Positions 1 through 64,000 of a DNA stretch of 64,000 bases are shown one piece after another. The position numbers and the translations under genes were made by a program. The notes beneath the pieces are model-generated. The model saw only the letters and a program-made list of their open reading frames with translations. It did not search any database and was not told the DNA's origin. This DNA is from Methylocystis sp. B8. Lineage in GTDB: Bacteria; Pseudomonadota; Alphaproteobacteria; Rhizobiales; Beijerinckiaceae. Each line of letters opens with the position of its first letter. Position 1 is the stretch's first letter. The stretch lies in contig NZ_VBTZ01000012.1 of assembly GCF_005771425.1 (NCBI RefSeq), positions 1 through 64,000 of the forward strand, read 5' to 3'.

Positions 1-3000
1 CGTAACCGCCGAAGGGGCTGGCCCAGATCGACCAGCGAGGTTCGTAAAGTGCGGAAGCATTTGGTTGGGGCGAACGCGATAGGTCCACGTGAGAAAGCGA
101 GATTTTCTTCGACGCGGCTGACTCATCTGTCGGGTAACTCGCAATGAAGCCGCTTGCGTCGCCTATTTGGCCCTGGTTGCGATTTGGTCCCTGGAGATCA
201 AGCATTTGATACAGGAAGTGGCCCAGTGAACGATATCCGATCTGTTGCGCGCCTGTCGCTGGTTCGCCCGCAGAACTCGCCAAAGCGTTGGTCAAAGCTG
301 TCCCCGTTAGGCCGTAGAGGTTGACGAAGTTTGGCGCCAAGGGAAGGCCCGCGTTGAACCAAGCGTTGATCACATTTGCAACGCCGCGTTGATTCCGCGG
401 AAGAGCGCTCACGCCCCCGGGAATGTCGCCGCCAAGGTTGGCAGTGAGGCTCAAGAAAACGTCGTTTGACGTATAATTGAGACTAGTAATGAAATTCGCG
501 GGAGCGTTGGCAGTGACGAGTCCGGAGAATTTGGACCCGGCGAATCCTCCGTCGGCATGTAGGATAGTATAGTTCTTAACTATGTAAGTGCCTCTTGCAA
601 AAGTCGCGAGCACCGTCCCCGCGAGCGTCGCTGTGCCGGTCACATTGGCGCGGTCGGCGGCGACTGGCGAGACCTCTACGAGGTACTGGCTGCCAGCGCC
701 CAGCGTAAGGTCGCCAACCACCGTGATCAAGCCGATCGAATTGCCCGGCGACAATTCACCATTGATCGTCGCCGAAGGCAGAAATCCGTTGCCGCCGATC
801 ACGGCTCCTTGCCCCACCGTCAATCCACTAGAGGAAACGATGGAGCCATTCACGACCAGCTTGCCCTCACTCACCGACGTCGCGCCGGTATAAGTGTTGA
901 TGTTTGAGAGAACCGTCGTTCCGGCGCCGGTTTTTTCGATGGCGCCGGTCCCTGAAATAACGCCGCTGACCGTGGACGTGCCAGCGCCGTCCAGGGCAAA
1001 TGTGCCGTTGTTGACGATGGTGCTCACAATACTGCCGGTGACTATCAGCTGACCGGCATTGATCGTCGTCAGTCCCGTATAGGTATTGTTGCCCGCCAGC
1101 GTGAACGTGCCGGCGCCTTCCTTGATGAGGCCGCCGGTCCCAGAGATCGAACCAGAGAAAGTCGTGCTCGTGCCGTCGCCGCCGGTCGTAAGCGTGGCTG
1201 ATCCGAGAAGGACATTGCCTGCGCCGGCCAGCGAGCCGATTGACTGACTAAAGCCGGCGAGGTCCAAAAATGTGCCGGAGGCGAGCGTGTGTGCGCTGTT
1301 GGCCGAGAAGGTGTTGCTGGATCCGGCCCGCAACGTCCCGGCGTTGATCGTCGTCCCGCCCGAATAGGTGTTGGTCCCCGATAGCGTCGTCGTGCCGCTG
1401 ATCGTCGTCAGGCTCGCGCCGCCGCCAAGAGCGCTGACCGTCCCACCCGTCGAGGTGATCGCCCCGGTGAGCTGGCCATTCGTAAGCGTGCCGCCGGAAA
1501 GCGACACCGCGTTGATCGTCTGTGCAAAACCGCTCAGATTCAGCGTGCCGCCCGTGTTGATCGTCGTCGCCGACGCCACGCTGAACGCATTGGCGGCGCC
1601 GCCCTGCAGCGTTCCGGCGTTGATCGTGGTGCCCCCGGTGTAGGTATTGGCCCCCGATAGCGTGAATGTGCCTGTGCCTTGTTTGATCAAGCCGGTCACT
1701 CCCACGCCATTCTGGATGACGCCGGAAAACGTTGTTGAGGTATTGTTGCCGCCCGCTGTCAGTGTCGCGGCGCTGGCGCTTGAGTTGGTCACCACCCGGC
1801 CGCTGCCGCCGCCGGCGCTGGCGAGCGAGCCGATGATCTGATTGAACCCGGCAAGATCCAGGGTTGTGTTCGTATTGAGGGTGTGGGCGCTGGTGACTGA
1901 GAATGCGTTCTCCGCTCCGCCCCGCAGCGTGCCGCCGTTGGCGCTGACCGTCGTGCTTCCGCTGTAGGTATTGGTTCCCGTCAGAATGAGCGTGCCCGCC
2001 CCGCTCTTGGTCAGCGCGCCCGTGCCGCTGATTGCGCCGCCATAGGTCAGCGCGCCGGTGCGGTTGAACGTCAGCGCAGCGTTGTTGACGATATCGCCGG
2101 CGATGCTGCCGGTCGCCCCGTTCCCGATCTGCAGCGTGCCCCCGCCGGCGTTGATCGTCGCGGCGCCCGTGAAGGCGGGGCTGTCGCCGGTTAAGATCAG
2201 CGTGCCGGCGCCGCTCTTGGTGAGTGGTCCGCTCCCGCTGATCACGCCGCTCAGCGTCGTTGTGCCGCTGGTCGTGTTGAAGCCGCCGCCGGCGGCGTTA
2301 ACCGTCACGCCGCGGGCCGAGTTGACGGTTCCAGAAGTCTGCAGCGTTCCGCCGCCAAACGTGAGCCCGCCCGCCGCATTGCCAAGATTGTTGTTATTGG
2401 TAATCGCAAGCGTGCCGGCGTTGATCGTCGTCCCGCCCGTATAGGTGTTGGTGCCCGACAGCGTGAACGTCCCCGTGCCCGCCTTTGTCAGGCTGATTGT
2501 CCCCGCGCCATCCTGGATCACCCCGGAAAATGTTGTCGACGTGTTGTCGCCGCCCGTTGTCAGTGCCGCGGCGGTCGCATCCGAGTTGGTCACTACACGG
2601 CCGCTGCCGGCGCCGGCGAGCGAGCCGATGGTCTGATCGAAGCCGGCAAGATCCAGGGTGGTGTTCGCGTTGAGCGTGTGCGCGCTAGTGGCTGAGAACG
2701 CATTCTCCGCTCCGGCCTTCAGCGTCCCGCCGTTGGCGCTGATCGTCGTGCTTCCGCTGTAGGTATTGGCGCCGCTGAGGGTGAGCGTGCCGGCGCCGCT
2801 CTTGGTGACCGAGCCGGCGCCGCTGATCACACCGGCATAAGTCAGCGCGTTGCTGCGGTTGAATGTCAGCGCGGCGTTGTCGACGATGTCGCCGGCGACA
2901 GAGCCCGTCGTTCCGCCGGCCCCGATCTGCAGCGTTCCCGCACTGATCGTCGTCCCGCCGGTGTATGTGTTGGCGCCGCTGAGGGTGAGCGTGCCCGCGC

Positions 3001-5092
3001 CTTGCTTGGTGACCGAGCCGGCGCCGCTGATCACACCGGCATAAGTCAGCGCGTTGCTGCGGTTGAATGTCAGCGCGGCGTTGTCGACGATGTCGCCGGC
3101 GACAGAGCCCGTCGTTCCGCCGGCTCCGATCTGCAGCGTCCCGGCGTTGATCGTCGTGGCGCCCGTGAAGGTGTTGTCCCCCGTCAGAGTGAATGTCCCT
3201 GTGCCGGTCTTCGTCAGACTGGTCGCGCCCACGCCATCCTGGATCACGCCGGAAAATGTCGTCGAGGTGTTGTTTCCGCCGGTCGTGAACGCGGCGGCCC
3301 CGCCGGAATTGGTCACCGTTCCCGCGCCGGCCAGGGAGGCAATGATCTGACTAAAGCCACCAAGGTCTAACGATGCCCCAGCGGCGACCGTATGCGCGCT
3401 CGCAGACGAGAACGCGTTCGTGGCGCCGCCCTTGAGCGTTCCAGCGTTGATCGTCGTCGCGCCGGAATAGGTGTTGGCCCCCGACAGCGTGAATGTCCCC
3501 GAGCCGTTCTTAGTCACGGCGATGGTCGCTGCAGGATTGACGCCGTTCTGAATGACGCCGAAAAACATCGTCGACGTGTTATCGCCGCCGGTGGTGAGGG
3601 TCCTCGCCGCCGTGCTCGAACTGGTCACCGTGCCGGCCCCGGCAAGCGACCCGATGGCCTGACTGCCCCCGAACAGGTCAAGGAACGCGCCAGCCGCCAC
3701 GGTGTGCGCACTGCTTGCTGAGAATGCGTTCGTCGCGCCGGCGAGCAGCGTGCCGGCGTTGACATTCGTCGCGCCGGAATAGGTGTTGGCGCCCGACAGA
3801 GTGAATGTCCCTGTGCCGGTCTTCGTCAGACTGGTCGCGCCCGCGCCGTTCTGGATCACCCCGGAAAATGTCGTCGACGTGTTGTCGCCGCCTGCGGTCA
3901 GTGTCGCGGCGCTGGCGCTTGAGTTGGTCACCACACGGCCGCTGCCGCCGCCGGCGCTGGCGAGCGAGCCGATGATCTGATTGAACCCGGCGAGGTCCAG
4001 GGTTGTGGTCGAGCTGAGCACATGCGCGCTGTTGACGGAGAACGCGCTCGTTGTTCCGGCCTTCAGCGTCCCGCCGGTGAGATTCGTCTGACCCAGATAA
4101 GTGTTATTCCCAGTCAGCGTCAGCGTGCCAGCGCCGCTTTTGGTCAGCGCGCCCGAGCCGCTGATCGCGCTACTATAGGTCACCGCGTTGCTGCGGTTGA
4201 ACATCAGCGCAGCGTTGTTGACGATGTCGCCGGCGATGCTGCCGGTCGCCCCGTTTCCGATCTGCAGCGTCCCGGCGTTGATCGTCGTGGCGCCCGTGAA
4301 AGCGGGGCTGTCGCCAGTTAAGATCAGCGTGCCGGCGCCGCTCTTGGTGAGCGGTCCGCTCCCGCTGATCACGCCGCCTAATGTCAATGTCCCAGCCGAC
4401 GTATTGAAGCCGCCGCCGCCGGCATTGACCGTCACGCCGCGGTTCGACGTAAAGGTCGCCGTAGACTGTAGCGTTCCGCCGCCAAACGTGAGCCCGCCAG
4501 ATACGTTGCCAAGTCTGGCCTCGGAGTTGATGGAAAGCGTCCCGGCGTTGATCGTCGTCCCGCCGGTGTATGTGTTGGCGCCGCTGAGGGTGAGCGTGCC
4601 TGGACCCGCATAGGTTAGTCCGGCGGTGCCGGCCACGACCGAACTAACGGTCGTGCTGCCGCCCGCCAGCACGCTGACGGTCGGATTGACGCCCCCAAGA
4701 GTCAGCGTATTGGCACCCGTCCGAGCGACGGTATAGCCGCTTGTATTAAACGTAAGATTATGTACCGTGACCGGCGCGTTGATAGTTACGGCGCCGGCCG
4801 TTCCCGCGAAAACGGCATTGTCCAGCGCGGCATTATTCCAAGTCTGGAAAGTAACTCCATTGTACCAAAGCGCGGGAGCCGAGTTATTCCAGTTGCCGGT
4901 GCCGCCGCCGCCCGGAGTGACGCCGTTCGCGCTCCACTGCAAATCGGCCGCGTTGACGACAGCGATCCACCCCAGTCCAAATGCAATGATTGCCGTTCCG
5001 TGCAGGAGTAAACGGGTCGGACCCGAAAGCAAGATTAAGCGGACGCGATCAACGCGCCGAATGCGAGCGCCGACCAATCTCGGTCCGCCCAA
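1..5092 (-). CDS. Autotransporter with beta-strand-repeat passenger (3' end beyond window)
   Basis: On the minus strand one frame stays open from about 5092 to the left edge. It begins with basic residues and a hydrophobic, signal-like stretch ending near VVNAADLQW, so the product should be exported. The passenger is built from dozens of copies of the autotransporter-associated beta-strand repeat, such as [17 protein letters not shown]. At the left edge the sequence [15 protein letters not shown] looks like the start of the outer-membrane beta-barrel, which is cut off. This is a type V secretion (AT-1) surface protein; the role of the passenger is unknown. No ATG fits. TTG at 5092 behind a G-rich stretch, or TTG at 5077, are the candidate starts, so the start is uncertain. 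Plus-strand ORFs here are mirror images of the repeats. Confidence 0.88.
2766..3173 (-). repeat. 204-bp near-identical direct duplication inside the autotransporter
   Basis: Positions 2766-2969 and 2970-3173 are almost identical, differing at a handful of bases. The period of 204 bp is 68 codons, so the frame is kept. A second related pair of blocks lies at about 2060-2250 and 4190-4380. This shows recent repeat expansion of the passenger. Confidence 0.8.
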
Positions 5093-5260
5093 TGCTCCCC
5101 CCCCCAATCGTTTAATGCCATTCCGAGTTGTGCAACTCGTGCATATTTTTTGTGCGCCACAGGCGTAAGGTTTTCAAATTTAAAAGTACTCGAGCTAATG
5201 TACACTGCTTTCAAAAATCCCTGCATGTTACTTAAATGTCACTGTACTGTGTGCATTTTG

Positions 5261-5412
5261 AAAGGCACGGCTGCGCGCTAAGAGTGCGATTTTACAAGAT
5301 TATTCTTATCGCAAAGGCAACGCTGCACGCTAAGAGCGCGATTTTACATCATTATTCTTGTGGCGAGGCAAAGGTGTATGCTAAGAGTGCGATTTTACGT
5401 AATTATTCTTGT
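5261..5412. repeat. Three tandem copies of a 51/52-bp repeat
   Basis: The core CTAAGAGYGCGATTTTAC occurs three times, with its TAAGAG at 5279, 5331 and 5382, each followed by an ATTATTCTT-like tract. Spacings are 52 and 51 bp, so copies are not all in one reading frame and the repeat is not a protein repeat. It lies about 170 bp upstream of the autotransporter start. The rest of 5093-5590 shows no convincing gene. Confidence 0.8.
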
Positions 5413-5589
5413 AACCACAGTACAATTGCTTGGCTTACGCTTCAATCGGCCTTCGATATCGTAGTTGTCGATGATTCCAGCCGCTTCTTCCACAATCAGC
5501 TCCTGCTCGACTTCTACGTCCGTTGGCCTCCTAAGAACGGGATCAAGCTTGTTTCTGTCGCCCACGAACCCGTTGATCCGATGAGCAAC

Positions 5590-5790
5590 AGGATCCGGTG
5601 CTGTTCATGGGTAAGTGCTGTTCCAAGGCCACGTCTTTGAGCGCGACGAGTCGCCCGTAGGTCCTCGGGAGAAGTTCGTCGATCCGGCTATTGAGGTGGC
5701 CATTGACGATCTTTTTGAGCGCATCGGCGAGATCAGCCTGCGGATCGACGCCGCAGAGCTTGCAGGTTTTCGATGAGCGAGGCGACGATC
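5590..5790 (-). pseudogene. IS66 transposase (TnpC) C-terminal remnant
   Basis: The minus strand encodes CKLCGVDPQADLADALKK followed by IVNGHLNSRIDELLP, which is the conserved C-terminus of IS66-family TnpC. Just upstream the frame is shifted by one base, within the A-run of what should read LIETCK. Only this tail survives. It directly abuts the IS110 remnant on the other strand, so one element has probably deleted or inserted into the other. Confidence 0.75.
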
Positions 5791-5817
5791 GCTCGGGCCG
5801 GCGCTGTGTCTGGAGAC

Positions 5818-6640
5818 GCGCCACGTGCACGCGGCGATGTCCGCGCAGCACAACAAGACCGATGCAACAGACGCGCTCGGCATCGTTCATATCGTGCGAA
5901 CGGGGTGGGTCGAGGCCGCTTTCATCAGGAGAGAGCCGTGCTATCGCCTGCGGCTTCTGCTGACGCAGCGGCGCAATCTCAAACGCAAATTCCTCGACAT
6001 CGAAAACACGATCCGCCACTCGTTCAAAGCCTTCGGTATCCGGTTGAAAGGAACGTCGCGGGGCAATTTTGAGCAGGCTGTGCGCGAGGCTGTCGCCAAC
6101 GATCCGCTGACCAGCGAGCTGATGGAAGCGATGCTGACGGCGCGCGCGGCGCTGCGGAAGCAGTATTGTAAGCCGCACGATTTGGTCGTGAAGTTCATCT
6201 CTCGGGGTGAACTCTGCCGGCGCTTCATGGCGATCCCCGGCGTCGGCCTGGTGACGGCGTTAAGCTTCATGACGTCGATCGACGATCCGGCGCGATTCCG
6301 GCGATCGCGTGATGTCGCCGCCTATTTTGGCTTGACGTCGAAACGGCGTCAGTCGGGGGTCGATCGACGTTCAGGGCCGCATCAGCAAGGCTGGCGACCG
6401 CGAGATGCAACGCGCGCGTTACCAAGCAGCCGGCGTGATGCTGACGCGCTTCAAGGGCAATGACAAGCTCAAAGCATGGGGTTTGATGTTGCCGAAACGC
6501 GGTTGCCGGCGCCAGGCGACCATCGCCGTCGCGCGCAAACTGGCGGCCGTCATGCATGCGATGTGGCGTGACGGCGCCGGCGATGGCGCGCCAGGCCGAC
6601 GTCGCCGCGCGGGCGGCCGTCAAAAATCGCAAGCCTCTCG
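5818..6640 (+). pseudogene. IS110-family transposase remnant
   Basis: The sequence AAMSAQHNKTDATDALGI is the DEDD-domain region of IS110-family transposases. The C-terminal domain follows with IPGVGLVTALSFMTSIDDP, VAAYFGLTSKR and, after a frameshift near 6355, GRISKAGDREMQ. The N-terminal part with the first catalytic acidic residue is missing, apparently replaced by the IS66 tail. At least one frameshift makes it inactive. Downstream of about 6640 the sequence to 6853 holds nothing recognisable. Confidence 0.8.
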
Positions 6641-6853
6641 GCGCGCACGCATGACGCAGCAACGCGCACAAATTTTGCAGACGATCACGCAAAACGCGAT
6701 CGTCCTTGAGCCAGGGAGCTCCGAGCAAGCGGATGAGAATTGGTGTAGACCAAGGACGATGGGAGCACGCAATCTTGCCTGTGGCCGTTCACCCGGACCG
6801 CGCCGGAATGCCTGTGATGCGGCGCCGCCGGAGATCCCACGGAATGGACAAGA

Positions 6854-7301
6854 ATGACGGGCATTAAGCCGCAATCGCTCGAGATGGCGCTTGCGGCCGA
6901 GCCAGCCGATGTGCGCGAGAAGTGGTTCGCGCGAATCTATGCGCTGAAGCCTCTTATTTTTGCGGTCACGGCGCTCTTCTGGATTTCAACCGCGTTGGTT
7001 TCTTTCGGACCAGGATGGGATATTGGCCTGGGGCTTTTGTATGAAGGCGGAATGTTCGGCCCCATAGTCGCTGACCGTCTTCGCCGGCGCGTCATCCGAT
7101 CTGATCGTCGGCGTCGCGATCGCCTTTCGCCGCACATCGAAGACGGCGCTCGTCGCCGCGCTCATCCTCTCCTTCGTTTACCTTATCCTCGGCACCATTC
7201 TTGTGCCGCGACTTTGGATCGAGCCGCTGGGGCCGATGTTGAAAATCTGGTCTGTTATGGTGCTAAACGGCGTCTCCCTGGCGATCGTCGACGACCGGTG
7301 A
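6854..7301 (+). pseudogene. C-terminal DoxX-like membrane domain of an SDR-type oxidoreductase, frameshifted
   Basis: The fragment resembles the C-terminal end of NAD(P)-binding SDR/epimerase proteins that carry a DoxX-like membrane tail (WFARIYALKPLIFAVTALFW). The Rossmann N-terminus is absent, cut off where the IS remnants begin. Near 7065 the frame shifts and then continues as SSDLIVGVAIAF through LIEPLGPMLKIW-like helices to the stop at 7301. The next gene starts in the same four bases (GTGA), so the two were translationally coupled. Not functional as read. Confidence 0.65.
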
Positions 7302-7766
7302 TCTATCTTCTCCTCAAATACATTCACATCATCGGCACCGCGGTTTTGCTCGGCGCCGGGGCTGGAATAGCATTCTTCATGCTGATGGCGCACTTCAAGC
7401 GCTCTACGCAAGTGATCGCCGGAGTCGCGCGCATTGTCGTGATCGCTGACTTCGTTTTCACCGCATCGGCCGTCGTGGTTCAGCCCGTCAGCGGTGTCCC
7501 GCTTACATGGCTCGCAGGCTTATCGCTTAGCGAAGGCTGGATCGCGTTTTCAATCGCGCTCTTTTTTTAACGGGCACCTTCTGGCTGCGGTCGTCTGGAT
7601 GCAGATGCGCATGCGCGATATCGCGCAAGCCGCGGTAGCGGCGAACGAGCCGCTGCCACAGAGCTACCACAGATTGTTCCGGTGGTGGTTCGCCTTCGGC
7701 TTTCCCGCCTTCGGCGCCGTCATGACCATCATATGGCTCATGATCGCCAAGCCGCAGATATTTTAA
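7298..7766 (+). pseudogene. DUF2269 membrane protein, frameshifted
   Basis: From the GTG at 7298 the product begins YLLLKYIHIIGTAVLLGAG, a DUF2269 integral membrane protein of about 155 residues. The first frame stops after FSIALFF within a run of seven T at about 7563-7569; eight would restore the frame. A second single-base loss follows a few codons later, and then VVWMQMRMRDIAQ through IIWLMIAKPQIF completes the family sequence. Coupled to the preceding DoxX-like gene. The homopolymer lesion could be real slippage or a sequencing error. Confidence 0.65.
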
Positions 7767-7795
7767 AATACGCCACCATCGCAGCGAAACGCCTA

Positions 7796-8326
7796 TTAAG
7801 AGGCGGTCATTTTTACTTTCATTTCCTTCTTACGTTTCGCGAGCGACGAACCTAGCGCCAAGAGATCGACGCCACTTTCCCGCGCCTCCGGAAAAATCTC
7901 ATTCTCTTCCTCGCCGACATGATGCATGACATATTCGCCCAGCACCTTGATCTTGGCGTCGAAGAGACGATCGTCTGGCGTCATGGCCTGAATTTCGGCA
8001 ATTAGCCGTTTGGCGCTCGCATGTTCGACTTCGGCTTCATCGAGCAAATCCCCATCAGCGATGGCGTTGCGGAGAGCGGGATAGAAGATTTCTTCCTCGA
8101 TCTGCGCATGCAACTTGAGCGCCTGGCAAATTTTGCGCGCTAGCGCCTCTTTCTCGGCGTCATCTTCGAGCTTCTCAAACTCCTTGAACCACGTTTTCAC
8201 CTCCCGATGATCGTCTTTCAGGATCTTGATCGCATCGGCTGGTTTCGCCGAAGCAAGCGACTCCTTGCGGTTGGTTCTAGACGCAGCCCGTTTGGCGCGG
8301 GTGGTGGTGGCGGTTGCCGTTGGCAT
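7796..8326 (-). CDS. Hemerythrin-domain protein
   Basis: A 176-residue protein with a lysine/alanine-rich N-terminal tail and a hemerythrin HHE four-helix fold. The iron-ligand pattern is visible: DDHREVKTWF, HAQIEEEIFYPAL, a central EHASAKRL and MHHVGEEENEIFPEA. Such proteins bind a di-iron centre and O2, and are tied to oxidative or general stress. A longer frame begins at 8428, but the ATG at 8326 is preceded by AGGGAGA and is preferred. An EcfG-like promoter lies about 50 bp upstream, suggesting general stress control. Confidence 0.85.
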   Translation of the reverse strand: MPTATATTTRAKRAASRTNRKESLASAKPADAIKILKDDHREVKTWFKEFEKLEDDAEKEALARKICQALKLHAQIEEEIFYPALRNAIADGDLLDEAEVEHASAKRLIAEIQAMTPDDRLFDAKIKVLGEYVMHHVGEEENEIFPEARESGVDLLALGSSLAKRKKEMKVKMTAS

Positions 8327-8376
8327 GCTCTTTCTCCCTGAGCGAAACGGTCGCGCGCGACAATTCGCCTCGGAGT

Positions 8377-8402
8377 AACCCTTCCGCCAGGAAGATAGTT
8401 CC
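8377..8402 (-). promoter_or_regulatory. EcfG-type promoter candidate (hemerythrin gene)
   Basis: Minus strand GGAAC (8402-8398), 17 bp, then GGTT (8380-8377). The consensus for alphaproteobacterial EcfG is GGAAC-N16/17-CGTT, so the -10 has one mismatch. It sits about 50 bp before the chosen ATG. Confidence 0.5.
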
Positions 8403-8796
8403 CCAGGAGGAAGCCCGCGTCGCGTCAAATTTTGCCGGCCGGAAATTTATAATTGATAGTTACAAGCGGACCCCAGGGAAACTATGAGTTAGCAAGCACT
8501 ACCTCCGCTGAAGAATGCGCAGCGGCAAACGGACGCTCGGCGCGCGAAAGCCGGAGACGGCGGAGACATGAACCCTTCACGCGAAGACTTGCCTTCTCTT
8601 GCGTAACCTTCCATCACCGCCGTCAGATCGCAGCAAATTGTGACTCGCTGCGGGGCTTCTGCTCAACGATGCGCGCAATGCGCTCAATGCATCGGTCGGA
8701 AGTGACCGGGCCTTTTTGCGCTTTCCTTCCGAAGCTGGACAAGAATTCAACTGTTGGGGTTACGATGATTCCGTTAGTCGTCCGCCTATTTGTTGC

Positions 8797-8822
8797 GGAA
8801 CCTTTCTAACCGAAGAAGCGTT
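8797..8822 (+). promoter_or_regulatory. EcfG-type promoter (PRC-barrel gene)
   Basis: GGAAC at 8797-8801, 17 bp, CGTT at 8819-8822, a perfect match to the general-stress sigma consensus. The start codon is at 8910. The preceding 8430-8796 holds no supported gene. Confidence 0.75.
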
Positions 8823-8909
8823 CAGCTGTCACAGCGACCCGTCGTTTATAAGGCGCAGCAATGAGATGCGTAGCGCGAGTGACGTGTTGCAACCCAAGGA
8901 GCACTGAAC

Positions 8910-9308
8910 ATGGCCACTGCAACGCCGACCTTCAACCTTATCTCAAGCGAAGACGTCGAAGGCACCGCGGTATATGATCCTTCTGGAAACAAAGTCGGAG
9001 AAATCGATCATCTGATGATCGACAGAGTCTCGGGTAACGTGCGTTACGCCATTATGAGCTTCGGCGGCTTCCTCGGCCTCGGGCACAGCCATTACCCGCT
9101 TCCCTGGAGCGCTTTTCGGTATGACACCGGTCTAGAAGGCTACGTCGCGAACATCACGGAGCAGCAACTCAAGAACGCGCCGGAGTTCAGCGAAGACAGC
9201 TGGACTGACCGCGAGTGGGAAAAGAGCTGGCATGAATATTTCGGAGCCCAGCCCTATTGGCAAGAAGGCGCTGCTACTTCCAGGGAGTCGCGCGAGTCAA
9301 TGATATAG
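8910..9308 (+). CDS. PRC-barrel domain stress protein
   Basis: A 132-residue soluble protein. Residues about 8-80 form a PRC-barrel (NLISSEDVEGTAVYDPSG, GEIDHLMIDRVSGNVRYAI), with an aromatic C-terminal tail ending QPYWQEG. RBS AAGGAGC lies seven bases before the ATG. PRC-barrel proteins of this type are common general-stress proteins in Hyphomicrobiales; the molecular role is unclear. A close paralogue starts at 63625 at the other end of the window, also behind a GGAAC...CGTT promoter. Confidence 0.85.
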   Translation: MATATPTFNLISSEDVEGTAVYDPSGNKVGEIDHLMIDRVSGNVRYAIMSFGGFLGLGHSHYPLPWSAFRYDTGLEGYVANITEQQLKNAPEFSEDSWTDREWEKSWHEYFGAQPYWQEGAATSRESRESMI

Positions 9309-9614
9309 AGCGTGCATTTTTATGGCGAACCGCGTCCGGCAAGGTCTTCGATCTTGTCGGACCTTGCTATCGTTTGCCTGTCTGTGCGATCCCGCGAGCC
9401 GTATCAGATTGAGGGCGAGGATCTCCGGCCATTCCAACTCGGCGAGCGCAAAAGTGCGCCGTCGTCTATGATGCGCTTAGCGCGCTCATATTGCTTGCCG
9501 CTCTCGAAACCTGTGCGCTCCCCAGCAAAGGCTCCGCCGGAGCCTCAGCCTCGGGAACAGACGAAGAAGTGCTCTGTTACCTCGGTGAAGGGCTACAAAG
9601 GACAGGACAGGCAA

Positions 9615-9818
9615 ATGGACGACCGCAAGGAAATTTTCTCTCATGATTCCGGGAAACAAACACAAAAGCTGGCTCGCGGCGCTATTGAGGAAGCCCGGAT
9701 GGTGCTTCCGGGAATTCAAGCGCTGTTCGGCTTTCAGCTGATAGCGGTTTTCAACAATCGGTTTTTGGCAGGCTTGCTCCGTCGCTCAACTTGCCGATTT
9801 GACGTCTTGTTCAGGTGA
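9615..9818 (+). pseudogene. DUF6328-family membrane protein, N-terminal fragment
   Basis: After a short charged head, the segment EEARMVLPGIQALFGFQLIA matches the first conserved block and helix of DUF6328 membrane proteins. The conserved FNxRF follows, then the frame breaks and the remaining membrane helices are missing. The stop overlaps the pyrophosphatase start at 9815. Most likely truncated by a deletion. The stretch 9309-9614 upstream has no recognisable gene. Confidence 0.5.
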
Positions 9819-10345
9819 TCACGATGACTCTTCTAAACGCATTGCCTCGAGTCGATCCTGAGACTGGCGCTGTGTTAGCGGTTGTGGAGACGCCTCGCGG
9901 CAGCCGCAACAAATATAAGTATGACGTTGAGCTAAAGTGCATTCGGCTGGCGAGCGTGTTGCCGCAGGGAACCGTGTTTCCTTATGATTTCGGCTTCGTC
10001 CCTTCCACCAAGGCTGCTGATGGCGACCCCCTCGACATCATGATCCTCATGGATGAAATTGCATCGGCCGGCTGCGTCATTTCGGTGCGCGTGATTGGCG
10101 CAATTGAAGCGGAGCAACGCGCCAAGGGCGGAGATTGGGTACGTAACGATAGATTGCTCGGCGTATCCGTGCAGGCTCATGCCCATGCCAGCATCGAGTC
10201 TATAGCCGACATTGATCCTAAGCTCCTCGAGGAGCTGGAGGGATTTTTTGAGCATTACAATCGCCTTCATGACAAAGAATTTCGCGTCCTGGAGCGCGTC
10301 GGACCCAAGAAAGCTCTGAAGCTTATCGAGAAAGTGGCGGTGTGA
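9815..10345 (+). CDS. ppa: Inorganic pyrophosphatase (family I)
   Basis: A 176-residue cytoplasmic enzyme hydrolysing pyrophosphate to two phosphates with Mg2+. It carries the family I signature with clustered aspartates (ADGDPLDIMIL), preceded by the substrate-binding NKYKYD and PYDFGFVPST. Length fits bacterial family I enzymes (about 170-180). ATG at 9824 is an alternative start. It overlaps a DUF6328 fragment, so its original promoter context has probably been lost. Chromosomes normally carry an essential copy, making this an accessory version. Confidence 0.9.
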   Translation: MITMTLLNALPRVDPETGAVLAVVETPRGSRNKYKYDVELKCIRLASVLPQGTVFPYDFGFVPSTKAADGDPLDIMILMDEIASAGCVISVRVIGAIEAEQRAKGGDWVRNDRLLGVSVQAHAHASIESIADIDPKLLEELEGFFEHYNRLHDKEFRVLERVGPKKALKLIEKVAV

Positions 10346-10379
10346 ACAGGAGGGCTTTCGTCCACTCCAAAGCATGAGA

Positions 10380-10397
10380 AGCGGGCAAGCGCCCGCT
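10380..10397 (+). terminator. Hairpin after ppa
   Basis: AGCGGGC, a four-base loop and GCCCGCT, followed by an A/T-rich stretch without a full T-run. It lies 35 bp past the ppa stop. Confidence 0.5.
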
Positions 10398-10543
10398 ATA
10401 AAATTAGCCTCCCGAGGGCGTCGCGATTTTCAAGTGAAACGAAGCTTTGCCAATAAAACCTCCCGGCGCGTACATCCGGCGACGGGGCGCTCTTAGGAAC
10501 GGCGAGCGGCCGTCATTGAGCGGAATCTCCGTGTGCGCTTCGT

Positions 10544-10870
10544 TCAGTTCAAGCGCCGATCGCTGGCGGGCGCCGATTGGCCTGTAACAATCCAATATGG
10601 CGACACGTCGGTTTTGTCGCGAACGATTGCGAGTGCGAGAAGGAAAGCAGGTCCGCTCATTTCCTCGTTGCCGTCGAGCCAACTGGCGACCCATTCCGGC
10701 GTCTCGGCGAGGAGCGCCGCGAGATCGGCTTCTGCGAGGCCGGCGCTCTCGAGCGGGCGGCGGCTCTTTCGCTCCGCAAAGGAGCGACGGCCGCCGAACG
10801 GATCTTCGTTCGCGTCGTTCGCATGCCGCGGTAAAATCCTAGTCACGTGAATCGGATGGCGCGCTTTCAT
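10544..10870 (-). CDS. Hypothetical protein
   Basis: A 108-residue frame. The central part (GLAEADLAALLAETPEWVASW) looks like a helix-turn-helix-like segment ending near VSPYWIVTG, and composition fits a real gene more than a shadow. The first residues overlap an SRAP remnant on the other strand, so the ATG at 10870 may be secondary; GTG at 10846 is an alternative. No function assigned. Confidence 0.4.
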   Translation of the reverse strand: MKARHPIHVTRILPRHANDANEDPFGGRRSFAERKSRRPLESAGLAEADLAALLAETPEWVASWLDGNEEMSGPAFLLALAIVRDKTDVSPYWIVTGQSAPASDRRLN

Positions 10871-11010
10871 GATCGAATGCCGGTCCTACTCGACGGCGCG
10901 ACGTTGGAGCTTGGATGGCAGGCGACGAGCCGGGGGCAACGCCCGAGGATGCTCTGCAGCAGTGGATTGCGTCGTCGCGCGTCAACAGTCATGGCCAGCC
11001 GCATCGTCCT
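10855..11010 (+). pseudogene. SRAP (SOS response-associated peptidase) C-terminal remnant
   Basis: The plus strand reads RFHDRMPVLL, then after a one-base shift GATPEDALQQWIASSRVNS. This matches the end of the SRAP gene at 57266-57940 (RFHDRMPVIL ... PPEDALREWIVSPRVN). Only the C-terminal 50 residues remain. It is the first of three SRAP relics in the window. Confidence 0.7.
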
Positions 11011-11070
11011 TATCTGTACTAGCTGATACTCGATCCGACAGTCGGCGCCTGGTTGAGCGATTGGTTTTGA

Positions 11071-12163
11071 TGTCCGACCTTGTCAGGCTGCGATCATTTT
11101 CTCCTTGGTCATCGGCATGGCGTCGAGAAAGGTTTGCATCGGCGTTTTGCCGAAACACCGGGGGCCTTGATGCGGGCGCTGTTCGTTATAGTCGCTCACC
11201 CAAACGTCGAGATCGGCCTGTAGCTCGTCGATCGAACGATACACTCTTTTGCGGAACGTGACACGATAGAACTCGTTGAGCACGGTCTTATGGAAGCGCT
11301 CACAAATTCCGTACGTTTGGGCTCTTGGTCTTGGTTCGCGAGTGATCGATGTCCTCGATCGCAAGATAGAGCTGTATTCATGCCGCTCTGGGTTCCGCAA
11401 TATTCGCTGCCGCGGTCGGTGAGCACGCGCAGTAGCTTGACATCCTGGCTATCAAAGAACGGAACGACGCGATCATTGAGGAGATCGGTCGCCGTGATCG
11501 GCGTCTTGCGATCATAGAGCTTGGCGAAAGCCACCTTGGCATAGGTGTCGATGAAGGTCTGTTGGTAGATGCGCCCCACGCCCTTCAGATTGCCGACATA
11601 GAAGGTTTCCTGGGCGCCGCAGTAGCCTGGGTGCTCGCTCTCGAACTCGCCATGGGCCTCCTTCTCTTGTTTGGCCTTTTCCGAGGCGGCGATCTGGGCT
11701 TCGGTGAGAATAAGGCGCGCTCCTGAGCCATTTTGGGCCTCGAGCGCCTTCAGCCGCTTGTTCATGGTTTCGAGGTCATGACGCTGCCATACACAGCGCA
11801 CGCCGGCGGGCGAAATCGTTAGCCCACGCTTGCGTAACTCATTGGCGACGCGGATCTGGCCAAAGGCCGCCTGTTCGAGAGCAAACGCAACGACAGCGTC
11901 TTCGACGTCCTCCGGCACCCAGTTCTTCAACGCCAGCTTCTTACGGCTGATCTCCTGTAAGGCCAGCTCGCCGCCTTTTTCATAAAAGCTGTCGCGGCTG
12001 TAACCCATGATTTTGCACGCCTGGCTGACATTGCCGAGCTGCTTGGCGAGCTCAAGAAGGCCTACTTTGGCGCAGATGATTTTCTGTTCGGTCGTCACGG
12101 TATCCTCCAGTCGCCGAGCGACCCAGGACGCCGTTTGTCAGTTTAAGTCGCACCTTATCGACA
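11071..12163 (-). mobile_element. IS481-type insertion sequence with 4-bp target duplication
   Basis: The transposase remnant is bounded by TGTC termini at 11071 and (on the minus strand) 12163. The four bases TTGA directly flank both ends (11067-11070 and 12164-12167), as expected of a target-site duplication. Inward of TGTC the terminal repeats are poorly conserved. The element is about 1.09 kb, in the IS481 range. Confidence 0.7.
11083..12098 (-). pseudogene. IS481-family transposase, multiply frameshifted
   Basis: The N-terminal helix-turn-helix part ([19 protein letters not shown]) and the first half of the DDE domain ([28 protein letters not shown]) run from 12098. After GSEYCGT the frame changes near 11400 and again within about 60 bp before resuming as [17 protein letters not shown] and DYNEQRPHQGPRCFGKTP, including the end of the DDE region. 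The enzyme cannot be made from this copy. One or two codons also look deleted after DSFY. Confidence 0.85.
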
Positions 12164-12575
12164 TTGATCGCCTCTGTTGGTTGAAGTTGATGAACTCCAA
12201 GACACAACGATGTTGGTCGGCGTCCCTCACACGCTATGCGCCGACGAGCATCGTTGTGGCGAAGGCCATTCGTAAGAAGCTTGCGTGAGTTTTTCATGAT
12301 TGAGTACCTCGTCTGGGGGAAGCCTCTCAGCCGGGAACTCTGGACGAAATTTCTTGTTTCGCCTGCCGCCGCGCATCCAGCGCCATCCGCCCCCACGCTC
12401 GAGAACATCGGCAAGTAGCTCCAATTTATGCTCGCCGAGATCATCGCCGAGCCAAGGCTACTCAATGTCGCGGTCGGCGAAATGCAGAACGGCGCGCGCA
12501 TTCACGACGTTGCCGTGCATCAAGTCGTCGCCATTTTGATAGCTGACAAAGCGGTACAGCCTTCATGCTTCAAGA

Positions 12576-12830
12576 TCATGGTTCGCTCAGGCGCGCGCGA
12601 CGCTGGAAATTAGAATGGTCTGCGTCCTCACCGAGAGGATGAGGGCCCGCTGCCCCTCCCCAAAAGCTCCATGGCATCCTCGGCAATTTCCTCAGGTCCG
12701 TCCTGCCCGTCGCTTCCCCGGCGACAGCAAGCATAGCCCGCATCAGCGCAGCTAGATCAAGGCTTATCCCGCGATCAGCGGCCATTTGATTGGCAACGCG
12801 GAACGTCTCATCGATCAAATCCCGATGCAT
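12576..12830 (-). CDS. Small hypothetical protein
   Basis: 84 residues, mostly helical in the first half (IDETFRVANQMAADRGISLD). A GAGGGAGAAA stretch lies about 12 bases before the ATG. No family recognised; the C-terminus looks less protein-like and may follow a frameshift. The preceding 12168-12575 contains no gene that I can support. Confidence 0.4.
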   Translation of the reverse strand: MHRDLIDETFRVANQMAADRGISLDLAALMRAMLAVAGEATGRTDLRKLPRMPWSFWGGAAGPHPLGEDADHSNFQRRARLSEP

Positions 12831-12863
12831 ACCGGCTACTTTCTCCCTCCGCCATCGTCGGCT

Positions 12864-12989
12864 TCACCCTCCAGCCAAAACAGTGAAAATCAACAGCTTG
12901 ATGATGCGGATGGCGAAAATGCCTGCCACGAGCAGTAGGCCGCCGATAGGAAATTGCTGCGCAATGTAACCATGGCGGAGGTCCGTCAT
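12864..12989 (-). CDS. Small membrane protein (41 aa)
   Basis: From the ATG at 12989 the product has a short polar head (MTDLRHGYIAQQ) and one long hydrophobic helix (FPIGGLLLVAGIFAIRIIKL) ending in AGG. CAGGGG lies upstream as a weak RBS. Longer frames from 13121 begin in sequence without protein character. A single-span small protein among other stress genes; function unknown. Confidence 0.45.
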   Translation of the reverse strand: MTDLRHGYIAQQFPIGGLLLVAGIFAIRIIKLLIFTVLAGG

Positions 12990-13110
12990 CACTGCATCCC
13001 CTGCATCCCGCTCACTGCGGTTGCAGCGACGAGCGCGGCGAATTTGGTCCAAGCCTATCCTTGGATCATTTGCTCGCATCGCGCATATTTTTGCAAGGAC
13101 TTGGGCCCCG

Positions 13111-13548
13111 CTAGGCTGCATTACGCAATCTCTTAATTAGGTCGTGGTTCTCCATAACCCCTTTGTATTGCCTTTCGATTATGTCGTGAACGTAGGGCGG
13201 AAGATCTTCTTCTAGCGCCTTTTGGTATTCGGTCTTGGCAACATCTTCGCCGCGCTCGCATTCTTCGAGTATGGTTTTGTCATCACCGTCTGTGATTACT
13301 GCCTTCAGCTTTGTCCATGCGCGGTGCAAGGCGCCTAATGTCGACCCTTGGGTGGAGGGGGAACCACCAAGATTGACGATTTCCTCTTCTAACTCCTGCG
13401 CGCCGAGCGCGCATCGTTGCGACGCTTTTTCAAATACCCTGCGCAGTTTCTGGTCTTTGGCTGCTTCCGCTGCGCTCGCGAATCCCTTTTCGCCATCACG
13501 GCTCACCTCGGCTAAATTCTTCAAGACAGATTGAGGATCCCCAGTCAT
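13111..13548 (-). CDS. PA2169-type four-helix-bundle protein (DUF2383)
   Basis: 145 residues, all helical. It starts with SVLKNLAEVSRDGEKGF, typical of the PA2169/DUF2383 ferritin-like bundle, and has conserved Glu residues and a terminal HDLIKRLRN. The ATG at 13548 has AGGAGG a few bases upstream and is preferred to 13608. A perfect EcfG-type promoter precedes it, so it is probably a general-stress protein of unknown biochemical activity. Confidence 0.8.
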   Translation of the reverse strand: MTGDPQSVLKNLAEVSRDGEKGFASAAEAAKDQKLRRVFEKASQRCALGAQELEEEIVNLGGSPSTQGSTLGALHRAWTKLKAVITDGDDKTILEECERGEDVAKTEYQKALEEDLPPYVHDIIERQYKGVMENHDLIKRLRNAA

Positions 13549-13581
13549 TGTTCTACCTCCTACCCAAATCCGATGTGCAGC

Positions 13582-13606
13582 AACGATCGGGACGATGAAT
13601 TGTTCC
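13582..13606 (-). promoter_or_regulatory. EcfG-type promoter (DUF2383 gene)
   Basis: Minus strand GGAAC (13606-13602), 16 bp, CGTT (13585-13582), about 34 bp before the ATG at 13548. Exact consensus match. Confidence 0.75.
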
Positions 13607-13608
13607 AA

Positions 13609-14180
13609 TCCGCAGGACAGTGGGCGAATCGCCCACGAAAATTCTTGCGCGAAGATATTTAAAGCCGACGGTCTTCCCCATTTCTAACGAGCCGAGATCG
13701 CGGGACGAGCCCGTTAACCTCGTCCAACTTGGGCTGTAAGGATGAAAGACGACAAAGGAGAGAGGAGGCACGCCCAATGTAATGGGGGGCCTAGTTTCTG
13801 ACGCGAAGCGCAACACCCCCTGCCGATCTGGCATCGGCAAGGTTGATCAAGACCTTCGGGACTGTTGCCATGCCAGGCTATTCGCATCTGCTTTACGATG
13901 AAAGAGACCCCGGCAGCGCTCGGAAAGCGACCGCGCTACGCGATGACGCCGGACTTGTCTTTCGAGATACGCTCGCGCCTCGCTGCCGGGAACGATCGGT
14001 TCGACCGGACGGCCCGCTGCATTCGCCATGATGGCGCTCCCACAAGGCGTCAGAGCGACAAAATATTATGAATCGAACTTCAGTTCCAGGTGACTAGCTC
14101 GCGCCGGAGCACGTCGCGACACATCCGTGACCGAACGTGGGAGAGCCAAGCTTCGCTCTGTCGCCGCCATTGCACCTGAA
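13609..14180. other. Intergenic stretch without supported gene
   Basis: About 570 bp between divergently read features. A short inverted repeat GTGGGCGAATCGCCCAC lies near 13620. Several ORFs of 60-95 codons exist on both strands, but none has an RBS or recognisable protein character. Confidence 0.5.
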
Positions 14181-14182
14181 AA

Positions 14183-14209
14183 GCCCGCGGCCAAGTAAGA
14201 GCCGCGGGC
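14183..14209 (-). terminator. Terminator of the Gly/Trp-rich secreted protein gene
   Basis: Perfect 9-bp arms GCCCGCGGC and GCCGCGGGC with a 9-base loop, followed on the minus strand by TTTTC. It lies 24 bp past the stop at 14233. Confidence 0.75.
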
Positions 14210-14232
14210 AACACGACAGTTGCGCCTCTAAC

Positions 14233-14553
14233 TTACGAGCAGACCCAAACCCAACCGTCCGGGGCCCATTTCCAGCACGGGCCTACGCCATAGGGATACC
14301 AGCGGCCTCCCCAATAGCGGCCGCGTCCTGAGCCGAAACCCCAGCGGCCGCGATTCCAGTCGCCGCCACCGCGCATGCCGCCGCGGTCCCCGCTCCAGCC
14401 TCGGTGGTCACCATCCAAGCCGCCAGCATGGTCGCTGAAGCCATGATCGCCGCCACCATCGCGCCCGGAGCCTTCATGAGGCCCAGCAAACACGGCTGAT
14501 GGAATCGCCAACGCTCCTAACACTGCGAAGACAAGGGATACCTTGCGTAGCAT
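14233..14553 (-). CDS. Secreted Gly/Arg/Trp-rich small protein
   Basis: 106 residues with a clear signal peptide (LRKVSLVFAVLGALAIPSAVFA). The middle is low-complexity, rich in Gly, Asp, His, Arg and Trp. The tail WYPYGVGPCWKWAPDGW has two Cys that could form a disulphide. RBS AGAGGAAG precedes the ATG. Such short periplasmic proteins are frequent in Hyphomicrobiales; function unknown. Confidence 0.7.
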   Translation of the reverse strand: MLRKVSLVFAVLGALAIPSAVFAGPHEGSGRDGGGDHGFSDHAGGLDGDHRGWSGDRGGMRGGGDWNRGRWGFGSGRGRYWGGRWYPYGVGPCWKWAPDGWVWVCS

Positions 14554-14735
14554 AGCTTCCTCTGTTTCAGACCAGAAGCAGAGCGCTTGCGCGCTACCGC
14601 CTTCGTGCTGCGGACGAAACCGGTGAACTACACCACTAGTCCCGGCAACAACGGGCGCTTCGGCGAAGAGATAATCTTTTCGCTATAGAGGGGGCAAAGC
14701 CAAGCCCTTGGCGATCATGCAGAAACAAGGCCGCG

Positions 14736-14761
14736 GGAACATATGGACATGTTGACGTGTT
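14736..14761 (+). promoter_or_regulatory. Possible EcfG-type promoter
   Basis: GGAAC (14736-14740), 17 bp, TGTT (14758-14761): one mismatch in the -10. Twenty-one bp before the ATG at 14783. Confidence 0.4.
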
Positions 14762-14782
14762 GCAGTTTGCTTGGAGGTAACA

Positions 14783-15124
14783 ATGAACCAAACGCCAACT
14801 GCGCTTTCGCGAGTAGCCATTCAATGTTTTGTCGTTGCCGCCAACAACCTGAGAGCCCGCTTTAGAAATGAGGTTGTTGCAGCATTACCAAAATTTGCGC
14901 GGATGCGACTCGAATGGGAGTGGCGGAACCTCTTCTGTTGCGACGTGGATAGCATTCCGCCGCTAGTACAGGCTTGTCTCTTGGGCGGCGAACGGTGCGC
15001 TCAAAGTTTGCTCAGAAATGATTACAAGGGCTCTCCCGACTCATTTTTTCAAGAATGTGTGAGCAGCACAGTGGACGACATTACCGCGCGCGTCGATGCG
15101 GAATGCGGGCGCTCTTACCATTGA
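14783..15124 (+). CDS. Hypothetical protein upstream of phyR
   Basis: 113 residues from the ATG at 14783, which follows TTGGAGGTAACA (an earlier start at 14771 lacks an RBS). Helical, with several Cys (FCC, C near VQACLLGG) and a C-terminal ITARVDAECGRSYH. No family recognised. It is followed 45 bp later by phyR in the same direction and may be co-transcribed with it. Confidence 0.6.
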   Translation: MNQTPTALSRVAIQCFVVAANNLRARFRNEVVAALPKFARMRLEWEWRNLFCCDVDSIPPLVQACLLGGERCAQSLLRNDYKGSPDSFFQECVSSTVDDITARVDAECGRSYH

Positions 15125-15169
15125 CTATTGCGCATAGGGCGCTGCCTAAACTGAGTGTAGGATAAAGCT

Positions 15170-15958
15170 ATGAACCTCTCCCGTGAGATTGCGGCGCACG
15201 TACCTTATTTGCGCCGCTTCGCGAGGGCGCTCTGCGGCTCGCAAAAAAGCGGCGACGCCTATGTTGTCGCCACATTGGAGGCGTTGGTCGCCGACCCTGA
15301 CGCTTTCCCAGCGAATATGTCGCCCAAAGTTGGACTTTACCATCTGTTCATGTCCTCCTGGTCGTCGATCCGGCTGAACACGGAAACGTCGCCCAACGAC
15401 GAGATCTCCGCGGCTCAGCGCAACATCAGCATGCTGACGCCGCGCTCGCGACAAGCCTTTCTGCTACGCACGGTCGAAGGCTTCTCGGTTGCAGACGCCG
15501 CCACGATCCTGGACGTCTCCGAGGAGGAGGTTGAGGCGCTGGTCAGAGAGGCGGGCCGCGAAATCGCCGAGCGCGTCGCGACGGACGTGCTGATTATCGA
15601 GGATGAGTCGCTTATCGCGCAGGACATAGAATTCATTGCGCGCGATCTCGGCCATCGCGTGATCGGCGTTGCGCGGACGCATCAGGAGGCTGTGGAACTC
15701 GCCAAGCGCCAGCGGCCCGGGCTGATCCTCGCCGACATTCAGCTCGCGGACGGCAGTTCCGGTCTGAACGCCGTCAATGAAATGCTCGAAAGTTTTGACG
15801 CTCCAGTGATTTTTATTACGGCATTTCCGGAACGCCTGCTGACCGGCGAACGGCCTGAGCCCGCATTTCTCATCAGCAAGCCCTATAAGGTCGACACGGT
15901 CAAGGCCACGATCAGCCAAGCGCTGTTCTTTGAACGCAAGGCGTCTCGCGCGGCGTAA
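15170..15958 (+). CDS. phyR: PhyR general-stress-response regulator
   Basis: A 262-residue cytoplasmic protein with the two-part PhyR build. Residues 1-135 mimic an ECF sigma factor (region 2-like and region 4-like, SVADAATILDVSEEEV). Residues 138-255 form a receiver domain with acidic residues E144/D145, phospho-acceptor D189 (LILADIQL), T217 and K237 (ISKPYK). In alphaproteobacteria phosphorylated PhyR binds the anti-sigma factor NepR and frees EcfG. No nepR, ecfG or histidine kinase is adjacent, so this is an orphan copy. RBS AGGAT before the ATG. Several genes in the window have EcfG-type promoters. Confidence 0.93.
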   Translation: MNLSREIAAHVPYLRRFARALCGSQKSGDAYVVATLEALVADPDAFPANMSPKVGLYHLFMSSWSSIRLNTETSPNDEISAAQRNISMLTPRSRQAFLLRTVEGFSVADAATILDVSEEEVEALVREAGREIAERVATDVLIIEDESLIAQDIEFIARDLGHRVIGVARTHQEAVELAKRQRPGLILADIQLADGSSGLNAVNEMLESFDAPVIFITAFPERLLTGERPEPAFLISKPYKVDTVKATISQALFFERKASRAA

Positions 15959-16209
15959 GCTCAGGCCCCATTAATAGCGTCGCGCGCTCGGATTTCATTT
16001 TATTTGTCTGGAAGCGCTATGGCAGTCACATTGGCGACAATCGCAGGCCATGGCTCAGTGAAGTCATCGGCGCCTGCCACGCGCTGTTGCAATCTTGGAC
16101 ATGCCGGAGTGACACGATCACCGATCTGCTGTTCCGTCGACGGCTCATCAATGCGGTGATGCTGCACGTCGGTGCTTTTTGGCTCTGGGCGCTATCTGCC
16201 GCGAAGCTT

Positions 16210-16234
16210 GGAACACCAATCTCCGAGCTTTGTT
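16210..16234 (+). promoter_or_regulatory. Possible EcfG-type promoter (exported PRC gene)
   Basis: GGAAC (16210-16214), 16 bp, TGTT (16231-16234), about 49 bp before the start at 16283. One mismatch. The upstream stretch 15959-16209 shows no supported gene. Confidence 0.4.
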
Positions 16235-16282
16235 CTAAGGGCACGTTCGCTGTGACGCATCACCAAACGCACGGAGATAGCA

Positions 16283-16720
16283 ATGCTTAAGTCCTACGTC
16301 CTCGCCGGCGCCATCGCGGCAACGCTTTCAGGCGTTGCTTTGGCCGAACAGACGATGAATCGCCCGACGGACGGCGCGGCGATGAGCCGGCCGGAATTCT
16401 TGACGATGCTGCCGCAGAATGCGCTGCTCGTCTCGAACATTCATGAGCAGAATGTTTACGATCCGCAAGAGAACAAGATCGGCGAAGTCAAGGACCTCGT
16501 GCTGGATCGCAGCGGCAAGGTCACCGCGGCAATCGTTTCGGTTGGCGGCTTCCTTGGAATTGGCGAAAAGGACATCGCGGTCGCCTTCAACGACATCAAG
16601 GCCACTGAGCGTAACAACAAATGGTGGCTGACGATGGACGCTACGAAAGACGAACTGAAGAACGCGACGGGCTTCCGTTTCGACAAGAACAAGGGGTTGT
16701 GGACGCTCGGCGCCAAGTAA
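16283..16720 (+). CDS. Exported PRC-barrel protein
   Basis: 145 residues. A signal peptide (KSYVLAGAIAATLSGVALA) is followed by a PRC-barrel (ENKIGEVKDLVLDRSGKVTA, VSVGGFLGIGEKDIAV). Likely periplasmic, unlike the cytoplasmic PRC-barrel proteins at 8910 and 63625. RBS GGAGATAGCA. A strong terminator follows. Confidence 0.82.
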   Translation: MLKSYVLAGAIAATLSGVALAEQTMNRPTDGAAMSRPEFLTMLPQNALLVSNIHEQNVYDPQENKIGEVKDLVLDRSGKVTAAIVSVGGFLGIGEKDIAVAFNDIKATERNNKWWLTMDATKDELKNATGFRFDKNKGLWTLGAK

Positions 16721-16739
16721 AACGTCGATCGACCAACGC

Positions 16740-16770
16740 AAGGCCTCGCTGCCAAATGGCGAGGCCTTTT
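16740..16770 (+). terminator. Rho-independent terminator after the exported PRC gene
   Basis: AAGGCCTCGC, a nine-base loop and GCGAGGCCTT, then TT. Twenty bp past the stop. Confidence 0.85.
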
Positions 16771-16913
16771 CACTTTCGGATCGGCAGCTTGTCTTCATCG
16801 GCAGGATTTGAGTTAAATCCTATAAGATGATTGAAAATTAGAACGAGCGCGGCAAGCCCAACGCGCACCGCCATTGTCAAGGCTTGCGAAAACCCCATCG
16901 CGATCTGCGCCAT
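16770..16913 (-). CDS. Possible 47-aa membrane peptide
   Basis: A short minus-strand frame reading MAQIAMGFSQALTMAVRVGL, then AALVLIFNHLIGF and a polar tail. It looks like a single membrane span, but there is no RBS and the end runs into the terminator of the convergent gene. Speculative; could be a gene remnant. Confidence 0.25.
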   Translation of the reverse strand: MAQIAMGFSQALTMAVRVGLAALVLIFNHLIGFNSNPADEDKLPIRK

Positions 16914-17262
16914 CGAAAAAGCCGGAGCCAGACGGCCCATTGACCGCGAGCGCTTCGCTGCGAAAGCGTGTTTGACACAGACTACTGACCCGAAAATCCG
17001 TTGGAACCTCGCGTCGTGCTCGGGGGTTTAGCGACAGACAGGACCGATCTGGACACGTCTCGTTCCGGCGCCCTGGCGGAAGTGCCTCCCTCGTCAGGCC
17101 GGTCATCACCGCTTCGTGCAGACGGCGCACGGTCGCCGATTTCGGTCAGGAGGCAGTGAAGGAACAGGCCAAGCTCACGACCACCTATATGATACTTGCA
17201 GTATCCGCTCTCTTGTTATGTCGCCGGCGCTATCCCTTCGGGGCAGAGGGGAAGGCCACTCT

Positions 17263-18582
17263 TTGACGGCCGAGCCGATCCGTATCGCTGATGCGCCGCT
17301 AAGGCCAAGAGCCGAAACGAGGCTGCGCAAGGCTGCGCTGTTCGAGCAGTTGGGGCCCGGTCTGGTGACGGGCGCTGCCGATGATGACCCCAGTGGCATC
17401 GCCACCTATTCTCAGGCGGGCGCGCAATTCGGCTTCAACATGCTCTGGACGATGGCGCTGACGTATCCACTGATGACGGCGGTTCAGCTTGTCAGCGCAC
17501 AGATCGGCCGCGTTACCGGGTGCGGACTCGCCAAGAATATTGGCGACATCTTCCCGAGGCCGCTCGTGCTGGGGTTAATCGGTCTCTTGTTCGCCGCCAA
17601 TACGATCAATATCGGCGCCAACCTCGCCGCCATGGGCGCCGCCACAAGACTGGCGATCGGCGGGCCATCACATCTCTATACCGTGGCGTTCGCATTTGCA
17701 TCTTTGCTCCTGCAGATGTTCGCTCCCTACGAGCGGTACTCCCGCTATCTCAAATGGCTGACGCTTGTGCTGCTGTCCTACGTTGCTGTTGTCTTCATCG
17801 TTCAGGTGGACTGGGCACATGCAGCAAAAGGGATAGTTGCGCCGACGTTCTCAATGACGGCGGACAGCTTGACCGTCATCGTCGCAATCCTCGGCACAAC
17901 GATCAGCCCTTACCTTCTTTTCTGGCAGAGCAGCCAGGAGGTCGAGGAGATCGAGCAAAGGACCGAGGCAAAGCCGTTAGCGGAGGCGCCCGAGCAGGCG
18001 CCTCGCGAAATGCGCCGGATCAGATTTGACACTTTTCTCGGAATGGCGGTCTCCAACGTCATCGCGATGGCGATCATGATTAGCGCCGCAGTGACCCTTC
18101 ATGCGCAAGGCAAGGCCGAAATTGGTTCGGCCGCAGAAGCCGCAGAAGCCCTGAAACCGATCGCCGGCGAGTTTGCCTTTGCGCTGTTCAGTCTCGGCAT
18201 CATCGGAACTGGATTACTGTCGCTGCCCGTTCTGGCTGGATCGGCTGCCTACGCCTTTGGCGAGTCGCAGAACTGGAAATGCGGCCTTGACAACAAACCT
18301 TGGGAAGCCGTCGGCTTCTATGGTGTCATTGTGGCCGCCATAATGCTAGGTCTCGGCATCGAGTTTTCGCCGATCGATCCGATCAAAGCGCTTTTCTGGA
18401 GCGCGGTCATTAACGGCTTGGTGGCCGTGCCAATCATGGGCGCGATGATGTGGGTTGCAAGTCAGCGCAGTCAGATGGACCGTTTTACCGTTACACTTCC
18501 CGTGCTGGTGTTCGGCTGGGCGGCCACGGGTATCATGGCCGTCGCCGCGTTTGCTATGGTGGCGCTCAACGGACCGCTTTAA
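17263..18582 (+). CDS. NRAMP-family divalent metal transporter
   Basis: About 440 residues with 11 predicted membrane helices of the NRAMP/SLC11 fold. Helix 1 reads ADDDPSGIATYSQAGAQFG, the variant in which the canonical DPGN becomes DPSG, as in the NRAMP-related transporter branch often linked to Mg2+ or Mn2+. Helix 6 region FLGMAVSNVIAMAIMI is also recognisable. Inner-membrane uptake of divalent metal is the likely role; the substrate cannot be fixed from sequence. ATGs at 17116 and 17218 lack an RBS; TTG at 17263 behind AGGGGAAGG fits best. The upstream 16914-17262 shows no gene or clear riboswitch. Confidence 0.82.
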   Translation: MTAEPIRIADAPLRPRAETRLRKAALFEQLGPGLVTGAADDDPSGIATYSQAGAQFGFNMLWTMALTYPLMTAVQLVSAQIGRVTGCGLAKNIGDIFPRPLVLGLIGLLFAANTINIGANLAAMGAATRLAIGGPSHLYTVAFAFASLLLQMFAPYERYSRYLKWLTLVLLSYVAVVFIVQVDWAHAAKGIVAPTFSMTADSLTVIVAILGTTISPYLLFWQSSQEVEEIEQRTEAKPLAEAPEQAPREMRRIRFDTFLGMAVSNVIAMAIMISAAVTLHAQGKAEIGSAAEAAEALKPIAGEFAFALFSLGIIGTGLLSLPVLAGSAAYAFGESQNWKCGLDNKPWEAVGFYGVIVAAIMLGLGIEFSPIDPIKALFWSAVINGLVAVPIMGAMMWVASQRSQMDRFTVTLPVLVFGWAATGIMAVAAFAMVALNGPL

Positions 18583-18905
18583 TCACTGTGCAAGGGGCGG
18601 GCAACGGGCCTATTCGTGTCGCCAGATTTTGACGGCTGAACAATCAGAATTGTCGCCAAGAGCGGGAGTAAGATGCTGTTTGGCACAATGCCGAGCAGCC
18701 CGCCGCCGAAGAAGGTCCCCACGACTGAGCCAAGCGCCATGACCAAGACGAACGCGCGGTTTTCAGACAAGACCGCGAAGCTGCGGTCGCCGCTGTAGCG
18801 AGTAAAGCCGGTGATCATCGTGTGCAAACTAACCGCGAGCGAAAGGCTTCCGGCAAGTTTTATGTCCGCGTCCTGTCGCGAGCGCGGCGCGATTTGCCCC
18901 CGCAA
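18579..18905 (-). pseudogene. TSUP (TauE/SafE) permease C-terminal fragment
   Basis: The sequence ADIKLAGSLSLAVSLHTMIT, GFTRYSGDRSFAVLSENRAF and VPNSILLPLLATILI matches the last third of TSUP-family permeases. The N-terminal half with the first repeat is missing. It is convergent with the NRAMP gene, whose stop it overlaps by a few bases. Confidence 0.7.
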
Positions 18906-18945
18906 AATAGAGGCTTAGACTGATTCCGACATGTCGCTCTGAAAA

Positions 18946-18970
18946 CGCCCGACCGTGGATGTAACGGCGC
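18946..18970. repeat. Degenerate copy of the CGCCC(C)GACCGTGGAT hairpin element
   Basis: CGCCCGACCGTGGATGTAAC matches the left arm and loop of the three hairpins at 24506, 24998 and 25680, but the right arm (CGGGGCG) is lost. Confidence 0.55.
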
Positions 18971-19020
18971 ACAAGGCGCATAGCGCGAGCTGATATCCCA
19001 AGTAAGCGGTTTCAGCCTGA

Positions 19021-19056
19021 AAGCCCGGTCTCTCTGAATTTATAGACCGGGCTTTT
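19021..19056 (-). terminator. Terminator downstream of the 19103-19600 gene pair
   Basis: AAGCCCGGTCT and AGACCGGGCTT form a perfect 11-bp stem with a 12-base loop. It lies about 50 bp past the stop at 19103 on the minus strand. T-runs are short on both sides, so it may act bidirectionally. Confidence 0.6.
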
Positions 19057-19102
19057 GGAGTGCGCTGAGTAAAGCGAGCCCCCGACCGACAGGGGCGCTG
19101 TG

Positions 19103-19321
19103 TTAATGGCTCACTTGTGCCGTCAGCGCTCTCGCAATCGTCTGCGCGACGGCCTTGGCGTCTGCGTCTGAGAGCCGATTGACCAGTGCCCGGCGCGTCG
19201 GCTCGTCTTCGAAATAGACATAGGCGAGCGCGATCCCGTTCGCGTCTTCCACGATGTAGGATTCGCCGCTCTTGCGGATGCGCAGCGGCGGCGCGAAGCA
19301 GATTGCCGCCATGCGCTCCAT
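19103..19321 (-). CDS. Small conserved hypothetical protein
   Basis: 72 residues with the pattern PLRIRKSGESYIVEDANGIA, AYVYFEDEPTRRA and a helical end KAVAQTIARAL. Small proteins of this type are common in Bradyrhizobium and methanotrophs, and a truncated relative lies at 56499. It begins 6 bp after the preceding gene, so the two form an operon. Function unknown. Confidence 0.65.
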   Translation of the reverse strand: MERMAAICFAPPLRIRKSGESYIVEDANGIALAYVYFEDEPTRRALVNRLSDADAKAVAQTIARALTAQVSH

Positions 19322-19327
19322 CAGTGC

Positions 19328-19600
19328 TCATTCGCAAACACGTCGAGGGCGGGAGCCGATCACTTCGCCGTATTCATCGAAGAGGGGACGCGGCTGGACC
19401 CAGCAACGTGGTGGCAGAGCTTCGATATAGACCGGCGGCGCGGGGCGAGACAGAGCGCTGCCAACGATCGCGCCAACCGCCAGACCGCCGACCCCAGCGG
19501 CGATCGCCGCGCCGGTAGAGTCTGCACGGGCCGGTGCCATAGGCGTGAGAGAGGTGACGCCGAGCGCGAACCCGAGAGTTGCGGTGAGAATGTTCTTCAT
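19328..19600 (-). CDS. Exported small protein with glycine-zipper segment
   Basis: 90 residues. A signal peptide ends near APARA. Then follows a Gly/Ala-rich segment (GAAIAAGVGGLAVGAIVGSA) resembling glycine-zipper proteins, and a Pro/Cys tail (CWVQPRPLFDEYGEVIG). Probably periplasmic or membrane-attached. First gene of a two-gene operon with 19103-19321; divergent from the GlsB-like gene. Confidence 0.65.
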   Translation of the reverse strand: MKNILTATLGFALGVTSLTPMAPARADSTGAAIAAGVGGLAVGAIVGSALSRPAPPVYIEALPPRCWVQPRPLFDEYGEVIGSRPRRVCE

Positions 19601-19734
19601 CGAGGTCTCCGAGAGCTTCGCGCCTTCTTGGGGCGAATCCGATGGCGAGGTGATTTTCGGTCTCGAAAATGAATCGTAAATGAACGTCTAGAAAATCATA
19701 GTAGCCGATCGCGAAAGCCTTCCCGGAGAATCGC

Positions 19735-19995
19735 ATGTATGTGCCCTATCAAACCCTCGCCGTCATGCTGTTGGTCGGCCTCGTTGCCGGATGGATCGCC
19801 GCGAAGATCGTGACAAAACATGGCATGGGACTCGCCGGCGTCGTGGTTGTCGGAGTGATCGGCGTTTTTATCGGAGATTGGCTGCTGCCCCGGCTCGGTA
19901 TCCCTTTAGGAACCGGGCTCGCACTCGCCATCTTCAACGCCACAGTCGGTGCTATCGTCTCGCTCGTACTGGTTCGTGTGATCCGAGCTGTTTGA
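19735..19995 (+). CDS. GlsB/YeaQ/YmgE-family stress membrane protein
   Basis: 86 residues with three hydrophobic helices and the family pattern GLVAGWIAAKIVTKHGMGLA, GVIGVFIGDWLL and ATVGAIVSLVLVRVIR (also called transglycosylase-associated). Small inner-membrane proteins of this family are induced by general or envelope stress; no enzymatic function is proven. RBS CCGGAGAATCGC before the ATG. Confidence 0.85.
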   Translation: MYVPYQTLAVMLLVGLVAGWIAAKIVTKHGMGLAGVVVVGVIGVFIGDWLLPRLGIPLGTGLALAIFNATVGAIVSLVLVRVIRAV

Positions 19996-20028
19996 AGTGA
20001 GCGTCGATGCGGATGAGACTTTGCTCGC

Positions 20029-20568
20029 ATGTTGGTGATTTCCGAGAATCTCCGCCGCGCCGACCTGACCAAGCTCGAACGCGACGAGCAAATCGCCGAG
20101 TGGATCAGACTGGCGGAGAAGAAGGGAGCGGGAGAGAAACCGTCGCAACTTGCGACAGTTTCTAAGGGAGGACGCGGTAACGAAGGCGGCGTCCGCGCAG
20201 CAGCGCGCGAGCTTCATATCGACAAGGATGACGCGCACCGAGCAACGAAGGTCGCGAGCCTATCTGACGAAGCGAAGCGGGCGGCGCGTGAAGTCGGACT
20301 GGACAACAAACGATCTGTGCTACTGAAGGCGTCGCGCGAAGAGGATTCCGATAAGCAGGCAGAGGCTATCAGGAAGGCCGCAGCGCAAAAGGCTGCGCGC
20401 AAAGAGCCGAAGGTTGCCGCCGATCCTCTGACCGATGAGCTTGCCGCAGAGTGCCAAGTAGCTCGTCTTATGGACGCCTGGAATGCCGCAGGACCAGATA
20501 CTCGCTCCGAGTTTTCCTTTCTAGGATTAGGGCTTGGCAATGATCATCGATCTCGACTCCCCCACTGA
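20029..20568 (+). pseudogene. ParB-like partition protein, part lacking the N-terminal nuclease-like domain
   Basis: The frame opens with ISENLRRADLTKLERDEQIA, the helix that follows the ParB domain in plasmid and prophage ParB-like proteins, and continues with a Lys/Arg/Ala-rich helical region. The upstream ParB domain (GxRR region) is missing. Two related fragments occur at 24236 and 25800, all beginning at the same point, as though one truncated form has been copied. An internal ATG start gives a 179-residue product that could still be made. Confidence 0.6.
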
Positions 20569-21380
20569 AGCAATCTATAAGGCTTACGTCGATTCTAACG
20601 ACGACGAAGAGCGCACTTATCTAGGTGCGTCGATCATCGGCGAAGAGTGCGAGAGCAAGCTCTGGTATGGCTTCCGTTGGGCGATGACGCCAGAGCAGTT
20701 CGACGGTCGCATGTTGCGCTTGTTCCAGACGGGACACCACGAAGAAGCGCGCATGATCGACGATCTCCGTCGCGCTAGCCTCGAAGTGTGGGACCGCGAT
20801 TCCGATACCGGCGAGCAGTTTGGCGTCTCGGACGTCGGCGGATATTTCAGGGGGCATGCTGACGGATTTTTGGTCGGCGTCATAGAGGCCCCCACGACGC
20901 CGCATCTTTTCGAGGCGAAGACGCACAACACCAAGAGCTTCGCGAAGCTGAAAGCTGAAGGCGTCTGCAAGGCGAAGCCGCTGCACTACGCGCAGATGCA
21001 GGTCTACATGCACCTGATGTCGCTGACGCGCGTTCTATCTCGCTGTCCACAAGGACACAGACGATCTGCACGCTGAACGAATTGAATACGATCCGGTTTT
21101 CGCCGCGCGGTTGATCGGTAAGGCGCACAAGATCATCACCGCCGCCGAACCACCGCAAAAGCTGCATGAAGACCCCGAAAAGCGCATGGCCTTTGCCTGT
21201 AGTTACTGCCCTGCTCTGCGCGCCTGTCATCGTGGCGAATGGGCTCGACGCAACTGTCGGTCGTGCCTTTACGCGACGCCGACGCTCGACGGAGACGGCA
21301 ATTGGTTGTGCGAGCGTCACGGCCACTTCCTGACGCGCGAGGATCAGCAATCCGGCTGCGCAGCAAGGAAATCTATGAGG
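20534..21380 (+). pseudogene. PD-(D/E)XK-type nuclease (phage/RecB-like), frameshifted
   Basis: The first frame has GASIIGEECESKLWYGFRWA, LFQTGHHEEARMIDDLR, GHADGF and LFEAKTHNTKSF, consistent with the H-D-ExK core of PD-(D/E)XK nucleases found in phages. Near 21030 one base is missing; the next frame continues FYLAVHKDTDDLHAERIEYD and a Cys-rich end (CSYCPALRACH, CRSCLYATPTLDGDGNW). The four-Cys arrangement suggests an Fe-S or Zn site as in Cas4/AddB-type nucleases. Inactive as read. It overlaps the preceding ParB-like frame. Confidence 0.65.
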
Positions 21381-21556
21381 CGCTGCATCCTGAGGCGACG
21401 GCTGGAGCGGTTCGGGCGGCCGGCATGAATAAGGCGCTCGGCAACAACGTTGCGGCGAAAAGCGCCGCAACGTTCACCGCCGCGACCGCCAAGGCCACAG
21501 GCAAGGAGGCCTCTTTTCCTGCGCTAGAGCGCCGTGAATCGGAACGGCTGAAATGA
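21360..21556 (+). pseudogene. ParB-like central region fragment
   Basis: A third frame directly after the nuclease reads KEIYEALHPEATAGAVRAAG and then SAATFTAATAKATGKE. This pattern follows the ENLHRAEL helix in ParB-like proteins, so it is another displaced piece of that family. No start of its own. Confidence 0.45.
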
Positions 21557-21664
21557 ACGCGGCGAGCACACTGTTAAATCGGTCGTCGACGACCGTCATA
21601 AACCACCTCGCTCGAAGCGCTCGTCATCGGCTCGCCAGCGTTGAGTGCACTAACTGAGACGAGT

Positions 21665-21773
21665 TGGGCGTGAAGCTGAAACAAGGCCCGCGACGTGAAC
21701 GCCACGAGCAGTTGATGCTCCCGGTTTGCAGAGCCCACACACGGCTGCGGCTCTTCTCATAGCTTCACGCCCA
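21665..21773. repeat. 13-bp perfect inverted repeat around an 83-bp centre
   Basis: TGGGCGTGAAGCT (21665-21677) and AGCTTCACGCCCA (21761-21773) are exact reverse complements. The unit lies in a 250-bp stretch (21557-21810) with no gene. It could be a stem-loop RNA end or a small non-autonomous element. Confidence 0.6.
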
Positions 21774-21810
21774 GGCTTGCAAAAGTCACCTTTGCGCCGG
21801 ACTCGGGTGC

Positions 21811-22053
21811 TCAGTCGCGCCTTTCTTCGTAATAATATGTCGTGTCGTCGTAATAATAACTACCATGGGGGCCCACATATACCCGAGGGTTGGCTGGCCT
21901 TGTCTCGACGCGGCGGTAAACATGACCGCGTTGCCCATGAAGACCAAGACAATCTGGGCCGATGCTGACGCCTAAGCAGCTTTGCGAGTAAGCGGGCGCA
22001 GACATCATAATGGCAAGCCCGAACGCGGATGCGGGTATGATGTATTTTATCAT
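21811..22053 (-). CDS. Exported small Tyr-rich protein
   Basis: 80 residues. A signal peptide ends near APAYS. The mature part has two Cys (SCLGVSIGPDCLG) and a Tyr-rich tail (YYYDDTTYYYEERRD). RBS AAAGGAACG lies before the ATG. Function unknown. Confidence 0.65.
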   Translation of the reverse strand: MIKYIIPASAFGLAIMMSAPAYSQSCLGVSIGPDCLGLHGQRGHVYRRVETRPANPRVYVGPHGSYYYDDTTYYYEERRD

Positions 22054-22332
22054 TTGGCGTTCCTTTTTCTGCGCAGTTGCGTTTTGCGCTGCCCCGTCAG
22101 CCCATTCTTAAAATACAACCTCCAACAGTCGATTTCTGTTCCCAATTCGAGGTGTCGCCTGTCATGCCCGAGTCGCGTAAGAAAAGGCTTCACTAACTCA
22201 GTCATGACGGTTTGCTCCTATGTCGATGCGTCCTTCGCCGCGACTATTGACGCTCCCGTTGGGGACGCCAGATGACGCCTCTCCAACATAGTGAGCACAT
22301 CAAGTTCACTGTGACAGGCGAAGAATGCGGCG

Positions 22333-22587
22333 ATGCAGCCAGATAAGACAACAATCGAGAGAGCGTTTGACCTTGCTCGTTCCGGAGCATGTCGCGACAT
22401 TAGAGAGATCGTCGGGCGCCTTGATCGCGAAGGCTATGATGGGCGGCAAATTCCGGGGCGCATCCTTAAGAAGCAGCTTATGGACTTCATTGAAGAGGCG
22501 AAGGCTAGCGCTCACGGAAAGGGACTCAGCGCCCGTAAAGCGCGACCCAGGATACGTCGAGAAATCTCAAGTCGGAGAGTCGGTTAG
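22333..22587 (+). CDS. Small conserved hypothetical protein
   Basis: 84 residues: TTIERAFDLARSGACRDIRE, then IVGRLDREGYDGRQIPGRIL and a basic tail. This resembles short proteins widespread in Hyphomicrobiales with an apparent helix-turn-helix-like fold. No biochemical role known. Confidence 0.6.
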   Translation: MQPDKTTIERAFDLARSGACRDIREIVGRLDREGYDGRQIPGRILKKQLMDFIEEAKASAHGKGLSARKARPRIRREISSRRVG

Positions 22588-22792
22588 TTTCTGACTTTCC
22601 GACGTCGGGCGCAAAAAGCTCCGCCCGATACTCGCGGGCGGAGCTCCGGCGCAGGCGCAACAAGACCCATGCTGCGTCCATGCCCTCGCCCGCCGGCCAG
22701 GGGTGACTTGATCGACGGGCGTCAATGTCAAAGTGGAACCGAACGAGAGGGAGGCAAGCCTCGTCCTGCATTGCCGCCATCGAACGTGAAAA

Positions 22793-22821
22793 GCCCGCGG
22801 GGCCCAGGGAGCGCCGCGGGC
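22793..22821. terminator. GC-rich hairpin
   Basis: GCCCGCGG and CCGCGGGC arms with a 13-base loop; on the minus strand it is followed by TTTTC. The surrounding sequence resembles the terminator at 14183-14209, suggesting the two were copied together with a now lost secreted-protein gene. Confidence 0.5.
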
Positions 22822-22829
22822 GAGGCTAA

Positions 22830-23057
22830 ATGGCGTCGCTCTCGGGGCGGTCTCGCGATTACACCATGCGTGACCGCGATAGGGATAGAGACGTCCCGCC
22901 AGGGGTGAGGCATAAGTCGCACAGCGACCAAGGACTCCACTATGGACGGAAGCGCGGGCACCACTACGGGTGGGACCGCGATGACAAGAATCGGCGGCGG
23001 AATATGGATCGCGATAGAGATCGCGACGATCTCCGAATGATGAAGAAGAATTACTAG
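22830..23057 (+). CDS. Possible basic Arg/Asp-repeat protein
   Basis: A 75-residue frame full of RD repeats (MRDRDRDRD, RNMDRDRDRD) and a GHHYGWDRD segment. Low complexity makes the coding call weak; it may be the end of a longer secreted-protein gene that lost its signal peptide. No RBS. The stretch 23058-23357 has nothing recognisable. Confidence 0.3.
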   Translation: MASLSGRSRDYTMRDRDRDRDVPPGVRHKSHSDQGLHYGRKRGHHYGWDRDDKNRRRNMDRDRDRDDLRMMKKNY

Positions 23058-23357
23058 CACTAGAAAAGCGCCTTGGCATTGATACTCAGGCGCGCGGGCT
23101 GGCGGCTTTTTCGTTCATTCAAGAGCCGCCAGCTGATTGCGCCGAATTGGCCGCCGCTTCAGCAAGGTCCGCAGCCCGCGTCCACAACGCTGCATGGCAG
23201 GAACGAAAGTTGCGCCCCAAGCCATCGTGCGCGTGACGCGAATCGATGTGACGATCGAGTGGCTTGCCACACACGGAACCTCAGTGATGGCTTTCGAGTT
23301 TGAGCACTGCGCGCGCCGTGCTCCCATTGCTGGTGCGTCGCAGTGGAGACGAAGGGA

Positions 23358-23752
23358 ATGCTTAGCGCAGAAATAGTGACAAATGTCGTTGGCCCAGCAA
23401 TCGAAGAGATCAAGCAATCGAAGTCATAGCCGATTCGACAATCGGTCCGATCCACGCCGCAAGTCCTGATCTTCAGCAAGATGCTCAAAGCGCAATTGAT
23501 CAGGTGAAGGACGCCATGACGTCTGCGCTCGACGCCATCGTTCAAAGCGGTTCCGCTGATCAGATGCGGGGTTACGCAAATCAGGCAATGGGCAAGACAA
23601 AACTGGCCGTCGCTCTTGCTACCCAATCCCCCGAACTCGCTGGAGCGGGCATCGCGCAACAAGCACTAGGCGAAATGCAGAAATTCGTGGGCGAAGCAAA
23701 ATTGGCCGCTGATCGAGACGAATTGGAAACAATCTCCGCTCTGCGGGGCTAA
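23358..23752 (+). pseudogene. CsbD-like protein, frameshifted
   Basis: From the ATG at 23358 (GAAGGG upstream) the product reads LSAEIVTNVVGPAIEEIKQS and stops. One base shift continues it as AIEVIADSTIGPIHAASPD through MRGYANQAMGKTKLAVALAT and GIAQQALGEMQKFVGEAK. The paired QAMGK and QALGE blocks recall the CsbD-like stress protein fold. GTG at 23504 would give an intact 82-residue C-terminal product. Confidence 0.5.
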
Positions 23753-23886
23753 GAATCGCTAGTGCCTCGAAGGACTCGCCGCCCATGCGAAAGTGCGGCG
23801 GTAGGGGATAAGGCGCACTTGTTACCATCGCACCTCGATCCATATAATTGCGGCTGGGGCTGACGCTTTAATAGGGGGAGGCGACT

Positions 23887-24057
23887 GTGAGCGCCGTGAA
23901 CGTTTCTCCCGTCACTAGCATCCTACCAAGTTCCTCAACCGTCGAAGTTGACCCTAATTATTCAAATGGTGCGCCGGCGACTGAGGAATTATGGGAGCCG
24001 CCTTCGGAAGAACAATTTCGGCAGGCCGTCCGCGTGCTTGCCTTGCGAGTTCTTTAA
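23887..24057 (+). CDS. Small hypothetical protein (56 aa)
   Basis: GTG start behind GGGGGAGG. The product begins SAVNVSPVTSILPSSSTVEV and ends EEQFRQAVRVLALRVL. Not recognised. The strong RBS is the main support. Confidence 0.45.
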   Translation: MSAVNVSPVTSILPSSSTVEVDPNYSNGAPATEELWEPPSEEQFRQAVRVLALRVL

Positions 24058-24235
24058 TACATCTGCGGTTACGGCGAAGAGAGTGATGTTGCGCGCAGTA
24101 GACACAACTCAATAGAGTCGCGGTTGATCACGGCGCATGAAATGCTGGCGCGCCGGGCCTTAAAGCAAACAGGCTGCAGTAGTTAGTGCGGCTTAGGCCC
24201 CATACACGCGCGCCCTGGAAGGGCTCCGCGCTCGC

Positions 24236-24454
24236 ATGTTGGAGATTTCAGAGAATCTCCACCGCTCCGAACTGACGGCGCTCGAACGCGACGAACATAT
24301 CGCCGAGTGGATCAGGCCGGCGGAGAGGCAAGAAGCAATTTCGCGACAAGTTGTCGCGAAAAAAGGACCGGGAAAACCAGAGAGTGGAATCTCCAAGGCG
24401 GCTCGCGAACTTGGCACGGAAAAGGAACACGCCATGTTATCGCCGAATTGCTGA
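24236..24454 (+). pseudogene. ParB-like fragment, second copy
   Basis: ISENLHRSELTALERDEHIA and IAEWIRPAERQEA match the start of the fragment at 20029, including a similar upstream sequence. After about 60 residues the frame fails (GTEKEHAMLSPNC). Decayed. Confidence 0.6.
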
Positions 24455-24505
24455 ATCAGGCTTGCAACAGTAGGCGGCTCCAAGCACCATTCGCCGCCGC
24501 AACAA

Positions 24506-24540
24506 CGCCCCGACCACGGATGAACTGGCGGGGCGTCTTT
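24506..24540. repeat. Hairpin/terminator element, copy A
   Basis: CGCCCCG and CGGGGCG arms separated by 16 bases (ACCACGGATGAACTGG), followed on the plus strand by TCTTT. One of four related elements (18946, 24998, 25680). Here it lies just past the stop of smbP on the opposite strand. Confidence 0.65.
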
Positions 24541-24550
24541 GCGTTTTCGG

Positions 24551-24889
24551 CTACTTCGTCGCTGCTTGCAGGTGGGTCAATGCTTCCTCGGCATGTCCCG
24601 TCGCTGCTTTGGCGTCCTTTTTCTTGCCCTCCGCGATCGACGCCTTCAGATGCATAATTCCTTCCTTGGTATGCTCATTCTTCTTGGCCTTTTCCGCCGC
24701 CTCGGCATGTTTGAGCGCGGCCTCGGCGTGCGTCACGAGCACATCCGCGTGGCCTTGTTTGCCATGGTCGATCGCCTCTTTGGTGTGACTGATGGCTTCG
24801 GCCAAATGGTCCTCGGCCAAGGCGACGCGAGGCGCGAACAGCGCTGCGAGGCCAAGACCCAACGCGAGTGCAAAAATTCTACGGTTCAT
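24551..24889 (-). CDS. Small metal-binding protein SmbP-like
   Basis: 112 residues. A signal peptide (RRIFALALGLGLAALFAPRV ... ALA) is followed by a helical His/Lys/Glu-rich domain with repeated H-A-E-A-A patterns (HAEAALKHAEAAEKAKKNEH, HLKASIAEGKKK). This is the composition of SmbP from Nitrosomonas, a periplasmic four-helix protein binding several divalent metals such as Cu2+. The longer frame from 25225 has no protein character; ATG at 24889 follows AGGGAGGGC. Confidence 0.8.
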   Translation of the reverse strand: MNRRIFALALGLGLAALFAPRVALAEDHLAEAISHTKEAIDHGKQGHADVLVTHAEAALKHAEAAEKAKKNEHTKEGIMHLKASIAEGKKKDAKAATGHAEEALTHLQAATK

Positions 24890-24997
24890 TTCAAAGCCCT
24901 CCCTGACCATTCCTCTTAAGGGAATGCGTGCGGGATCATAATCCACGATTTGGAGGAGTCGATTGTCGCAATTGACGCGGCCTTGCCGTGGCATGAA

Positions 24998-25030
24998 CGC
25001 CCCGACCGTGGATGGAACGGCGGGGCGTTT
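24998..25030. repeat. Hairpin/terminator element, copy B
   Basis: CGCCCCG (24998-25004), ACCGTGGATGGAACGG, CGGGGCG (25021-25027), then TTT. Best-preserved copy of the family. Confidence 0.65.
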
Positions 25031-25184
25031 GCAGTGCGAGATCAACTCGCGAAGCAAGTCAGCGCCGTGAGGCATTTTCTTGTGATTCCGGCTCATATTT
25101 GGCGCAGACTCTTCCGCGCTAGGCAAATACACTTGGACATGCCCCGACCCGGAGTGGTTCGGGCATAAGGTTGGAAAAGCGACA

Positions 25185-25655
25185 ATGAGCTTACGCGATC
25201 TTAACCGAGCGCCAGCCAAGTTCATCCCGCGCGGGGAAGGCTCGATTGCAACACCTTCTGCGACGCGCGACGCAAACTATGATGTGGAGGCGGCATTGAG
25301 CCTGGTGATGGAGAAGGCGGTGGCGATCAGAGAGTTTGAGCGGGCAACCGCTCAGGCGCTGACGCAGGCCCGTGACGTCGCCGTTGACCTGAGAGAACAA
25401 TTGAATCACACCGAGGTCCGCGCCGAACGCGCAGAAGAGATGCTTCGCTTGGCTGAAGGGCAGGTCGAACAGTTCGCCGCTGATGTCGAGCAGATCCGCA
25501 ATGATCTTGAGGACCTGCAGTCGCAACTTGCCGTGCGGGAAGCGGAACTGGTTGCATCGACACATCGCGCCGATGCTGCCGAGACTGCAGTGCAAAAAAT
25601 CATCGACGCGATTCGCACGCACCTCCCGGTCAAATTGAGCACGCCGTCGGAATAA
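25185..25655 (+). CDS. Coiled-coil hypothetical protein
   Basis: 156 residues: a short basic head, then a long predicted coiled coil (residues about 40-145, e.g. EQLNHTEVRAERAEEMLRLA). No catalytic motif. Weak RBS AAGCGA. A hairpin of the repeated family follows its stop at 25680 and may terminate it. Function unknown. Confidence 0.6.
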   Translation: MSLRDLNRAPAKFIPRGEGSIATPSATRDANYDVEAALSLVMEKAVAIREFERATAQALTQARDVAVDLREQLNHTEVRAERAEEMLRLAEGQVEQFAADVEQIRNDLEDLQSQLAVREAELVASTHRADAAETAVQKIIDAIRTHLPVKLSTPSE

Positions 25656-25679
25656 GAGGGCACGTCAAATGCGCTTAAG

Positions 25680-25715
25680 ACGCCCGAACCGTGGGGTAAC
25701 GGCGGGGCGTTTTTC
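25680..25715 (+). terminator. Hairpin/terminator element, copy C
   Basis: CGCCCG, ACCGTGGGGTAACGG and CGGGGCG followed by TTTTT, 25 bp past the coiled-coil gene. The T-run makes this copy a good intrinsic terminator. Confidence 0.7.
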
Positions 25716-25799
25716 CGCTTGATCTGCGCGCGATCTGTCTTTTGAGCGCTAGACTTTCCGTGATGAGCTAAATGAAAATCTTCAAATCAAGTCACTTTT

Positions 25800-26132
25800 T
25801 TGAATGAGAGTGAGCGGTTGCAGTATGCTTATGTGCCTGTTCGCTGTGCTCAGCACGTCGACGCGTGGATCAGACTGGCGGAGGGACAGCCTGCGCAAGT
25901 TGCGCAAGCGGTCTTGAAAAAGGGAAGGTGGACCGCCGCAGCATCAAGAGAGCGGCCTCAGCAAAGCCTCCCGCGATCTCGGCGTAAACCGCGACGACGC
26001 CGGCCGCGCGACGAAAGTCGCGGCGCTATCGGACGAGGCGAACCGGCGATGACGAACTTGAGCGGCGCGAGGGCGTCGCGGTCGGGGCATGGGGCTGGCA
26101 ATCCAGGCGCTCGGCGGACGCCAGGCCACTGA
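25800..26132 (+). pseudogene. ParB-like fragment, third and most decayed copy
   Basis: Only HVDAWIRLAEGQPAQVAQ and traces in other frames of an Ala/Lys/Arg-rich region (ATKVAALSDEA-like) remain. Several frameshifts. Confidence 0.4.
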
Positions 26133-26237
26133 CCCTAACGTCCCCAGCATTCATGGACATTCATCGACATTCACAGGAGACTTATTTGATAAATATTCAA
26201 CGCTTCGAGCGCGCGTTTCATAACTTACTGATTTCAT

Positions 26238-26287
26238 TGGCGTGCCCAAGGGGATTCGAACTCCTGTTTTCGCCGTGAAAGGACGAG
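26238..26287 (-). tRNA. tRNA-Glu(TTC) 3' fragment
   Basis: The minus strand carries an anticodon arm GTC-CTTTCAC-GGC with TTC in the anticodon position, a variable loop, a T arm with TTCGAAT and a 3' end GGGCACGCCA. The 5' half (acceptor, D arm) is absent. A 3' tRNA fragment ending exactly at CCA is the usual scar of integrase-mediated integration into a tRNA gene. It is not a functional tRNA. Confidence 0.7.
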
Positions 26288-26293
26288 GAGCAG

Positions 26294-27061
26294 TCAGGGA
26301 GTTGCGAATCCTATTACCGATGATTCCCAATGCTCTTCGAGATCCTCCTCTTCCGGGAAAAGAACGGCATCGAGATCGGCCTCAGGCTGCGGCCTCCCCA
26401 AAAGTCCCTCCTCTTCGAGCCGTTCGATGTCGGGGAGATCGCGCAGCGACGCGAGTCCGAAGACCTCTAGGAACTTCCTCGTGGTCACATAGGCGTAAGG
26501 CGCGCCGGGCAATGGCGCGCGCGGTCCGGCGGCAATGAGGTCGAGCGCTTTCAAGCTGCCGACGACGTCTCGGCTGATTTCTCGCCCTGCAAACTGCGAC
26601 AGTTCCGCGCGCGTCGCTGGCTGCAGATAGGCAATTGCGGTCACGGTTAGGAGTTCGGTCGGCGTCAACTGCGGCGGTCCGGCGGCGCGGGCGCCGTTGC
26701 CCAGAACGCGAATGGCGTCAGCGTAGCGCGCCTTGGTGCGCAGTTGGTAGCCGGCGGCGACATGAACCAGTTCATACGGTCTGGCGCGCAGATCGTCACG
26801 AATATCGGACATCAGATCGTCGAGATTACAGGCCCGCCCAACAAGTTTGGCCAGCGCGTCACGCGTCACCGGCGCGGGTGACGCAAAGATCGCCGCCTCG
26901 ACGCGACCCATCCATTCTCGCCAGCGCATGGCTTGCGGCAAATCCACAAGATCGGCGTCGAACAGCAGGTCGCCACCCTGCCCTGTCGCGCAACGGCTAG
27001 TCCGTGTGCGCGTCTCATCGGACGCTGCGCCCTCAGCGCGCGCCGCCTTCGTCGACCGCAT
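26294..27061 (-). CDS. scpB: ScpB-like condensin regulator
   Basis: About 255 residues with the double winged-helix fold of ScpB: VEAAIFASPAPVTRDALAKL, ARPYELVHVAAGYQLRTK, LTPTELLTVTAIAYLQPATR, GREISRDVVGSLKALDLI and YVTTRKFLEVFGLASLRDLP. ScpB acts with ScpA and SMC in chromosome condensation; plasmid-borne copies lack a local scpA. ATG at 27061 follows GGGAGGGA and is preferred to GTG 27103. It lies downstream of the DUF1403 gene on the same strand, forming a likely operon. Confidence 0.88.
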   Translation of the reverse strand: MRSTKAARAEGAASDETRTRTSRCATGQGGDLLFDADLVDLPQAMRWREWMGRVEAAIFASPAPVTRDALAKLVGRACNLDDLMSDIRDDLRARPYELVHVAAGYQLRTKARYADAIRVLGNGARAAGPPQLTPTELLTVTAIAYLQPATRAELSQFAGREISRDVVGSLKALDLIAAGPRAPLPGAPYAYVTTRKFLEVFGLASLRDLPDIERLEEEGLLGRPQPEADLDAVLFPEEEDLEEHWESSVIGFATP

Positions 27062-27133
27062 GTCGGCGTCCCTCCCATCACATTTTTTGCGCGTTTTCTT
27101 CACGCAAACCGGTTCCCACTTTGCTCGAAAACG

Positions 27134-28216
27134 CTACAGTCCATAGAGCCGAAAATTGGCGCGGCCGGTAAGTTCCCGAACGGCGCCGAGCGCGACCAGT
27201 CGATCGAACAGACGCCGCGAAGCGCGATCGGACAGGCCCGCCGCCTTCGCCGCCCGCGCCGCCGAAAGGCAATCGTCCGCAAGCAACAGATCGACGACAG
27301 GCGCGGTTTTTTTGACGCGCAATTTCGGCAAAGCGGAGAGCAGCGCTTCCGAGCGACGCGACAATTCGCTAGCAAGCGCATACGCTTCTTGCGCCGCGCG
27401 CGCATAAGCATAAGCAACGCTCAAACACCAATCTGGATCGCTGGAACGCGGTCGTCGATTGGACGCCGTGCGCACGGACGGGTGCGTGATCACCGTCGCC
27501 AAGAGCGGCAGCGCCGCCGCCCACGCGAGGCGCTGCGCCAACACAAGATCGGCGAGCCACAGCGCGAAAATTTCCGCGTCGATTCGCGGCGCGTCGTCGA
27601 GGATGTGCAGCGCTCTAGCGCTCACGCGCGCTGCGGCATTAAGCGGATTCTCGTGCGTCGACGCCTCCTGCAGAAGGGCGGCAAGGCTTTCGCAATCGAT
27701 GTGCGGCGGCAGCTCGAGACAATCGGCGGCGGCTCGCATAAACGCGGCGTCAAGCCGCGCATCGATCTGTTCCTGGCGCATCGCGAAGAGACGCCACAGG
27801 CAATGCAGCCGTCCGCCCGGCGTCGGCGCGGCGTCAAAACCGGCGAGATGTTCGGAGTCGCGCAGCGCCACTTCATCTTCGCGTAGCCGCGCCATCGCTG
27901 CACAAGCGGCAGCGGCGCGCAAAGCGAGCCGCTGGCGCAGGGTTCCGGCGAAAACGGGTTCCGCGCCTTCTTCGCCACTTCGCAAAATGCCGTCCAGCAG
28001 CACGAGACTGGCCCCGGCGGAAAAGGCGACGCCGGCGGCGGCGTCAGGGTCTTCAGCGCGGTGCGTCCTTATGCGCGCCCATCGCGGAAATCTCTGGATT
28101 TCTTGGGACTTTTGGGGGTTAACCGTATCATCGCGGCGGCTTGACGCCCGACGTTTGATCGTCGCGCGCGACGACGATTGCGCCTCAAGAACTGCGTCCG
28201 AATCAATTTTCAACAT
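27134..28216 (-). CDS. DUF1403-family protein
   Basis: 360 residues, Ala/Leu/Arg-rich and helical, with family blocks FSAGASLVLLDGIL, GRLHCLWRLFAMRQEQID and RASRRLFDRLVALGAVRELT near the C-terminus, which looks like a winged helix. DUF1403 genes sit beside scpB and a tyrosine recombinase in many alphaproteobacterial plasmids. The function is unknown; an accessory role in segregation or recombination is inferred from context. Start at 28216 has a weak RBS. Confidence 0.8.
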   Translation of the reverse strand: MLKIDSDAVLEAQSSSRATIKRRASSRRDDTVNPQKSQEIQRFPRWARIRTHRAEDPDAAAGVAFSAGASLVLLDGILRSGEEGAEPVFAGTLRQRLALRAAAACAAMARLREDEVALRDSEHLAGFDAAPTPGGRLHCLWRLFAMRQEQIDARLDAAFMRAAADCLELPPHIDCESLAALLQEASTHENPLNAAARVSARALHILDDAPRIDAEIFALWLADLVLAQRLAWAAALPLLATVITHPSVRTASNRRPRSSDPDWCLSVAYAYARAAQEAYALASELSRRSEALLSALPKLRVKKTAPVVDLLLADDCLSAARAAKAAGLSDRASRRLFDRLVALGAVRELTGRANFRLYGL

Positions 28217-28314
28217 GAAGAATCGTAGGTCCGGAACGAGTCCGGCGGCAAGGGATCACGGCGCTTTATCGCTCAGTAGCATGCCCAATCCGCCGCGCTT
28301 GTCGTCTCTTCTCG

Positions 28315-28343
28315 ATGTCCGATAATCTGCGCTTATCGGACAT
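28315..28343. promoter_or_regulatory. 29-bp palindrome, possible recombination core or operator
   Basis: ATGTCCGATAA, seven bases (TCTGCGC), TTATCGGACAT: perfect 11-bp arms. The layout, with arms ending ATAA and starting TTAT around a 6-8 bp centre, is that of Xer/dif-type recombination cores. It lies between the divergent DUF1403 and recombinase genes, 31 bp before the latter. It could instead be a repressor operator. Confidence 0.6.
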
Positions 28344-28373
28344 GATTCGAAAGCCCAACAGCGCCGCGCGAAA

Positions 28374-29576
28374 GTGACCGAAAACACCCTCCGCCAGCCT
28401 GCCGAGGCGTCGGATTTTTCACGCCCGAAACGACGCCAGACCTCAAACAGGACGCCAAACGACACCGCGATGGCCAAAATCGACGACGAACTGGAAGACG
28501 GCGGCGCGTCGCTGATTGAGCGAGCCTCAGCGCCCCATCTCGCCGCGCTTTCGGAAAAGGCGCGCGATTACGCCCGCAACGCCCGCTCAGACAACACAAA
28601 GCGCGCCTATGACGCCGATTGGCGGCAGTTTGCCGCCTGGCTGCGCCGGCAGGGGCTCGATCCCCTGCCCCCGGCTCCGCAGACCGTCGGCCTTTACCTC
28701 GCCGCGTGTGTGGACGGCGAGCGCGGTCTTGCGCCGGTTTCGGTCGCTACTTTGGAGCGGCGGCTCGCCGGCATTTGTTGGCATTACCGGCAGCGCGGCG
28801 AGCCGCTCGACACGTCCGACCGGCATATCGCGACGGTGCTCGCCGGCATTCGCCGCCGCCATGGCCGGCCACCGGCGCAGAAGGAGGCGATCTTCGCCGA
28901 TGAGCTCCTCGCCATGTTGGCGACGCTCGATATGGATCTGCGCGGGCTGCGCGACCGCGCCATTCTGGCGATCGGCTTCGCCGGCGGTCTGCGCCGCTCG
29001 GAGATCGTCGGGCTCGATTGCGGCCCCGATCAGACCGACGACGGAACCGGCTGGGTCGAGATTTACCCTCCGGCCGCCGATGTTTCGAGCAGCGGCAAAA
29101 GCACTGGCGCGGATATATCCAGCGCCAGCAACAATGACGGCGGCGTGGTGCTACAGATTTTGGGCAAGACCGGCTGGCGCGAGGTTGAAATCGGCCGCGG
29201 CTCCCGCCCCGAAACCTGCCCCGTCGCTCTGCTCGAGACCTGGATGCGGCTCGGCCGCATCCATCAGGGGCCTCTATTCCGGCCGATTGCGCGCAAGAAT
29301 GGCGGCGTTTCCGCCGAGCGGCTGACCGATAAACATGTCGCGCGTTTGGTGCAGAAAACCGCCCTCGCCGCCGGCATTCGCGGCGATCTGACCGAAGGCG
29401 AACGACATCTGGCCTTCTCTGGCCATTCGCTGCGCGCCGGCCTCGCCTCCTCGGCGCAGATCGAGGAGGCGCATGTGCAAAAACACCTCGGCCACGCCAG
29501 CCCCGAAATGACCCGGCGCTACCAGAGGAAACGCGACCGTTTCAGGGTCAATCTGACCAAGGCGGCAGGCCTTTAG
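28374..29576 (+). CDS. Tyrosine recombinase / integrase
   Basis: 400 residues. The N-terminal core-binding SAM-like domain (about 75-165; TKRAYDADWRQFAAWLRRQG) is followed by the catalytic domain with Arg (FAGGLRRSEIVGL), H-x-x-R (FSGHSLRAGLAS), the second His (KHLGHAS) and nucleophile Tyr (MTRRYQRKRD). All key residues are present. It may resolve plasmid multimers or integrate and excise the replicon. GTG at 28374 is the longest start; ATG at 28470 is possible. Divergent from DUF1403-scpB with the palindrome between them. Confidence 0.9.
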   Translation: MTENTLRQPAEASDFSRPKRRQTSNRTPNDTAMAKIDDELEDGGASLIERASAPHLAALSEKARDYARNARSDNTKRAYDADWRQFAAWLRRQGLDPLPPAPQTVGLYLAACVDGERGLAPVSVATLERRLAGICWHYRQRGEPLDTSDRHIATVLAGIRRRHGRPPAQKEAIFADELLAMLATLDMDLRGLRDRAILAIGFAGGLRRSEIVGLDCGPDQTDDGTGWVEIYPPAADVSSSGKSTGADISSASNNDGGVVLQILGKTGWREVEIGRGSRPETCPVALLETWMRLGRIHQGPLFRPIARKNGGVSAERLTDKHVARLVQKTALAAGIRGDLTEGERHLAFSGHSLRAGLASSAQIEEAHVQKHLGHASPEMTRRYQRKRDRFRVNLTKAAGL

Positions 29577-29579
29577 GAG

Positions 29580-29908
29580 CTAGCTCGTCTCGATCAAGGC
29601 TTCGCCGCGTTCCAAGGCCTCGATCATTCGTGGCAGCACAGCTTCAAACCAAACCAGCAATTCGCGCCGCCGCGTGTTGGGCCGTCTGATCCAAACAATT
29701 TGTGGTCCGGCGTTCGTCATCACCTTGCGTTGCGCGAAGTCCTCGTCCTTGGAGACGATCACCGCTCCAACGCTGACCGCATAGGCCTAAATCGCTTGGT
29801 CTTGGGCGTCGCCCAGGCCGACGTCGAAGACATGTCCGGCCTCATGTCCAGCCGCGACAAGCCATCGGGCGAGCGCGGCGGCAATTGCGCATCGACAAGA
29901 AATCGCAT
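29580..29908 (-). pseudogene. DUF5615 PIN-like toxin, frameshift plus amber
   Basis: MRFLVDAQLPP begins the PIN-like fold. One base later the frame shifts, then reads LARWLVAAGHEAGHVFDVGL and QDQAI followed by a TAG where Trp is expected, and ends intact (AYAVSVGAVIVSKDEDFAQR). Its ATG overlaps the antitoxin stop (TAATG). DUF5615 proteins are presumed RNase toxins paired with DUF433. Two independent lesions suggest a dead toxin with a surviving antitoxin. Confidence 0.75.
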
Positions 29909-30132
29909 TATGCGACATGCAAGATCGGATGGTCGCTCTGACGCGCGGCGAATTCCAGGACAGCGGCGATGTCCGCCGCTTCTAGCAGCGGAGAGTCCGC
30001 GAGAATCTCGTCGTGCGAGGCGCCCGCCGCCAGTAGGTCGAGCACGTCCTTGACGCGGATGCGCAAGCCTCGAATGCAGGGGCACCCGCCGCACTGCTGC
30101 GGGTCGACCGCGATGCGATGAAGTTCACTCAC
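29908..30132 (-). CDS. DUF433 antitoxin
   Basis: 74 residues from GTG at 30132 (AAGGGGCGC upstream). It has the DUF433 pattern CIRGLRIRVKDVLDLLAAG, SHDEILADSPLLEAADIAAV and LEFAARQ, a helix-turn-helix antitoxin that pairs with DUF5615 PIN-like toxins. The frame from 30228 has an implausible extra head. The partner toxin at 29580-29908 is broken. Confidence 0.75.
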   Translation of the reverse strand: MSELHRIAVDPQQCGGCPCIRGLRIRVKDVLDLLAAGASHDEILADSPLLEAADIAAVLEFAARQSDHPILHVA

Positions 30133-30301
30133 GCCTGCGCCCCTTGTTGCGCCGCTTGGCGCTCTAACGCTATTTGCCTCGAATATAGCCGAAATTCCGC
30201 GGTTTGCGATTGGATCGCAATCAACCATAGGCGGCGGCGGTCAGCGCCTGCGGGGCGATGTTGCCCGCCCGGATTAGGCCGCCGGGATTTAATCCCCTCG
30301 C

Positions 30302-30721
30302 CTATCGCAGCTCTGCGACCAGCTCCGGATGTCGATCGAGGAGCGCCATCAACTGAATCGTGGGTCCGCTCGGCTCCACCAACCCGCGTTCATATTTGTC
30401 AAAGGCGCTTTCCCCGACTTTGAACAGGGTCCCCGCCTCCCGCTGCGACAACCGCAGCTTGGCGCGCAGACGCCGGATGGTCGCCGGCGAGGGAACGCCG
30501 TCCACCTTCTCCTTGAGAGCACGCAAGGCCTCGTCCACGACGGCCATGTCCTCGCCGACGTGAACGCCGTCGCCTTCACCCTTGGGATAATAGCCCGGCA
30601 GATCGACGCTGACGCTTTCGCCCTTATAGGCCACCCTGAATGACCGAACGCCGCGTGTCAGCGTCTCTCCCGTTTCGGGAGATATCATCGTTTCGGGAAG
30701 CGGCTCTTCTTTCCTCGCCAT
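30302..30721 (-). CDS. mqsA: MqsA-type antitoxin
   Basis: 139 residues. The C-terminal Xre-type helix-turn-helix (RRLRAKLRLSQREAGTLFKV, FDKYERGLVEPSGPTIQLM) and the end LLDRHPELVAELR match E. coli MqsA. The N-terminal part, however, lacks the CxxC zinc ligands and has a different short beta-rich domain. It should bind and neutralise MqsR and repress the operon. Starts 4 bp after mqsR ends; the toxin-first order is typical of mqsRA. Confidence 0.85.
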   Translation of the reverse strand: MARKEEPLPETMISPETGETLTRGVRSFRVAYKGESVSVDLPGYYPKGEGDGVHVGEDMAVVDEALRALKEKVDGVPSPATIRRLRAKLRLSQREAGTLFKVGESAFDKYERGLVEPSGPTIQLMALLDRHPELVAELR

Positions 30722-30724
30722 GGC

Positions 30725-31030
30725 TCATTTTTCCTTGAATGAGACGACCGTGAACTCGGTCAGCACATCCGCCTGAAATTTCACGTAAAGTAGCAGTCCA
30801 CGCATCGGCACGTGATAGACGTCCTGCCAGAGCCGATGATCCGCGTAGGTTGTCATCGACTTGACGAACATGCGCCGTTCGACGCTGTGGATCGTCTCGA
30901 TGATCCCGCCACGATCGAAACCGAGCGCAGCGGCGTCGCGCAGCGCCGACGTTGTAATGGCGAGCCTATCGACTGATCCGATCGCCAACTTGATGGCTTC
31001 GAGATCATAGGTCGGTCGCCGCTTCTCCAT
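30725..31030 (-). CDS. mqsR: MqsR mRNA interferase toxin
   Basis: 101 residues from ATG 31030 (MEKRRPTYDL, aligned with MEKRTPHTRL of E. coli MqsR). Conserved blocks: FVKSMTTYADHRLWQDVYHV and the end FTVVSFKEK. MqsR is a RelE-like ribonuclease cutting mRNA at GCU. Residues near K-S-M-T-T-Y and the final K-E-K carry the active-site region and are intact. A longer start at 31048 exists. Placed next to repC, it probably stabilises the plasmid. Confidence 0.87.
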   Translation of the reverse strand: MEKRRPTYDLEAIKLAIGSVDRLAITTSALRDAAALGFDRGGIIETIHSVERRMFVKSMTTYADHRLWQDVYHVPMRGLLLYVKFQADVLTEFTVVSFKEK

Positions 31031-31084
31031 CAGCTCAAATGCCACCATTAAGGTGGCGTTTCAAGGCCCATGGCTAGCGCAAAA

Positions 31085-32455
31085 TCACCCTGCGCTCTTC
31101 CGCTCGCGCACCGCTTTCGCCGCCTTTCCGCGCAACAGCGCCATCAGCACCGGCCCAAGCGAGAATTCGCCTGCCTTCGCTTTCGCCGTCAGCACCCGCA
31201 AATAGCCGCCGGCGGATTTGATTTCCTCGCCCCGCTGCAGGATCGCAGCGATAACGATCGAGGCGTCATGTTCGCCCAGAACGTCGAGCGCCTGTTTCCA
31301 AGCGTCAGGCGAGACGCCAAGCGCCGAGCGCACAATCGCAGCTGCATCAATGAGATCGCGCCAGCAGGAAATCTCGCCCCTCTTGCCGTAATCGGTAATG
31401 TCGGGACAGGCTTGCAGCACCATGCCGAGCGGATAGGTTAGCGGCGGTGACGTTTTCCGTTCGCCGATTCCAGAATTGGGGGCCTCAGTTCCGAGAGCCC
31501 CTCCCCTGTCAGCACTCGCCTCTTCCGGCATTGGCCCGGACGTTTCGGCCCTGCCTTTTTGGAGGCTAGGTTCAAGATCAGAAATGTTTGTGATTTGATT
31601 CTGTATATGGCGCTCAGTTTGAGACTCATTGGCGCTACTTTTTTGGCCTTTTACGTGTGTTTCCAGCAGTTTCTCGATCTCGGTCGCGAAAGCCGCCAAT
31701 TCGCCTGCCAAAGCGTCGAGGTCGACCCTCCCAAGGCTGCGCGCATAGCGCCCTGCGAGAGCCTGGCAGCGCCCGTAGAGGCCTTCCCAGTCGCGAATCT
31801 CCTGCCCGTCGATCGAGAACGGCGCGAAGCGAACGCCCTCCTCCATGCCGGTCTCGATCATCTTGACAATGTCGCGCCGCACGATGGTGATCTTCTCGCG
31901 CAATAGTGCGATGGCGCGGGCCTCGGCGCGGACTTCCTCGGCGAGATTTTCGATCTCGGCCGCGCGCGCGATTAAAGGCGTCAGATCGAAGCCGAAGGCT
32001 TCCGCAATCTCGCCGCCCTGCCCTCTCCTGGCGAAGCGTTTGCCGTTCGGCGAGTCGCGCCGGATGATCAGCCCCGCCTCGACGAGCGAAGCGAGATGAC
32101 GGCGCAACGTCGCCGGCGCCATGCCATGAGCGCGGATCAAGAGTTCCCTATTCGACGGAAAAACCACGATCCCGGGAGCCGGTGAATCGCCCTGCCCCTC
32201 CCCGGCTTCGATCTCTGGAAGCGTTAGCGCCGTTTCCTGATGGAAACTAAGCAAGGCATGCAAGACCGACAGCGCCCGGTCGGTGACGCCGAGCGGCCCT
32301 TTGGCTTCCGTGAGCGCGCGAAACAGCCGCCATTTATGGACGACGGTCTCGGACGCGTCGGGTCTTGCCGCGAAATCTCTCGTCGCCGCCTGCGCCGCCA
32401 CCATGGCGAGCGACAACGGCCGCCGCCCAAAGGGCGTCGTTGGATATGAGCGCAT
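31085..32455 (-). CDS. repC: RepC replication initiator
   Basis: 456 residues. N-terminal half has the RepC winged-helix region (VFPSNRELLIRAHGMAPATL, RRHLASLVEAGLIIRRDSPN, GKRFARRG). A linker of low conservation (about 280-340) is followed by a C-terminal block (GVSPDAWKQALDVLGEHDAS, AGGYLRVLTAKAKAGEFSLG). RepC is the initiator of repABC plasmids, with the origin usually inside its own gene. RBS AAAGGA before the ATG. Separated from repB by 188 bp holding a counter-transcribed RNA. Confidence 0.93.
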   Translation of the reverse strand: MRSYPTTPFGRRPLSLAMVAAQAATRDFAARPDASETVVHKWRLFRALTEAKGPLGVTDRALSVLHALLSFHQETALTLPEIEAGEGQGDSPAPGIVVFPSNRELLIRAHGMAPATLRRHLASLVEAGLIIRRDSPNGKRFARRGQGGEIAEAFGFDLTPLIARAAEIENLAEEVRAEARAIALLREKITIVRRDIVKMIETGMEEGVRFAPFSIDGQEIRDWEGLYGRCQALAGRYARSLGRVDLDALAGELAAFATEIEKLLETHVKGQKSSANESQTERHIQNQITNISDLEPSLQKGRAETSGPMPEEASADRGGALGTEAPNSGIGERKTSPPLTYPLGMVLQACPDITDYGKRGEISCWRDLIDAAAIVRSALGVSPDAWKQALDVLGEHDASIVIAAILQRGEEIKSAGGYLRVLTAKAKAGEFSLGPVLMALLRGKAAKAVRERKSAG

Positions 32456-32545
32456 GGTCCTTTGCCTCGTTCAGGCAAAAGAAATCTGCTCGCCGAAACG
32501 GCGCCGACTCTTGACAGCGATTCGCGGAAGTGTGATTCTCTCAGT

Positions 32546-32600
32546 TGCTACACATCGAGAAGGGCTTCCGGACGGAAACGTTTCGGGGGCCTTTTTCTTT
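32546..32600 (+). ncRNA. Putative counter-transcribed RNA (incompatibility RNA) of repABC
   Basis: In the repB-repC gap, opposite to the operon, TTGACA (32511-32516) is followed after 17 bp by GATTCT as a weak -10. A GC-rich hairpin, roughly GGGCTTCCGGA pairing with TTTCGGGGGCC, then TTTTT ends near 32600. RepABC plasmids encode an antisense RNA here that blocks repC translation. Boundaries are estimates. Confidence 0.65.
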
Positions 32601-32643
32601 CGCTAGTTCCTTCTCTTTCCAGTTTTTCCTACGCAACGATCCG

Positions 32644-33627
32644 CTACGCACTACGTGTGCGGAATTCTTCATAAAGGTCGCTTAGACGCTCGACGACAAA
32701 CGCACCAAAATCAGGTTCAACTTTCTCGTCGAAGCGCAATACGGTCGCCTTGGGATCGCGGCTAATTCGCGCCAGAGCCGCACCATCCGGCCGCTTCCAA
32801 ACCTCATCGCGCACGATCTTTGACGCCTTTTCCATAGCCGCCGCAAACGCCTTCAGAAATCGGGCGTCGGTGTCCGCCGGCAAATTTGTGTCGGAAAGGA
32901 CATTCTCGACTCGAACAAGCGTCTTCCGCGCACGCAAAAGCTCGGCGAACTGCAACCAACGCCGCCGGCCCGCCTTCGGCGCCGGCCCGATCGCGCGAAC
33001 TATTGACTCAGGCAGCGCACGCGCGACCGTGATCAACTTCGAAAGCTCAGTTTTATCAGTCGAGAGCGCGGCCATAATGACGCTGCGGTCATGCCCGCTG
33101 TCTTCAAGGGATTTTGCGAAAATGGCCCGCTCGATGAAGGATAGATCTCGCCTCGCGGAATTTTCGATGCCTTGAGCAACGATCAGCTGTCGATCATCGA
33201 GATTGCGCACGACAGCTTTGATCTTGATCCCGAGGTCTTGCGCTGCCTTTAAACGCCGATGCCCGTATGCAGCTTGATAGGCACCGCTGCGGATTGGGTG
33301 CGGCCTCACAAGAATCGGCACTTCTTGGCCGTGAGAGCGCAGCGACTCCTTGAGCGTCTGAAATTCTGGATCGTCAGTACCCGAAAATCTGTCTCTAATG
33401 AAAGAAACGTCGACGCATTCGGGATCCAGTTCGATCACCGCCGCGCCAGTCGCGAGCGCCTCTTGAAGAGTGCGAGACTCTTCGGCCATACGATCCAGCG
33501 TTAGGCTCATTGTCCTCACCGGCCCTGCGAGAACCCTGTCTTTGCTTTGCGCGCTAGGGCGATCAGATGAGTTGGCCGCGGCCAACTTGCCCTCGAGTAG
33601 CGAGGTCAAAATGTTTCGTCGGGTCAT
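32644..33627 (-). CDS. repB: RepB partition protein (ParB family)
   Basis: 327 residues from ATG 33627, which overlaps the repA stop (ATGA). It has an N-terminal RepA-interaction segment (TRRNILTSLLEGK), a ParB domain (LRSHGQEVPILVRPHP, AAYGHRRLKAAQDLGIKIKA), the ENSARRDLSFIERAIFAK helix and a helix-turn-helix. RepB binds parS and loads onto DNA with RepA for segregation. One parS lies inside its own 5' end (33571-33586). Confidence 0.93.
   Translation of the reverse strand: MTRRNILTSLLEGKLAAANSSDRPSAQSKDRVLAGPVRTMSLTLDRMAEESRTLQEALATGAAVIELDPECVDVSFIRDRFSGTDDPEFQTLKESLRSHGQEVPILVRPHPIRSGAYQAAYGHRRLKAAQDLGIKIKAVVRNLDDRQLIVAQGIENSARRDLSFIERAIFAKSLEDSGHDRSVIMAALSTDKTELSKLITVARALPESIVRAIGPAPKAGRRRWLQFAELLRARKTLVRVENVLSDTNLPADTDARFLKAFAAAMEKASKIVRDEVWKRPDGAALARISRDPKATVLRFDEKVEPDFGAFVVERLSDLYEEFRTRSA
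33571..33586. promoter_or_regulatory. parS: parS centromere site 1
   Basis: GTTGGCCGCGGCCAAC, a perfect palindrome matching the repABC parS consensus GTTNNNNGCNNNNAAC, inside the 5' end of repB. Confidence 0.9.
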
Positions 33628-34835
33628 GGAACCCGTCCCCATGTTCGAAGAATCAGCCCGAGAATTTCGCTATTGACCGCTTCCAAAGACTCGATCGCGC
33701 GGTCATAGGTCGCGCGCCCTATCGCCCCGCGTTCGAGCTCGTATAGCGATTGCTTGGTGAGACCCGCGTCGGCAATGGCTGTCGACTTCCAGGCCGAAGC
33801 CGCGAGAACCTCTTCACCAAAAAGGTTACGGAGAAGAGCGACAACCTGCGACTGCGGCCCATCATGCGGCTCGTGTCGTGTGACCACATAGCGAATAAAG
33901 TCGTGACGTAGGTCGCCGCCGGCTTTTCGCACAACCGTCATTAAGTCGGAGGCCATCAGCAGGAATTGCGACATGGACGCCACGTCCACCATCTGCGGAT
34001 GAATCGTGATCAGAAGCGCCGTTGCCGCGCAGAGCGCACCAAGCGTCAAATAGCCCAGCTGAGGCGGGCAATCGACCACAACGATATCGTAATCCGCTTC
34101 AATCTCAGCGAGCGCGTTGCCTACCCTTTCGAAGAACATGCCGCCTGGCAGTCGCGAACTAAGAGCCAGCGCTCGCGGCGTTTCATGTTCGAACTCCATG
34201 AGCTCAAGATTGCCAGGAATTAGATCCAGTCCGTCAAAATAGGTCTTGCGAATGCAGTCCCGGACGGGACGACGGTCGTTTTCATACCGAATCGCCCCAA
34301 AAATCGTGTCGCCTTCCTTGAGGTCGAATTCCGGCTGCAAGCCAAGCATAGCCGACAGGGATGCCTGAGGGTCGAGATCGACCGCAAGCACTCGAAATCC
34401 CGACATCGCTAAATATTGGGCAAGATACAGACACGTCGTCGTTTTTGCTGAGCCACCCTTAAAATTGACGCAGGCTATGGTCTGCATTTTTTCGCCAGCG
34501 CGACGGTGGGGCAAAACGGACAGCGCTTCGCGTGGCTTCACCATCGCAATGTGCCTGCGCAGCTCATTAATTTGTGCGAGTGTATAGGATCGTCTCCCAG
34601 AGGCGCTTATTTCAGGCGCAGGCCCAATCCCGTCGAGAGAGAGCTGCCGGAGATATCCGTCCGATACATGCAAGAGTTTGGCGGCTTCCCCCGATGAAAA
34701 GGAGCGGAGTGATTTGTGACTGTCCGGAGGGAAAAGTCGGGAGCCGAGCGCCTGAAGCTGTTCGGACAACAGGCGAGCGTGCGCGGAAATTCGCGCATCT
34801 GATGTTGCCGTCGCCTCAATTGTCTGCGCGCCCAC
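33624..34835 (-). CDS. repA: RepA partition ATPase (ParA family)
   Basis: 403 residues. An N-terminal helix-turn-helix region (SSGEAAKLLHVSDGYLRQL) is followed by a ParA ATPase with the deviant Walker A FKGGSAKTTT, Walker A' VLAVDLDPQASL and Walker B IVVVDCPPQLG. RepA drives plasmid partition and represses the operon. Coupled to repB by ATGA. The first gene of repABC; the parS site at 34971 lies 135 bp upstream, where RepA/RepB can act on the promoter. Confidence 0.93.
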   Translation of the reverse strand: MGAQTIEATATSDARISAHARLLSEQLQALGSRLFPPDSHKSLRSFSSGEAAKLLHVSDGYLRQLSLDGIGPAPEISASGRRSYTLAQINELRRHIAMVKPREALSVLPHRRAGEKMQTIACVNFKGGSAKTTTCLYLAQYLAMSGFRVLAVDLDPQASLSAMLGLQPEFDLKEGDTIFGAIRYENDRRPVRDCIRKTYFDGLDLIPGNLELMEFEHETPRALALSSRLPGGMFFERVGNALAEIEADYDIVVVDCPPQLGYLTLGALCAATALLITIHPQMVDVASMSQFLLMASDLMTVVRKAGGDLRHDFIRYVVTRHEPHDGPQSQVVALLRNLFGEEVLAASAWKSTAIADAGLTKQSLYELERGAIGRATYDRAIESLEAVNSEILGLILRTWGRVP

Positions 34836-34970
34836 GATTTAATCCCGCGATACGATTTCAAGCACAAAATCGCTCTTCTTCCGTATCAGGAACACGATTC
34901 GGCATCTTGAGCAATGATTTTTGAGTAAACGAAGAGTTAACGGCGTGCTGTATGAGCCCCCGCGAATTAA

Positions 34971-34986
34971 GTTGGCCGCGGCCAAC
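34971..34986. promoter_or_regulatory. parS: parS centromere site 2
   Basis: GTTGGCCGCGGCCAAC, identical to site 1, in the 160-bp gap between repA and the DUF2493 gene, where the repABC promoter should lie. Confidence 0.9.
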
Positions 34987-34997
34987 CAGCCCCGCGA

Positions 34998-35933
34998 TTA
35001 CGCGCTGCCCTTATCGAATCGCCACGCCGGAATTCCCATCTTGCGGGCCTTGTCGCCGAGATTCTCGATGATGCCGGAACCGGGGAACACGATCACGCCG
35101 ATCGGCAATGTCTCAAGCATCACATCATTGCGCTTGAAGGGCGCGGCGTTCTTGTGACGGCTCCAGTCCGGTTTGAACGCGACCTGAGGAACCTTGCGAT
35201 TGTCCGCCCAGCAGGAGGCGATCCGTTCGGCACCCTTGGAGCCGCCGCCATGGAGAAGGACCATGTCGGGATGCTTCGCATGAACCTTGTCGAGAGCTTC
35301 CCATATCCGCCGATGATCGTTGCAGTCGGCTCCGCCGGCAAAAGCGATCCGTGGACCGCGCGGCAAGAGCACTTGCATCTCCGCCACTTTCTTTGCGTTG
35401 AGGAAATCCCGACTATCGATCATCGCAGCTGTCAGCGCACGGTGATTGACCTTTGAGCCTGAGCGCGGACGCCAAGCGGAACCTGTCTCGCTCGCATAGA
35501 GTTCAGCGAGATGGTCCCGGAAGAATTCAAAGGCGTTGCGGCGCTCGTTGAGCGTCAGCCCTTGCGCAATCAATCGCTCCAGTTCGACCGAGCGGACCTC
35601 CGAGCCGTCCTGTTCCGCCTGCGAGCGACGCTGCGCGGTTTCATTGTCGTCGAGCTCGCGATCGAGGCGCTCCGCCTTGCGATGGAAGAGGTTGACGAAG
35701 GACCAAAGCAGATCAGGCAGGTCGGCTTCAAGCCGCGTGTTGAGAAAGAGGCTTGAAAGCGATTCGACCGCAGATGCGAGCGCTATTGACGCAATGTCGG
35801 AGGAGGGCAGGGGACGCGGGTCAGGCTCTTCGTCAAAGGCCCGATAGCCGTGAAGCGCGAGTTCGTCGAGAAGATGCGAAGAGGGCGATGCATGAGGTGC
35901 GTCGTAGGGCAGGGGAATAATGTCAATATCCAT
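34998..35933 (-). CDS. DUF2493 (SLOG-fold) protein
   Basis: 311 residues from ATG 35933 (MDIDIIPLPYDAPHA); longer starts up to 36149 read through low-quality sequence. N-terminal helical half, then a C-terminal DUF2493 domain with IAFAGGADCNDHRRIWEALD, VLLHGGGSKGAERIASCWA and IGVIVFPGSGIIENLGDKAR. The GG motifs suggest nucleotide or nucleotide-derivative binding in the SLOG/Rossmann group. Very common on alphaproteobacterial plasmids next to repABC; function unknown. Confidence 0.82.
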   Translation of the reverse strand: MDIDIIPLPYDAPHASPSSHLLDELALHGYRAFDEEPDPRPLPSSDIASIALASAVESLSSLFLNTRLEADLPDLLWSFVNLFHRKAERLDRELDDNETAQRRSQAEQDGSEVRSVELERLIAQGLTLNERRNAFEFFRDHLAELYASETGSAWRPRSGSKVNHRALTAAMIDSRDFLNAKKVAEMQVLLPRGPRIAFAGGADCNDHRRIWEALDKVHAKHPDMVLLHGGGSKGAERIASCWADNRKVPQVAFKPDWSRHKNAAPFKRNDVMLETLPIGVIVFPGSGIIENLGDKARKMGIPAWRFDKGSA

Positions 35934-36315
35934 GGCAATTGCTCTTTCGCTTGTGCCGCGGCGATCGCGGTCTGACAGCGATCTCGAGCCACGGGCGGAT
36001 CGCGCCGCACCCGAAGGGCTGAAGCGCAGCGGAGGACGCTTCCCGACGACTTCTTTGGACCGCGCGAGGAATGCCCGGCGCTTGAGCGTCGGGCAGGGGG
36101 AAGAAGTCGGCGGGAAGCGTTGCGGCGAGCGAGCCGCTTGTGGCGTCATCGCTGCTCTCTCAGGCCGGCGCGCGGCCCTCTTGAAAGAGCGCGTGTCTGA
36201 GCGCGAAAGAAGCCTCGCTTCCCCAAGCGGTCGAATGGATAGGTCGATGCCATATCTCGATTACACGCGGCCGGCGCAACTCACGTAACGATTCATGCCG
36301 GGCACACGGACTGGC
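35934..36315. other. Intergenic stretch between DUF2493 and fic
   Basis: About 380 bp of GC-rich sequence. Frames on both strands lack RBS and conserved motifs. Holds presumably the DUF2493 promoter; no clear site seen. Confidence 0.5.
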
Positions 36316-37494
36316 TCAGCCCTGCAGCGGCGCCGTTCCTTCGTTGAGGATGTCGAGGTAAGCGCGGTAGCTGAAAACGCGCCCCCGGCGACGCCCCGTT
36401 ATCTCGCTGACGACGCCAAGACGCTCGAGATCGGCCAGTGCGGCGTTGACGGTGGGCGCTGTTAGACCGGCACTAAGGACAAGGTCGTTTGCTGTGGCAA
36501 AAGGATGCTGCTGGAGCAGGTCGTGAATGCGCAGCGCGGACCCGGCCCGTTCGCTCTCCGTCGCAATGCGCGCCCGATCCTTCGCGAATAGATCGGCGAT
36601 TCGCACCGCCGCATCGAAGGCCTGATTCGCCGTCTCCGCGACGCCGTCGAGGAAGAATTCGAGCCACGCCTCCCAAGCGCCGTTCTCGCGGACTTCCTGT
36701 AGCAAGCGATAATAGTCGGTGCGGCGCGTTTTCAGATAGAGGCTGAGATAGAGAAGGGGGTTGTGCAGCACGCCATTGGCGCAAAGAAAGAGCGTCACCA
36801 GAAGGCGTCCGACACGACCATTGCCGTCGAGAAAAGGATGGATGGTCTCGAACTGGACGTGGAGCAGGCCGGCCTTGATCAGCGGCGGCAGTCGCGACTC
36901 CGTCTCGTGGAAGAACCGCTCGAACGCGTCGAGGCAGGCGTCGAGCTCGCTAACAGGCGGCGGCACGAACAGCGCGTTACCAGGCCTCGTCCCGCCAATC
37001 CAATTTTGCGAACGACGAAATTCCCCAGGGTCTTTCGTCTCGCCGCGCCCGCTCTGCAGGAGACGCGCATGCAGGTCGCGAATGAGCCGTAGCGACAGCG
37101 GGAACTCTTTGAGGCGATCCAGACCGAACATCATCGCATCGACATAATTCGAGACTTCGCGAATGTCGTCGATCGGCTGGCCAGAGTGAGCCCCGGTCTC
37201 AAAGCGCAGAAGGTCCGCGAGCGTCGACTGGGTTCCCTCGATTTGCGATGAAAGCACCGCCTCCTTGCGAACATACATGTAGAGAAAGAGCTCCTGCCGC
37301 GGCAGAAGCACGGCGGCGCCGTCAAGACGACCGAGCGCCCGCTCGGCCGCGCTCAAGCGATCCAGTAGCGGGAGCAGGTTAATCTCAGGCTTTGGCGGCA
37401 AAGGCGGGGGAACGAAGGCGCGCACCAATTCTCCGCCGGCAGGCGTTTCCACGAAGCGGCAGAGTCGGGAGTTTTCTGGGGTGAGGGCGCTCAT
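36316..37494 (-). CDS. Fic-family protein with C-terminal winged helix
   Basis: 392 residues from ATG 37494. An N-terminal inhibitory helix with SSQIEGT (class II [S/T]xxxE[G/N] motif) precedes the Fic core with intact catalytic loop HPFLDGNGRVGR. The C-terminal winged helix ends LERLGVVSEITGRRRGRVFS. Fic enzymes transfer AMP from ATP to target hydroxyls; this build (Fic plus DNA-binding tail) is common on plasmids and probably self-regulating. An inverted repeat lies 24 bp upstream of the ATG and fits autoregulation. Confidence 0.9.
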   Translation of the reverse strand: MSALTPENSRLCRFVETPAGGELVRAFVPPPLPPKPEINLLPLLDRLSAAERALGRLDGAAVLLPRQELFLYMYVRKEAVLSSQIEGTQSTLADLLRFETGAHSGQPIDDIREVSNYVDAMMFGLDRLKEFPLSLRLIRDLHARLLQSGRGETKDPGEFRRSQNWIGGTRPGNALFVPPPVSELDACLDAFERFFHETESRLPPLIKAGLLHVQFETIHPFLDGNGRVGRLLVTLFLCANGVLHNPLLYLSLYLKTRRTDYYRLLQEVRENGAWEAWLEFFLDGVAETANQAFDAAVRIADLFAKDRARIATESERAGSALRIHDLLQQHPFATANDLVLSAGLTAPTVNAALADLERLGVVSEITGRRRGRVFSYRAYLDILNEGTAPLQG

Positions 37495-37517
37495 CATCGA
37501 AGCATGCCCCAAGCTTC

Positions 37518-37549
37518 TTATTTAAGCAATCATACCCCCACTTAAATAA
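37518..37549 (-). promoter_or_regulatory. Inverted-repeat operator upstream of fic
   Basis: TTATTTAAG (37518-37526) and CTTAAATAA (37541-37549) are exact reverse complements, 14 bp apart. A further TTAAG-GTGG-CTTAA lies at about 37563. The arms are A/T-rich in a GC-rich region, which makes chance unlikely. Confidence 0.65.
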
Positions 37550-37645
37550 CGCGGCGCCTAAATTAAGGTGGCTTAATTACGGGGAATTCGAACCGTCCTT
37601 TCCGGCCCCCAACGCCGAGAATCCCCCGGATATAAGATTGGCGCG

Positions 37646-38665
37646 ATGCCTCCGAAAAAGACTCTCACTACGAAGAACCTCGAAGCGCTCGGCGCCGAGC
37701 GGGTGGCCGATCTCCTGATCGAGATCGGCGACACGAATGTGGCGGTCAAACGCCGTTTGCGGCTTGAACTCGCCGGCGCGCAAAGTCCCGCCGAGGTCGC
37801 GCGCGAAATCCCCAAGCGCTTGAACGCAATCGCCCGCTCCCGGAGCTTCGTCGACTGGCAGAACCGGCGCGGTCTCGTCGATGATCTCCAGACACAGCGG
37901 CGCGCCATCGTCGATCATGTCGGCAAAACCGATCCGAAAGAAGCGCTCGATCTGATGTGGAGTTTCATGGCGCTGGCTTCTTTGGTTTTCACGCGGTGCG
38001 ATGACAGCAGCTGAACGGTGATCGGAATCTTTCACGAAGGCGTGAGCGATCTCGGGCGGCTGGCCGAAGCCGCCAAAGGCGACGCGAAAAACTTGGCCGA
38101 TCGAGCGTTTCAGGCCTTGCTCGACAATGAATATGGAGAGTTCGACGATCTTGTCACCGCTCTTAGCCCAGCGCTCGGCGACGCGGGTCTCGAACATTTG
38201 AGGCAACGCTTCGTCGCTCTGTCCAAGGAGCCCGTTAAAAAGCTCGTGGAGCACGAGCGACGAAAAATCGGCTGGTCGACGGGCGGAGCTATTTACGAAG
38301 ACGATATCGCTAATCGTCACCGCGCCCACGTCATCGAAATGGCGCTCAGGGACATTGCCGATGCGCAGGGCGACGTCGATGCCTTCATCGCGCAATATGA
38401 TCGCGACACACCAAAGGTTCCACGCATCGCTGATCGGCTTCTTGCGGCTGGCCGAGCTGCGGAAGCTTTACAGGCGATCGACGCCGCGGAACACAAGCGT
38501 TCTGACTGGCCGGAATTCGAACGCGAGGACACGCGCATCGTCGCGTTCGACGCGCTCGGACGCAGCGACGACGCGCAGGCAGCGCGCTGGTCCGTCTTCG
38601 AACGATTTCTGTCGGCGGACCTTTTGCTGGCGCAGCAATGTCTTCCCGAATGGCTAAGCATATGA
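37646..38665 (+). pseudogene. DUF6880-family protein with in-frame TGA and broken end
   Basis: The frame begins MPPKKTLTTKNLEALGAERV and follows DUF6880 (RSRSFVDWQNRRGLVDDLQT, ALDLMWSFMALA). A TGA at 38012-38014 stands where Gly is expected (SSGTVIGIF), after which the same frame continues to 38665 (IGWSTGGAIYEDDIANRHR, AQYDRDTPKVPRIADRL). The end (LPEWLSI) has lost the usual C-terminus. One substitution would reopen the first break; the truncation would remain. Confidence 0.7.
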
Positions 38666-38859
38666 GGGCGCTATCTAATAACGTCAGTATGGCCGAGCGG
38701 CGAGTATGTTGCGAGCCGGGGCTTCGCATTCCATCACGAGCGGCGCTTATCACCGGATCCGACAAACCAAAGGCGAAGGTCCCTGCCTCTGTGAAGAGGC
38801 GTCTGGCGTTCCGAACGCTTCCGCCAATAGAGGTTGCGTTCGAAGTAAAGGAAACGAAC

Positions 38860-40062
38860 ATGGCCAAGATCATATGCGTGCTGTACGACGATCCGGTCGA
38901 CGGTTATCCGAAAACCTATGCGCGCAACGACGTGACCCAACCCGAGCGCTATCCTGACGGACAAACGCTGCCTTCTCCAAAAGCGATAGATTTCAAGCCG
39001 GGCACGCTCCTCGGCAGCGTCTCCGGCGAACTAGGATTGCGTAAATTCCTAGAGTCGAACGGTCATCAACTGGTCGCAACGTCTAGCAAGGACGGTAAGG
39101 ACAACGTGCTCGACCGAGAGCTTCATGATGCCGACATCGTCATCTCGCAGCCGTTTTGGCCGGCTTATATGACGCGCGAGCGAATCGCGAAGGCGCCCAA
39201 GCTCAAACTCATCGTGACCGCCGGCATTGGGTCCGACCACACCGACCTGCAAGCGGCGATCGATCGCAACATCACTGTCGCCGAGGTCACCTACTGCAAT
39301 AGCATCAGCGTATCGGAGCATGTGGTCATGATGATCCTTGCGCTGGTGCGCAATTACATCCCTTCATACCAATGGGTCGTGAAAGGCGGCTGGAATATTG
39401 CCGATTGCGTTACGCGTTCTTATGATCTGGAAGCCATGCAGGTCGGCACCGTCGCAGCCGGCCGCATCGGATCGGCCGTACTGCGGCGGCTGAAGCCCTT
39501 CGATGTCGGCCTTCACTATTTCGAGCGCCATCGTCTTCCAGAGTCGGTCGAACGGGAACTGAACGTGACGTACCACCCGAGCGTGGAAAGCATGGTCGCG
39601 GTTTGCGACGTCGTCACCATTAATTGCCCGCTGCACCCCGAGACCGAACATCTGTTCAATGACGCATTGATCGCGAGAATGAAACGCGGCTCGTACATCG
39701 TCAATACAGCGCGGGGAAAAATCTGCGATCGCGACGCCATCGTGCGTGCGCTCGAAAGCGGACAATTGGCCGGATATGCGGGCGATGTCTGGTTTCCTCA
39801 ACCAGCGCCGGTCGACCATCCGTGGAGAACGATGCCGCACCATGGTATGACGCCGCATATCGCTGGCACCAGCCTGACGGCGCAGACACGTTATGCAGCT
39901 GGCGTGCGCGAGATTCTCGAATGCTGGTTCGACAATCGCCCGATCCGCGATGAATACCTCATCGTCGCCGCAGGCAAGCTCGCCGGCGCCGGCGCACATT
40001 CTTACAGCGCGGGCGATGCAACCGGCGGATCGGAAGAAGCCGCCCGATTCAAAAGAAACTGA
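38860..40062 (+). CDS. fdh: NAD-dependent formate dehydrogenase
   Basis: 400 residues, co-linear with Pseudomonas sp. 101 FDH. It oxidises formate to CO2 with NAD+, needing no metal. Visible: the formate site region ISQPFWPAY and AGIGSDH, the NAD+-binding loop GTVAAGRIG, Arg in VNTARGKICDRDA, Gln in WFPQPAPVDHPW and catalytic His in GMTPHIAGTS. ATG at 38860 follows AAAGGAAACGAAC; the longer frame from 38638 is not supported. In a methylotroph it would supply NADH from C1 oxidation. It stands alone, flanked by a broken gene and a lipoprotein, as portable cargo. Confidence 0.95.
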   Translation: MAKIICVLYDDPVDGYPKTYARNDVTQPERYPDGQTLPSPKAIDFKPGTLLGSVSGELGLRKFLESNGHQLVATSSKDGKDNVLDRELHDADIVISQPFWPAYMTRERIAKAPKLKLIVTAGIGSDHTDLQAAIDRNITVAEVTYCNSISVSEHVVMMILALVRNYIPSYQWVVKGGWNIADCVTRSYDLEAMQVGTVAAGRIGSAVLRRLKPFDVGLHYFERHRLPESVERELNVTYHPSVESMVAVCDVVTINCPLHPETEHLFNDALIARMKRGSYIVNTARGKICDRDAIVRALESGQLAGYAGDVWFPQPAPVDHPWRTMPHHGMTPHIAGTSLTAQTRYAAGVREILECWFDNRPIRDEYLIVAAGKLAGAGAHSYSAGDATGGSEEAARFKRN

Positions 40063-40285
40063 CATCACACAGAAATGTTTCGAGGGACTGGCGCTTTCAT
40101 TCGGCAGCGGCTCCGATAGCGGACCAGAAACTCGGAACGACTAAGGATGATGATCGCGTTCGTCAAAGGCCCGCCGCGGGTCACGAGCGCGGCGCAAAGT
40201 TCCTTGTAGCAGTGTTTCAACACCCTAAAGTAACTTCGGCCGTTGCTCCTAAAAATTAGGGAGCAGAAAATTCAGGGAGGGTGGC

Positions 40286-40618
40286 ATGTATCCTAAGCCA
40301 GCCCAAATATGTGCCTTCGTTTTCATGTCAAGCGCAATATCCCTATCCGCGTGCGGCAGTGGAGAAAAAGATGAAGCGCTTGGCCGTTTAATTGCGGATT
40401 GCCAGATGTCGGCTCACTATGCGATGGCAGATTCGCCTTTAACGGACGAAAAGAAGCACGTTGCAATTGGAGACTACGTTGAACGATGCTTGAGAGAAGG
40501 CGGACTGCAACCACAGCCGGATGAGTCTTGCGTTGAAACTCCTCAATCAGCTGAGGACGGCAAGAGTTTTGTCAAGCCTCTCAAGAAATGCTGGAAATAC
40601 AGCAAATCCTCTAACTGA
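40286..40618 (+). CDS. Small lipoprotein
   Basis: 110 residues with a lipoprotein signal (lipobox ISLSAC) and four later Cys (DCQ, RCL, SCV, KCW) that could pair. RBS AGGGAGGG. A small hairpin TGCTCC...GGAGCA lies upstream near 40250. Function unknown. Confidence 0.65.
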   Translation: MYPKPAQICAFVFMSSAISLSACGSGEKDEALGRLIADCQMSAHYAMADSPLTDEKKHVAIGDYVERCLREGGLQPQPDESCVETPQSAEDGKSFVKPLKKCWKYSKSSN

Positions 40619-40766
40619 AACCGTCTTGCTCCAATTGTCATCGAGCAGGAGTGATTACGAATAGCTGGGATGGCGCGACTGAGAATATCTCAGCTCGTGT
40701 CGTCTCTCGCCGCCGAAGCCCAAAGTCAATCCTGTCGCCTTTGCGAAGGGCATACATGCGCCAGAA

Positions 40767-40838
40767 GCAGACATGCGTGCGGGAGCGCGCTTGAATTTTG
40801 CAGCAGACATGCGTGCGGGAGCACGCTTGAATTTTGCA
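40767..40838. repeat. 36-bp tandem duplication
   Basis: Two adjacent copies of a 36-bp unit (40767-40802, 40803-40838), differing at one or two bases and containing ACATGCGTGCGGGAGC. It lies in a 400-bp stretch (40619-41016) without a supported gene. Confidence 0.7.
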
Positions 40839-41016
40839 AAAGGGTTTCCGATTGCGTCGAAAGGTCACCAGCGGATCAGCGCACGCCCAACTGTGTTCAA
40901 TACACGGTCGTTTTATGGACACTCAAAAAGCTCTGACATCTCAACACGGCAGCGCAAGCGCCGCGGGCGCGGACGGCTCAGGCGTCGCAGATGATTTTTA
41001 CCGATCTTCGGACCCG

Positions 41017-41643
41017 TCAATTGTCGGTGACGAAGCAATTGCCACTCGCCGACTTAACCCTTTTGCAGATGGCCGCGGCGGCCTCCTTGCTCATGCCGCC
41101 GACATTTACATAATAAACGAACTTGTCGCCATGCTTCACGTAACGGTAGCCCAGCCGGCGGCCGCCGATCTGCGAGCCGTATTTGCTCGCCACTTTTCTC
41201 ATTAACTCGCGCGCTTCGGCCTTGGACTTGGCCACCCCCAATTGGACGGCAAATAACCTGCCCAGAACTTTGCTGGGGGCCGGGGCCGGCGCGTTATTTT
41301 GCGCAACCCGAGCCTCACCCGCCGCGGCCATTGCGGGCTTGGTAGCATGCGCGGTCGTCTTGGCTCCTGCGCTCTCGGGCGTGCCGCCGACCATCTTGTC
41401 TTGTTCGCGTGAGAGCTTTGCCTTCGGCGGTACGATCGCCGGGGCTTCCGCCGGTTTGTCTGCCGAGGCGATGGTCGCGATTTCCTGAGGCGCTATGCGA
41501 CCGCTGTAGCTGTGCGCGAGTGTCCAAACCAGACCATCCCCTGCCAAGGCCCCTACGATGGCGAAAGCCAGTATGCCGGCAGTGACGCGGGGCAAATGGG
41601 CGTTCGGATCGTGCTCGACAGTTCCTCGTCGCTCTACTCGCAT
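41017..41643 (-). CDS. SPOR-domain membrane protein
   Basis: 208 residues: cytoplasmic head, one membrane helix (VTAGILAFAIVGALAGDGLV), a Pro/Ala-rich periplasmic linker and a C-terminal SPOR domain (FAVQLGVAKSKAEARELMRK, GYRYVKHGDKFVYYVNVGG). SPOR domains bind denuded septal peptidoglycan, so an envelope or division role is likely. Start at 41643 is by length and could be shortened slightly. Confidence 0.78.
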   Translation of the reverse strand: MRVERRGTVEHDPNAHLPRVTAGILAFAIVGALAGDGLVWTLAHSYSGRIAPQEIATIASADKPAEAPAIVPPKAKLSREQDKMVGGTPESAGAKTTAHATKPAMAAAGEARVAQNNAPAPAPSKVLGRLFAVQLGVAKSKAEARELMRKVASKYGSQIGGRRLGYRYVKHGDKFVYYVNVGGMSKEAAAAICKRVKSASGNCFVTDN

Positions 41644-41750
41644 TTTCAGACTGCTGCGTTACTGCGATCACGATTATATATGGCGTCGATGTTTCGAAAG
41701 CGACGCTCAGCACTTGCATAAATCAGTGGCAGAGTACCGCTCGAGAAGTC

Positions 41751-41887
41751 GTCCAACACACGTTCGTTTGTTGGACACTGGTTTAAGGCGAGCCCGTGCC
41801 GTCTCGCCACCGTAGTTTCGAAGTTATGTTCGCACACAGAGCGTGGGTTGAGGTTAGCGGCCCATGAATGACCGCTTCGGGTCATTC
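41751..41887. repeat. Two short hairpins in the gap before the toprim gene
   Basis: GTCCAACA and TGTTGGAC with a 10-base loop (41751-41776), and GAATGACC and GGTCATTC with a 6-base loop (41866-41887). The second lies just past the stop of the toprim gene, read on the minus strand, but has no T-run. No gene seen in 41644-41907. Confidence 0.55.
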
Positions 41888-41907
41888 AGAGCCCTTAGAA
41901 GGGTGGA

Positions 41908-43005
41908 TCATGAATGTCCGAGATCGGTCAAACCAAGACATTCTTGGACTATCCGCCAAACTGCTGGCATTCGAGTAAATGACACGTTTGGGAACAAATG
42001 CCTCATGCGATTTCGGGAGCCTAGCTGGCTCCGAAGAGGTCCCGGCGTAAAGTGCTGCAGATCGCTGTTGAAATCTTTGCCTTGCGACACAATCGTTTCA
42101 ACATAAGCGCCCTCAGCCTTAGCGCGTTCCGCGAGTTTGCGCGCAGCGTTTCGTCCGGCGCGATCATTGTCCGCGGCAATGACGAGTCGCCGTAATCCGG
42201 TCGGAATATCCCACGCCGCGAGATGCGCCGCCGAAAGCGCCGCGACCATTGGCAGATGTGGCGCGATGTTTTTGAGTGAAAGAACGGTTTCAATGCCTTC
42301 GCCGGCGACAGCAAAATCGTCGATGGCGCCGAAGCGCACGCCATGCCCGAGAATAGCGCCGAGCGAACGACGCGGCGAAGCGACATTCGCCTTGGCGTTA
42401 CGCACCGGATCAAGAAACGTCCGATGAATTCCCATGATCTCGCCGTCATGATTGGTGACGGCGGCGACAAGCACCGGGAATTTTCGTGGCGGCGAGTCTG
42501 GATATTCGCGATAGAGTAGCGCCGGGTGATAGCGCAGCGGCGCGTCATGGAGATCGGCGGTGATTTTTTGCGCGCGCAGATACGCCTCAGCCTTTGTTCC
42601 GACGATCGGCCGCGATGCCGCCCAGATCTTGCGAGCGAGCGCGATCGTGTCGGGTTCGCCCGAGTATCTGCTTTGTAGCTCAGGAAGCGTCTCGCGCGGC
42701 GTTCGCAAAAACCGCCGCGCCTCATCGAGCGTATGCGTGAACGAATGGCCACCCTTCCGCGCCGCGATCAGATCGAGAAGGTCACCATGTTCACCGCTTG
42801 CGGCGTCGGTCCATTTCCCGCGCGCGCCTTTGCTAGAGAGCGGACCCTTGAGGCGAAGGAACAGGCTGCGGCCCGCATGATTGTTAACGTCGCCGACGAT
42901 CCAGTAATTGCCAGATCGTCGGCCATTGGAGAGATAGTGCTTGCACACAGCCTCGACATTTTCGGCAAGTCCGCGTGACAATTCCCGCGCCCGGCTTTCC
43001 ATCAT
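41908..43005 (-). CDS. Toprim-domain primase-like protein (DUF7146 type)
   Basis: About 365 residues. The N-terminal zinc-finger-like or DUF7146 region (SLFLRLKGPLSSKGARGKWT, ASGEHGDLLDLIAARKG) is followed by a Toprim domain (AVAGEGIETVLSLKNIAPHL, LVIAADNDRAGRNAARKLAE) with the E and DxD-like acidic residues present. Found on many alphaproteobacterial plasmids; probably primes DNA replication or transfer. AGGAGG precedes ATGs at 43005 and 43002. It starts 12 bp after the methylase-helicase stop, as part of that operon. Confidence 0.85.
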   Translation of the reverse strand: MMESRARELSRGLAENVEAVCKHYLSNGRRSGNYWIVGDVNNHAGRSLFLRLKGPLSSKGARGKWTDAASGEHGDLLDLIAARKGGHSFTHTLDEARRFLRTPRETLPELQSRYSGEPDTIALARKIWAASRPIVGTKAEAYLRAQKITADLHDAPLRYHPALLYREYPDSPPRKFPVLVAAVTNHDGEIMGIHRTFLDPVRNAKANVASPRRSLGAILGHGVRFGAIDDFAVAGEGIETVLSLKNIAPHLPMVAALSAAHLAAWDIPTGLRRLVIAADNDRAGRNAARKLAERAKAEGAYVETIVSQGKDFNSDLQHFTPGPLRSQLGSRNRMRHLFPNVSFTRMPAVWRIVQECLGLTDLGHS

Positions 43006-43016
43006 CGCCTCCTGTC

Positions 43017-46000
43017 TCAATTGGCGGCGCGCGTTGCCGGCGCGATGCGCAGCAACGGGTGGCGATCGAGCAGTTTCTCTATGATCGACGCGACCTCGTC
43101 GCCGAGCGGCACAAAGAGTCGCAGCTTCCAGGCGATAATTTCCGACATGAGGCCCAACGCCTTCAGTCGATCGACGCTTGTGTCTGCAAAGCCGACGAGT
43201 TCGAGTCGCTGTCGGTTCATGACGAGAGAGCGTTTAAGAACCAGGCCGTCAGCCAAGATAAGACTCGCGCCGTCCTGCATGACGGCGGCAATCGCCGTCG
43301 CTGGCGCGAGGGCAGGGGCGTCGCCGCCGGAGGATTCGAGCAGCGCCGCGGCGCTCTCCGGCGAGAGAGCCGCCCGATGATGCGCTCGCCCTCGTCGGTT
43401 TGCAGCCGATAGACTCGCGCGGTTTCATCGGGGAGCCGGTTCCAGACCGGCAGCAGCAAGCCGGTGACCATATGAAATGTGCTCTCAGTCAATTCAGGAA
43501 TATCGGCGACCTCGGCCTCCCACGCCGCCTGAAATTCGCTCGTACTGACCTCACGCCAAAGCGACCGCTTCAGTGCTTCGACGGAGATCACATCGCGCTG
43601 CGCCGGCCGCAGCAGACGCGCCCGTGGCTGAATCGACCCGTCGTCCAGCATAAGGCCGGACGCCGGTAGTTTGACCGCGGCGCGGCCCGATTGCTCGTTG
43701 ATCATGAGGCGAGCCGATTGAGATGCGGTCGCCAGTTCGAGCGCCTCGGCAAGCGTCGTGACCCGCGTCCTGTCCTTGCGCGCAATCGTCAGCAATTGCG
43801 TTTGCGCGCCGCTCTCGGCGTGAGAGGCGATCATCTGACGTCCCGTCACGACGAGGCTTTGGGCCGTGACCGTCTCGACGCCTCGATCGAAGACTCCAGC
43901 CTGGACCGCCGCCTCGACCTGCGCCTCCATCAGCCCCTCGAAGACTTCGAACAGGCGGTTCTGCAGCGCGCTCGGCAAAGCGAGGATGCGATTGAGGAAA
44001 GTCGAGATCGGCGGCAATTCCTCCTTGAGGCTGCCGTCCTGGTCAGTGAGATCGAGGCCGGTCGCTTCCGTAAAGCGCGTCAATGAGCAGCCTTCGACCT
44101 TTCCCGAAAACATCAGCTGATAGAGCTGCCGCAAAGCGCTGCGCCCATAGGGGGATTCGAGATTATCCTCCGGCCGGAACAGGCCTTGACCGCCGGTCTG
44201 GCGTTGACCCCTCGTGATGGCGCCGAGCGTGTCGAGCCGCCGCGCGATCGTCGAAAGAAACCGCTTCTCGCCCTTCACATTGGTGGCGACTGGGCGAAAC
44301 AGGGGAGGCTGCGCCTGATTGGTACGATTGGTGCGGCCCAATCCCTGAATGGCGTTGTCCGCCTTCCAGCCGGGCTCCAGCAGATAATGAACACGCAACC
44401 GTTGGTTCCTGGCGCTGCGCTCGGCGTGATAGGAACGCCCCGTGCCGCCCGCGTCTGAAAAGACGAGAATGTACTTCTCGTCATCCATGAAGGCTTGCGT
44501 CTCCCCAAGATTGGCGGAAGCCGGTCGGTTTTCCACGCAGAGCCGATCCGAGCGGTCGGCGTTGGTCTTGCGGACGATCCGACGCGAACGGCCCGTGACC
44601 TCGGCGACCATGTCGGTTCGAAATCGCTGCACGATCTGGTCAAGCGCGCCCTGAACGGCGGGAAGGGCGGCGAGATGTTCGATCAACCGGTCACGCCGCT
44701 CCGTCGCCTCGCGCGATTGAACCGGATTGCCATTGTCGTCGACCACGGGGCGCGAGTGGAGATCGCCATTCTCGTCGGAATAGACTTCATAGAACTGCGT
44801 CGGGAATGAATGGGCGAGATAGTCGAGGACATATTCGCGCGGGGTGATGTCGAGGGAGAGGTCCGCCCATTCGGAAGTCGGGATTGCTGAAAGGCGGCGC
44901 TCCATTAGTGCTTCACTCGTCGAAACGATCTGAATGACGGCGGCGTGGCCGGCCTCTAAATCGCGCTCGATCGAAGCGATGAGGCTCGTGACCTTCATCG
45001 TCACAATCAGATGATTGAAGAAGCGCTGCTTGTTGGATTCGAACGCCGAGCGCGCGGCGCTCGTGGCGTTGCGGTTATAGGCCTTGCCGCCCTCGCCGGT
45101 AATGTTCGCCGCTTCCAGAGCCGCGGTCAGATTGTTGTGAATGATCTCGAAGGCGCCGGTATAGACGTCATAGATGCGGATCTGCTCTGGCAAGAGCTGG
45201 TGCTCCAGCATCTCGACCTCGACGCCCGCGTAAGACAGCGCGCGCGATGCATAGAGACCGAGCGCCTTCAAATCACGCGCCAGCACTTGCATCGCGGCGA
45301 TGCCGCCCGCCTCCATCGCCGAGACAAAATCTTGCCGCGTTGCGAAGGGCATGTCGGTCGAGCCCCAAAGGCCCAGACGCGTGGCGTAGGCGAGATTGGC
45401 GACGGTCGTCGCGCCCGTTGCCGAGACATAGAGAACGCGGGCGTCGGGCAGGGCGTTCTGTAACCTCAGGCCCGCGCGGCCTTGCTGGGAGGCGGTCTTC
45501 TCGCCGCGCCCGCCCTTGTGGCCGACGGCGTTGGCGAGGGCGTGCGCCTCGTCAAAGACGATGACGCCATCAAATTCCGATCCCTGCCAGTCGATAATTT
45601 GCGTCAGGCGCGAGGCTTTGAGCGCACCGTCGCGGCCCTGACGTTCGTCGGAGCGCAGCGTGGCGTAGGTCGTAAAGAGAATGCCTTCGGCAAGACGTGA
45701 TCGGCGTTCCCTGCTTGAAGCGCGACAGCGGAACGATCTGGAGCTTTTCCTGCCCCAACGCCGCCCAGTCGCGCTGAGCGTCCTCGATGAGCTTGTCGGA
45801 TTTTGAGATCCAGAGCGCCTTGCGGCGACCTTTCAGCCAATTGTCGAGAACGACGCCAGCGACCTGACGACCTTTACCGGCGCCGGTGCCGTCGCCGAGA
45901 TAATAGCCGCGGCGAAAGCGGACCGCTTTGTCGGCGTCGTCGGGAGCGGCCGAGACCGTATCGAAGCTCTCATTGACGAGGAAAGCGCCGGCGAGATGAT

Positions 46001-47468
46001 CGCTGTGGGCTTCGCCGGCATAGATGACGCTCTCGAGCTGCGCGTCGGAGAGCAGCCCCGACTCGATAACGCTTTTGGCGAGATGCGGCCGATAGGAGGG
46101 TTTCGGCGGGGCGACCGACGCCATGGCGGCGGATTGGACGAGCGTCGTCGGATGCGGGCGGGCGCCGTTGATCGCAATCGATTGGACCGAATAACGCTCA
46201 TAGAGCCCAGCGCTGAGCGCGCCGCCCTCGGGCGCCTTCCAGTCGCGAGCTTCATAAGCGACTTCGACGACCGCCCCCGCCGGAATATTGCCTGCAGGAG
46301 CTGACGTTGGCGCCGCTGCGCGCGCCACGCCCGACTCTGACGCCTTGATTTGCAAAGACGCCGGACGTTTGACTGCCGAGAAGGGGAGGGGGCTTGTCGA
46401 TGACGCAGTGAACGCCGTCGACTGCGCCGACGAAACACTGAGCGCCGCGCGCGGCGGAACCTCTCGCAGAACAAGCGCGAGCAGCTCTTCGAGCGATCCA
46501 ACGGGTCCGAAACCCGCGGGGAAGACTTTCGGATTCTTTGCTGGCGTCCGGTCGAAAATCGTCAGCCGGCTTTCGACGGTCGTTCCATGGCGCGCAAAGA
46601 ACCCGCGCGCGAGCGAGGCGGTGAAGATAAGCCTGCCATGCTCCTGCAAACGCTCGAAACTTCCGCGCCAAGCGTTCGACGTCGGGGCAAAACTTTCGCC
46701 GGTGATGGCGACGAGCCGGCCGCCAGCGCGAAGACGCAAAAGCCCGGAACGGATATGCTCGAAGGTCGCCGCCGCGTGACGCCCTTCGATCAAGGGCGAG
46801 GCAGAAAAGGGCGGGTTCATCAGCACGACGCTCGGCGCGAGATTTCCGTCGAGCCGGTCGTTGATCTGCGCGCCGTCGTAATGCGCGAGCGCCGCCGCCG
46901 GGAACAATCGCGCGAGCAGCTGCTGGCGTGTCTGCGCCCATTCATTGAGGATCAGCGTCGCGCCCGAGAGCTCGGCGAAGATCGCCAGCGTGCCCGTGCC
47001 GGCAGAGGGCTCGAGCACGACGTCGCCGGGAGTGATCCCCGCCGTGAGACTCGCAACATAGGCGAATTCCAGCGGCGTCGAAAATTGCTGCAGCGCATCG
47101 CTTTCTTCCGAGCGCCGCGTTTCGCTGGGCAACAACGCGCCGATTTTCGAGAGCATCGTGAGAACGCGCGCCGGATTATTTTCAGCGCGCGCGAACATCG
47201 CCGGCCCATAACGGCGCAAAGATAACACCTGCGCCGCCTCTACCGCTTCATAGGCGTCCTTCCAGCTCCAGGCCCCTTGTGCGTCGCTGGCGCCGAAGGC
47301 GCTTTCCATGGTGCAGCGTAGGGCAGGGGCGTCGATGACTCGCCCCTTGGTGAGATGAATGACGAGCGCCTGCGCCGCCATGACGAGCGCATGCGGCTTG
47401 TCGGCCGACAGGAAAGAAAGTTCGGACTGTTCGCGGGGCGCTTAAGCAACGGCGAGGATCGGGCTCAT
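43017..47468 (-). pseudogene. Methyltransferase-helicase fusion (strawberry-notch / P1 DarB type), broken at three points
   Basis: About 1480 codons. N-terminus: class I methyltransferase with SAM motif VVLEPSAGTGTLAIF and catalytic NPPF (VVLMNPPFSASPL). Then an SF2 helicase with Walker A GDGTGAGKGRQVAG, DEAH (VIVFDEAHALA), LYVSATGATT and a helicase C domain (YILVFSDAGGTGRSYHAE). P1 DarB, with the same domains, protects incoming DNA from type I restriction. Lesions: TAA at codon 9 from the ATG at 47468 (47442-47444), a frameshift near 45700 (after KQGTPI) and another near 43375. ATG 47381 would avoid the first. Both long halves are otherwise well conserved. Confidence 0.8.
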
Positions 47469-47558
47469 CAATTGTCTCCGGAGTAACGGCCCGGGACGCT
47501 CTCTCTTTCCGCTTCCCGAGCTCGCCCTCCCGGCAAAGCCCTCTTCCTCTTTTCTCCC

Positions 47559-47984
47559 TCAGCCTCTCCCGCGCGCCAGCCGTTTGACGGCGAGTGGGCG
47601 AAACATCGCGCTGATCCGCGACAGATCTCCGCTCATCACCGCTCGAACATCGCTGGCAAGCGCCGCCGGCTCATCAAGCAGCGACAGCGGCGCGAAATGA
47701 TTCCGACCGCCCTCATAGTCGCGCCTGCCGTTGCAGGAGCGGATCAAGATGCCGCTGTCAGCGCCGGTCGCGGGCTGCGAGAGCTGGATATAGATGTTCT
47801 CGCCATGCAAAATGATTTCGCCGGAGACGGCGACGCCGCCAAGGCAGCTGCGGATGTCGAAGGAATTTGGAGGAAGCCGCAGCTCCTTTGCGAGCGCGCG
47901 CAAAGCGGTGCGTCCATTCTGGTGAAACAGTTTCTTCTGCGCGCCGTCGTAGGCGCAGCGCCGACGCCAATCGAACATCTTCAT
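47559..47984 (-). CDS. Hypothetical plasmid protein
   Basis: 141 residues, mixed alpha/beta (LGGVAVSGEIILHGENIYIQ, GILIRSCNGRRDYEGGRNHF, APLSLLDEPAALASDVRAVM). It lies between the ParB-like and methylase-helicase genes on the same strand, a position held by similar small proteins on related plasmids. RBS GGGGGAT. Function unknown. Confidence 0.7.
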   Translation of the reverse strand: MKMFDWRRRCAYDGAQKKLFHQNGRTALRALAKELRLPPNSFDIRSCLGGVAVSGEIILHGENIYIQLSQPATGADSGILIRSCNGRRDYEGGRNHFAPLSLLDEPAALASDVRAVMSGDLSRISAMFRPLAVKRLARGRG

Positions 47985-48000
47985 CCCCCAAAAAAGAGAA

Positions 48001-48024
48001 GAGCCCGCCGGGTAGGGCGGGCTC
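48001..48024 (-). terminator. Terminator of the ParB-like gene
   Basis: GAGCCCGCC and GGCGGGCTC (on + GAGCCCGCC-GGGTA-GGGCGGGCTC) with CTTCTCTTTTTT following on the minus strand. It lies 36 bp past the stop at 48060. Confidence 0.85.
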
Positions 48025-48059
48025 CTGGTGAGCGCGGAATGTTTCGAACAGGCGCCAGA

Positions 48060-50123
48060 CTATTCGGCAGCCTCCGGGACCACCGGCTCGGCCTCGTACT
48101 CGGCAAGAAAGGCGGGAAGGTCGTCGTCACTTCCCGCCCGCGCTTCTTCGCCGATTTGAGCGGGTGCCGCCGCGATCGGCGCGGCGTCGAAGTTTTGCGT
48201 TCGCAAAACTTCGGGCAGCCAGCCGCTGTCTGCGAGCAGGCGCTCGGCTTCCACCGCCATATCGGCTTTCTTGAGATGCTCGATCATTTGCGCCGTCGCC
48301 TCGCCCTTCGCTTCGCGGACGGCGGCGAGAATCTGCGTCTTCGTTACCTTCCCGAAATAGTTCTCGACCGTCGTCACCCAAAAGTCTCGCATATCGAGCG
48401 CGAGATGTTCGGCGAGGCGATCGGCATGATCGAATGCGGCGCTTCGCCGTTCATACGGCAGATAAGGCGCGTTGACGCCAAAGCCGACACAGAAGGCGAA
48501 GAGCGCCGCACGATCTTCCTTGCTTTGCGCAATGAGCCAACCCCAGAGATCGGTGGGATTTTGCGGCAGACGCAATTGCCATTGCCCGAAGGTTTCCTGA
48601 AGGGCGCTCGCTGCTGGCGCGTCGCCGATGCCGAGCGCGTGAGACCCGATCGGCGCGCTGCGCAGAGTGATGTCCAGACAAGAGTGCTGCGCCGATCCGT
48701 AGAAGATATTGAGCGCCAGCGCGTGGGTCGCCGCCAGAAACGCGGTTTCCGGATCAGCCGACAGCCTCAATCGTAGCGCCATCGTCCGATACGCGGAGAG
48801 TTCCGTACGCAGACGATCGGACAGTTTGGGAGAGGCTTCTCCCTCAATGTCCCCGTCGCCGGGCGAAACGCCCTCTGTCGACACCTGCGTCGAATCCGGA
48901 TGAATCTCGCCAGATCCGGACTGTTGAGAATTCGCTTCGTTGCGCTGTTCGATCGACGCCTCATCCTCGGGACGTACATAGCCCCGTTCGAGTTTCAGCG
49001 CGCCATTGCAATCGATGCTGACGAAAACGCCGCCGCGCGCCATATCGGCCGGATCAAAAATCGCGGGGCGCTGCTCGATGGCGTCAATGATTTCTTCGAG
49101 TTCGCCCATTCTCCGGTCGATGTCTTCCGGAAGCTCGTCGACGCTGGTGTGCTCTTCCGAGAGCGTGTCATATTCTTCGAGCGCTGCGTCGTAGCGTTCC
49201 TTCTCTTCATCCGAAATTTGCGGCGTCGTCGACGGCAAGCGACGATGGCCATTCGTGTGGCCATAGGGGAATTCGCATACGAACTCCGCCCACTTCCAAC
49301 CTGCGGAGCGAAGATCGTCCGCCGCTTTCGCGAGCTTTTCCCGCGCGAGCCGATCGAGCAGCGCGACATCCTGCAGCCAGCCGCCATGATCCTGCTGAAA
49401 AAGATCTCGCAAGACCACGCCGCCAGCCGCCTCATAGGCCTCGACGCCGACAAACATCGCGCGCTTGTCGCCGGCTTTGACCGCACCTTCCGTCAGCATG
49501 CGGCGAATCGTATAAGGCTCCTTGTTGTAGGAACGCGCGAGCGCGTCCCACACTTCTTCCTGACGCGCATGATCGTCGGTGACGCAAAACGCCATGAGTT
49601 GTTCCAGCGTCAATTCTTCCGCGACATAGAGATCAAGGATCTTCGGGCTCGCAGCGGCCAATTTGAGGCGTTGGCGCACAACCTGCGCTCCGACGAAAAA
49701 CCGCGCCGCGATCTCATCAACGCTCAGGCCTGCATCTTGCAGATTTTTGAACGCTCGGAATTGATCGAGCGGATGCAGGGCTTCACGCATCGTATTTTCA
49801 GCGAGAGAATCTTCTTCCTCGATGCCCTCCGTTTTCACGATGCAGGGAACGGGCGCGTTCTTTGCGAGGCGCTTCTGCTTGACAAGCAGCTTCAGCGCCG
49901 CGAGCCGCCGCCCGCCGGCGCTAACCGCGAATTTTCCAGTTTCCTGGTCGTCGCCGTCCAGCACGGGCCGCACGCTCAACGACTGCAGCAATCCCCGCCT
50001 TGCGATATCCTCTGCCAATTCTTCAACGCTGACGCCCGCTTTAATGCGGCGCACGTTGGCGTCCGACGCCACGAGCCGATCGAGCGCAATATCCCTCGCT
50101 CCCACAAGCGCAATCTTCGACAT
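48060..50123 (-). CDS. Large ParB/Spo0J-family protein
   Basis: 687 residues. ParB domain in residues about 10-115 (ASDANVRRIKAGVSVEELAE, AVSAGGRRLAALKLLVKQKR, ENTMREALHPLDQFRAFKNL), a helix-turn-helix (LSVDEIAARFFVGAQVVRQR), then a long C-terminal region with acidic coiled coil and a terminal alpha-helical domain. Bigger than Spo0J/ParB (about 300); such long forms are typical plasmid accessory proteins separate from RepB, with a possible regulatory or nuclease role. RBS GGAGATTG. Followed by a strong terminator. Confidence 0.87.
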   Translation of the reverse strand: MSKIALVGARDIALDRLVASDANVRRIKAGVSVEELAEDIARRGLLQSLSVRPVLDGDDQETGKFAVSAGGRRLAALKLLVKQKRLAKNAPVPCIVKTEGIEEEDSLAENTMREALHPLDQFRAFKNLQDAGLSVDEIAARFFVGAQVVRQRLKLAAASPKILDLYVAEELTLEQLMAFCVTDDHARQEEVWDALARSYNKEPYTIRRMLTEGAVKAGDKRAMFVGVEAYEAAGGVVLRDLFQQDHGGWLQDVALLDRLAREKLAKAADDLRSAGWKWAEFVCEFPYGHTNGHRRLPSTTPQISDEEKERYDAALEEYDTLSEEHTSVDELPEDIDRRMGELEEIIDAIEQRPAIFDPADMARGGVFVSIDCNGALKLERGYVRPEDEASIEQRNEANSQQSGSGEIHPDSTQVSTEGVSPGDGDIEGEASPKLSDRLRTELSAYRTMALRLRLSADPETAFLAATHALALNIFYGSAQHSCLDITLRSAPIGSHALGIGDAPAASALQETFGQWQLRLPQNPTDLWGWLIAQSKEDRAALFAFCVGFGVNAPYLPYERRSAAFDHADRLAEHLALDMRDFWVTTVENYFGKVTKTQILAAVREAKGEATAQMIEHLKKADMAVEAERLLADSGWLPEVLRTQNFDAAPIAAAPAQIGEEARAGSDDDLPAFLAEYEAEPVVPEAAE

Positions 50124-50208
50124 GTTTCAATCTCCGCGACGGGCCGGCGAAAGCCTCTCTCGCCTCCTATCCCATCACGAAGCCCAAAGGGCCCTCTTAC
50201 TTTTCCGC

Positions 50209-50261
50209 TTGAGGCGGCGAGAAGATGCCCTATACTATGACCTGAATATCCGGCAGGATAT
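50209..50261 (+). promoter_or_regulatory. Promoter and operator of the Xre-RES operon
   Basis: TTGAGG (50209-50214), 16 bp, TATACT (50231-50236) form a sigma-70-like promoter. Then ATATCC-GGCA-GGATAT (50246-50261), a perfect inverted repeat, lies 5 bp before the antitoxin ATG and overlaps its RBS, a fitting site for Xre autorepression. Confidence 0.65.
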
Positions 50262-50266
50262 CTTCC

Positions 50267-50719
50267 ATGGCCTCCCCCAAAGCCCGCGCCGCACAAGTCA
50301 AGAAAACCCCCACGCGCAAGACGCATAGGCCCAGTACGGCTCAAAAGACTGCCGTGGCCGCCGGGCCCCTTGCGGCGATTCTCATAGGCAAACGGGGTCT
50401 CGTGCAGCTCGACGGCGTCGCCACGGCCTTCGGCATGTCCAAAGGACAACTCGCCGAAACCATCGGCCTCAGCCGCGAATCCCTTTACAAGCGCGCGCGT
50501 CTCGAGGGACCCAAGACCCAGTCGCGCCTGAAGGAAATGCTCGAAATCGTCTCTCGTATTTCCGACTGGGCGGGCGGCAAGGAGCAGGCAATGGCCTGGT
50601 ATCGCGCCCAGCCGATCCCGGCATTTGGCGGCCGCACCGCCGAAGCGCTGGTCAAGGATGGGCAGGCTGGGGCGCTGCGTGACTATCTCGATCACATCGC
50701 CCTTGGCGGCTTTGCTTGA
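50267..50719 (+). CDS. Xre/ParS-type antitoxin (DUF2384)
   Basis: 150 residues: basic N-terminal tail, a helix-turn-helix (GVATAFGMSKGQLAETIGLS) and a C-terminal DUF2384 domain (ISDWAGGKEQAMAWYRAQPI, FGGRTAEALVKDGQAGALRD, YLDHIALGG). This is the antitoxin of RES-Xre modules; it blocks the toxin active site and represses the operon. Its stop overlaps the toxin start (TTGA). Confidence 0.88.
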   Translation: MASPKARAAQVKKTPTRKTHRPSTAQKTAVAAGPLAAILIGKRGLVQLDGVATAFGMSKGQLAETIGLSRESLYKRARLEGPKTQSRLKEMLEIVSRISDWAGGKEQAMAWYRAQPIPAFGGRTAEALVKDGQAGALRDYLDHIALGGFA

Positions 50720-51234
50720 GATTTCAGGGGACCTGCTACCGGGCGCATGATCCAAGATGGTCCTTCGCGCCGCTCTCGGGTAACGGCGCGGCGATCCACG
50801 GCGGCCGCTTCAATCCAAAAGGCGTTCCGGCGCTCTACCTTGCGCTGACGATCATAACGGCCGTCAAGGAAATCAATCAGGGCTTCGCACATAAGATCGA
50901 GCCATGCGTGATCTGCTCTTATAACGTGGACTGCGACGACATCGTCGACCTGCGCACCGAGGACGATCAAAAAACTGCCGGCGCTTCGCTCGCCGATTTG
51001 GCCTGCGCCTGGTTCTCGGACATCTCGCAGGGCAGGGAGCCGCCGTCGTGGCGGATCTCACGGAAGCTGCTCGACGCGGGAAAGGCCGGCATCCTTGTTC
51101 CGAGTTTTGCGCCCGGCGCAACCTCCGCCGATCAAAATCTCGTGCTCTGGAAATGGGGCAAGACTCGCCCTCACGAAGTTTCCGTTTACGATCCGAGCGG
51201 TCGGCTGCCCAAGGATCAGCTCTCATGGAGATAG
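50716..51234 (+). CDS. RES-domain toxin
   Basis: 172 residues from TTG 50716. It has the RES-domain pattern: CYRAHDPRWSF (conserved Arg), GGRFNPKGVPALYLALT and ITAVKEI (conserved Glu), and a later Ser/Trp region (GILVPSFAPGA, LVLWKW). RES toxins degrade NAD+ by phosphorolysis. Start codon TTG and overlap with the antitoxin keep toxin output low. The pair likely stabilises the replicon. Confidence 0.88.
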   Translation: MRFQGTCYRAHDPRWSFAPLSGNGAAIHGGRFNPKGVPALYLALTIITAVKEINQGFAHKIEPCVICSYNVDCDDIVDLRTEDDQKTAGASLADLACAWFSDISQGREPPSWRISRKLLDAGKAGILVPSFAPGATSADQNLVLWKWGKTRPHEVSVYDPSGRLPKDQLSWR

Positions 51235-51469
51235 TGTAGTTTCGCTTCCTGCACTTCCGGAAACACCAAATACGCAGGGGCCGAGAAGGAATGGGACTTC
51301 TCCATTTTTGCGTCTACATTCAAAATTCGCATAATTTGGATTATGGAACTAGAATAGCCGTGTTATCGCAAGTAATCGCGAAGATTTCACGGGCGCAACT
51401 TTAACAATCACTAATTGCAAAATGCAAAACTCTTAAGCGTTGCTAGGCAAGTCCTTGCGACACTCGATG

Positions 51470-51964
51470 CTACATGCCGAAAAGATAGGTGGCGGTGTAG
51501 GGAACGGAATGTAGCTCCCCTTCGGTGGAACAGCCTCCCTCGAGAAGGCCGCCCTTCGTGTTGAGGCGCAAAATCCAGGTCGCACCAGCGGCGAGACCGG
51601 CTGTCGTCTGTTGAACGACGGCTAGCTTGAGCCATGGAACGTCTTGGCTGGATTGGCCCGGAACTTTAGCTACAAGCTTGCCCGCAACACGCGATCCATC
51701 CGCGAATTCCCATACCGGGCCTGCGTAGTGTCGGCCAATGGTATTTCGTCCGGCAATCAAAATGGCGATTGGCTCACGAAAGGCCCATTCCAAGCCGCCC
51801 TTGGCATTTTTCGAACAGACATAAATCTGTGCGCCTACCCCTTCGACGCGAGCGAGCGGGATCCCTCCCTTGACCGAGATCGGGTCGGGGAGCGTAGGAA
51901 GCTCCTCTGCGTGTGTGTCTGCCACGCTGAGAAGGACGACCAAGCAGCAAATAGTCTTTCTCAT
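51470..51964 (-). CDS. DUF3455 exported protein
   Basis: 164 residues. Signal peptide ending near THA, then the DUF3455 pattern GVGAQIYVCSKNAKGGLEWA, FADGSRVAGKLVAKVPG, DVPWLKLAVV and a conserved pair GGCSTEGE/YTATYLF. Periplasmic, function unknown, often in stress or metal contexts. The stretch 51235-51469 shows no gene. Confidence 0.8.
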   Translation of the reverse strand: MRKTICCLVVLLSVADTHAEELPTLPDPISVKGGIPLARVEGVGAQIYVCSKNAKGGLEWAFREPIAILIAGRNTIGRHYAGPVWEFADGSRVAGKLVAKVPGQSSQDVPWLKLAVVQQTTAGLAAGATWILRLNTKGGLLEGGCSTEGELHSVPYTATYLFGM

Positions 51965-52025
51965 GGTCTATCGTTCTCCGATTGCTGATGATTGGGAACC
52001 AAAAAAAGTGACCATCTAACCTTTC

Positions 52026-53360
52026 CTATGATCTTGGCAGGCTAGCCCCAAACGACAATGTCGCGATTGATCCCTGCCCATCCGGCATGCGCTCAAACGA
52101 AAAAAAACCGCATTGAGTCTCTGCTATGCGATGAACGATCTTCAGACCCAAGCCGACGCCTTTCGGCTCTTCCATGTCGCTCATAATTTTGTTCTGCCGT
52201 CCATTGTCGCGGACGCAGAACTGGGGCCCGGGACCCACTTCGACTACGATTGCCGAACCCGGCGTTGTGTGGCGAATGGCGTTTTCAATCAAATTGCGCA
52301 GGGCGTTCTCGACGAGTGCGGGGCGCCCAAGGAAGGACCTTCCGCCTCGGTCCGTCAATTCGAGACTTCGGCCCGAGTCATAGGCGACAGGAGCGAGCGC
52401 ACCAACAACGCTTTCAGCAATAGCAAATGGCGTAATCGTCTCGACCGGCGACAGATCCGCAGACTCTAGGCGCGCCAAGGTGGTTAACTGCTCAACCAGC
52501 CAGTTAAGTGAGACTAGGTCCTGCTCGACCTTTCTTGCGCGTGGGTCAGCGATTTTCTCTAGTTCAAGGCGCGCAATTGCAATCGGGGTTCTTACTTCAT
52601 GTGATATCGCGGATGTGAAGATTTTTTGGGCCTGCACCACTTCTCGCACCCTGCCAAAGCTCTTGTTTACCGCTTGGATCAGGGCCGCGATCTCGCGTGG
52701 CATTCCAGCAAGGGGCAGATTACTATTCGAGTCGGCCGGATTTAGTTTCTCGGCAAGATCCGCCGCGGCCTTAATCGGCTCCAAGGTCCGGCGGATTGAA
52801 AAAATGCTCGCGCCGAGGACGACGACGAGCATAAGGCTCATCGGCAAAGCCATATGGTCGAACACTTCACGTGCAAGCACCGTGAGGACGACGCCCGCGC
52901 GATCTTGGAGAACGGCCATTTCAATGGTCACGAGCTCATCGTCGATGCGGTATGTTTTGCCGCCCGCCACCTTCCAGGGCGTCTCGGGATCACGTCTAAT
53001 CATCCAGAAGTCCGGAGGGGACGCATATGAGGGGAGGAGGCGCAAGGGGCATTCGCCGATGCAGTTCGTATAGAGGATTGCACCGCTGCCCGTACGTATC
53101 CTCACCAGATAACTTCCGTCATTGGAATCGTAGCGCCCGTGCAGTCCAGCCGGGAGATCAAAACCAAGCCTGGCCTGATTTCGCCAAAGCCCCCTGAAGA
53201 GCGCATCCGCCTCTCTCTGGATCGAATGGCGAGCAAGCTCCTGCTGATTGAACCAATATTCTGCAATAACCCCGATTAGCTGCGCAATCATTGCTAGCGC
53301 CGAGAAGAAGATGATTGGTCGGATGACCGTCGACGTTAGAGAACGGGCCCCACTGATCAC
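52026..53360 (-). CDS. Sensor histidine kinase
   Basis: 444 residues: N-terminal helix, periplasmic sensor region (about 40-165), second helix (LMLVVVLGASIFSI), HAMP-like linker, H-box AISHEVRTPIAIARLE, N-box NLIENAIRH, G1 VRDNG and G2 GVGLGLKI. Last gene of a four-gene operon joined by ATGA-type overlaps. It phosphorylates the OmpR-like partner 53357-54034. The signal is unknown; the small Cys-containing periplasmic loop and the PepSY/b561 neighbours hint at redox or metal. Confidence 0.88.
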   Translation of the reverse strand: MISGARSLTSTVIRPIIFFSALAMIAQLIGVIAEYWFNQQELARHSIQREADALFRGLWRNQARLGFDLPAGLHGRYDSNDGSYLVRIRTGSGAILYTNCIGECPLRLLPSYASPPDFWMIRRDPETPWKVAGGKTYRIDDELVTIEMAVLQDRAGVVLTVLAREVFDHMALPMSLMLVVVLGASIFSIRRTLEPIKAAADLAEKLNPADSNSNLPLAGMPREIAALIQAVNKSFGRVREVVQAQKIFTSAISHEVRTPIAIARLELEKIADPRARKVEQDLVSLNWLVEQLTTLARLESADLSPVETITPFAIAESVVGALAPVAYDSGRSLELTDRGGRSFLGRPALVENALRNLIENAIRHTTPGSAIVVEVGPGPQFCVRDNGRQNKIMSDMEEPKGVGLGLKIVHRIAETQCGFFSFERMPDGQGSIATLSFGASLPRS

Positions 53361-54034
53361 TGCTTCCTCTCTCGAAGGAAATAGCCGACGCCGCGGATGG
53401 TTTCGAGCGACACGGCGGTTCTCGCAGGATCAAGCTTCTTTCTTAGCCTGGAAACCGCCGTCTCCAACGCGTTACTCGAAAGCTCTTCGCCGAACTCCGA
53501 CAGGGCATATTCGAGCTTTCGCTTGTTGACCACGGATCCGATATCCCGCATCAAGATTTCTAGGACGGCGCGTTCACGCGGCGCCAGCGCTAACGCCTCA
53601 TCGCCGCACATGACAGACCCAGACGCGACATCAAAAACCAATCGGCCGGCCTCCAGCACCGGGTCCGCCACGCTGGGGGACCGCCGTAATAGAGCGCGGC
53701 AACGGGCGAGAAACTCCCTGTGATTGAAGGGTTTCACCAGATAATCGTCTGCACCGGCATCCAGCCCTGCGATCCGCTCGTCGATGGCTCCGCGCGCGGT
53801 TAAAATGAGTATCGGCGTTTGGTTCTTCGCCCTGCGCATAGTTCGGATCAGATCGAGTCCATCGCCATCAGGCAATCCAAGGTCTATGAGAAGGAGATCA
53901 TATTCAGTGGTGGCGATAGCCTCCTCGGCATCGACCAAGCTTCCCACGGAGTCGACCCGCCAGCCGGCAGCATGAACTGCTTCGGTCAAAAGCTCTCTCA
54001 GACGCGTCGCATCTTCGACGAGCAACAACCTCAT
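53357..54034 (-). CDS. OmpR-family response regulator
   Basis: 225 residues. Receiver with acceptor Asp in LLLIDLGLPDGDG and Lys in LVKPF; C-terminal winged helix (LAPRERAVLEILMRDIGSVV, ETAVSRLRKKLD, TIRGVGYFL). Overlaps its kinase by 4 bp. A direct repeat GCTGTCA with an 11-bp period upstream of the operon (54922-54939) is a candidate binding site. Confidence 0.9.
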   Translation of the reverse strand: MRLLLVEDATRLRELLTEAVHAAGWRVDSVGSLVDAEEAIATTEYDLLLIDLGLPDGDGLDLIRTMRRAKNQTPILILTARGAIDERIAGLDAGADDYLVKPFNHREFLARCRALLRRSPSVADPVLEAGRLVFDVASGSVMCGDEALALAPRERAVLEILMRDIGSVVNKRKLEYALSEFGEELSSNALETAVSRLRKKLDPARTAVSLETIRGVGYFLRERKQ

Positions 54035-54594
54035 GCGCGCTTGTAGCCCGTGATCATCGAAAGAACCAGATTTTCACGGTGTCTCCAACTCTCAAGCAGC
54101 GCGGCGCAGGCGTGAGCGCCGGCGAGAATCAGGATCGAATTCGCGATCGCCTCGTGGATGTCCTCCAGAGACTGGCTTCCAAAGAACCCGTCTAGCGTCA
54201 ACATCCAGCCTGTGACCGAGACGGCGACCAGCAAGCCCATGAGCGACAGCATCATAACGGCTCCTGCCGGATTGTGCCCGAGAAACCTTTGCTCCTCCCC
54301 GCGAAATCGAGCCGCAACGTAGCGGCTAAAGTTCGACGGCCGCGGAACGAAATCAGTAAATCGCGCGTGCTTCGACCCTACGACCCCCCAGATCACCCGC
54401 ACGATCAGAGCTAACGCTACCAGGTATCCGACCCAACGGTGCAATCGCCCGCCTTCTTCGAAAACGTAGAGATCAGCAAGACAACCCAGGACAACGGTCC
54501 AGTGAAAAAGTCTCACGATGGGATCCCAGACGAAGACCTTTGTGGGTCGGCGGGCGACGCCGTCCCTCTCCCGATGTAGTTTCGCCAACATCAC
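54031..54594 (-). CDS. Cytochrome b561-type membrane protein
   Basis: 187 residues with four membrane helices and likely haem-ligand His residues in helices 1 (PIVRLFHWTVVLG), 2 (GRLHRWVGYLVALALI) and 4 (IHEAIANSILILAGAHACAA). Inner-membrane diheme b-type electron carrier that can pass electrons to a periplasmic partner. Overlaps both neighbours, so it is under the same control as the two-component system. Confidence 0.85.
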   Translation of the reverse strand: MMLAKLHRERDGVARRPTKVFVWDPIVRLFHWTVVLGCLADLYVFEEGGRLHRWVGYLVALALIVRVIWGVVGSKHARFTDFVPRPSNFSRYVAARFRGEEQRFLGHNPAGAVMMLSLMGLLVAVSVTGWMLTLDGFFGSQSLEDIHEAIANSILILAGAHACAALLESWRHRENLVLSMITGYKRA

Positions 54595-54866
54595 AGGCTC
54601 CCAATGTTGGCCTTCACCACGTCGCCGCTGACAGGATCGAAATAGACTTCCGCCTTCGCGCCGTCTTTGGTGTAGCCGTAGATCTCATAGCATTCGCCAG
54701 AGACCCTAAAAGTCTTGATCCGTTCATAACCGGCTTCGGCAGCCTTGGACCGCATCGCCGCTTCTGACATCCATTTGTCTTTGGGCTCAGCCGTGCATTT
54801 GGGAGCAGCCCGAGCAAGCGCCGGCATCAAGAGCGCCGCACAAATCACGAGCGTCGTTGTGCGCAT
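54591..54866 (-). CDS. PepSY-domain exported protein
   Basis: 91 residues: signal peptide ending near ARAA, then a PepSY fold (MRSKAAEAGYERIKTFRVSG, ECYEIYGYTKDGAKAEVYFD, PVSGDVVKANIG). Contains two Cys in the mature part. First gene of the operon; a periplasmic partner for the b561 protein or a signal input for the kinase is a reasonable inference. Confidence 0.82.
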   Translation of the reverse strand: MRTTTLVICAALLMPALARAAPKCTAEPKDKWMSEAAMRSKAAEAGYERIKTFRVSGECYEIYGYTKDGAKAEVYFDPVSGDVVKANIGSL

Positions 54867-54921
54867 ATGTATTCTCCTTCATTTTGTCGACCAGCAACGC
54901 AATCTAATTTGCTTGATTGGA

Positions 54922-54939
54922 GCTGTCAGTTCGCTGTCA
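54922..54939. promoter_or_regulatory. Direct repeat, putative response-regulator box
   Basis: GCTGTCA at 54922-54928 and 54933-54939, period 11 bp, i.e. one helical turn, the usual spacing for OmpR-family dimers. It sits between the divergent PepSY operon and the HlyD-like gene, so both may be controlled. Confidence 0.55.
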
Positions 54940-54960
54940 TTATCGTCACAAATTCGCCTT

Positions 54961-55917
54961 TTGCCCGCAACGCCCTTTGAACAAGCGCTCGAAAGCGCCA
55001 CCCCGGGAAAGCGACGCTGGCGAATTGCCGCAGCCGCAACTGCCGCCTTCGCATTCATCGCCGGCGCGCTCTATTGGGGTAGCGACTATTATCCTCGCCG
55101 CCATACCGCGCTCATGCACCAACGTGCCTGGAGCAAATTTATCACCGCGGATGTACTCGACGACGCTGTTTCGATCGGCGCCGCGATCGACGGCGTCGTT
55201 GATAAGGTTAATTGTGAAATCGGCGCTATCGTGAGAATCGATCAAGTGTGTGCGACAATCGACGCGCGCGCTTACCAACTCCTCGCTGAGCGCGCCAAGG
55301 CCAATCTCACTACAGCCAATCGCTGGGTCGAAAAGGCCACGGACCAATTCGCTCGTGCACGGGTGAGCTATGAACGATCCCTGGGCCGTTCGACGGCGGC
55401 TCCAGCGATGGAACGAACGCAAAAAGTCTTCGAACAGCGACAGAGAGAGGTGGTCCAAGCTGAAGTTGCTGCCAATTTAGCGCGAGCAGCGCTCCGCACC
55501 GCACAGAGCGATCTTCAGCATACCTCCATCCTGGCGCCCATCGATGGGACGATAATCAATCGGACAGTGGAAGTTGGCCAAACGGTTGCCGCCAGGCGAA
55601 CGGAACCTCTGTTTCGTGTTGTCGCCAATCCCAGCGTTGTTAAGATCAATCTCACATTCGATGCGCGAGACGCTAATAAGCTGTACGTGGGGGAAAGTGT
55701 TTTGCTCAACCTTGAGTCGGAACAGGACAGTGCTTTCCTGGGCGAGGTGACGCAAATTTCGCTCGCAAAAAGGGTCATATCACTTGAAAACTACGACATT
55801 GTCATCACCGTTAGGGATCCAAGCGCGCGGCTCCAGCGGGGCATGTCGGCGATGATTCGAATAGCGCCAGCCGCGTCTCGCCCCGAAAGGTGCTTGGCGG
55901 GGAACAACGCACACTAG
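54961..55917 (+). CDS. HlyD-family membrane fusion protein
   Basis: About 318 residues: one N-terminal membrane helix (RIAAAATAAFAFIAGALYWG), a split biotinyl-lipoyl-like domain (ISIGAAIDGVVDKV-like ... SILAPIDGTIINRTVEVGQT), a helical hairpin between and a beta-barrel (FRVVANPSVVKINLTFDARD). Periplasmic adaptor of an efflux system, but no transporter or outer-membrane partner follows. Start is uncertain: TTG 54961 or 54913, neither with an RBS. Divergent from the PepSY operon and probably regulated with it. Confidence 0.75.
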   Translation: MPATPFEQALESATPGKRRWRIAAAATAAFAFIAGALYWGSDYYPRRHTALMHQRAWSKFITADVLDDAVSIGAAIDGVVDKVNCEIGAIVRIDQVCATIDARAYQLLAERAKANLTTANRWVEKATDQFARARVSYERSLGRSTAAPAMERTQKVFEQRQREVVQAEVAANLARAALRTAQSDLQHTSILAPIDGTIINRTVEVGQTVAARRTEPLFRVVANPSVVKINLTFDARDANKLYVGESVLLNLESEQDSAFLGEVTQISLAKRVISLENYDIVITVRDPSARLQRGMSAMIRIAPAASRPERCLAGNNAH

Positions 55918-55964
55918 CTGTCTCCGAATCTGGCCTCTATACGCTGATCATGCGTTGCCGTGCG

Positions 55965-56165
55965 TCAAGCCTGGTGTTTGGGATTTGGCTCGTGGGCTTT
56001 CTCGCGCCGAAAGGCGTCAGCTGCTTCGTCCCGCCTTGCCTTGTCCGCTTTAGCTGCCGCCTCATCAACGTGAGGCGTGTCGACTTTAGGTTCTACGAGG
56101 CCCTTGCGCTTATCTGTCGGAGCATGAGCCTCACCCTTGGCGTGGGGATGCTTTCTCGTCGCCAT
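55965..56165 (-). CDS. Small charged hypothetical protein
   Basis: 66 residues rich in Lys, Glu, Ala and His (RKHPHAKGEAHAPTDKRKG), probably disordered. Convergent with the HlyD-like gene. Real status is uncertain. Confidence 0.4.
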   Translation of the reverse strand: MATRKHPHAKGEAHAPTDKRKGLVEPKVDTPHVDEAAAKADKARRDEAADAFRREKAHEPNPKHQA

Positions 56166-56498
56166 GATCGTGGCCTTTTTGGACTGTTTCGGTAGAAACT
56201 AGTTGGTCAGAGTTAGGAGAAAAGCAAGCGATGCGCAGGATCGGCGAAAGGCAACCTCACACCCGCCGCGCTTGGCGGCGCGGGCCGTTGGTGAGTCTTT
56301 GGCGATTCTGACCACGTTGCGACTCGCTCGCACAAAGGCCGCTCCACGGGCTTCTGTGGCCCGTTTAATGCAGGCCGCCAGACTGACTTCGCGTCAAACA
56401 ATCGTTGCTGGCAGGAGATAAACTAGTTCGTTTTCAACACCCAAAAATTTGGCCCCGCCGGGTATCGGCTCGGCGGGGTCTCTTCAACGCGAGAGAAC

Positions 56499-56633
56499 AT
56501 GACATCTGCCCCTTATTCTCTGCCGCTGCGCGTGCGCAAGGTCGGCAAATCCTATGTCGTCGCCGACCTAAACGACCGCAAGCCTACCTTCTCGTATAAC
56601 GCCTGCATCTATCGCTTTCGAGATCGGCTATGA
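56499..56633 (+). CDS. Small conserved hypothetical protein (44 aa), relative of 19103-19321
   Basis: MTSAPYSLPLRVRKVGKSYV then VADLNDRKPTFSYNACIYRF. It shares the PLRxRKxGxSY(I/V)VxD core with the 72-residue protein at 19103. Shorter than its relative, possibly cut. The stop overlaps the next ATG (ATGA). Confidence 0.5.
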   Translation: MTSAPYSLPLRVRKVGKSYVVADLNDRKPTFSYNACIYRFRDRL

Positions 56634-57062
56634 TTCGTCGAGTGACAACGCTTTTCGCTGCGGCAGCTGTTCTTTCCGGGGTTTGCAGCGGCTCAGGTAA
56701 TAAGCGAACCCAATCAAGCGCAGCCGGTTAGGTCGAAAACGGCAGGCGCAAAGAGGGCCGCTGCTTTACAGGCTCATACCAAAAACGAAACGAAGCCGCA
56801 GTCGGCTCCGTGCGCCCGAGGGACATGGAAAGACGATCCTGTGTGTTTCGGGACGGGCGACGAAGACGCCTTGCCGCTACCGTCGGCGCGCTCTGTCGAG
56901 CACAACAACCCTTCGCCGGAAGCAACGATTAAGCCCACGGCCAACATCAATCCGCGCCAGACTGCGCCTGGTCCTTATCAAGCTGGCGTCGTTTACCAGT
57001 CAAATGGCAATGCGGTAACATCCAATTATGGCGGCGGTGTAAGCATTCAACTTCCGTTTTAG
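56630..57062 (+). pseudogene. Exported hypothetical protein, frameshifted in the signal peptide
   Basis: Starts IRRVTTLFAAAAVLSG with a run of four G; removing one G continues as FAAAQVISEPNQAQPV and on to the conserved tail GPYQAGVVYQSNGNAVTSNY, GGGVSIQLPF. As read, the first frame stops at 56728. Coupled to the preceding small gene. Not assigned. Confidence 0.5.
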
Positions 57063-57265
57063 AGCTGTCATTTTAGAGACCGTCACGTCGCAGGCTTCGC
57101 CTGTTCATCTGCGGTCGGGGCGGCGATCAGAAAATGCGAGCCTCACGCAGTTCAATAGATGAATACGTGATCTGCGTGTTCTCGCGCGCCCGCCATGGCC
57201 ATGGACATCCATCGCTTCGCGTAAAAAAGCGCAGCGTGCAGCCAGGCGTGCGATATGCTCCCGCC

Positions 57266-57940
57266 ATGTGCGGCCGCTTGACCCAACATCTCTATTGGGA
57301 AGAACTTCAGCGCCTCGCCGATCTGATCGGCCAGCGGCGCAATCTACAACCGCAATGCAACATCGCTCCCACGACGCAGATCGAGGTTATTCGGGCTGGC
57401 CTACAAGGCAAAGAGCTTGTCCTCATGCGCTGGGGGCTTGTGCCGCTTTGGTGGAAGAAGCCATAGAAGGAGCTGTCGGCGACGTTTAATGCGCGCGGCG
57501 AGACGGTCGCCGAAAAGCCGATATTCCGCTCGGCCTTTAAGACTCGCCGCTGCATTATTCCAGCCTCTGGCTTCTACGAGTGGGCCGGTGCGCCGGGCGC
57601 GAAGACGCCGCATTACTTCTCGGCACCGGATGGCTGGCCGCTCGCTCTGGCCGGGCTATGGGAGCGAGCGAGCGAGCCAGAAAGCGGCGACCCGATCGAC
57701 TCCGCAACCATCATCGTCGGCTCCACGAATCAGTGGATGCGCCGCTTTCACGATCGGATGCCGGTCATTCTCGACTGGCGAAATGTGCCCGGTTGGATGG
57801 TAGGCAACGAACCTAGCCCGTTGTTGCGGGCCCCGCCGGAGGATGCACTTCGGGAATGGATTGTCTCGCCACGCGTCAACAATCCGGCATGGCTGACGCC
57901 GACCCGACCCGTCGCTGATCAAGCCTCAACGACTTTGTGA
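57266..57940 (+). pseudogene. SRAP / YedK-type SOS response peptidase with in-frame amber
   Basis: About 224 codons beginning MCGRL with the catalytic Cys2, then the DNA-binding and catalytic motifs NARGETVAEKPIFR, CIIPASGFYEWAG and FHDRMPVIL. SRAP proteins crosslink to abasic sites in single-stranded DNA. A TAG at 57464-57466 follows WWKKP, directly before KELSATFNARGE; the frame is otherwise open, so a single substitution separates it from function. Two further SRAP relics lie at 10855 and 62177. Confidence 0.85.
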
Positions 57941-58040
57941 CTCGGAGTCAGCTTAGCGCCAAAAACAGTCACCGATCCCTTCGAATGCACCGTCCGGTGA
58001 CGAACGTGATCAGTAAACTTCAATTTACGCCCATCGAAAC

Positions 58041-58096
58041 AGCGCACCTCGTTCGGGACGAGGGGGTCGGAAGTTCGAATCTTCTCACTCCGACCA
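58041..58096 (+). tRNA. tRNA-Pro(CGG) 3' fragment
   Basis: Contains a perfect anticodon arm CCTCG-TTCGGGA-CGAGG (anticodon CGG), variable loop GGGTC, T arm GGAAG-TTCGAAT-CTTCT and a 3' end CACTCCGACCA. The acceptor 5' strand and most of the D arm are missing. As with the tRNA-Glu piece, it looks like an integration scar, not a working tRNA. Confidence 0.75.
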
Positions 58097-58390
58097 TTCA
58101 TCCGACTTTATCGCACAATATCATATACTTGACGGACAGAATTCGCGCGACGTCTTACAATTGAGCGGCGCTTGATACGAATGTGAAGGGATATTCGCAT
58201 GCGCTCAGCTGGCGGAAATTGGACAATCAGAGGCGGGCGTGTGATGGTCCCCGCCTGCACGCCCACGTGACCCTCCCGTCACTCCCCTACAGGGGCCAGC
58301 ACACTACTCATGATCTTTTTGCCGGACGCGACGCACTCGCGCGCCGCATCGATATTATTCTCCAACCAACGAAAGGGTTACGAAAGCGAA

Positions 58391-58729
58391 ATGACCGAGC
58401 TGAAGAAGGAAACTAACCAGCCCGCGCCCGCCGATCTGATCGAAAACCAAGACCCCGACCGCCAACACATCAGCAATCAAAGACAAAGTGGCAATTCGAA
58501 GCCATTGCTCACGTCGGTTCCTATTCAGTTCATGCAGATTCAGAATGGAAAGTGCCGCTGGCCAATTGGCGATCCGCACCATTTCGACTCGTTGCGGTTC
58601 TGCGGATGCGCATGCGCACCAGAAGCCATTTATTGCGATACACACAAGAATATGGCATTTGCGCCGAACCAGGCTAGGACATTCATTCCAGGAAGAGCCG
58701 TTCCACTGCCGGCGACCAAAGTTTCCTAA
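58391..58729 (+). CDS. GcrA-like zinc-binding protein
   Basis: 112 residues from ATG 58391. The C-terminal part has the GcrA-family pattern GKCRWPIGDPHHFDSLRFCG and CACAPEAIYCDTHKNMA with four Cys/His ligands. The N-terminal helix-turn-helix of GcrA proper is missing, so it is not a full cell-cycle regulator. GcrA is restricted to alphaproteobacteria. The upstream 58097-58390 has no other gene. Confidence 0.68.
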   Translation: MTELKKETNQPAPADLIENQDPDRQHISNQRQSGNSKPLLTSVPIQFMQIQNGKCRWPIGDPHHFDSLRFCGCACAPEAIYCDTHKNMAFAPNQARTFIPGRAVPLPATKVS

Positions 58730-58811
58730 TGAAAACCGGTCTTCTGCTTAGTGCGCAGGTCGAGAATTTCGATAGGTCGACTCGTCCTGCGCGCCATTCG
58801 ATGACGAGCAG

Positions 58812-59030
58812 CTAGGCCTTCCTGACGAACTCCGTACGCAGCACGAGCCCTTTCACTTTCTCAACACGGCAATCGATTTCGGCCGGATCATCCGTGAGTT
58901 GGATATTTTTGATCAAGGTCCCGCGTTTTAAGACGACGGATGAGCCCTTAACCTTCAGGTCCTTTATCAAGATCACGGAATCGCCGTCCTTGAGTTCTGC
59001 GCCATTGCTGTCTTTCACAACTACCGTCAT
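58812..59030 (-). CDS. PhnA-type (YjdM C-terminal) small protein
   Basis: 72 residues from ATG 59030 behind CGGAGCG: VVVKDSNGAELKDGDSVILI, KDLKVKGSSVVLKRGTLIKN and a closing LRTEFVRKA. This is the SH3-like domain of PhnA/YjdM, without the zinc ribbon. Despite the name, a phosphonate role is not established. Confidence 0.8.
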   Translation of the reverse strand: MTVVVKDSNGAELKDGDSVILIKDLKVKGSSVVLKRGTLIKNIQLTDDPAEIDCRVEKVKGLVLRTEFVRKA

Positions 59031-59268
59031 CAGGCGCTCCGCGCGTTCCATAGCTGACAATGCGTATCGTTATATTCGCCGAGTAGCCCGTTTGCATATC
59101 CCGGGCTGTAATTCGCTCATTCCGAGACCAATTGGCCATCCGCTTCGGGGCTTCGCCCGGTCTTGCCGACGCCTTTGATGCGCTTCGCCGCTCTCCAATT
59201 GATTTGCAGCCTAGAGCACATTCGATCGCGCTGCACGCTCCCGCCCATTCTTTGCGGCTCCCTCTTTC

Positions 59269-59301
59269 GACCCGGATCGATAGAATGATCCGGGTCTTTT
59301 T
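59269..59301 (+). terminator. Intrinsic terminator in an otherwise gene-free stretch
   Basis: GACCCGGATC, eight bases, GATCCGGGTC, then TTTTT. The surrounding 59031-59629 contains no gene that I can support on either strand; the terminated transcript is not identified. Confidence 0.7.
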
Positions 59302-59339
59302 GTGAATACGTGCCGGCCCAATCCATCACTCCGCACAAC

Positions 59340-59366
59340 AAAAAAAGCCCGGCGCGCAGCCGGGCT
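59340..59366 (-). terminator. Intrinsic terminator, minus strand
   Basis: AGCCCGG and CCGGGCT arms with a 7-base loop; on the minus strand the stem is followed by seven or more T. Probably ends transcription of the haemoglobin-reductase operon or a lost gene between it and 59629. Confidence 0.65.
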
Positions 59367-59629
59367 GGAGGCGTCCCCGTCGCTTCGTTTTTGCCATCTG
59401 ATATGCTCCCAAGGTGCAGCGCCCCTCTCCCCCCGACGATCGCTGATCTTCGTGCCGAGCGCGTCCAAGCCGCACGCGTTTAGTGCTTGAACCGCGCCTG
59501 CCAGCATTATGGAGTTCTGGCCTTCGAAGCGATCGGAGCGGCGCCGGGCTGGTTGAGTCTCACGTCAGCATCGTCGCGCCGACGCCGTACAAAATCGCAA
59601 ACTGGGCTCCATAGGGAACGATACGCGGA

Positions 59630-60586
59630 TCAACCCGATAGGGTAAAGACGTCCGAACGAATGTTCTTGAGGCTCGCGCCGCGCATGAACAATTCGCGCT
59701 TCAAGCGCTTCACAAGATTTTCCCCGCCGCAGAGAAAAATCGCGGCGTCGGCAATGTTTCGCTCCGCTTCGAGCGCTGTCGCGGCAACGTCGCCGCCATG
59801 CGGAGCCGACGGGTCGAATGCGCAGGGGCGATAGTTGAAGTTGTCGCGCGCGTCGGAAAGCGCCCGCAATTCGTCAGAAAGATACAAGCCTTTGCGGCTG
59901 CGGGCGCCGTGATAAAGCCGGATCGGCCCACGATGGCCTTTGTGAAGCGCGTCGCGCAGCACGCCATAGATCGGTGCGAGACCCGTGCCTGCGCCGATGA
60001 GCAGCATCGGCTGATCCACATTCACGCCCTCGTAAAAACACGAGCCCGAAGGTCCTGCGACATGCACCTTATCGCCGGGTTGCAGGGTTTCCGCCAAGTG
60101 ACGGCTCATTCGCCCGTCCTGATGGAGTCGAATGTGCATCTCAAGGAAGGGATCTTCCTCCGGGTGGCTTGCGAGCGAATAATGGCGCCTGAGGTCTTCC
60201 CCGGCGCTGAGCTCGATAAATTGTCCGGGCCGATAGGCGAATCCGTCAGCCTCCACCCGCAGCCTGATGATATCCTCGCTCAACGGATCAATCGCTCGAA
60301 CGATTGCTTCAAGACTCGCGTTGAGATCGTCGGGGCGCAGGATTGTCAGGGGTGTCGTGGGCCGGCAAATGCAGGGCAGAAAATAGCCCATCGCCCTTTG
60401 CGCGTCGGCGAGGCCGGACTGTGATTCCGGCGGCGGCGCGCCGTCAATCGCCCGATGCATGCAGCTCTGACAATTGCCGGCGCGGCAGGAATGCGGCGCG
60501 TCTATGCCCGCGCGCAGCAATGCTTCGAGAACGGTTTCGCCCGGTCGGATATCGACCGGACGATCCTCATATCTAAGCAGACTCAC
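59630..60586 (-). CDS. Ferredoxin-fused FAD/NAD(P)H oxidoreductase
   Basis: 318 residues. Plant-type 2Fe-2S domain first (Cys ligands CRAGNCQSC and a fourth in LPCICR), then FAD-binding (RHYSLAS, RxYS) and NAD-binding (LLIGAGTGLAPIYGV, IFLCGG) modules, as in methane monooxygenase or toluene dioxygenase reductases. It passes electrons from NADH to a partner. Its start overlaps the truncated haemoglobin stop by 4 bp, which points to the globin as the electron acceptor. Confidence 0.9.
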   Translation of the reverse strand: MSLLRYEDRPVDIRPGETVLEALLRAGIDAPHSCRAGNCQSCMHRAIDGAPPPESQSGLADAQRAMGYFLPCICRPTTPLTILRPDDLNASLEAIVRAIDPLSEDIIRLRVEADGFAYRPGQFIELSAGEDLRRHYSLASHPEEDPFLEMHIRLHQDGRMSRHLAETLQPGDKVHVAGPSGSCFYEGVNVDQPMLLIGAGTGLAPIYGVLRDALHKGHRGPIRLYHGARSRKGLYLSDELRALSDARDNFNYRPCAFDPSAPHGGDVAATALEAERNIADAAIFLCGGENLVKRLKRELFMRGASLKNIRSDVFTLSG

Positions 60587-60948
60587 TTATTAAGCACGTC
60601 ATTGCGCACGGAATTGGCGATCGCCGCCACTTCCTTCACTTCCTTTTCACCGACGCCGAGGTCGCGTAATGTGTAATTCAGATTTTCAATCACCGCGTCG
60701 ACATGGGAATCGTTCAGCCCCTGCGCGACAAGACGCTTATGCGCATTGCGCATATCAGCGCCGGTATAGTTATTGGGGCCGCCAAACGCCATGGTCAAAA
60801 ACGATTTTTGCTTGGCGATTTGCTGATCCATGTCCACGCCGTCGAAGAATCGCGCAATACGCCCATCGGCAAGCACCTTGCGGTAAAAGAGTTCGACAGC
60901 GGCATTGACGGCGGCTTCACCCCCTAGACGTTCATAGAGATTTGACAT
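60583..60948 (-). CDS. Group I truncated haemoglobin
   Basis: 121 residues of the 2-on-2 globin fold. B10 Tyr lies in LFYRKVLAD, the CD/E region in GVDMDQQIAKQKSFLTMAFG and the proximal His in ADMRNAHKRLVAQGL. Group I globins bind O2 and convert NO to nitrate in some bacteria. Strong RBS (GGAGAGGGAGAG). Translationally coupled to a reductase, which would regenerate the ferrous haem. Confidence 0.92.
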   Translation of the reverse strand: MSNLYERLGGEAAVNAAVELFYRKVLADGRIARFFDGVDMDQQIAKQKSFLTMAFGGPNNYTGADMRNAHKRLVAQGLNDSHVDAVIENLNYTLRDLGVGEKEVKEVAAIANSVRNDVLNK

Positions 60949-61121
60949 GCGCTCTCCCTCTCCATCCGGGATCCAGTCGCCGGATGATCCTTAGAGGCGC
61001 GGCGGCGAGCGAACTTACCCTTCAAGAAAAATTTTTTGGAGTTTGTTCAATGGCATGGACGGGCCGCAGGCAGCCAGAAATCGTTAGATGCAATCATTGG
61101 CTACGGTCTTACTTCGGATGC

Positions 61122-61355
61122 TCATTTTTTTTCCGCGCGTAATAGCCCCAGCAGTCCAAGGTAGACCTCTTCGCATTCAGGGCACTGGTGCATGTGATGG
61201 CGCACCTCCGGCATAAGGGCGGCCGCATCCACACCATTGGCTTCGAGTTCCGCGTAGCGCGGCAGTTCGTTGAAATAGTCGCTGCAAGACATCTCCTCAC
61301 CGCTCTTTGCGGCAAAGACCGTATCGATCAAGCGTGTGAAGGCTTCCCGTTTCAT
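61122..61355 (-). CDS. Zinc-finger anti-sigma-like protein
   Basis: 77 residues: HHMHQCPECEEVYLG gives the H-x3-C-x2-C motif of zinc-binding anti-sigma domains, preceded by a Cys near MSCSDYFNELPRY. No membrane helix, so a cytoplasmic binder. It starts 23 bp after the sigma gene and should sequester it. Confidence 0.72.
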   Translation of the reverse strand: MKREAFTRLIDTVFAAKSGEEMSCSDYFNELPRYAELEANGVDAAALMPEVRHHMHQCPECEEVYLGLLGLLRAEKK

Positions 61356-61378
61356 TTCCTACGATCCATCAAGATCAA

Positions 61379-62122
61379 TTACGAGACGTCTTGAGCATCA
61401 AGGTTCTTACCGTCCGAGATCGAATGGCGTTCCATATGGGATACGTCAAATATCGATATTAGCTCCAAATGGCTCATGCCGCGCGCTGATAACGATGCTT
61501 TGAGGCGTTTGCGCGCGTCATGAATGAGTTTGTAGATGCTGTTGCGATTGCTGCCGAGCCATTGCGCGACCTCGTCAAGCGGCATCTCCTGAAACGCATG
61601 TGCGATCAGCGACTTTCTTTGAAGCGGCGTCAACGATGTCTCGATCAGCTCGGCTAGCAAAGCCCACGCCTGTTGTTGCTCCAGGTTTCGATCAGGCCCA
61701 GGCCCATCAATTGGCCAGTTCGGCGCGGCTAGACCCAGCTGCGCTTTGTCTAGAGCCGCTTTATGCCACTTCCTCCGGCGTAGCTCTCCAAGAGCAACAC
61801 GCACGCCGATGGCATACGCCCAGGTGGTGAAGCGGCTTTCGTTACGGAACTGAGAGAGCTTTTCTCGAATGAGAAGCACCGACTCCTGCGCGCAATCCTC
61901 CGTCAAATGATGCGCGCCCATCGCGTCATCGAACGCTGGCTGCCGCGAGAGAACTCGGCTGATCGCAACAGTCATGAGAGAACGAAGATCGGCCAGCGCT
62001 GCTGCTTCGTCTGAATTCCCAGCAGTTAATGCCGATAACCACTCCGAGTTGGTTCGTTGTTTCATTTTTGCAAACACGCCCGATATCGGTAGCAGGCTCA
62101 TTTCGGGCCGCAAAACTACCAT
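61379..62122 (-). CDS. Sigma-70-family (ECF-like) sigma factor
   Basis: About 247 residues. Region 2: DCAQESVLLIREKLSQF and ESRFTTWAYAIGVRVALGEL; region 4: TPLQRKSLIAHAFQEMPLDE and VAQWLGSNRNSIYKLIHDAR. An unusually long N-terminal lead (starts at 62122, 62101 or 62065 possible). Paired with the zinc-finger protein downstream. Distinct from EcfG. Target promoters unknown. Confidence 0.8.
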   Translation of the reverse strand: MVVLRPEMSLLPISGVFAKMKQRTNSEWLSALTAGNSDEAAALADLRSLMTVAISRVLSRQPAFDDAMGAHHLTEDCAQESVLLIREKLSQFRNESRFTTWAYAIGVRVALGELRRRKWHKAALDKAQLGLAAPNWPIDGPGPDRNLEQQQAWALLAELIETSLTPLQRKSLIAHAFQEMPLDEVAQWLGSNRNSIYKLIHDARKRLKASLSARGMSHLELISIFDVSHMERHSISDGKNLDAQDVS

Positions 62123-62176
62123 TGACTTGGGCGCTAAGCTACTCGCATGGGCCGCAACTTACGGTTAGCGTTCGAC

Positions 62177-62250
62177 ATTCAAGTCGAGGTGCTGCGTGAT
62201 TCCGGCGTCGGACTTCTATGAATGATCCGGCAAGCCGGTCGCGCTAACGC
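62177..62250 (+). pseudogene. SRAP relic, third copy
   Basis: In one frame it reads TFKSRCCVIPASDFYE, a stop where Trp is expected, then SGKPVA: the CxIPASGFYEW motif of SRAP proteins. Only about 25 residues are left. Confidence 0.55.
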
Positions 62251-62283
62251 CGTCCTGGCCAGCGCTCGAAATAGCCAAAACGA

Positions 62284-62505
62284 TCAAGAGCGACGATCCA
62301 CCGCGCCGCTATGCTGCTTTGCCTCCTGCATCGGAGGGCATGGCACATCGCCGTACGAGCAGAAGATACAACAATCCCCCGCCTTTGGCTTGAGCAAGAC
62401 GCCGCAAGCCTTGCATTCATAGAAGAACTGGCAGGCGGCGGTCGGCATGATTTCCGCCGATTGATGGCCGCAGGCCGGGCAAGTGATTGTCGAGACGAGT
62501 TCCAT
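62284..62505 (-). CDS. GDCCxxC-type small mercury-locus protein
   Basis: 73 residues with two zinc-ribbon-like CPAC/CKAC pairs and the motif GDCCIFCSYGDVPC near the C-terminus, as in small proteins encoded beside merT in alphaproteobacteria. Nine Cys suggest thiolate metal binding. It directly follows merT with no gap, so they are co-expressed. Confidence 0.8.
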   Translation of the reverse strand: MELVSTITCPACGHQSAEIMPTAACQFFYECKACGVLLKPKAGDCCIFCSYGDVPCPPMQEAKQHSGAVDRRS

Positions 62506-62940
62506 TCACCGGCCTCTCAAAAGCTTGAGCAGTATTGGGTCGATATAGCTCCAGCTTGCCGCTGTGAGCACGAGCACCGACGCGCAGACGAGCAGCGTCA
62601 GCGTCGCGCGGGATCGATCTGTCGCCGCGCAGGCAGCGCCCGCTGAAGCGCAGGCAACGGGACGCTTCAACCACCACGCGGCCAAGCCCCCAACAACCGC
62701 CAAGGCGCTGATAGAGAGCAGCGAAACACGCCACGCCGCGACTGCTTCAAGTCCGCCCATTACGCTTGCGCCCGCGCCAAGCGCAGCCAGCGCAAGTGGA
62801 ACGACACAGCAAGACGAGGCGACAACCGCGCCGAGACCCGCGACGAGTCCTAAGGCGGCGAGCCATTTCGGCGTGGCTCGCGCAGCGGAGGAAGACGAAG
62901 CGTCTGGCGTGGCTTTTTGTGCGGCGTGGTTGACGGTCAT
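62506..62940 (-). CDS. merT: MerT-like mercuric ion transporter
   Basis: 144 residues with three membrane helices. Helix 1 carries the Cys pair VASSCCVVPLALAALG; a second Cys pair appears in ACASAGAACAATD. MerT moves Hg2+ across the inner membrane. No merP or merA is present in the window, so the locus is not a complete resistance operon here. Divergent from merR with the operator between. Confidence 0.85.
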   Translation of the reverse strand: MTVNHAAQKATPDASSSSAARATPKWLAALGLVAGLGAVVASSCCVVPLALAALGAGASVMGGLEAVAAWRVSLLSISALAVVGGLAAWWLKRPVACASAGAACAATDRSRATLTLLVCASVLVLTAASWSYIDPILLKLLRGR

Positions 62941-62972
62941 AGTTTGGCTCGCCCTTTTTTGACTTGCGGCTT

Positions 62973-63003
62973 ATTCTGCGCCCTGTAGCGACTACGGGTG
63001 CAA
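62973..63003 (-). promoter_or_regulatory. MerR-type promoter/operator
   Basis: Minus strand TTGCAC (63003-62998), 19 bp, CAGAAT (62978-62973). The overlong 19-bp spacer is the mark of MerR-activated promoters. It contains the dyad CCTGTAG-CGA-CTACGGG (plus strand). It drives merT; merR starts 8 bp beyond on the other strand. Confidence 0.85.
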
Positions 63004-63010
63004 GAGGAAT

Positions 63011-63454
63011 ATGCGGCCTTTCACCATTGGGCAGCTTGCCGCGGCGGCAGGTGTCAATCTCGAGACTGTGCGCTATTACGAGCGCATCAAGCTCATGCCG
63101 CAGCCAGCGAGGACGGCGAGCGGACACCGCGAATATGAAGAAGGCCATGTCCAGAGGCTGGTCTTTATCCGTCGCGCGCGCGAACTCGGGTTTAGCATCG
63201 AGCAAATCCGCACGCTTTTGGCGCTTGCCGAGCCGTCGCGCTCGTCCTGCGCCGAGGTGCGAGAGGTCGCGGCGACGCATTTGGACGACGTGCGCGCGAA
63301 GCTCGCCGATCTCACCAAAATTGAACAGATTCTTGCCGAGACGGTTGCGCGCTGCTCCAACGGCGCAACGCCTTTGTGCCCCCTGCTAGGCATATTGGGG
63401 ACGCGTCAGCTATCTTCCCCCAAATGTCCGGGGCCGTTTCGGAGGCCACCATAA
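63011..63454 (+). CDS. merR: MerR mercury-responsive regulator
   Basis: 147 residues. Winged helix (FTIGQLAAAAGVNLETVRYY, ASGHREYEEGHVQRL), dimer helix, and the three Hg(II)-binding Cys at about C80, C115 and C123 (SSCAEV, ARCSNGATPLC), as in Tn501 MerR. It represses merT without Hg2+ and distorts the 19-bp promoter when bound. RBS AGAGGAAT. C-terminal tail is longer than usual. Confidence 0.92.
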   Translation: MRPFTIGQLAAAAGVNLETVRYYERIKLMPQPARTASGHREYEEGHVQRLVFIRRARELGFSIEQIRTLLALAEPSRSSCAEVREVAATHLDDVRAKLADLTKIEQILAETVARCSNGATPLCPLLGILGTRQLSSPKCPGPFRRPP

Positions 63455-63511
63455 AAAAGCGATGCGCAAGAAGGGCTGTGCGAGAGCGCATGTTTGCCGA
63501 TCGACGATCTA

Positions 63512-63536
63512 GGAACACGCCGTCAAGTCATCCGTT
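63512..63536 (+). promoter_or_regulatory. EcfG-type promoter (second PRC-barrel gene)
   Basis: GGAAC (63512-63516), 16 bp, CGTT (63533-63536), a perfect match, 88 bp before the ATG at 63625. Confidence 0.75.
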
Positions 63537-63624
63537 TATGGCGTAACTGACGCCGCGGGGCCGTAGCGTGAGCAGGGATGCACTCGAAAGCGGCCAGCAG
63601 CGGTGAAATTCATAGGAGAGTGAA

Positions 63625-64000
63625 ATGGCTTCTGCTGCATCAAACCCCAAGGTCAACCTCATATCGAGCGAGCATATCGATGGCGTGGCCGTTTACGACA
63701 AGGGCGGAAAGGAAATCGGCAAGATCGACCATTTCATGATTGACATGGTTTCGGGCCGAGTCCTTTACGCGGTGGTCAACTTTTGCGGCTTCATGTGCCT
63801 GCATCCCGGTCATCATCCATTGCCCTGGACATCGCTGACATACGACAGAGACTTTGAGGGATATGTAACGGATGTGAGCCAGGATCTGGTCGAGCGCGCG
63901 CCGGACTATACCGACGAAAGCTGGATGGATCGCGAGTGGGAGACGCGTGTGCATCAGCATTATGCTGCTCAGCCTTATTGGCAGGAGGGCAGCGGCCCAA
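63625..64000 (+). CDS. PRC-barrel stress protein (3' end beyond window)
   Basis: The first 125 residues are present. It has NLISSEHIDGVAVYDKGG, IGKIDHFMIDMVSGRVLYAV and the tail QPYWQEG, and aligns along its whole length with the protein at 8910. RBS AGGAGAG. The two genes share the EcfG promoter type and probably arose by duplication. Confidence 0.85.
   Translation, partial: MASAASNPKVNLISSEHIDGVAVYDKGGKEIGKIDHFMIDMVSGRVLYAVVNFCGFMCLHPGHHPLPWTSLTYDRDFEGYVTDVSQDLVERAPDYTDESWMDREWETRVHQHYAAQPYWQEGSGP

Follow-up and report, generated by a model that had tools for sequence, protein, structure and literature searches.

The window analysed here, a stretch of 64,000 nucleotides of Methylocystis sp. 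B8 DNA, carries two genes on its minus strand, scpB, coding for a plasmid paralogue of ScpB (26294..27061; PF04079, E 8e-33), and a DUF1403 gene (27134..28216; PF07183, E 3.5e-65), which diverge from a tyrosine recombinase gene on the plus strand (28374..29576; PF00589, E 2.4e-12), below called REC. The distance from the ATG of DUF1403 to the GTG of REC is 157 bases, and profile matches bore out the three genes and the short gap claimed in an earlier sequence-only reading of this DNA. Between the divergent genes lies, at 28315..28343, the sequence ATGTCCGATAA-TCTGCGC-TTATCGGACAT, an exact 11-7-11 palindrome, just as perfect as that reading had described it, with ATGTCCGATAA and TTATCGGACAT as arms and TCTGCGC as the centre of the proposed core site of REC. 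Downstream of scpB there is a 3' fragment of tRNA-Glu(TTC) (26238..26286, minus strand), and about 1.5 kb away from the module a repABC replicon is found on the minus strand, with repC (31085..32455; named by homology to annotated RepC genes), repB (32644..33642) and repA (33624..34835), together with the antisense ctRNA RF00489 (32558..32603, plus strand) and the S-element RF00490 (32453-32516, minus strand). Such surroundings are common: of the 80 REC loci that were retained from public genomes, 61 have repABC matches. One REC-site-DUF1403-scpB module is matched over at least 80% by 186 plasmid records, and 713 plasmid records have a DUF1403 match, which is a count of DUF1403 alone and not of REC.

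Judging by homology, REC more likely starts with the ATG at 28470 than with the GTG at 28374, from which its predicted catalytic residues R207, K265, H351, R354, H374 and Y383 are numbered. The first five (R, K, H, R, H) are kept in 59 of 59 loci and the tyrosine in 58 of 59, as expected for a tyrosine recombinase, and the score against PF00589 (47.4 bits, curated cut-off 27.1) places REC within the Cre/Xer superfamily. It is not an orthologue of XerC or XerD: the equivalog profiles TIGR02224 and TIGR02225 gave 40.3 and 38.2 bits, far under their cut-offs of 335.15 and 329.6. Among solved structures the nearest to REC by sequence are Cre (E 6e-8), which is the best match though only remotely related, and XerD (1e-4).

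With 10-base arms and up to 3 mismatches the palindrome was the sole match in the window, and shuffles gave 0 of 100; a search of the 3.4-Mb genome with full arms at the same tolerance found one further occurrence, C2:94920, inside a second scpB-DUF1403-recombinase set, while the reversed-pattern control of this search gave 0 matches. In public genomes the site (≤3 mismatches) was detected in 66 of the 80 REC loci and in 53 of 54 loci with detected DUF1403, the latter count being partly circular because the site pattern derives in part from those loci; the reversed-sequence control, run over 925,563 bases, produced a single match at ≤4 mismatches. No site was found in 14 of the 80 REC loci; records of five of these begin ≤16 bases from REC, eight have 0.7–5.9 kb upstream, and one of the 14, L066, has a centre of 4 bp. 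In L071, L098 and L105, the three loci where the genes were read, another, diverged recombinase is likewise preceded by an 11-7-11 palindrome of its own.

Each replicon usually contains one module site, and among 24 plasmid records there were no two site matches in one record with a common centre. The two plasmids of our strain differ in this respect (TCTGCGC and TGTGGGC, the latter at C2:94920), and a rule that co-resident plasmids differ in their centres was considered. It was dropped, as both M. parvus plasmids have the centre TGTGCGC and the centres of both loci of Methylocystis sp. H62 are identical. With identical centres on co-resident plasmids, fusion between plasmids would therefore be permitted.

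Covariation was studied starting from 96 loci, of which 59 remained after those below the score limits for REC, DUF1403 or ScpB, or having no site, were dropped, and 55 after removal of near-identical ones. Despite its place beside DUF1403 the site follows in sequence REC and neither DUF1403 nor ScpB. For 39 non-redundant loci from outside the Methylocystaceae the partial correlation of site with REC, given DUF1403, was 0.51 (p 0.0005), and that of site with DUF1403, given REC, was −0.01. In 16 Methylocystaceae loci, whose arms are almost invariant, only the arm on the REC side follows REC (0.47); the one on the DUF1403 side does not (0.09). The flank on the DUF1403 side correlates with DUF1403 (r 0.59) more than with REC (0.26), and that on the REC side with REC (0.35) rather than with DUF1403 (0.05); between the two flanks there is hardly any agreement (r 0.07). 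The two halves of the module are inherited almost independently, with r 0.14 for DUF1403 and REC versus 0.67 for DUF1403 and ScpB.

These data bear on the possibility that the palindrome is an operator of the divergent promoters, bound by the winged helix modelled at the C-terminus of DUF1403 or by some other regulator, while REC acts elsewhere. Its location fits such a role: in 52 loci the site lies between DUF1403 and REC at a median of 70 bp (10–194) upstream of the DUF1403 profile start, and it stays near DUF1403 even in the 14 of these 52 where REC is more than 500 bp (up to 5.3 kb) off. One S. medicae plasmid kept site and DUF1403 without a close REC. However, on Aminobacter pSR1 the site adjoins REC, and DUF1403-scpB, 71 kb away, has none; REC with its site was also found without adjacent DUF1403, and DUF1403-scpB without a nearby site, so this pair is associated with REC yet separable. 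Because the site follows REC and, as described below, breakpoints fall inside it, a role as operator only was rejected as the main reading and seems improbable to us, though the palindrome may be in dual use, as recombination site and operator.

Comparison of related plasmids revealed natural breakpoints inside the site, as strand exchange there would leave them. In a Shinella pair, 4554 bp of 100% identity begin with the sixth base of the arm on the REC side, and in S. meliloti/medicae the joint is at this same base in five records (98.0–98.7% identity), in one of which REC is 78.5% identical. The mirror case is provided by seven records, some of them near-copies, whose similarity (84–92% over 58–81 bases) stops in the DUF1403-side arm. 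A hybrid site was registered at L073:4325. Many related records have no such joint and run unbroken across the site, among them two from Devosia and, in the S. meliloti/medicae comparison, 26 of 238 records that span 80% or more of the query. For M. rosea, exchange among copies of a transposon may confound the breakpoint, and a Sulfitobacter query for further breakpoints gave only distant matches, none of them informative.

One could suppose from such joints that the main job of the system is fusion of plasmids and exchange between them, i.e. cointegration and backbone shuffling, rather than resolution; the chemistry is common to both and only the purpose differs. The nearly independent inheritance of the two sides, the hybrid site and the identical DUF1403 sides carried by two plasmids of a single Shinella strain, where the joint falls in the site, are in line with this idea. 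Yet fusion is expected as a by-product of a chemistry that gives both outcomes, and the usual single module site per replicon fits resolution, so we regard fusion as the main purpose as unlikely, albeit worth keeping in mind.

Transposons of the tniABQ type repeatedly adjoin the site: TniB was found within 3.5 kb of it in 5 of 18 places with 0.61 expected, the 22 TniB rows having been merged by hand into 18 places and the 3.5-kb limit set after the places had been seen. No target duplication was seen when the flanks of the tni elements were inspected by eye. These elements are relatives of known “res-site hunters”, Tn402/Tn5053, which insert at the res sites of resolvases (PMC7765201). The likeness consists in insertion of tniABQ elements beside a resolution site, and the difference is that the site here belongs to a tyrosine recombinase and theirs to a resolvase; the word “tyrosine” does not occur in that paper. 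Tn402-type integrons are located inside islands carrying tyrosine integrases, and the accessible part of the source describes no insertion at these integrases' own sites (PMC8373256). Among the matches listed in the literature there was no precedent for tni insertion beside the site of a tyrosine recombinase, though one may exist. The data suggest that tni transposons can home on sites of this kind as well.

Among known systems Cre/loxP, which serves plasmid multimer resolution in phage P1, is alike in having one tyrosine recombinase and a palindromic site whose short centre is asymmetric, and a palindromic core site adjacent to the recombinase gene and conserved across plasmids is just what was found here. 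The geometry of loxP is 13-8-13 instead of 11-7-11, and REC, unlike Cre, is accompanied by DUF1403, ScpB and repABC. XerS/difSL and XerH/difH share with REC a single recombinase and a site next to its gene, but the REC module is plasmid-borne and its arms are nearly symmetrical. Half-sites of 11 bp with a centre of 6–8 bp are the typical Xer dimensions (PMC5357621). This geometry makes it conceivable that host XerC/XerD serve the palindrome, like cer or psi, while REC has another substrate; the inner arm ends ATAA/TTAT, as in dif, can be counted in its favour. Nevertheless, a dif/XerCD site has a 6-bp centre and distinct XerC and XerD arms, the nearly symmetrical arms and 7-bp centre here are unlike sites of two recombinases, and the site covaries with the plasmid-encoded REC, so service by the host enzymes appears very improbable. 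A dif-like pattern search of our own genome returned nothing, with the host dif itself among the misses.

Similar in context is S. meliloti pSmeLPU88b, where a Cre-like recombinase downstream of repABC, with toxin-antitoxin genes beside it, was proposed for concatemer resolution (PMC10194956). It resembles REC by description; no recombination site is given in the accessible part of that paper, and ScpB and DUF1403 have 0 occurrences in the main text. RinQ of R. etli, cited there, is likewise encoded near repABC, but by that account it belongs to the invertase/resolvase (gamma-delta) family.

The tRNA-Glu(TTC) 3' fragment beside scpB, which the sequence-only reading had reported, is real: of the 49 bases at 26238-26286, 46 agree with an intact tRNA-Glu(TTC) of the chromosome, while ARAGORN found no complete tRNA in the window. 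It might hint that REC is an integrase putting the plasmid into the chromosome, either here or at the palindrome. But the chromosomal tRNA-Glu, which marks one limit of a stretch of 16.5 kb with a second fragment at its other limit, is adjoined by a large serine recombinase (class read from the sequence), an enzyme of a class other than that of REC, and the fragment accompanies scpB in only a few Methylocystis-type loci. For both reasons it was discarded as an attachment site of REC, and its patchy occurrence makes it unlike a part of the module; it is probably an inherited integration scar. Integration at the palindrome is unsupported because our genome contains no occurrence at ≤3 mismatches beyond the two module sites. 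Chromosomal integration as the task of REC is thus barely credible.

DUF1403, a term found in no paper of the literature searched, has no sequence relatives in PDB at E≤1, and its model appears to combine a Fic-like helical fold without the Fic motif with a C-terminal winged helix. Foldseek gave 7 matches at E≤0.001, all of them Fic structures (TM by query 0.45–0.56); a viral fold library gave no match at E≤0.001. The Fic motif HxFx[D/E]GN[G/K]R was present in 0 of 39 DUF1403 sequences (two truncated models, L070 and L104, of an original 41 having been excluded from the structure alignment), and the DUF1403 profile matched the window's true Fic protein at the C-terminus only, with a probability of 5.7%. 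DUF1612 was tried as a possible sister family with ScpB and rejected, since none of its 12 loci (2.6–3.4 kb) had a ScpB match. The plasmid ScpB does contain the ScpB domain (113.7 bits against PF04079, cut-off 27.4) and its profile matches solved ScpB structures, e.g. 3w6j, but against the TIGR00281 equivalog it scores 74.9 bits, below the 89.2 cut-off. The chromosome has its own scpB, preceded by an open reading frame that presumably codes for ScpA; the neighbour of the plasmid gene is DUF1403 and not scpA. Most likely, products of the DUF1403-scpB operon would be DNA-binding accessory proteins tuning the module or plasmid segregation. The sequence-only reading supposed that these two proteins connect recombination with condensation or segregation; such a connection would be conjectural, as the pair also occurs apart from REC.

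Based on the covariation with REC, the breakpoints in the site, the adjoining transposons and the position by repABC, the palindrome is very probably the crossover site of REC itself. By analogy with Cre/loxP or the Xer systems that use one recombinase, two REC protomers would bind the two 11-bp arms, and two sites would synapse and exchange strands over their 7-bp centres. If the sites are directly repeated within a dimer or cointegrate, monomers would result, and sites on different plasmids would give cointegrates and, over time, mosaic backbones. We infer cleavage and the physiological role from these comparisons, multimer or cointegrate resolution being the likeliest use; of the two functions at the palindrome offered by the sequence-only reading, resolution of multimers gained support and integration of the replicon did not, given only two module sites. 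With good probability this is a self-contained and apparently undescribed Cre/lox-like resolution system with one recombinase, carried by repABC plasmids, which most likely separates joined plasmids. A more far-reaching and rather speculative version is that the ScpB paralogue and DUF1403, as a catalytically dead Fic-fold winged-helix protein, control REC so that only sister sites are licensed, perhaps via host SMC-ScpA, coupling dimer resolution to condensin-driven segregation in a widespread undescribed system, whose site would also be a tni target and a joint of repABC backbone shuffling.

Alphaproteobacteria commonly carry large repABC plasmids, whose multimer resolution is, to our knowledge, little described. 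The REC-site module would explain mosaic joints at one precise spot, gives DUF1403 a first structural idea and context, and offers for these plasmids a recombinase-site pair that can be tested.

The scpB, DUF1403 and tyrosine recombinase genes claimed by the sequence-only reading were all confirmed in the window, which lies on the 90,727-base contig C4 of this genome. The recombinase is Cre-like (REC, 28374-29576, plus strand) and is separated from repC by 1.5 kb, while both the ctRNA and the S-element of repABC are located between repB and repC. The palindrome with 11-base arms and a 7-base centre (28315-28343, hereafter the site) is exact, as had been described, and no match to it appeared in 100 shuffles of the window. 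With up to 3 mismatches allowed, its full arms recurred in the 3.4-Mb genome only once, on the 114-kb contig C2, which is probably circular, judging from a 123-base overlap of its terminal sequences. That copy belongs to a second scpB-DUF1403-REC set with REC 82% identical, and the two centres are unlike (TCTGCGC in the window vs TGTGGGC on C2). The genome also contains a 16.5-kb stretch (C1:693934-710512, corresponding to locus L171:1435-18013), which is flanked by an intact tRNA-Glu and by a fragment of such a gene and carries a recombinase, classed from sequence as large serine, whose reading frame extends into the tRNA gene.

Scanning of genome contigs with a REC alignment gave at least 594 stretches, 448 of which encode a relative; only the best 80 of these 448 were kept, and the set is therefore biased to close relatives. 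Matches to repABC were registered within the fetched flank of 61 of the 80 loci. The site pattern, drawn from the first loci and then applied to all 80 with no more than 3 mismatches, showed that the palindrome sought in homologous loci is kept in 66 of them, including 53 of the 54 with detected DUF1403; the sole exception, L066, has the arms but a 4-base centre. Among the 14 loci with no site, five start no more than 16 bases from REC; another eight extend 0.7-5.9 kb upstream of it. The consensus reads AYGWMYGRTAA-N7-TTAYCRKWCRT, with TCTTGCA or TGTTGCA as the commonest centres outside Methylocystaceae and TGTGCGC or TGTGGGC within. All 17 plasmid records first examined contain the site, and six also hold extra matches at 2-3 mismatches.

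In 52 loci the site lies 10-194 bp from the start of the DUF1403 profile, while REC may be as far as 5.3 kb away, and for this reason an operator upstream of DUF1403 became the main rival of a crossover site. These alternatives were compared by covariation in 59 loci having REC, DUF1403, ScpB and the site, of which 55 (16 of Methylocystaceae type and 39 others) remained after removal of near-identical ones. In the 39 loci distances of DUF1403 and ScpB are correlated (r 0.67), and those of REC are nearly independent of both (r 0.14 and 0.11, respectively). Contrary to what an operator would suggest, both arms and centre track REC, not DUF1403 or ScpB: the partial correlation of the whole site with REC given DUF1403 is 0.51 (p 0.0005), and with DUF1403 given REC it is −0.01. 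The 60-base flank on the DUF1403 side follows DUF1403 (r 0.59; 0.26 with REC), that on the REC side follows REC (r 0.35; 0.05 with DUF1403), and the flanks barely correlate with each other (r 0.07, p 0.09). Thus, haplotypes switch at or close to the site, whose letters follow REC. Arms are nearly invariant among the 16 Methylocystaceae loci; of the two, the one on the REC side follows REC (r 0.47) and the one on the DUF1403 side does not (r 0.09), and DUF1403 correlates with REC at r 0.45.

Breakpoints were found inside the site itself. Two plasmids of one Shinella strain are identical over 4554 bases, the first of which is the sixth base of the REC-side arm, with no similarity past this point in the 3.3 kb fetched. 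Five S. meliloti/medicae records are 98.0-98.7% identical to the query from the same base onward; one has a REC 78.5% identical and another lacks a close REC. Seven more records, some of them near-copies, match the Shinella query on its REC side alone, for 58-81 bases, and break off in the other arm. The sequence in common comprises the inner arms and centre, about 18 bases, which is presumably too short for ordinary homologous recombination. Unbroken alignments across the site also occur: of 238 records, 26 cover at least 80% of the S. meliloti/medicae query, and two Devosia records align in this way with the Shinella one. M. rosea pGW6_2 and BRCS1 are 99.8% vs 81.5% identical on the two sides of the site; flanks may have been exchanged between transposon copies of that strain.

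A second 11-7-11 palindrome, ACYATCGATAA-N7-TTATCGATRGT, was found at L049:7328, L071:7229, L083:2834, L098:5262, L104:6792 and L105:10031. In the three loci with genes read (L071, L098, L105) it is followed by a second tyrosine recombinase, diverged from REC, in L071 behind an intervening gene. At L073:4325-4353 a hybrid site, which combines an arm of the first palindrome with an arm of the second, adjoins the second recombinase as well. This second pair supports the assignment of such palindromes to recombinases. REC and the site occur without adjacent DUF1403 in L060, L064, L073, L081, L090 and L091; in Aminobacter pSR1 they adjoin repABC, with DUF1403-scpB 71 kb off, and two Shinella plasmids have DUF1403-scpB with no site nearby. 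None of 24 plasmid records contains two site matches with the same centre, and in the only one with two DUF1403-linked sites the centres differ and orientations are opposite. In several loci (e.g. L015, L170, L190) VapB or VapBC toxin-antitoxin genes were seen on the REC side, between the site and REC or its remnant.

According to one report, Tn5053-type elements prefer res sites with their resolvase (PMC7765201). Transposons of tniABQ type separate the site from REC in pGW6_1, pGW6_2 and MJC1 unnamed2, the last of which carries a tandem pair. In S. medicae ml29 one such element occupies the REC side; a relative devoid of it loses similarity at a distance of 59 bases from the site, and the ml29 plasmid retains no close REC. 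Five of 18 TniB places (17 records) are within 3.5 kb of the site against 0.61 expected, and 13 are farther; the P of 0.0002 assumes independent places and is over-optimistic given shared copies and the post hoc 3.5-kb limit. Target duplications were looked for at these elements, and none were found. Copies of tniABQ with scpB-DUF1403-site-REC, 97-100% identical, are present in L167 and in the R. leguminosarum plasmid records CP016287, CP016290 and CP016292, four replicons which apparently belong to a single strain; it looks as though the module travels with the transposon.

The AlphaFold2 model of DUF1403, built with 39 sequences (pLDDT 87, pTM 0.86), gave seven Foldseek hits in PDB at E<=0.001, all of them Fic proteins, with query TM of 0.45-0.56, 12-16% identity and large rmsd; the Fic motif is absent from all 39 sequences, and 14 of them show weak similarity to a winged-helix family. 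The plasmid ScpB has matches among solved structures of ScpB, and a separate chromosomal scpB adjoins an ORF which we take to be ScpA. Based on the Fic-like fold and the winged-helix and ScpB matches, plasmid DUF1403 and ScpB look like DNA-binding accessories. A true Fic protein with the HPFLDGNGR motif is encoded upstream of repABC (36319-37521, minus strand); its winged-helix-like C-terminal region is weakly similar to the C-terminus of DUF1403.

DUF1403 of the window matched 24 plasmid records and that of R. johnstonii pRL10 matched 713; in 186 plasmid records the match covers at least 80% of the REC-site-DUF1403-scpB stretch of pRL10. Matches to DUF1403 were registered in 27 of 397 genomes of the same order, our own included (24 above cut-off), and in none of 14 control genomes. 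The literature searched, which took in few subscription papers, contained no mention of DUF1403, no paper with "SMC-Scp complex subunit ScpB" together with "plasmid", and, among 10 papers retrieved for the two terms, none combining ScpB with repABC. In S. meliloti, a Cre-like recombinase accompanied by toxin-antitoxin genes has already been noted downstream of repABC, in a report with no occurrence of ScpB or DUF1403 (PMC10194956). We file the module among resolution systems of Cre/Xer type, as a variant with features new to them.
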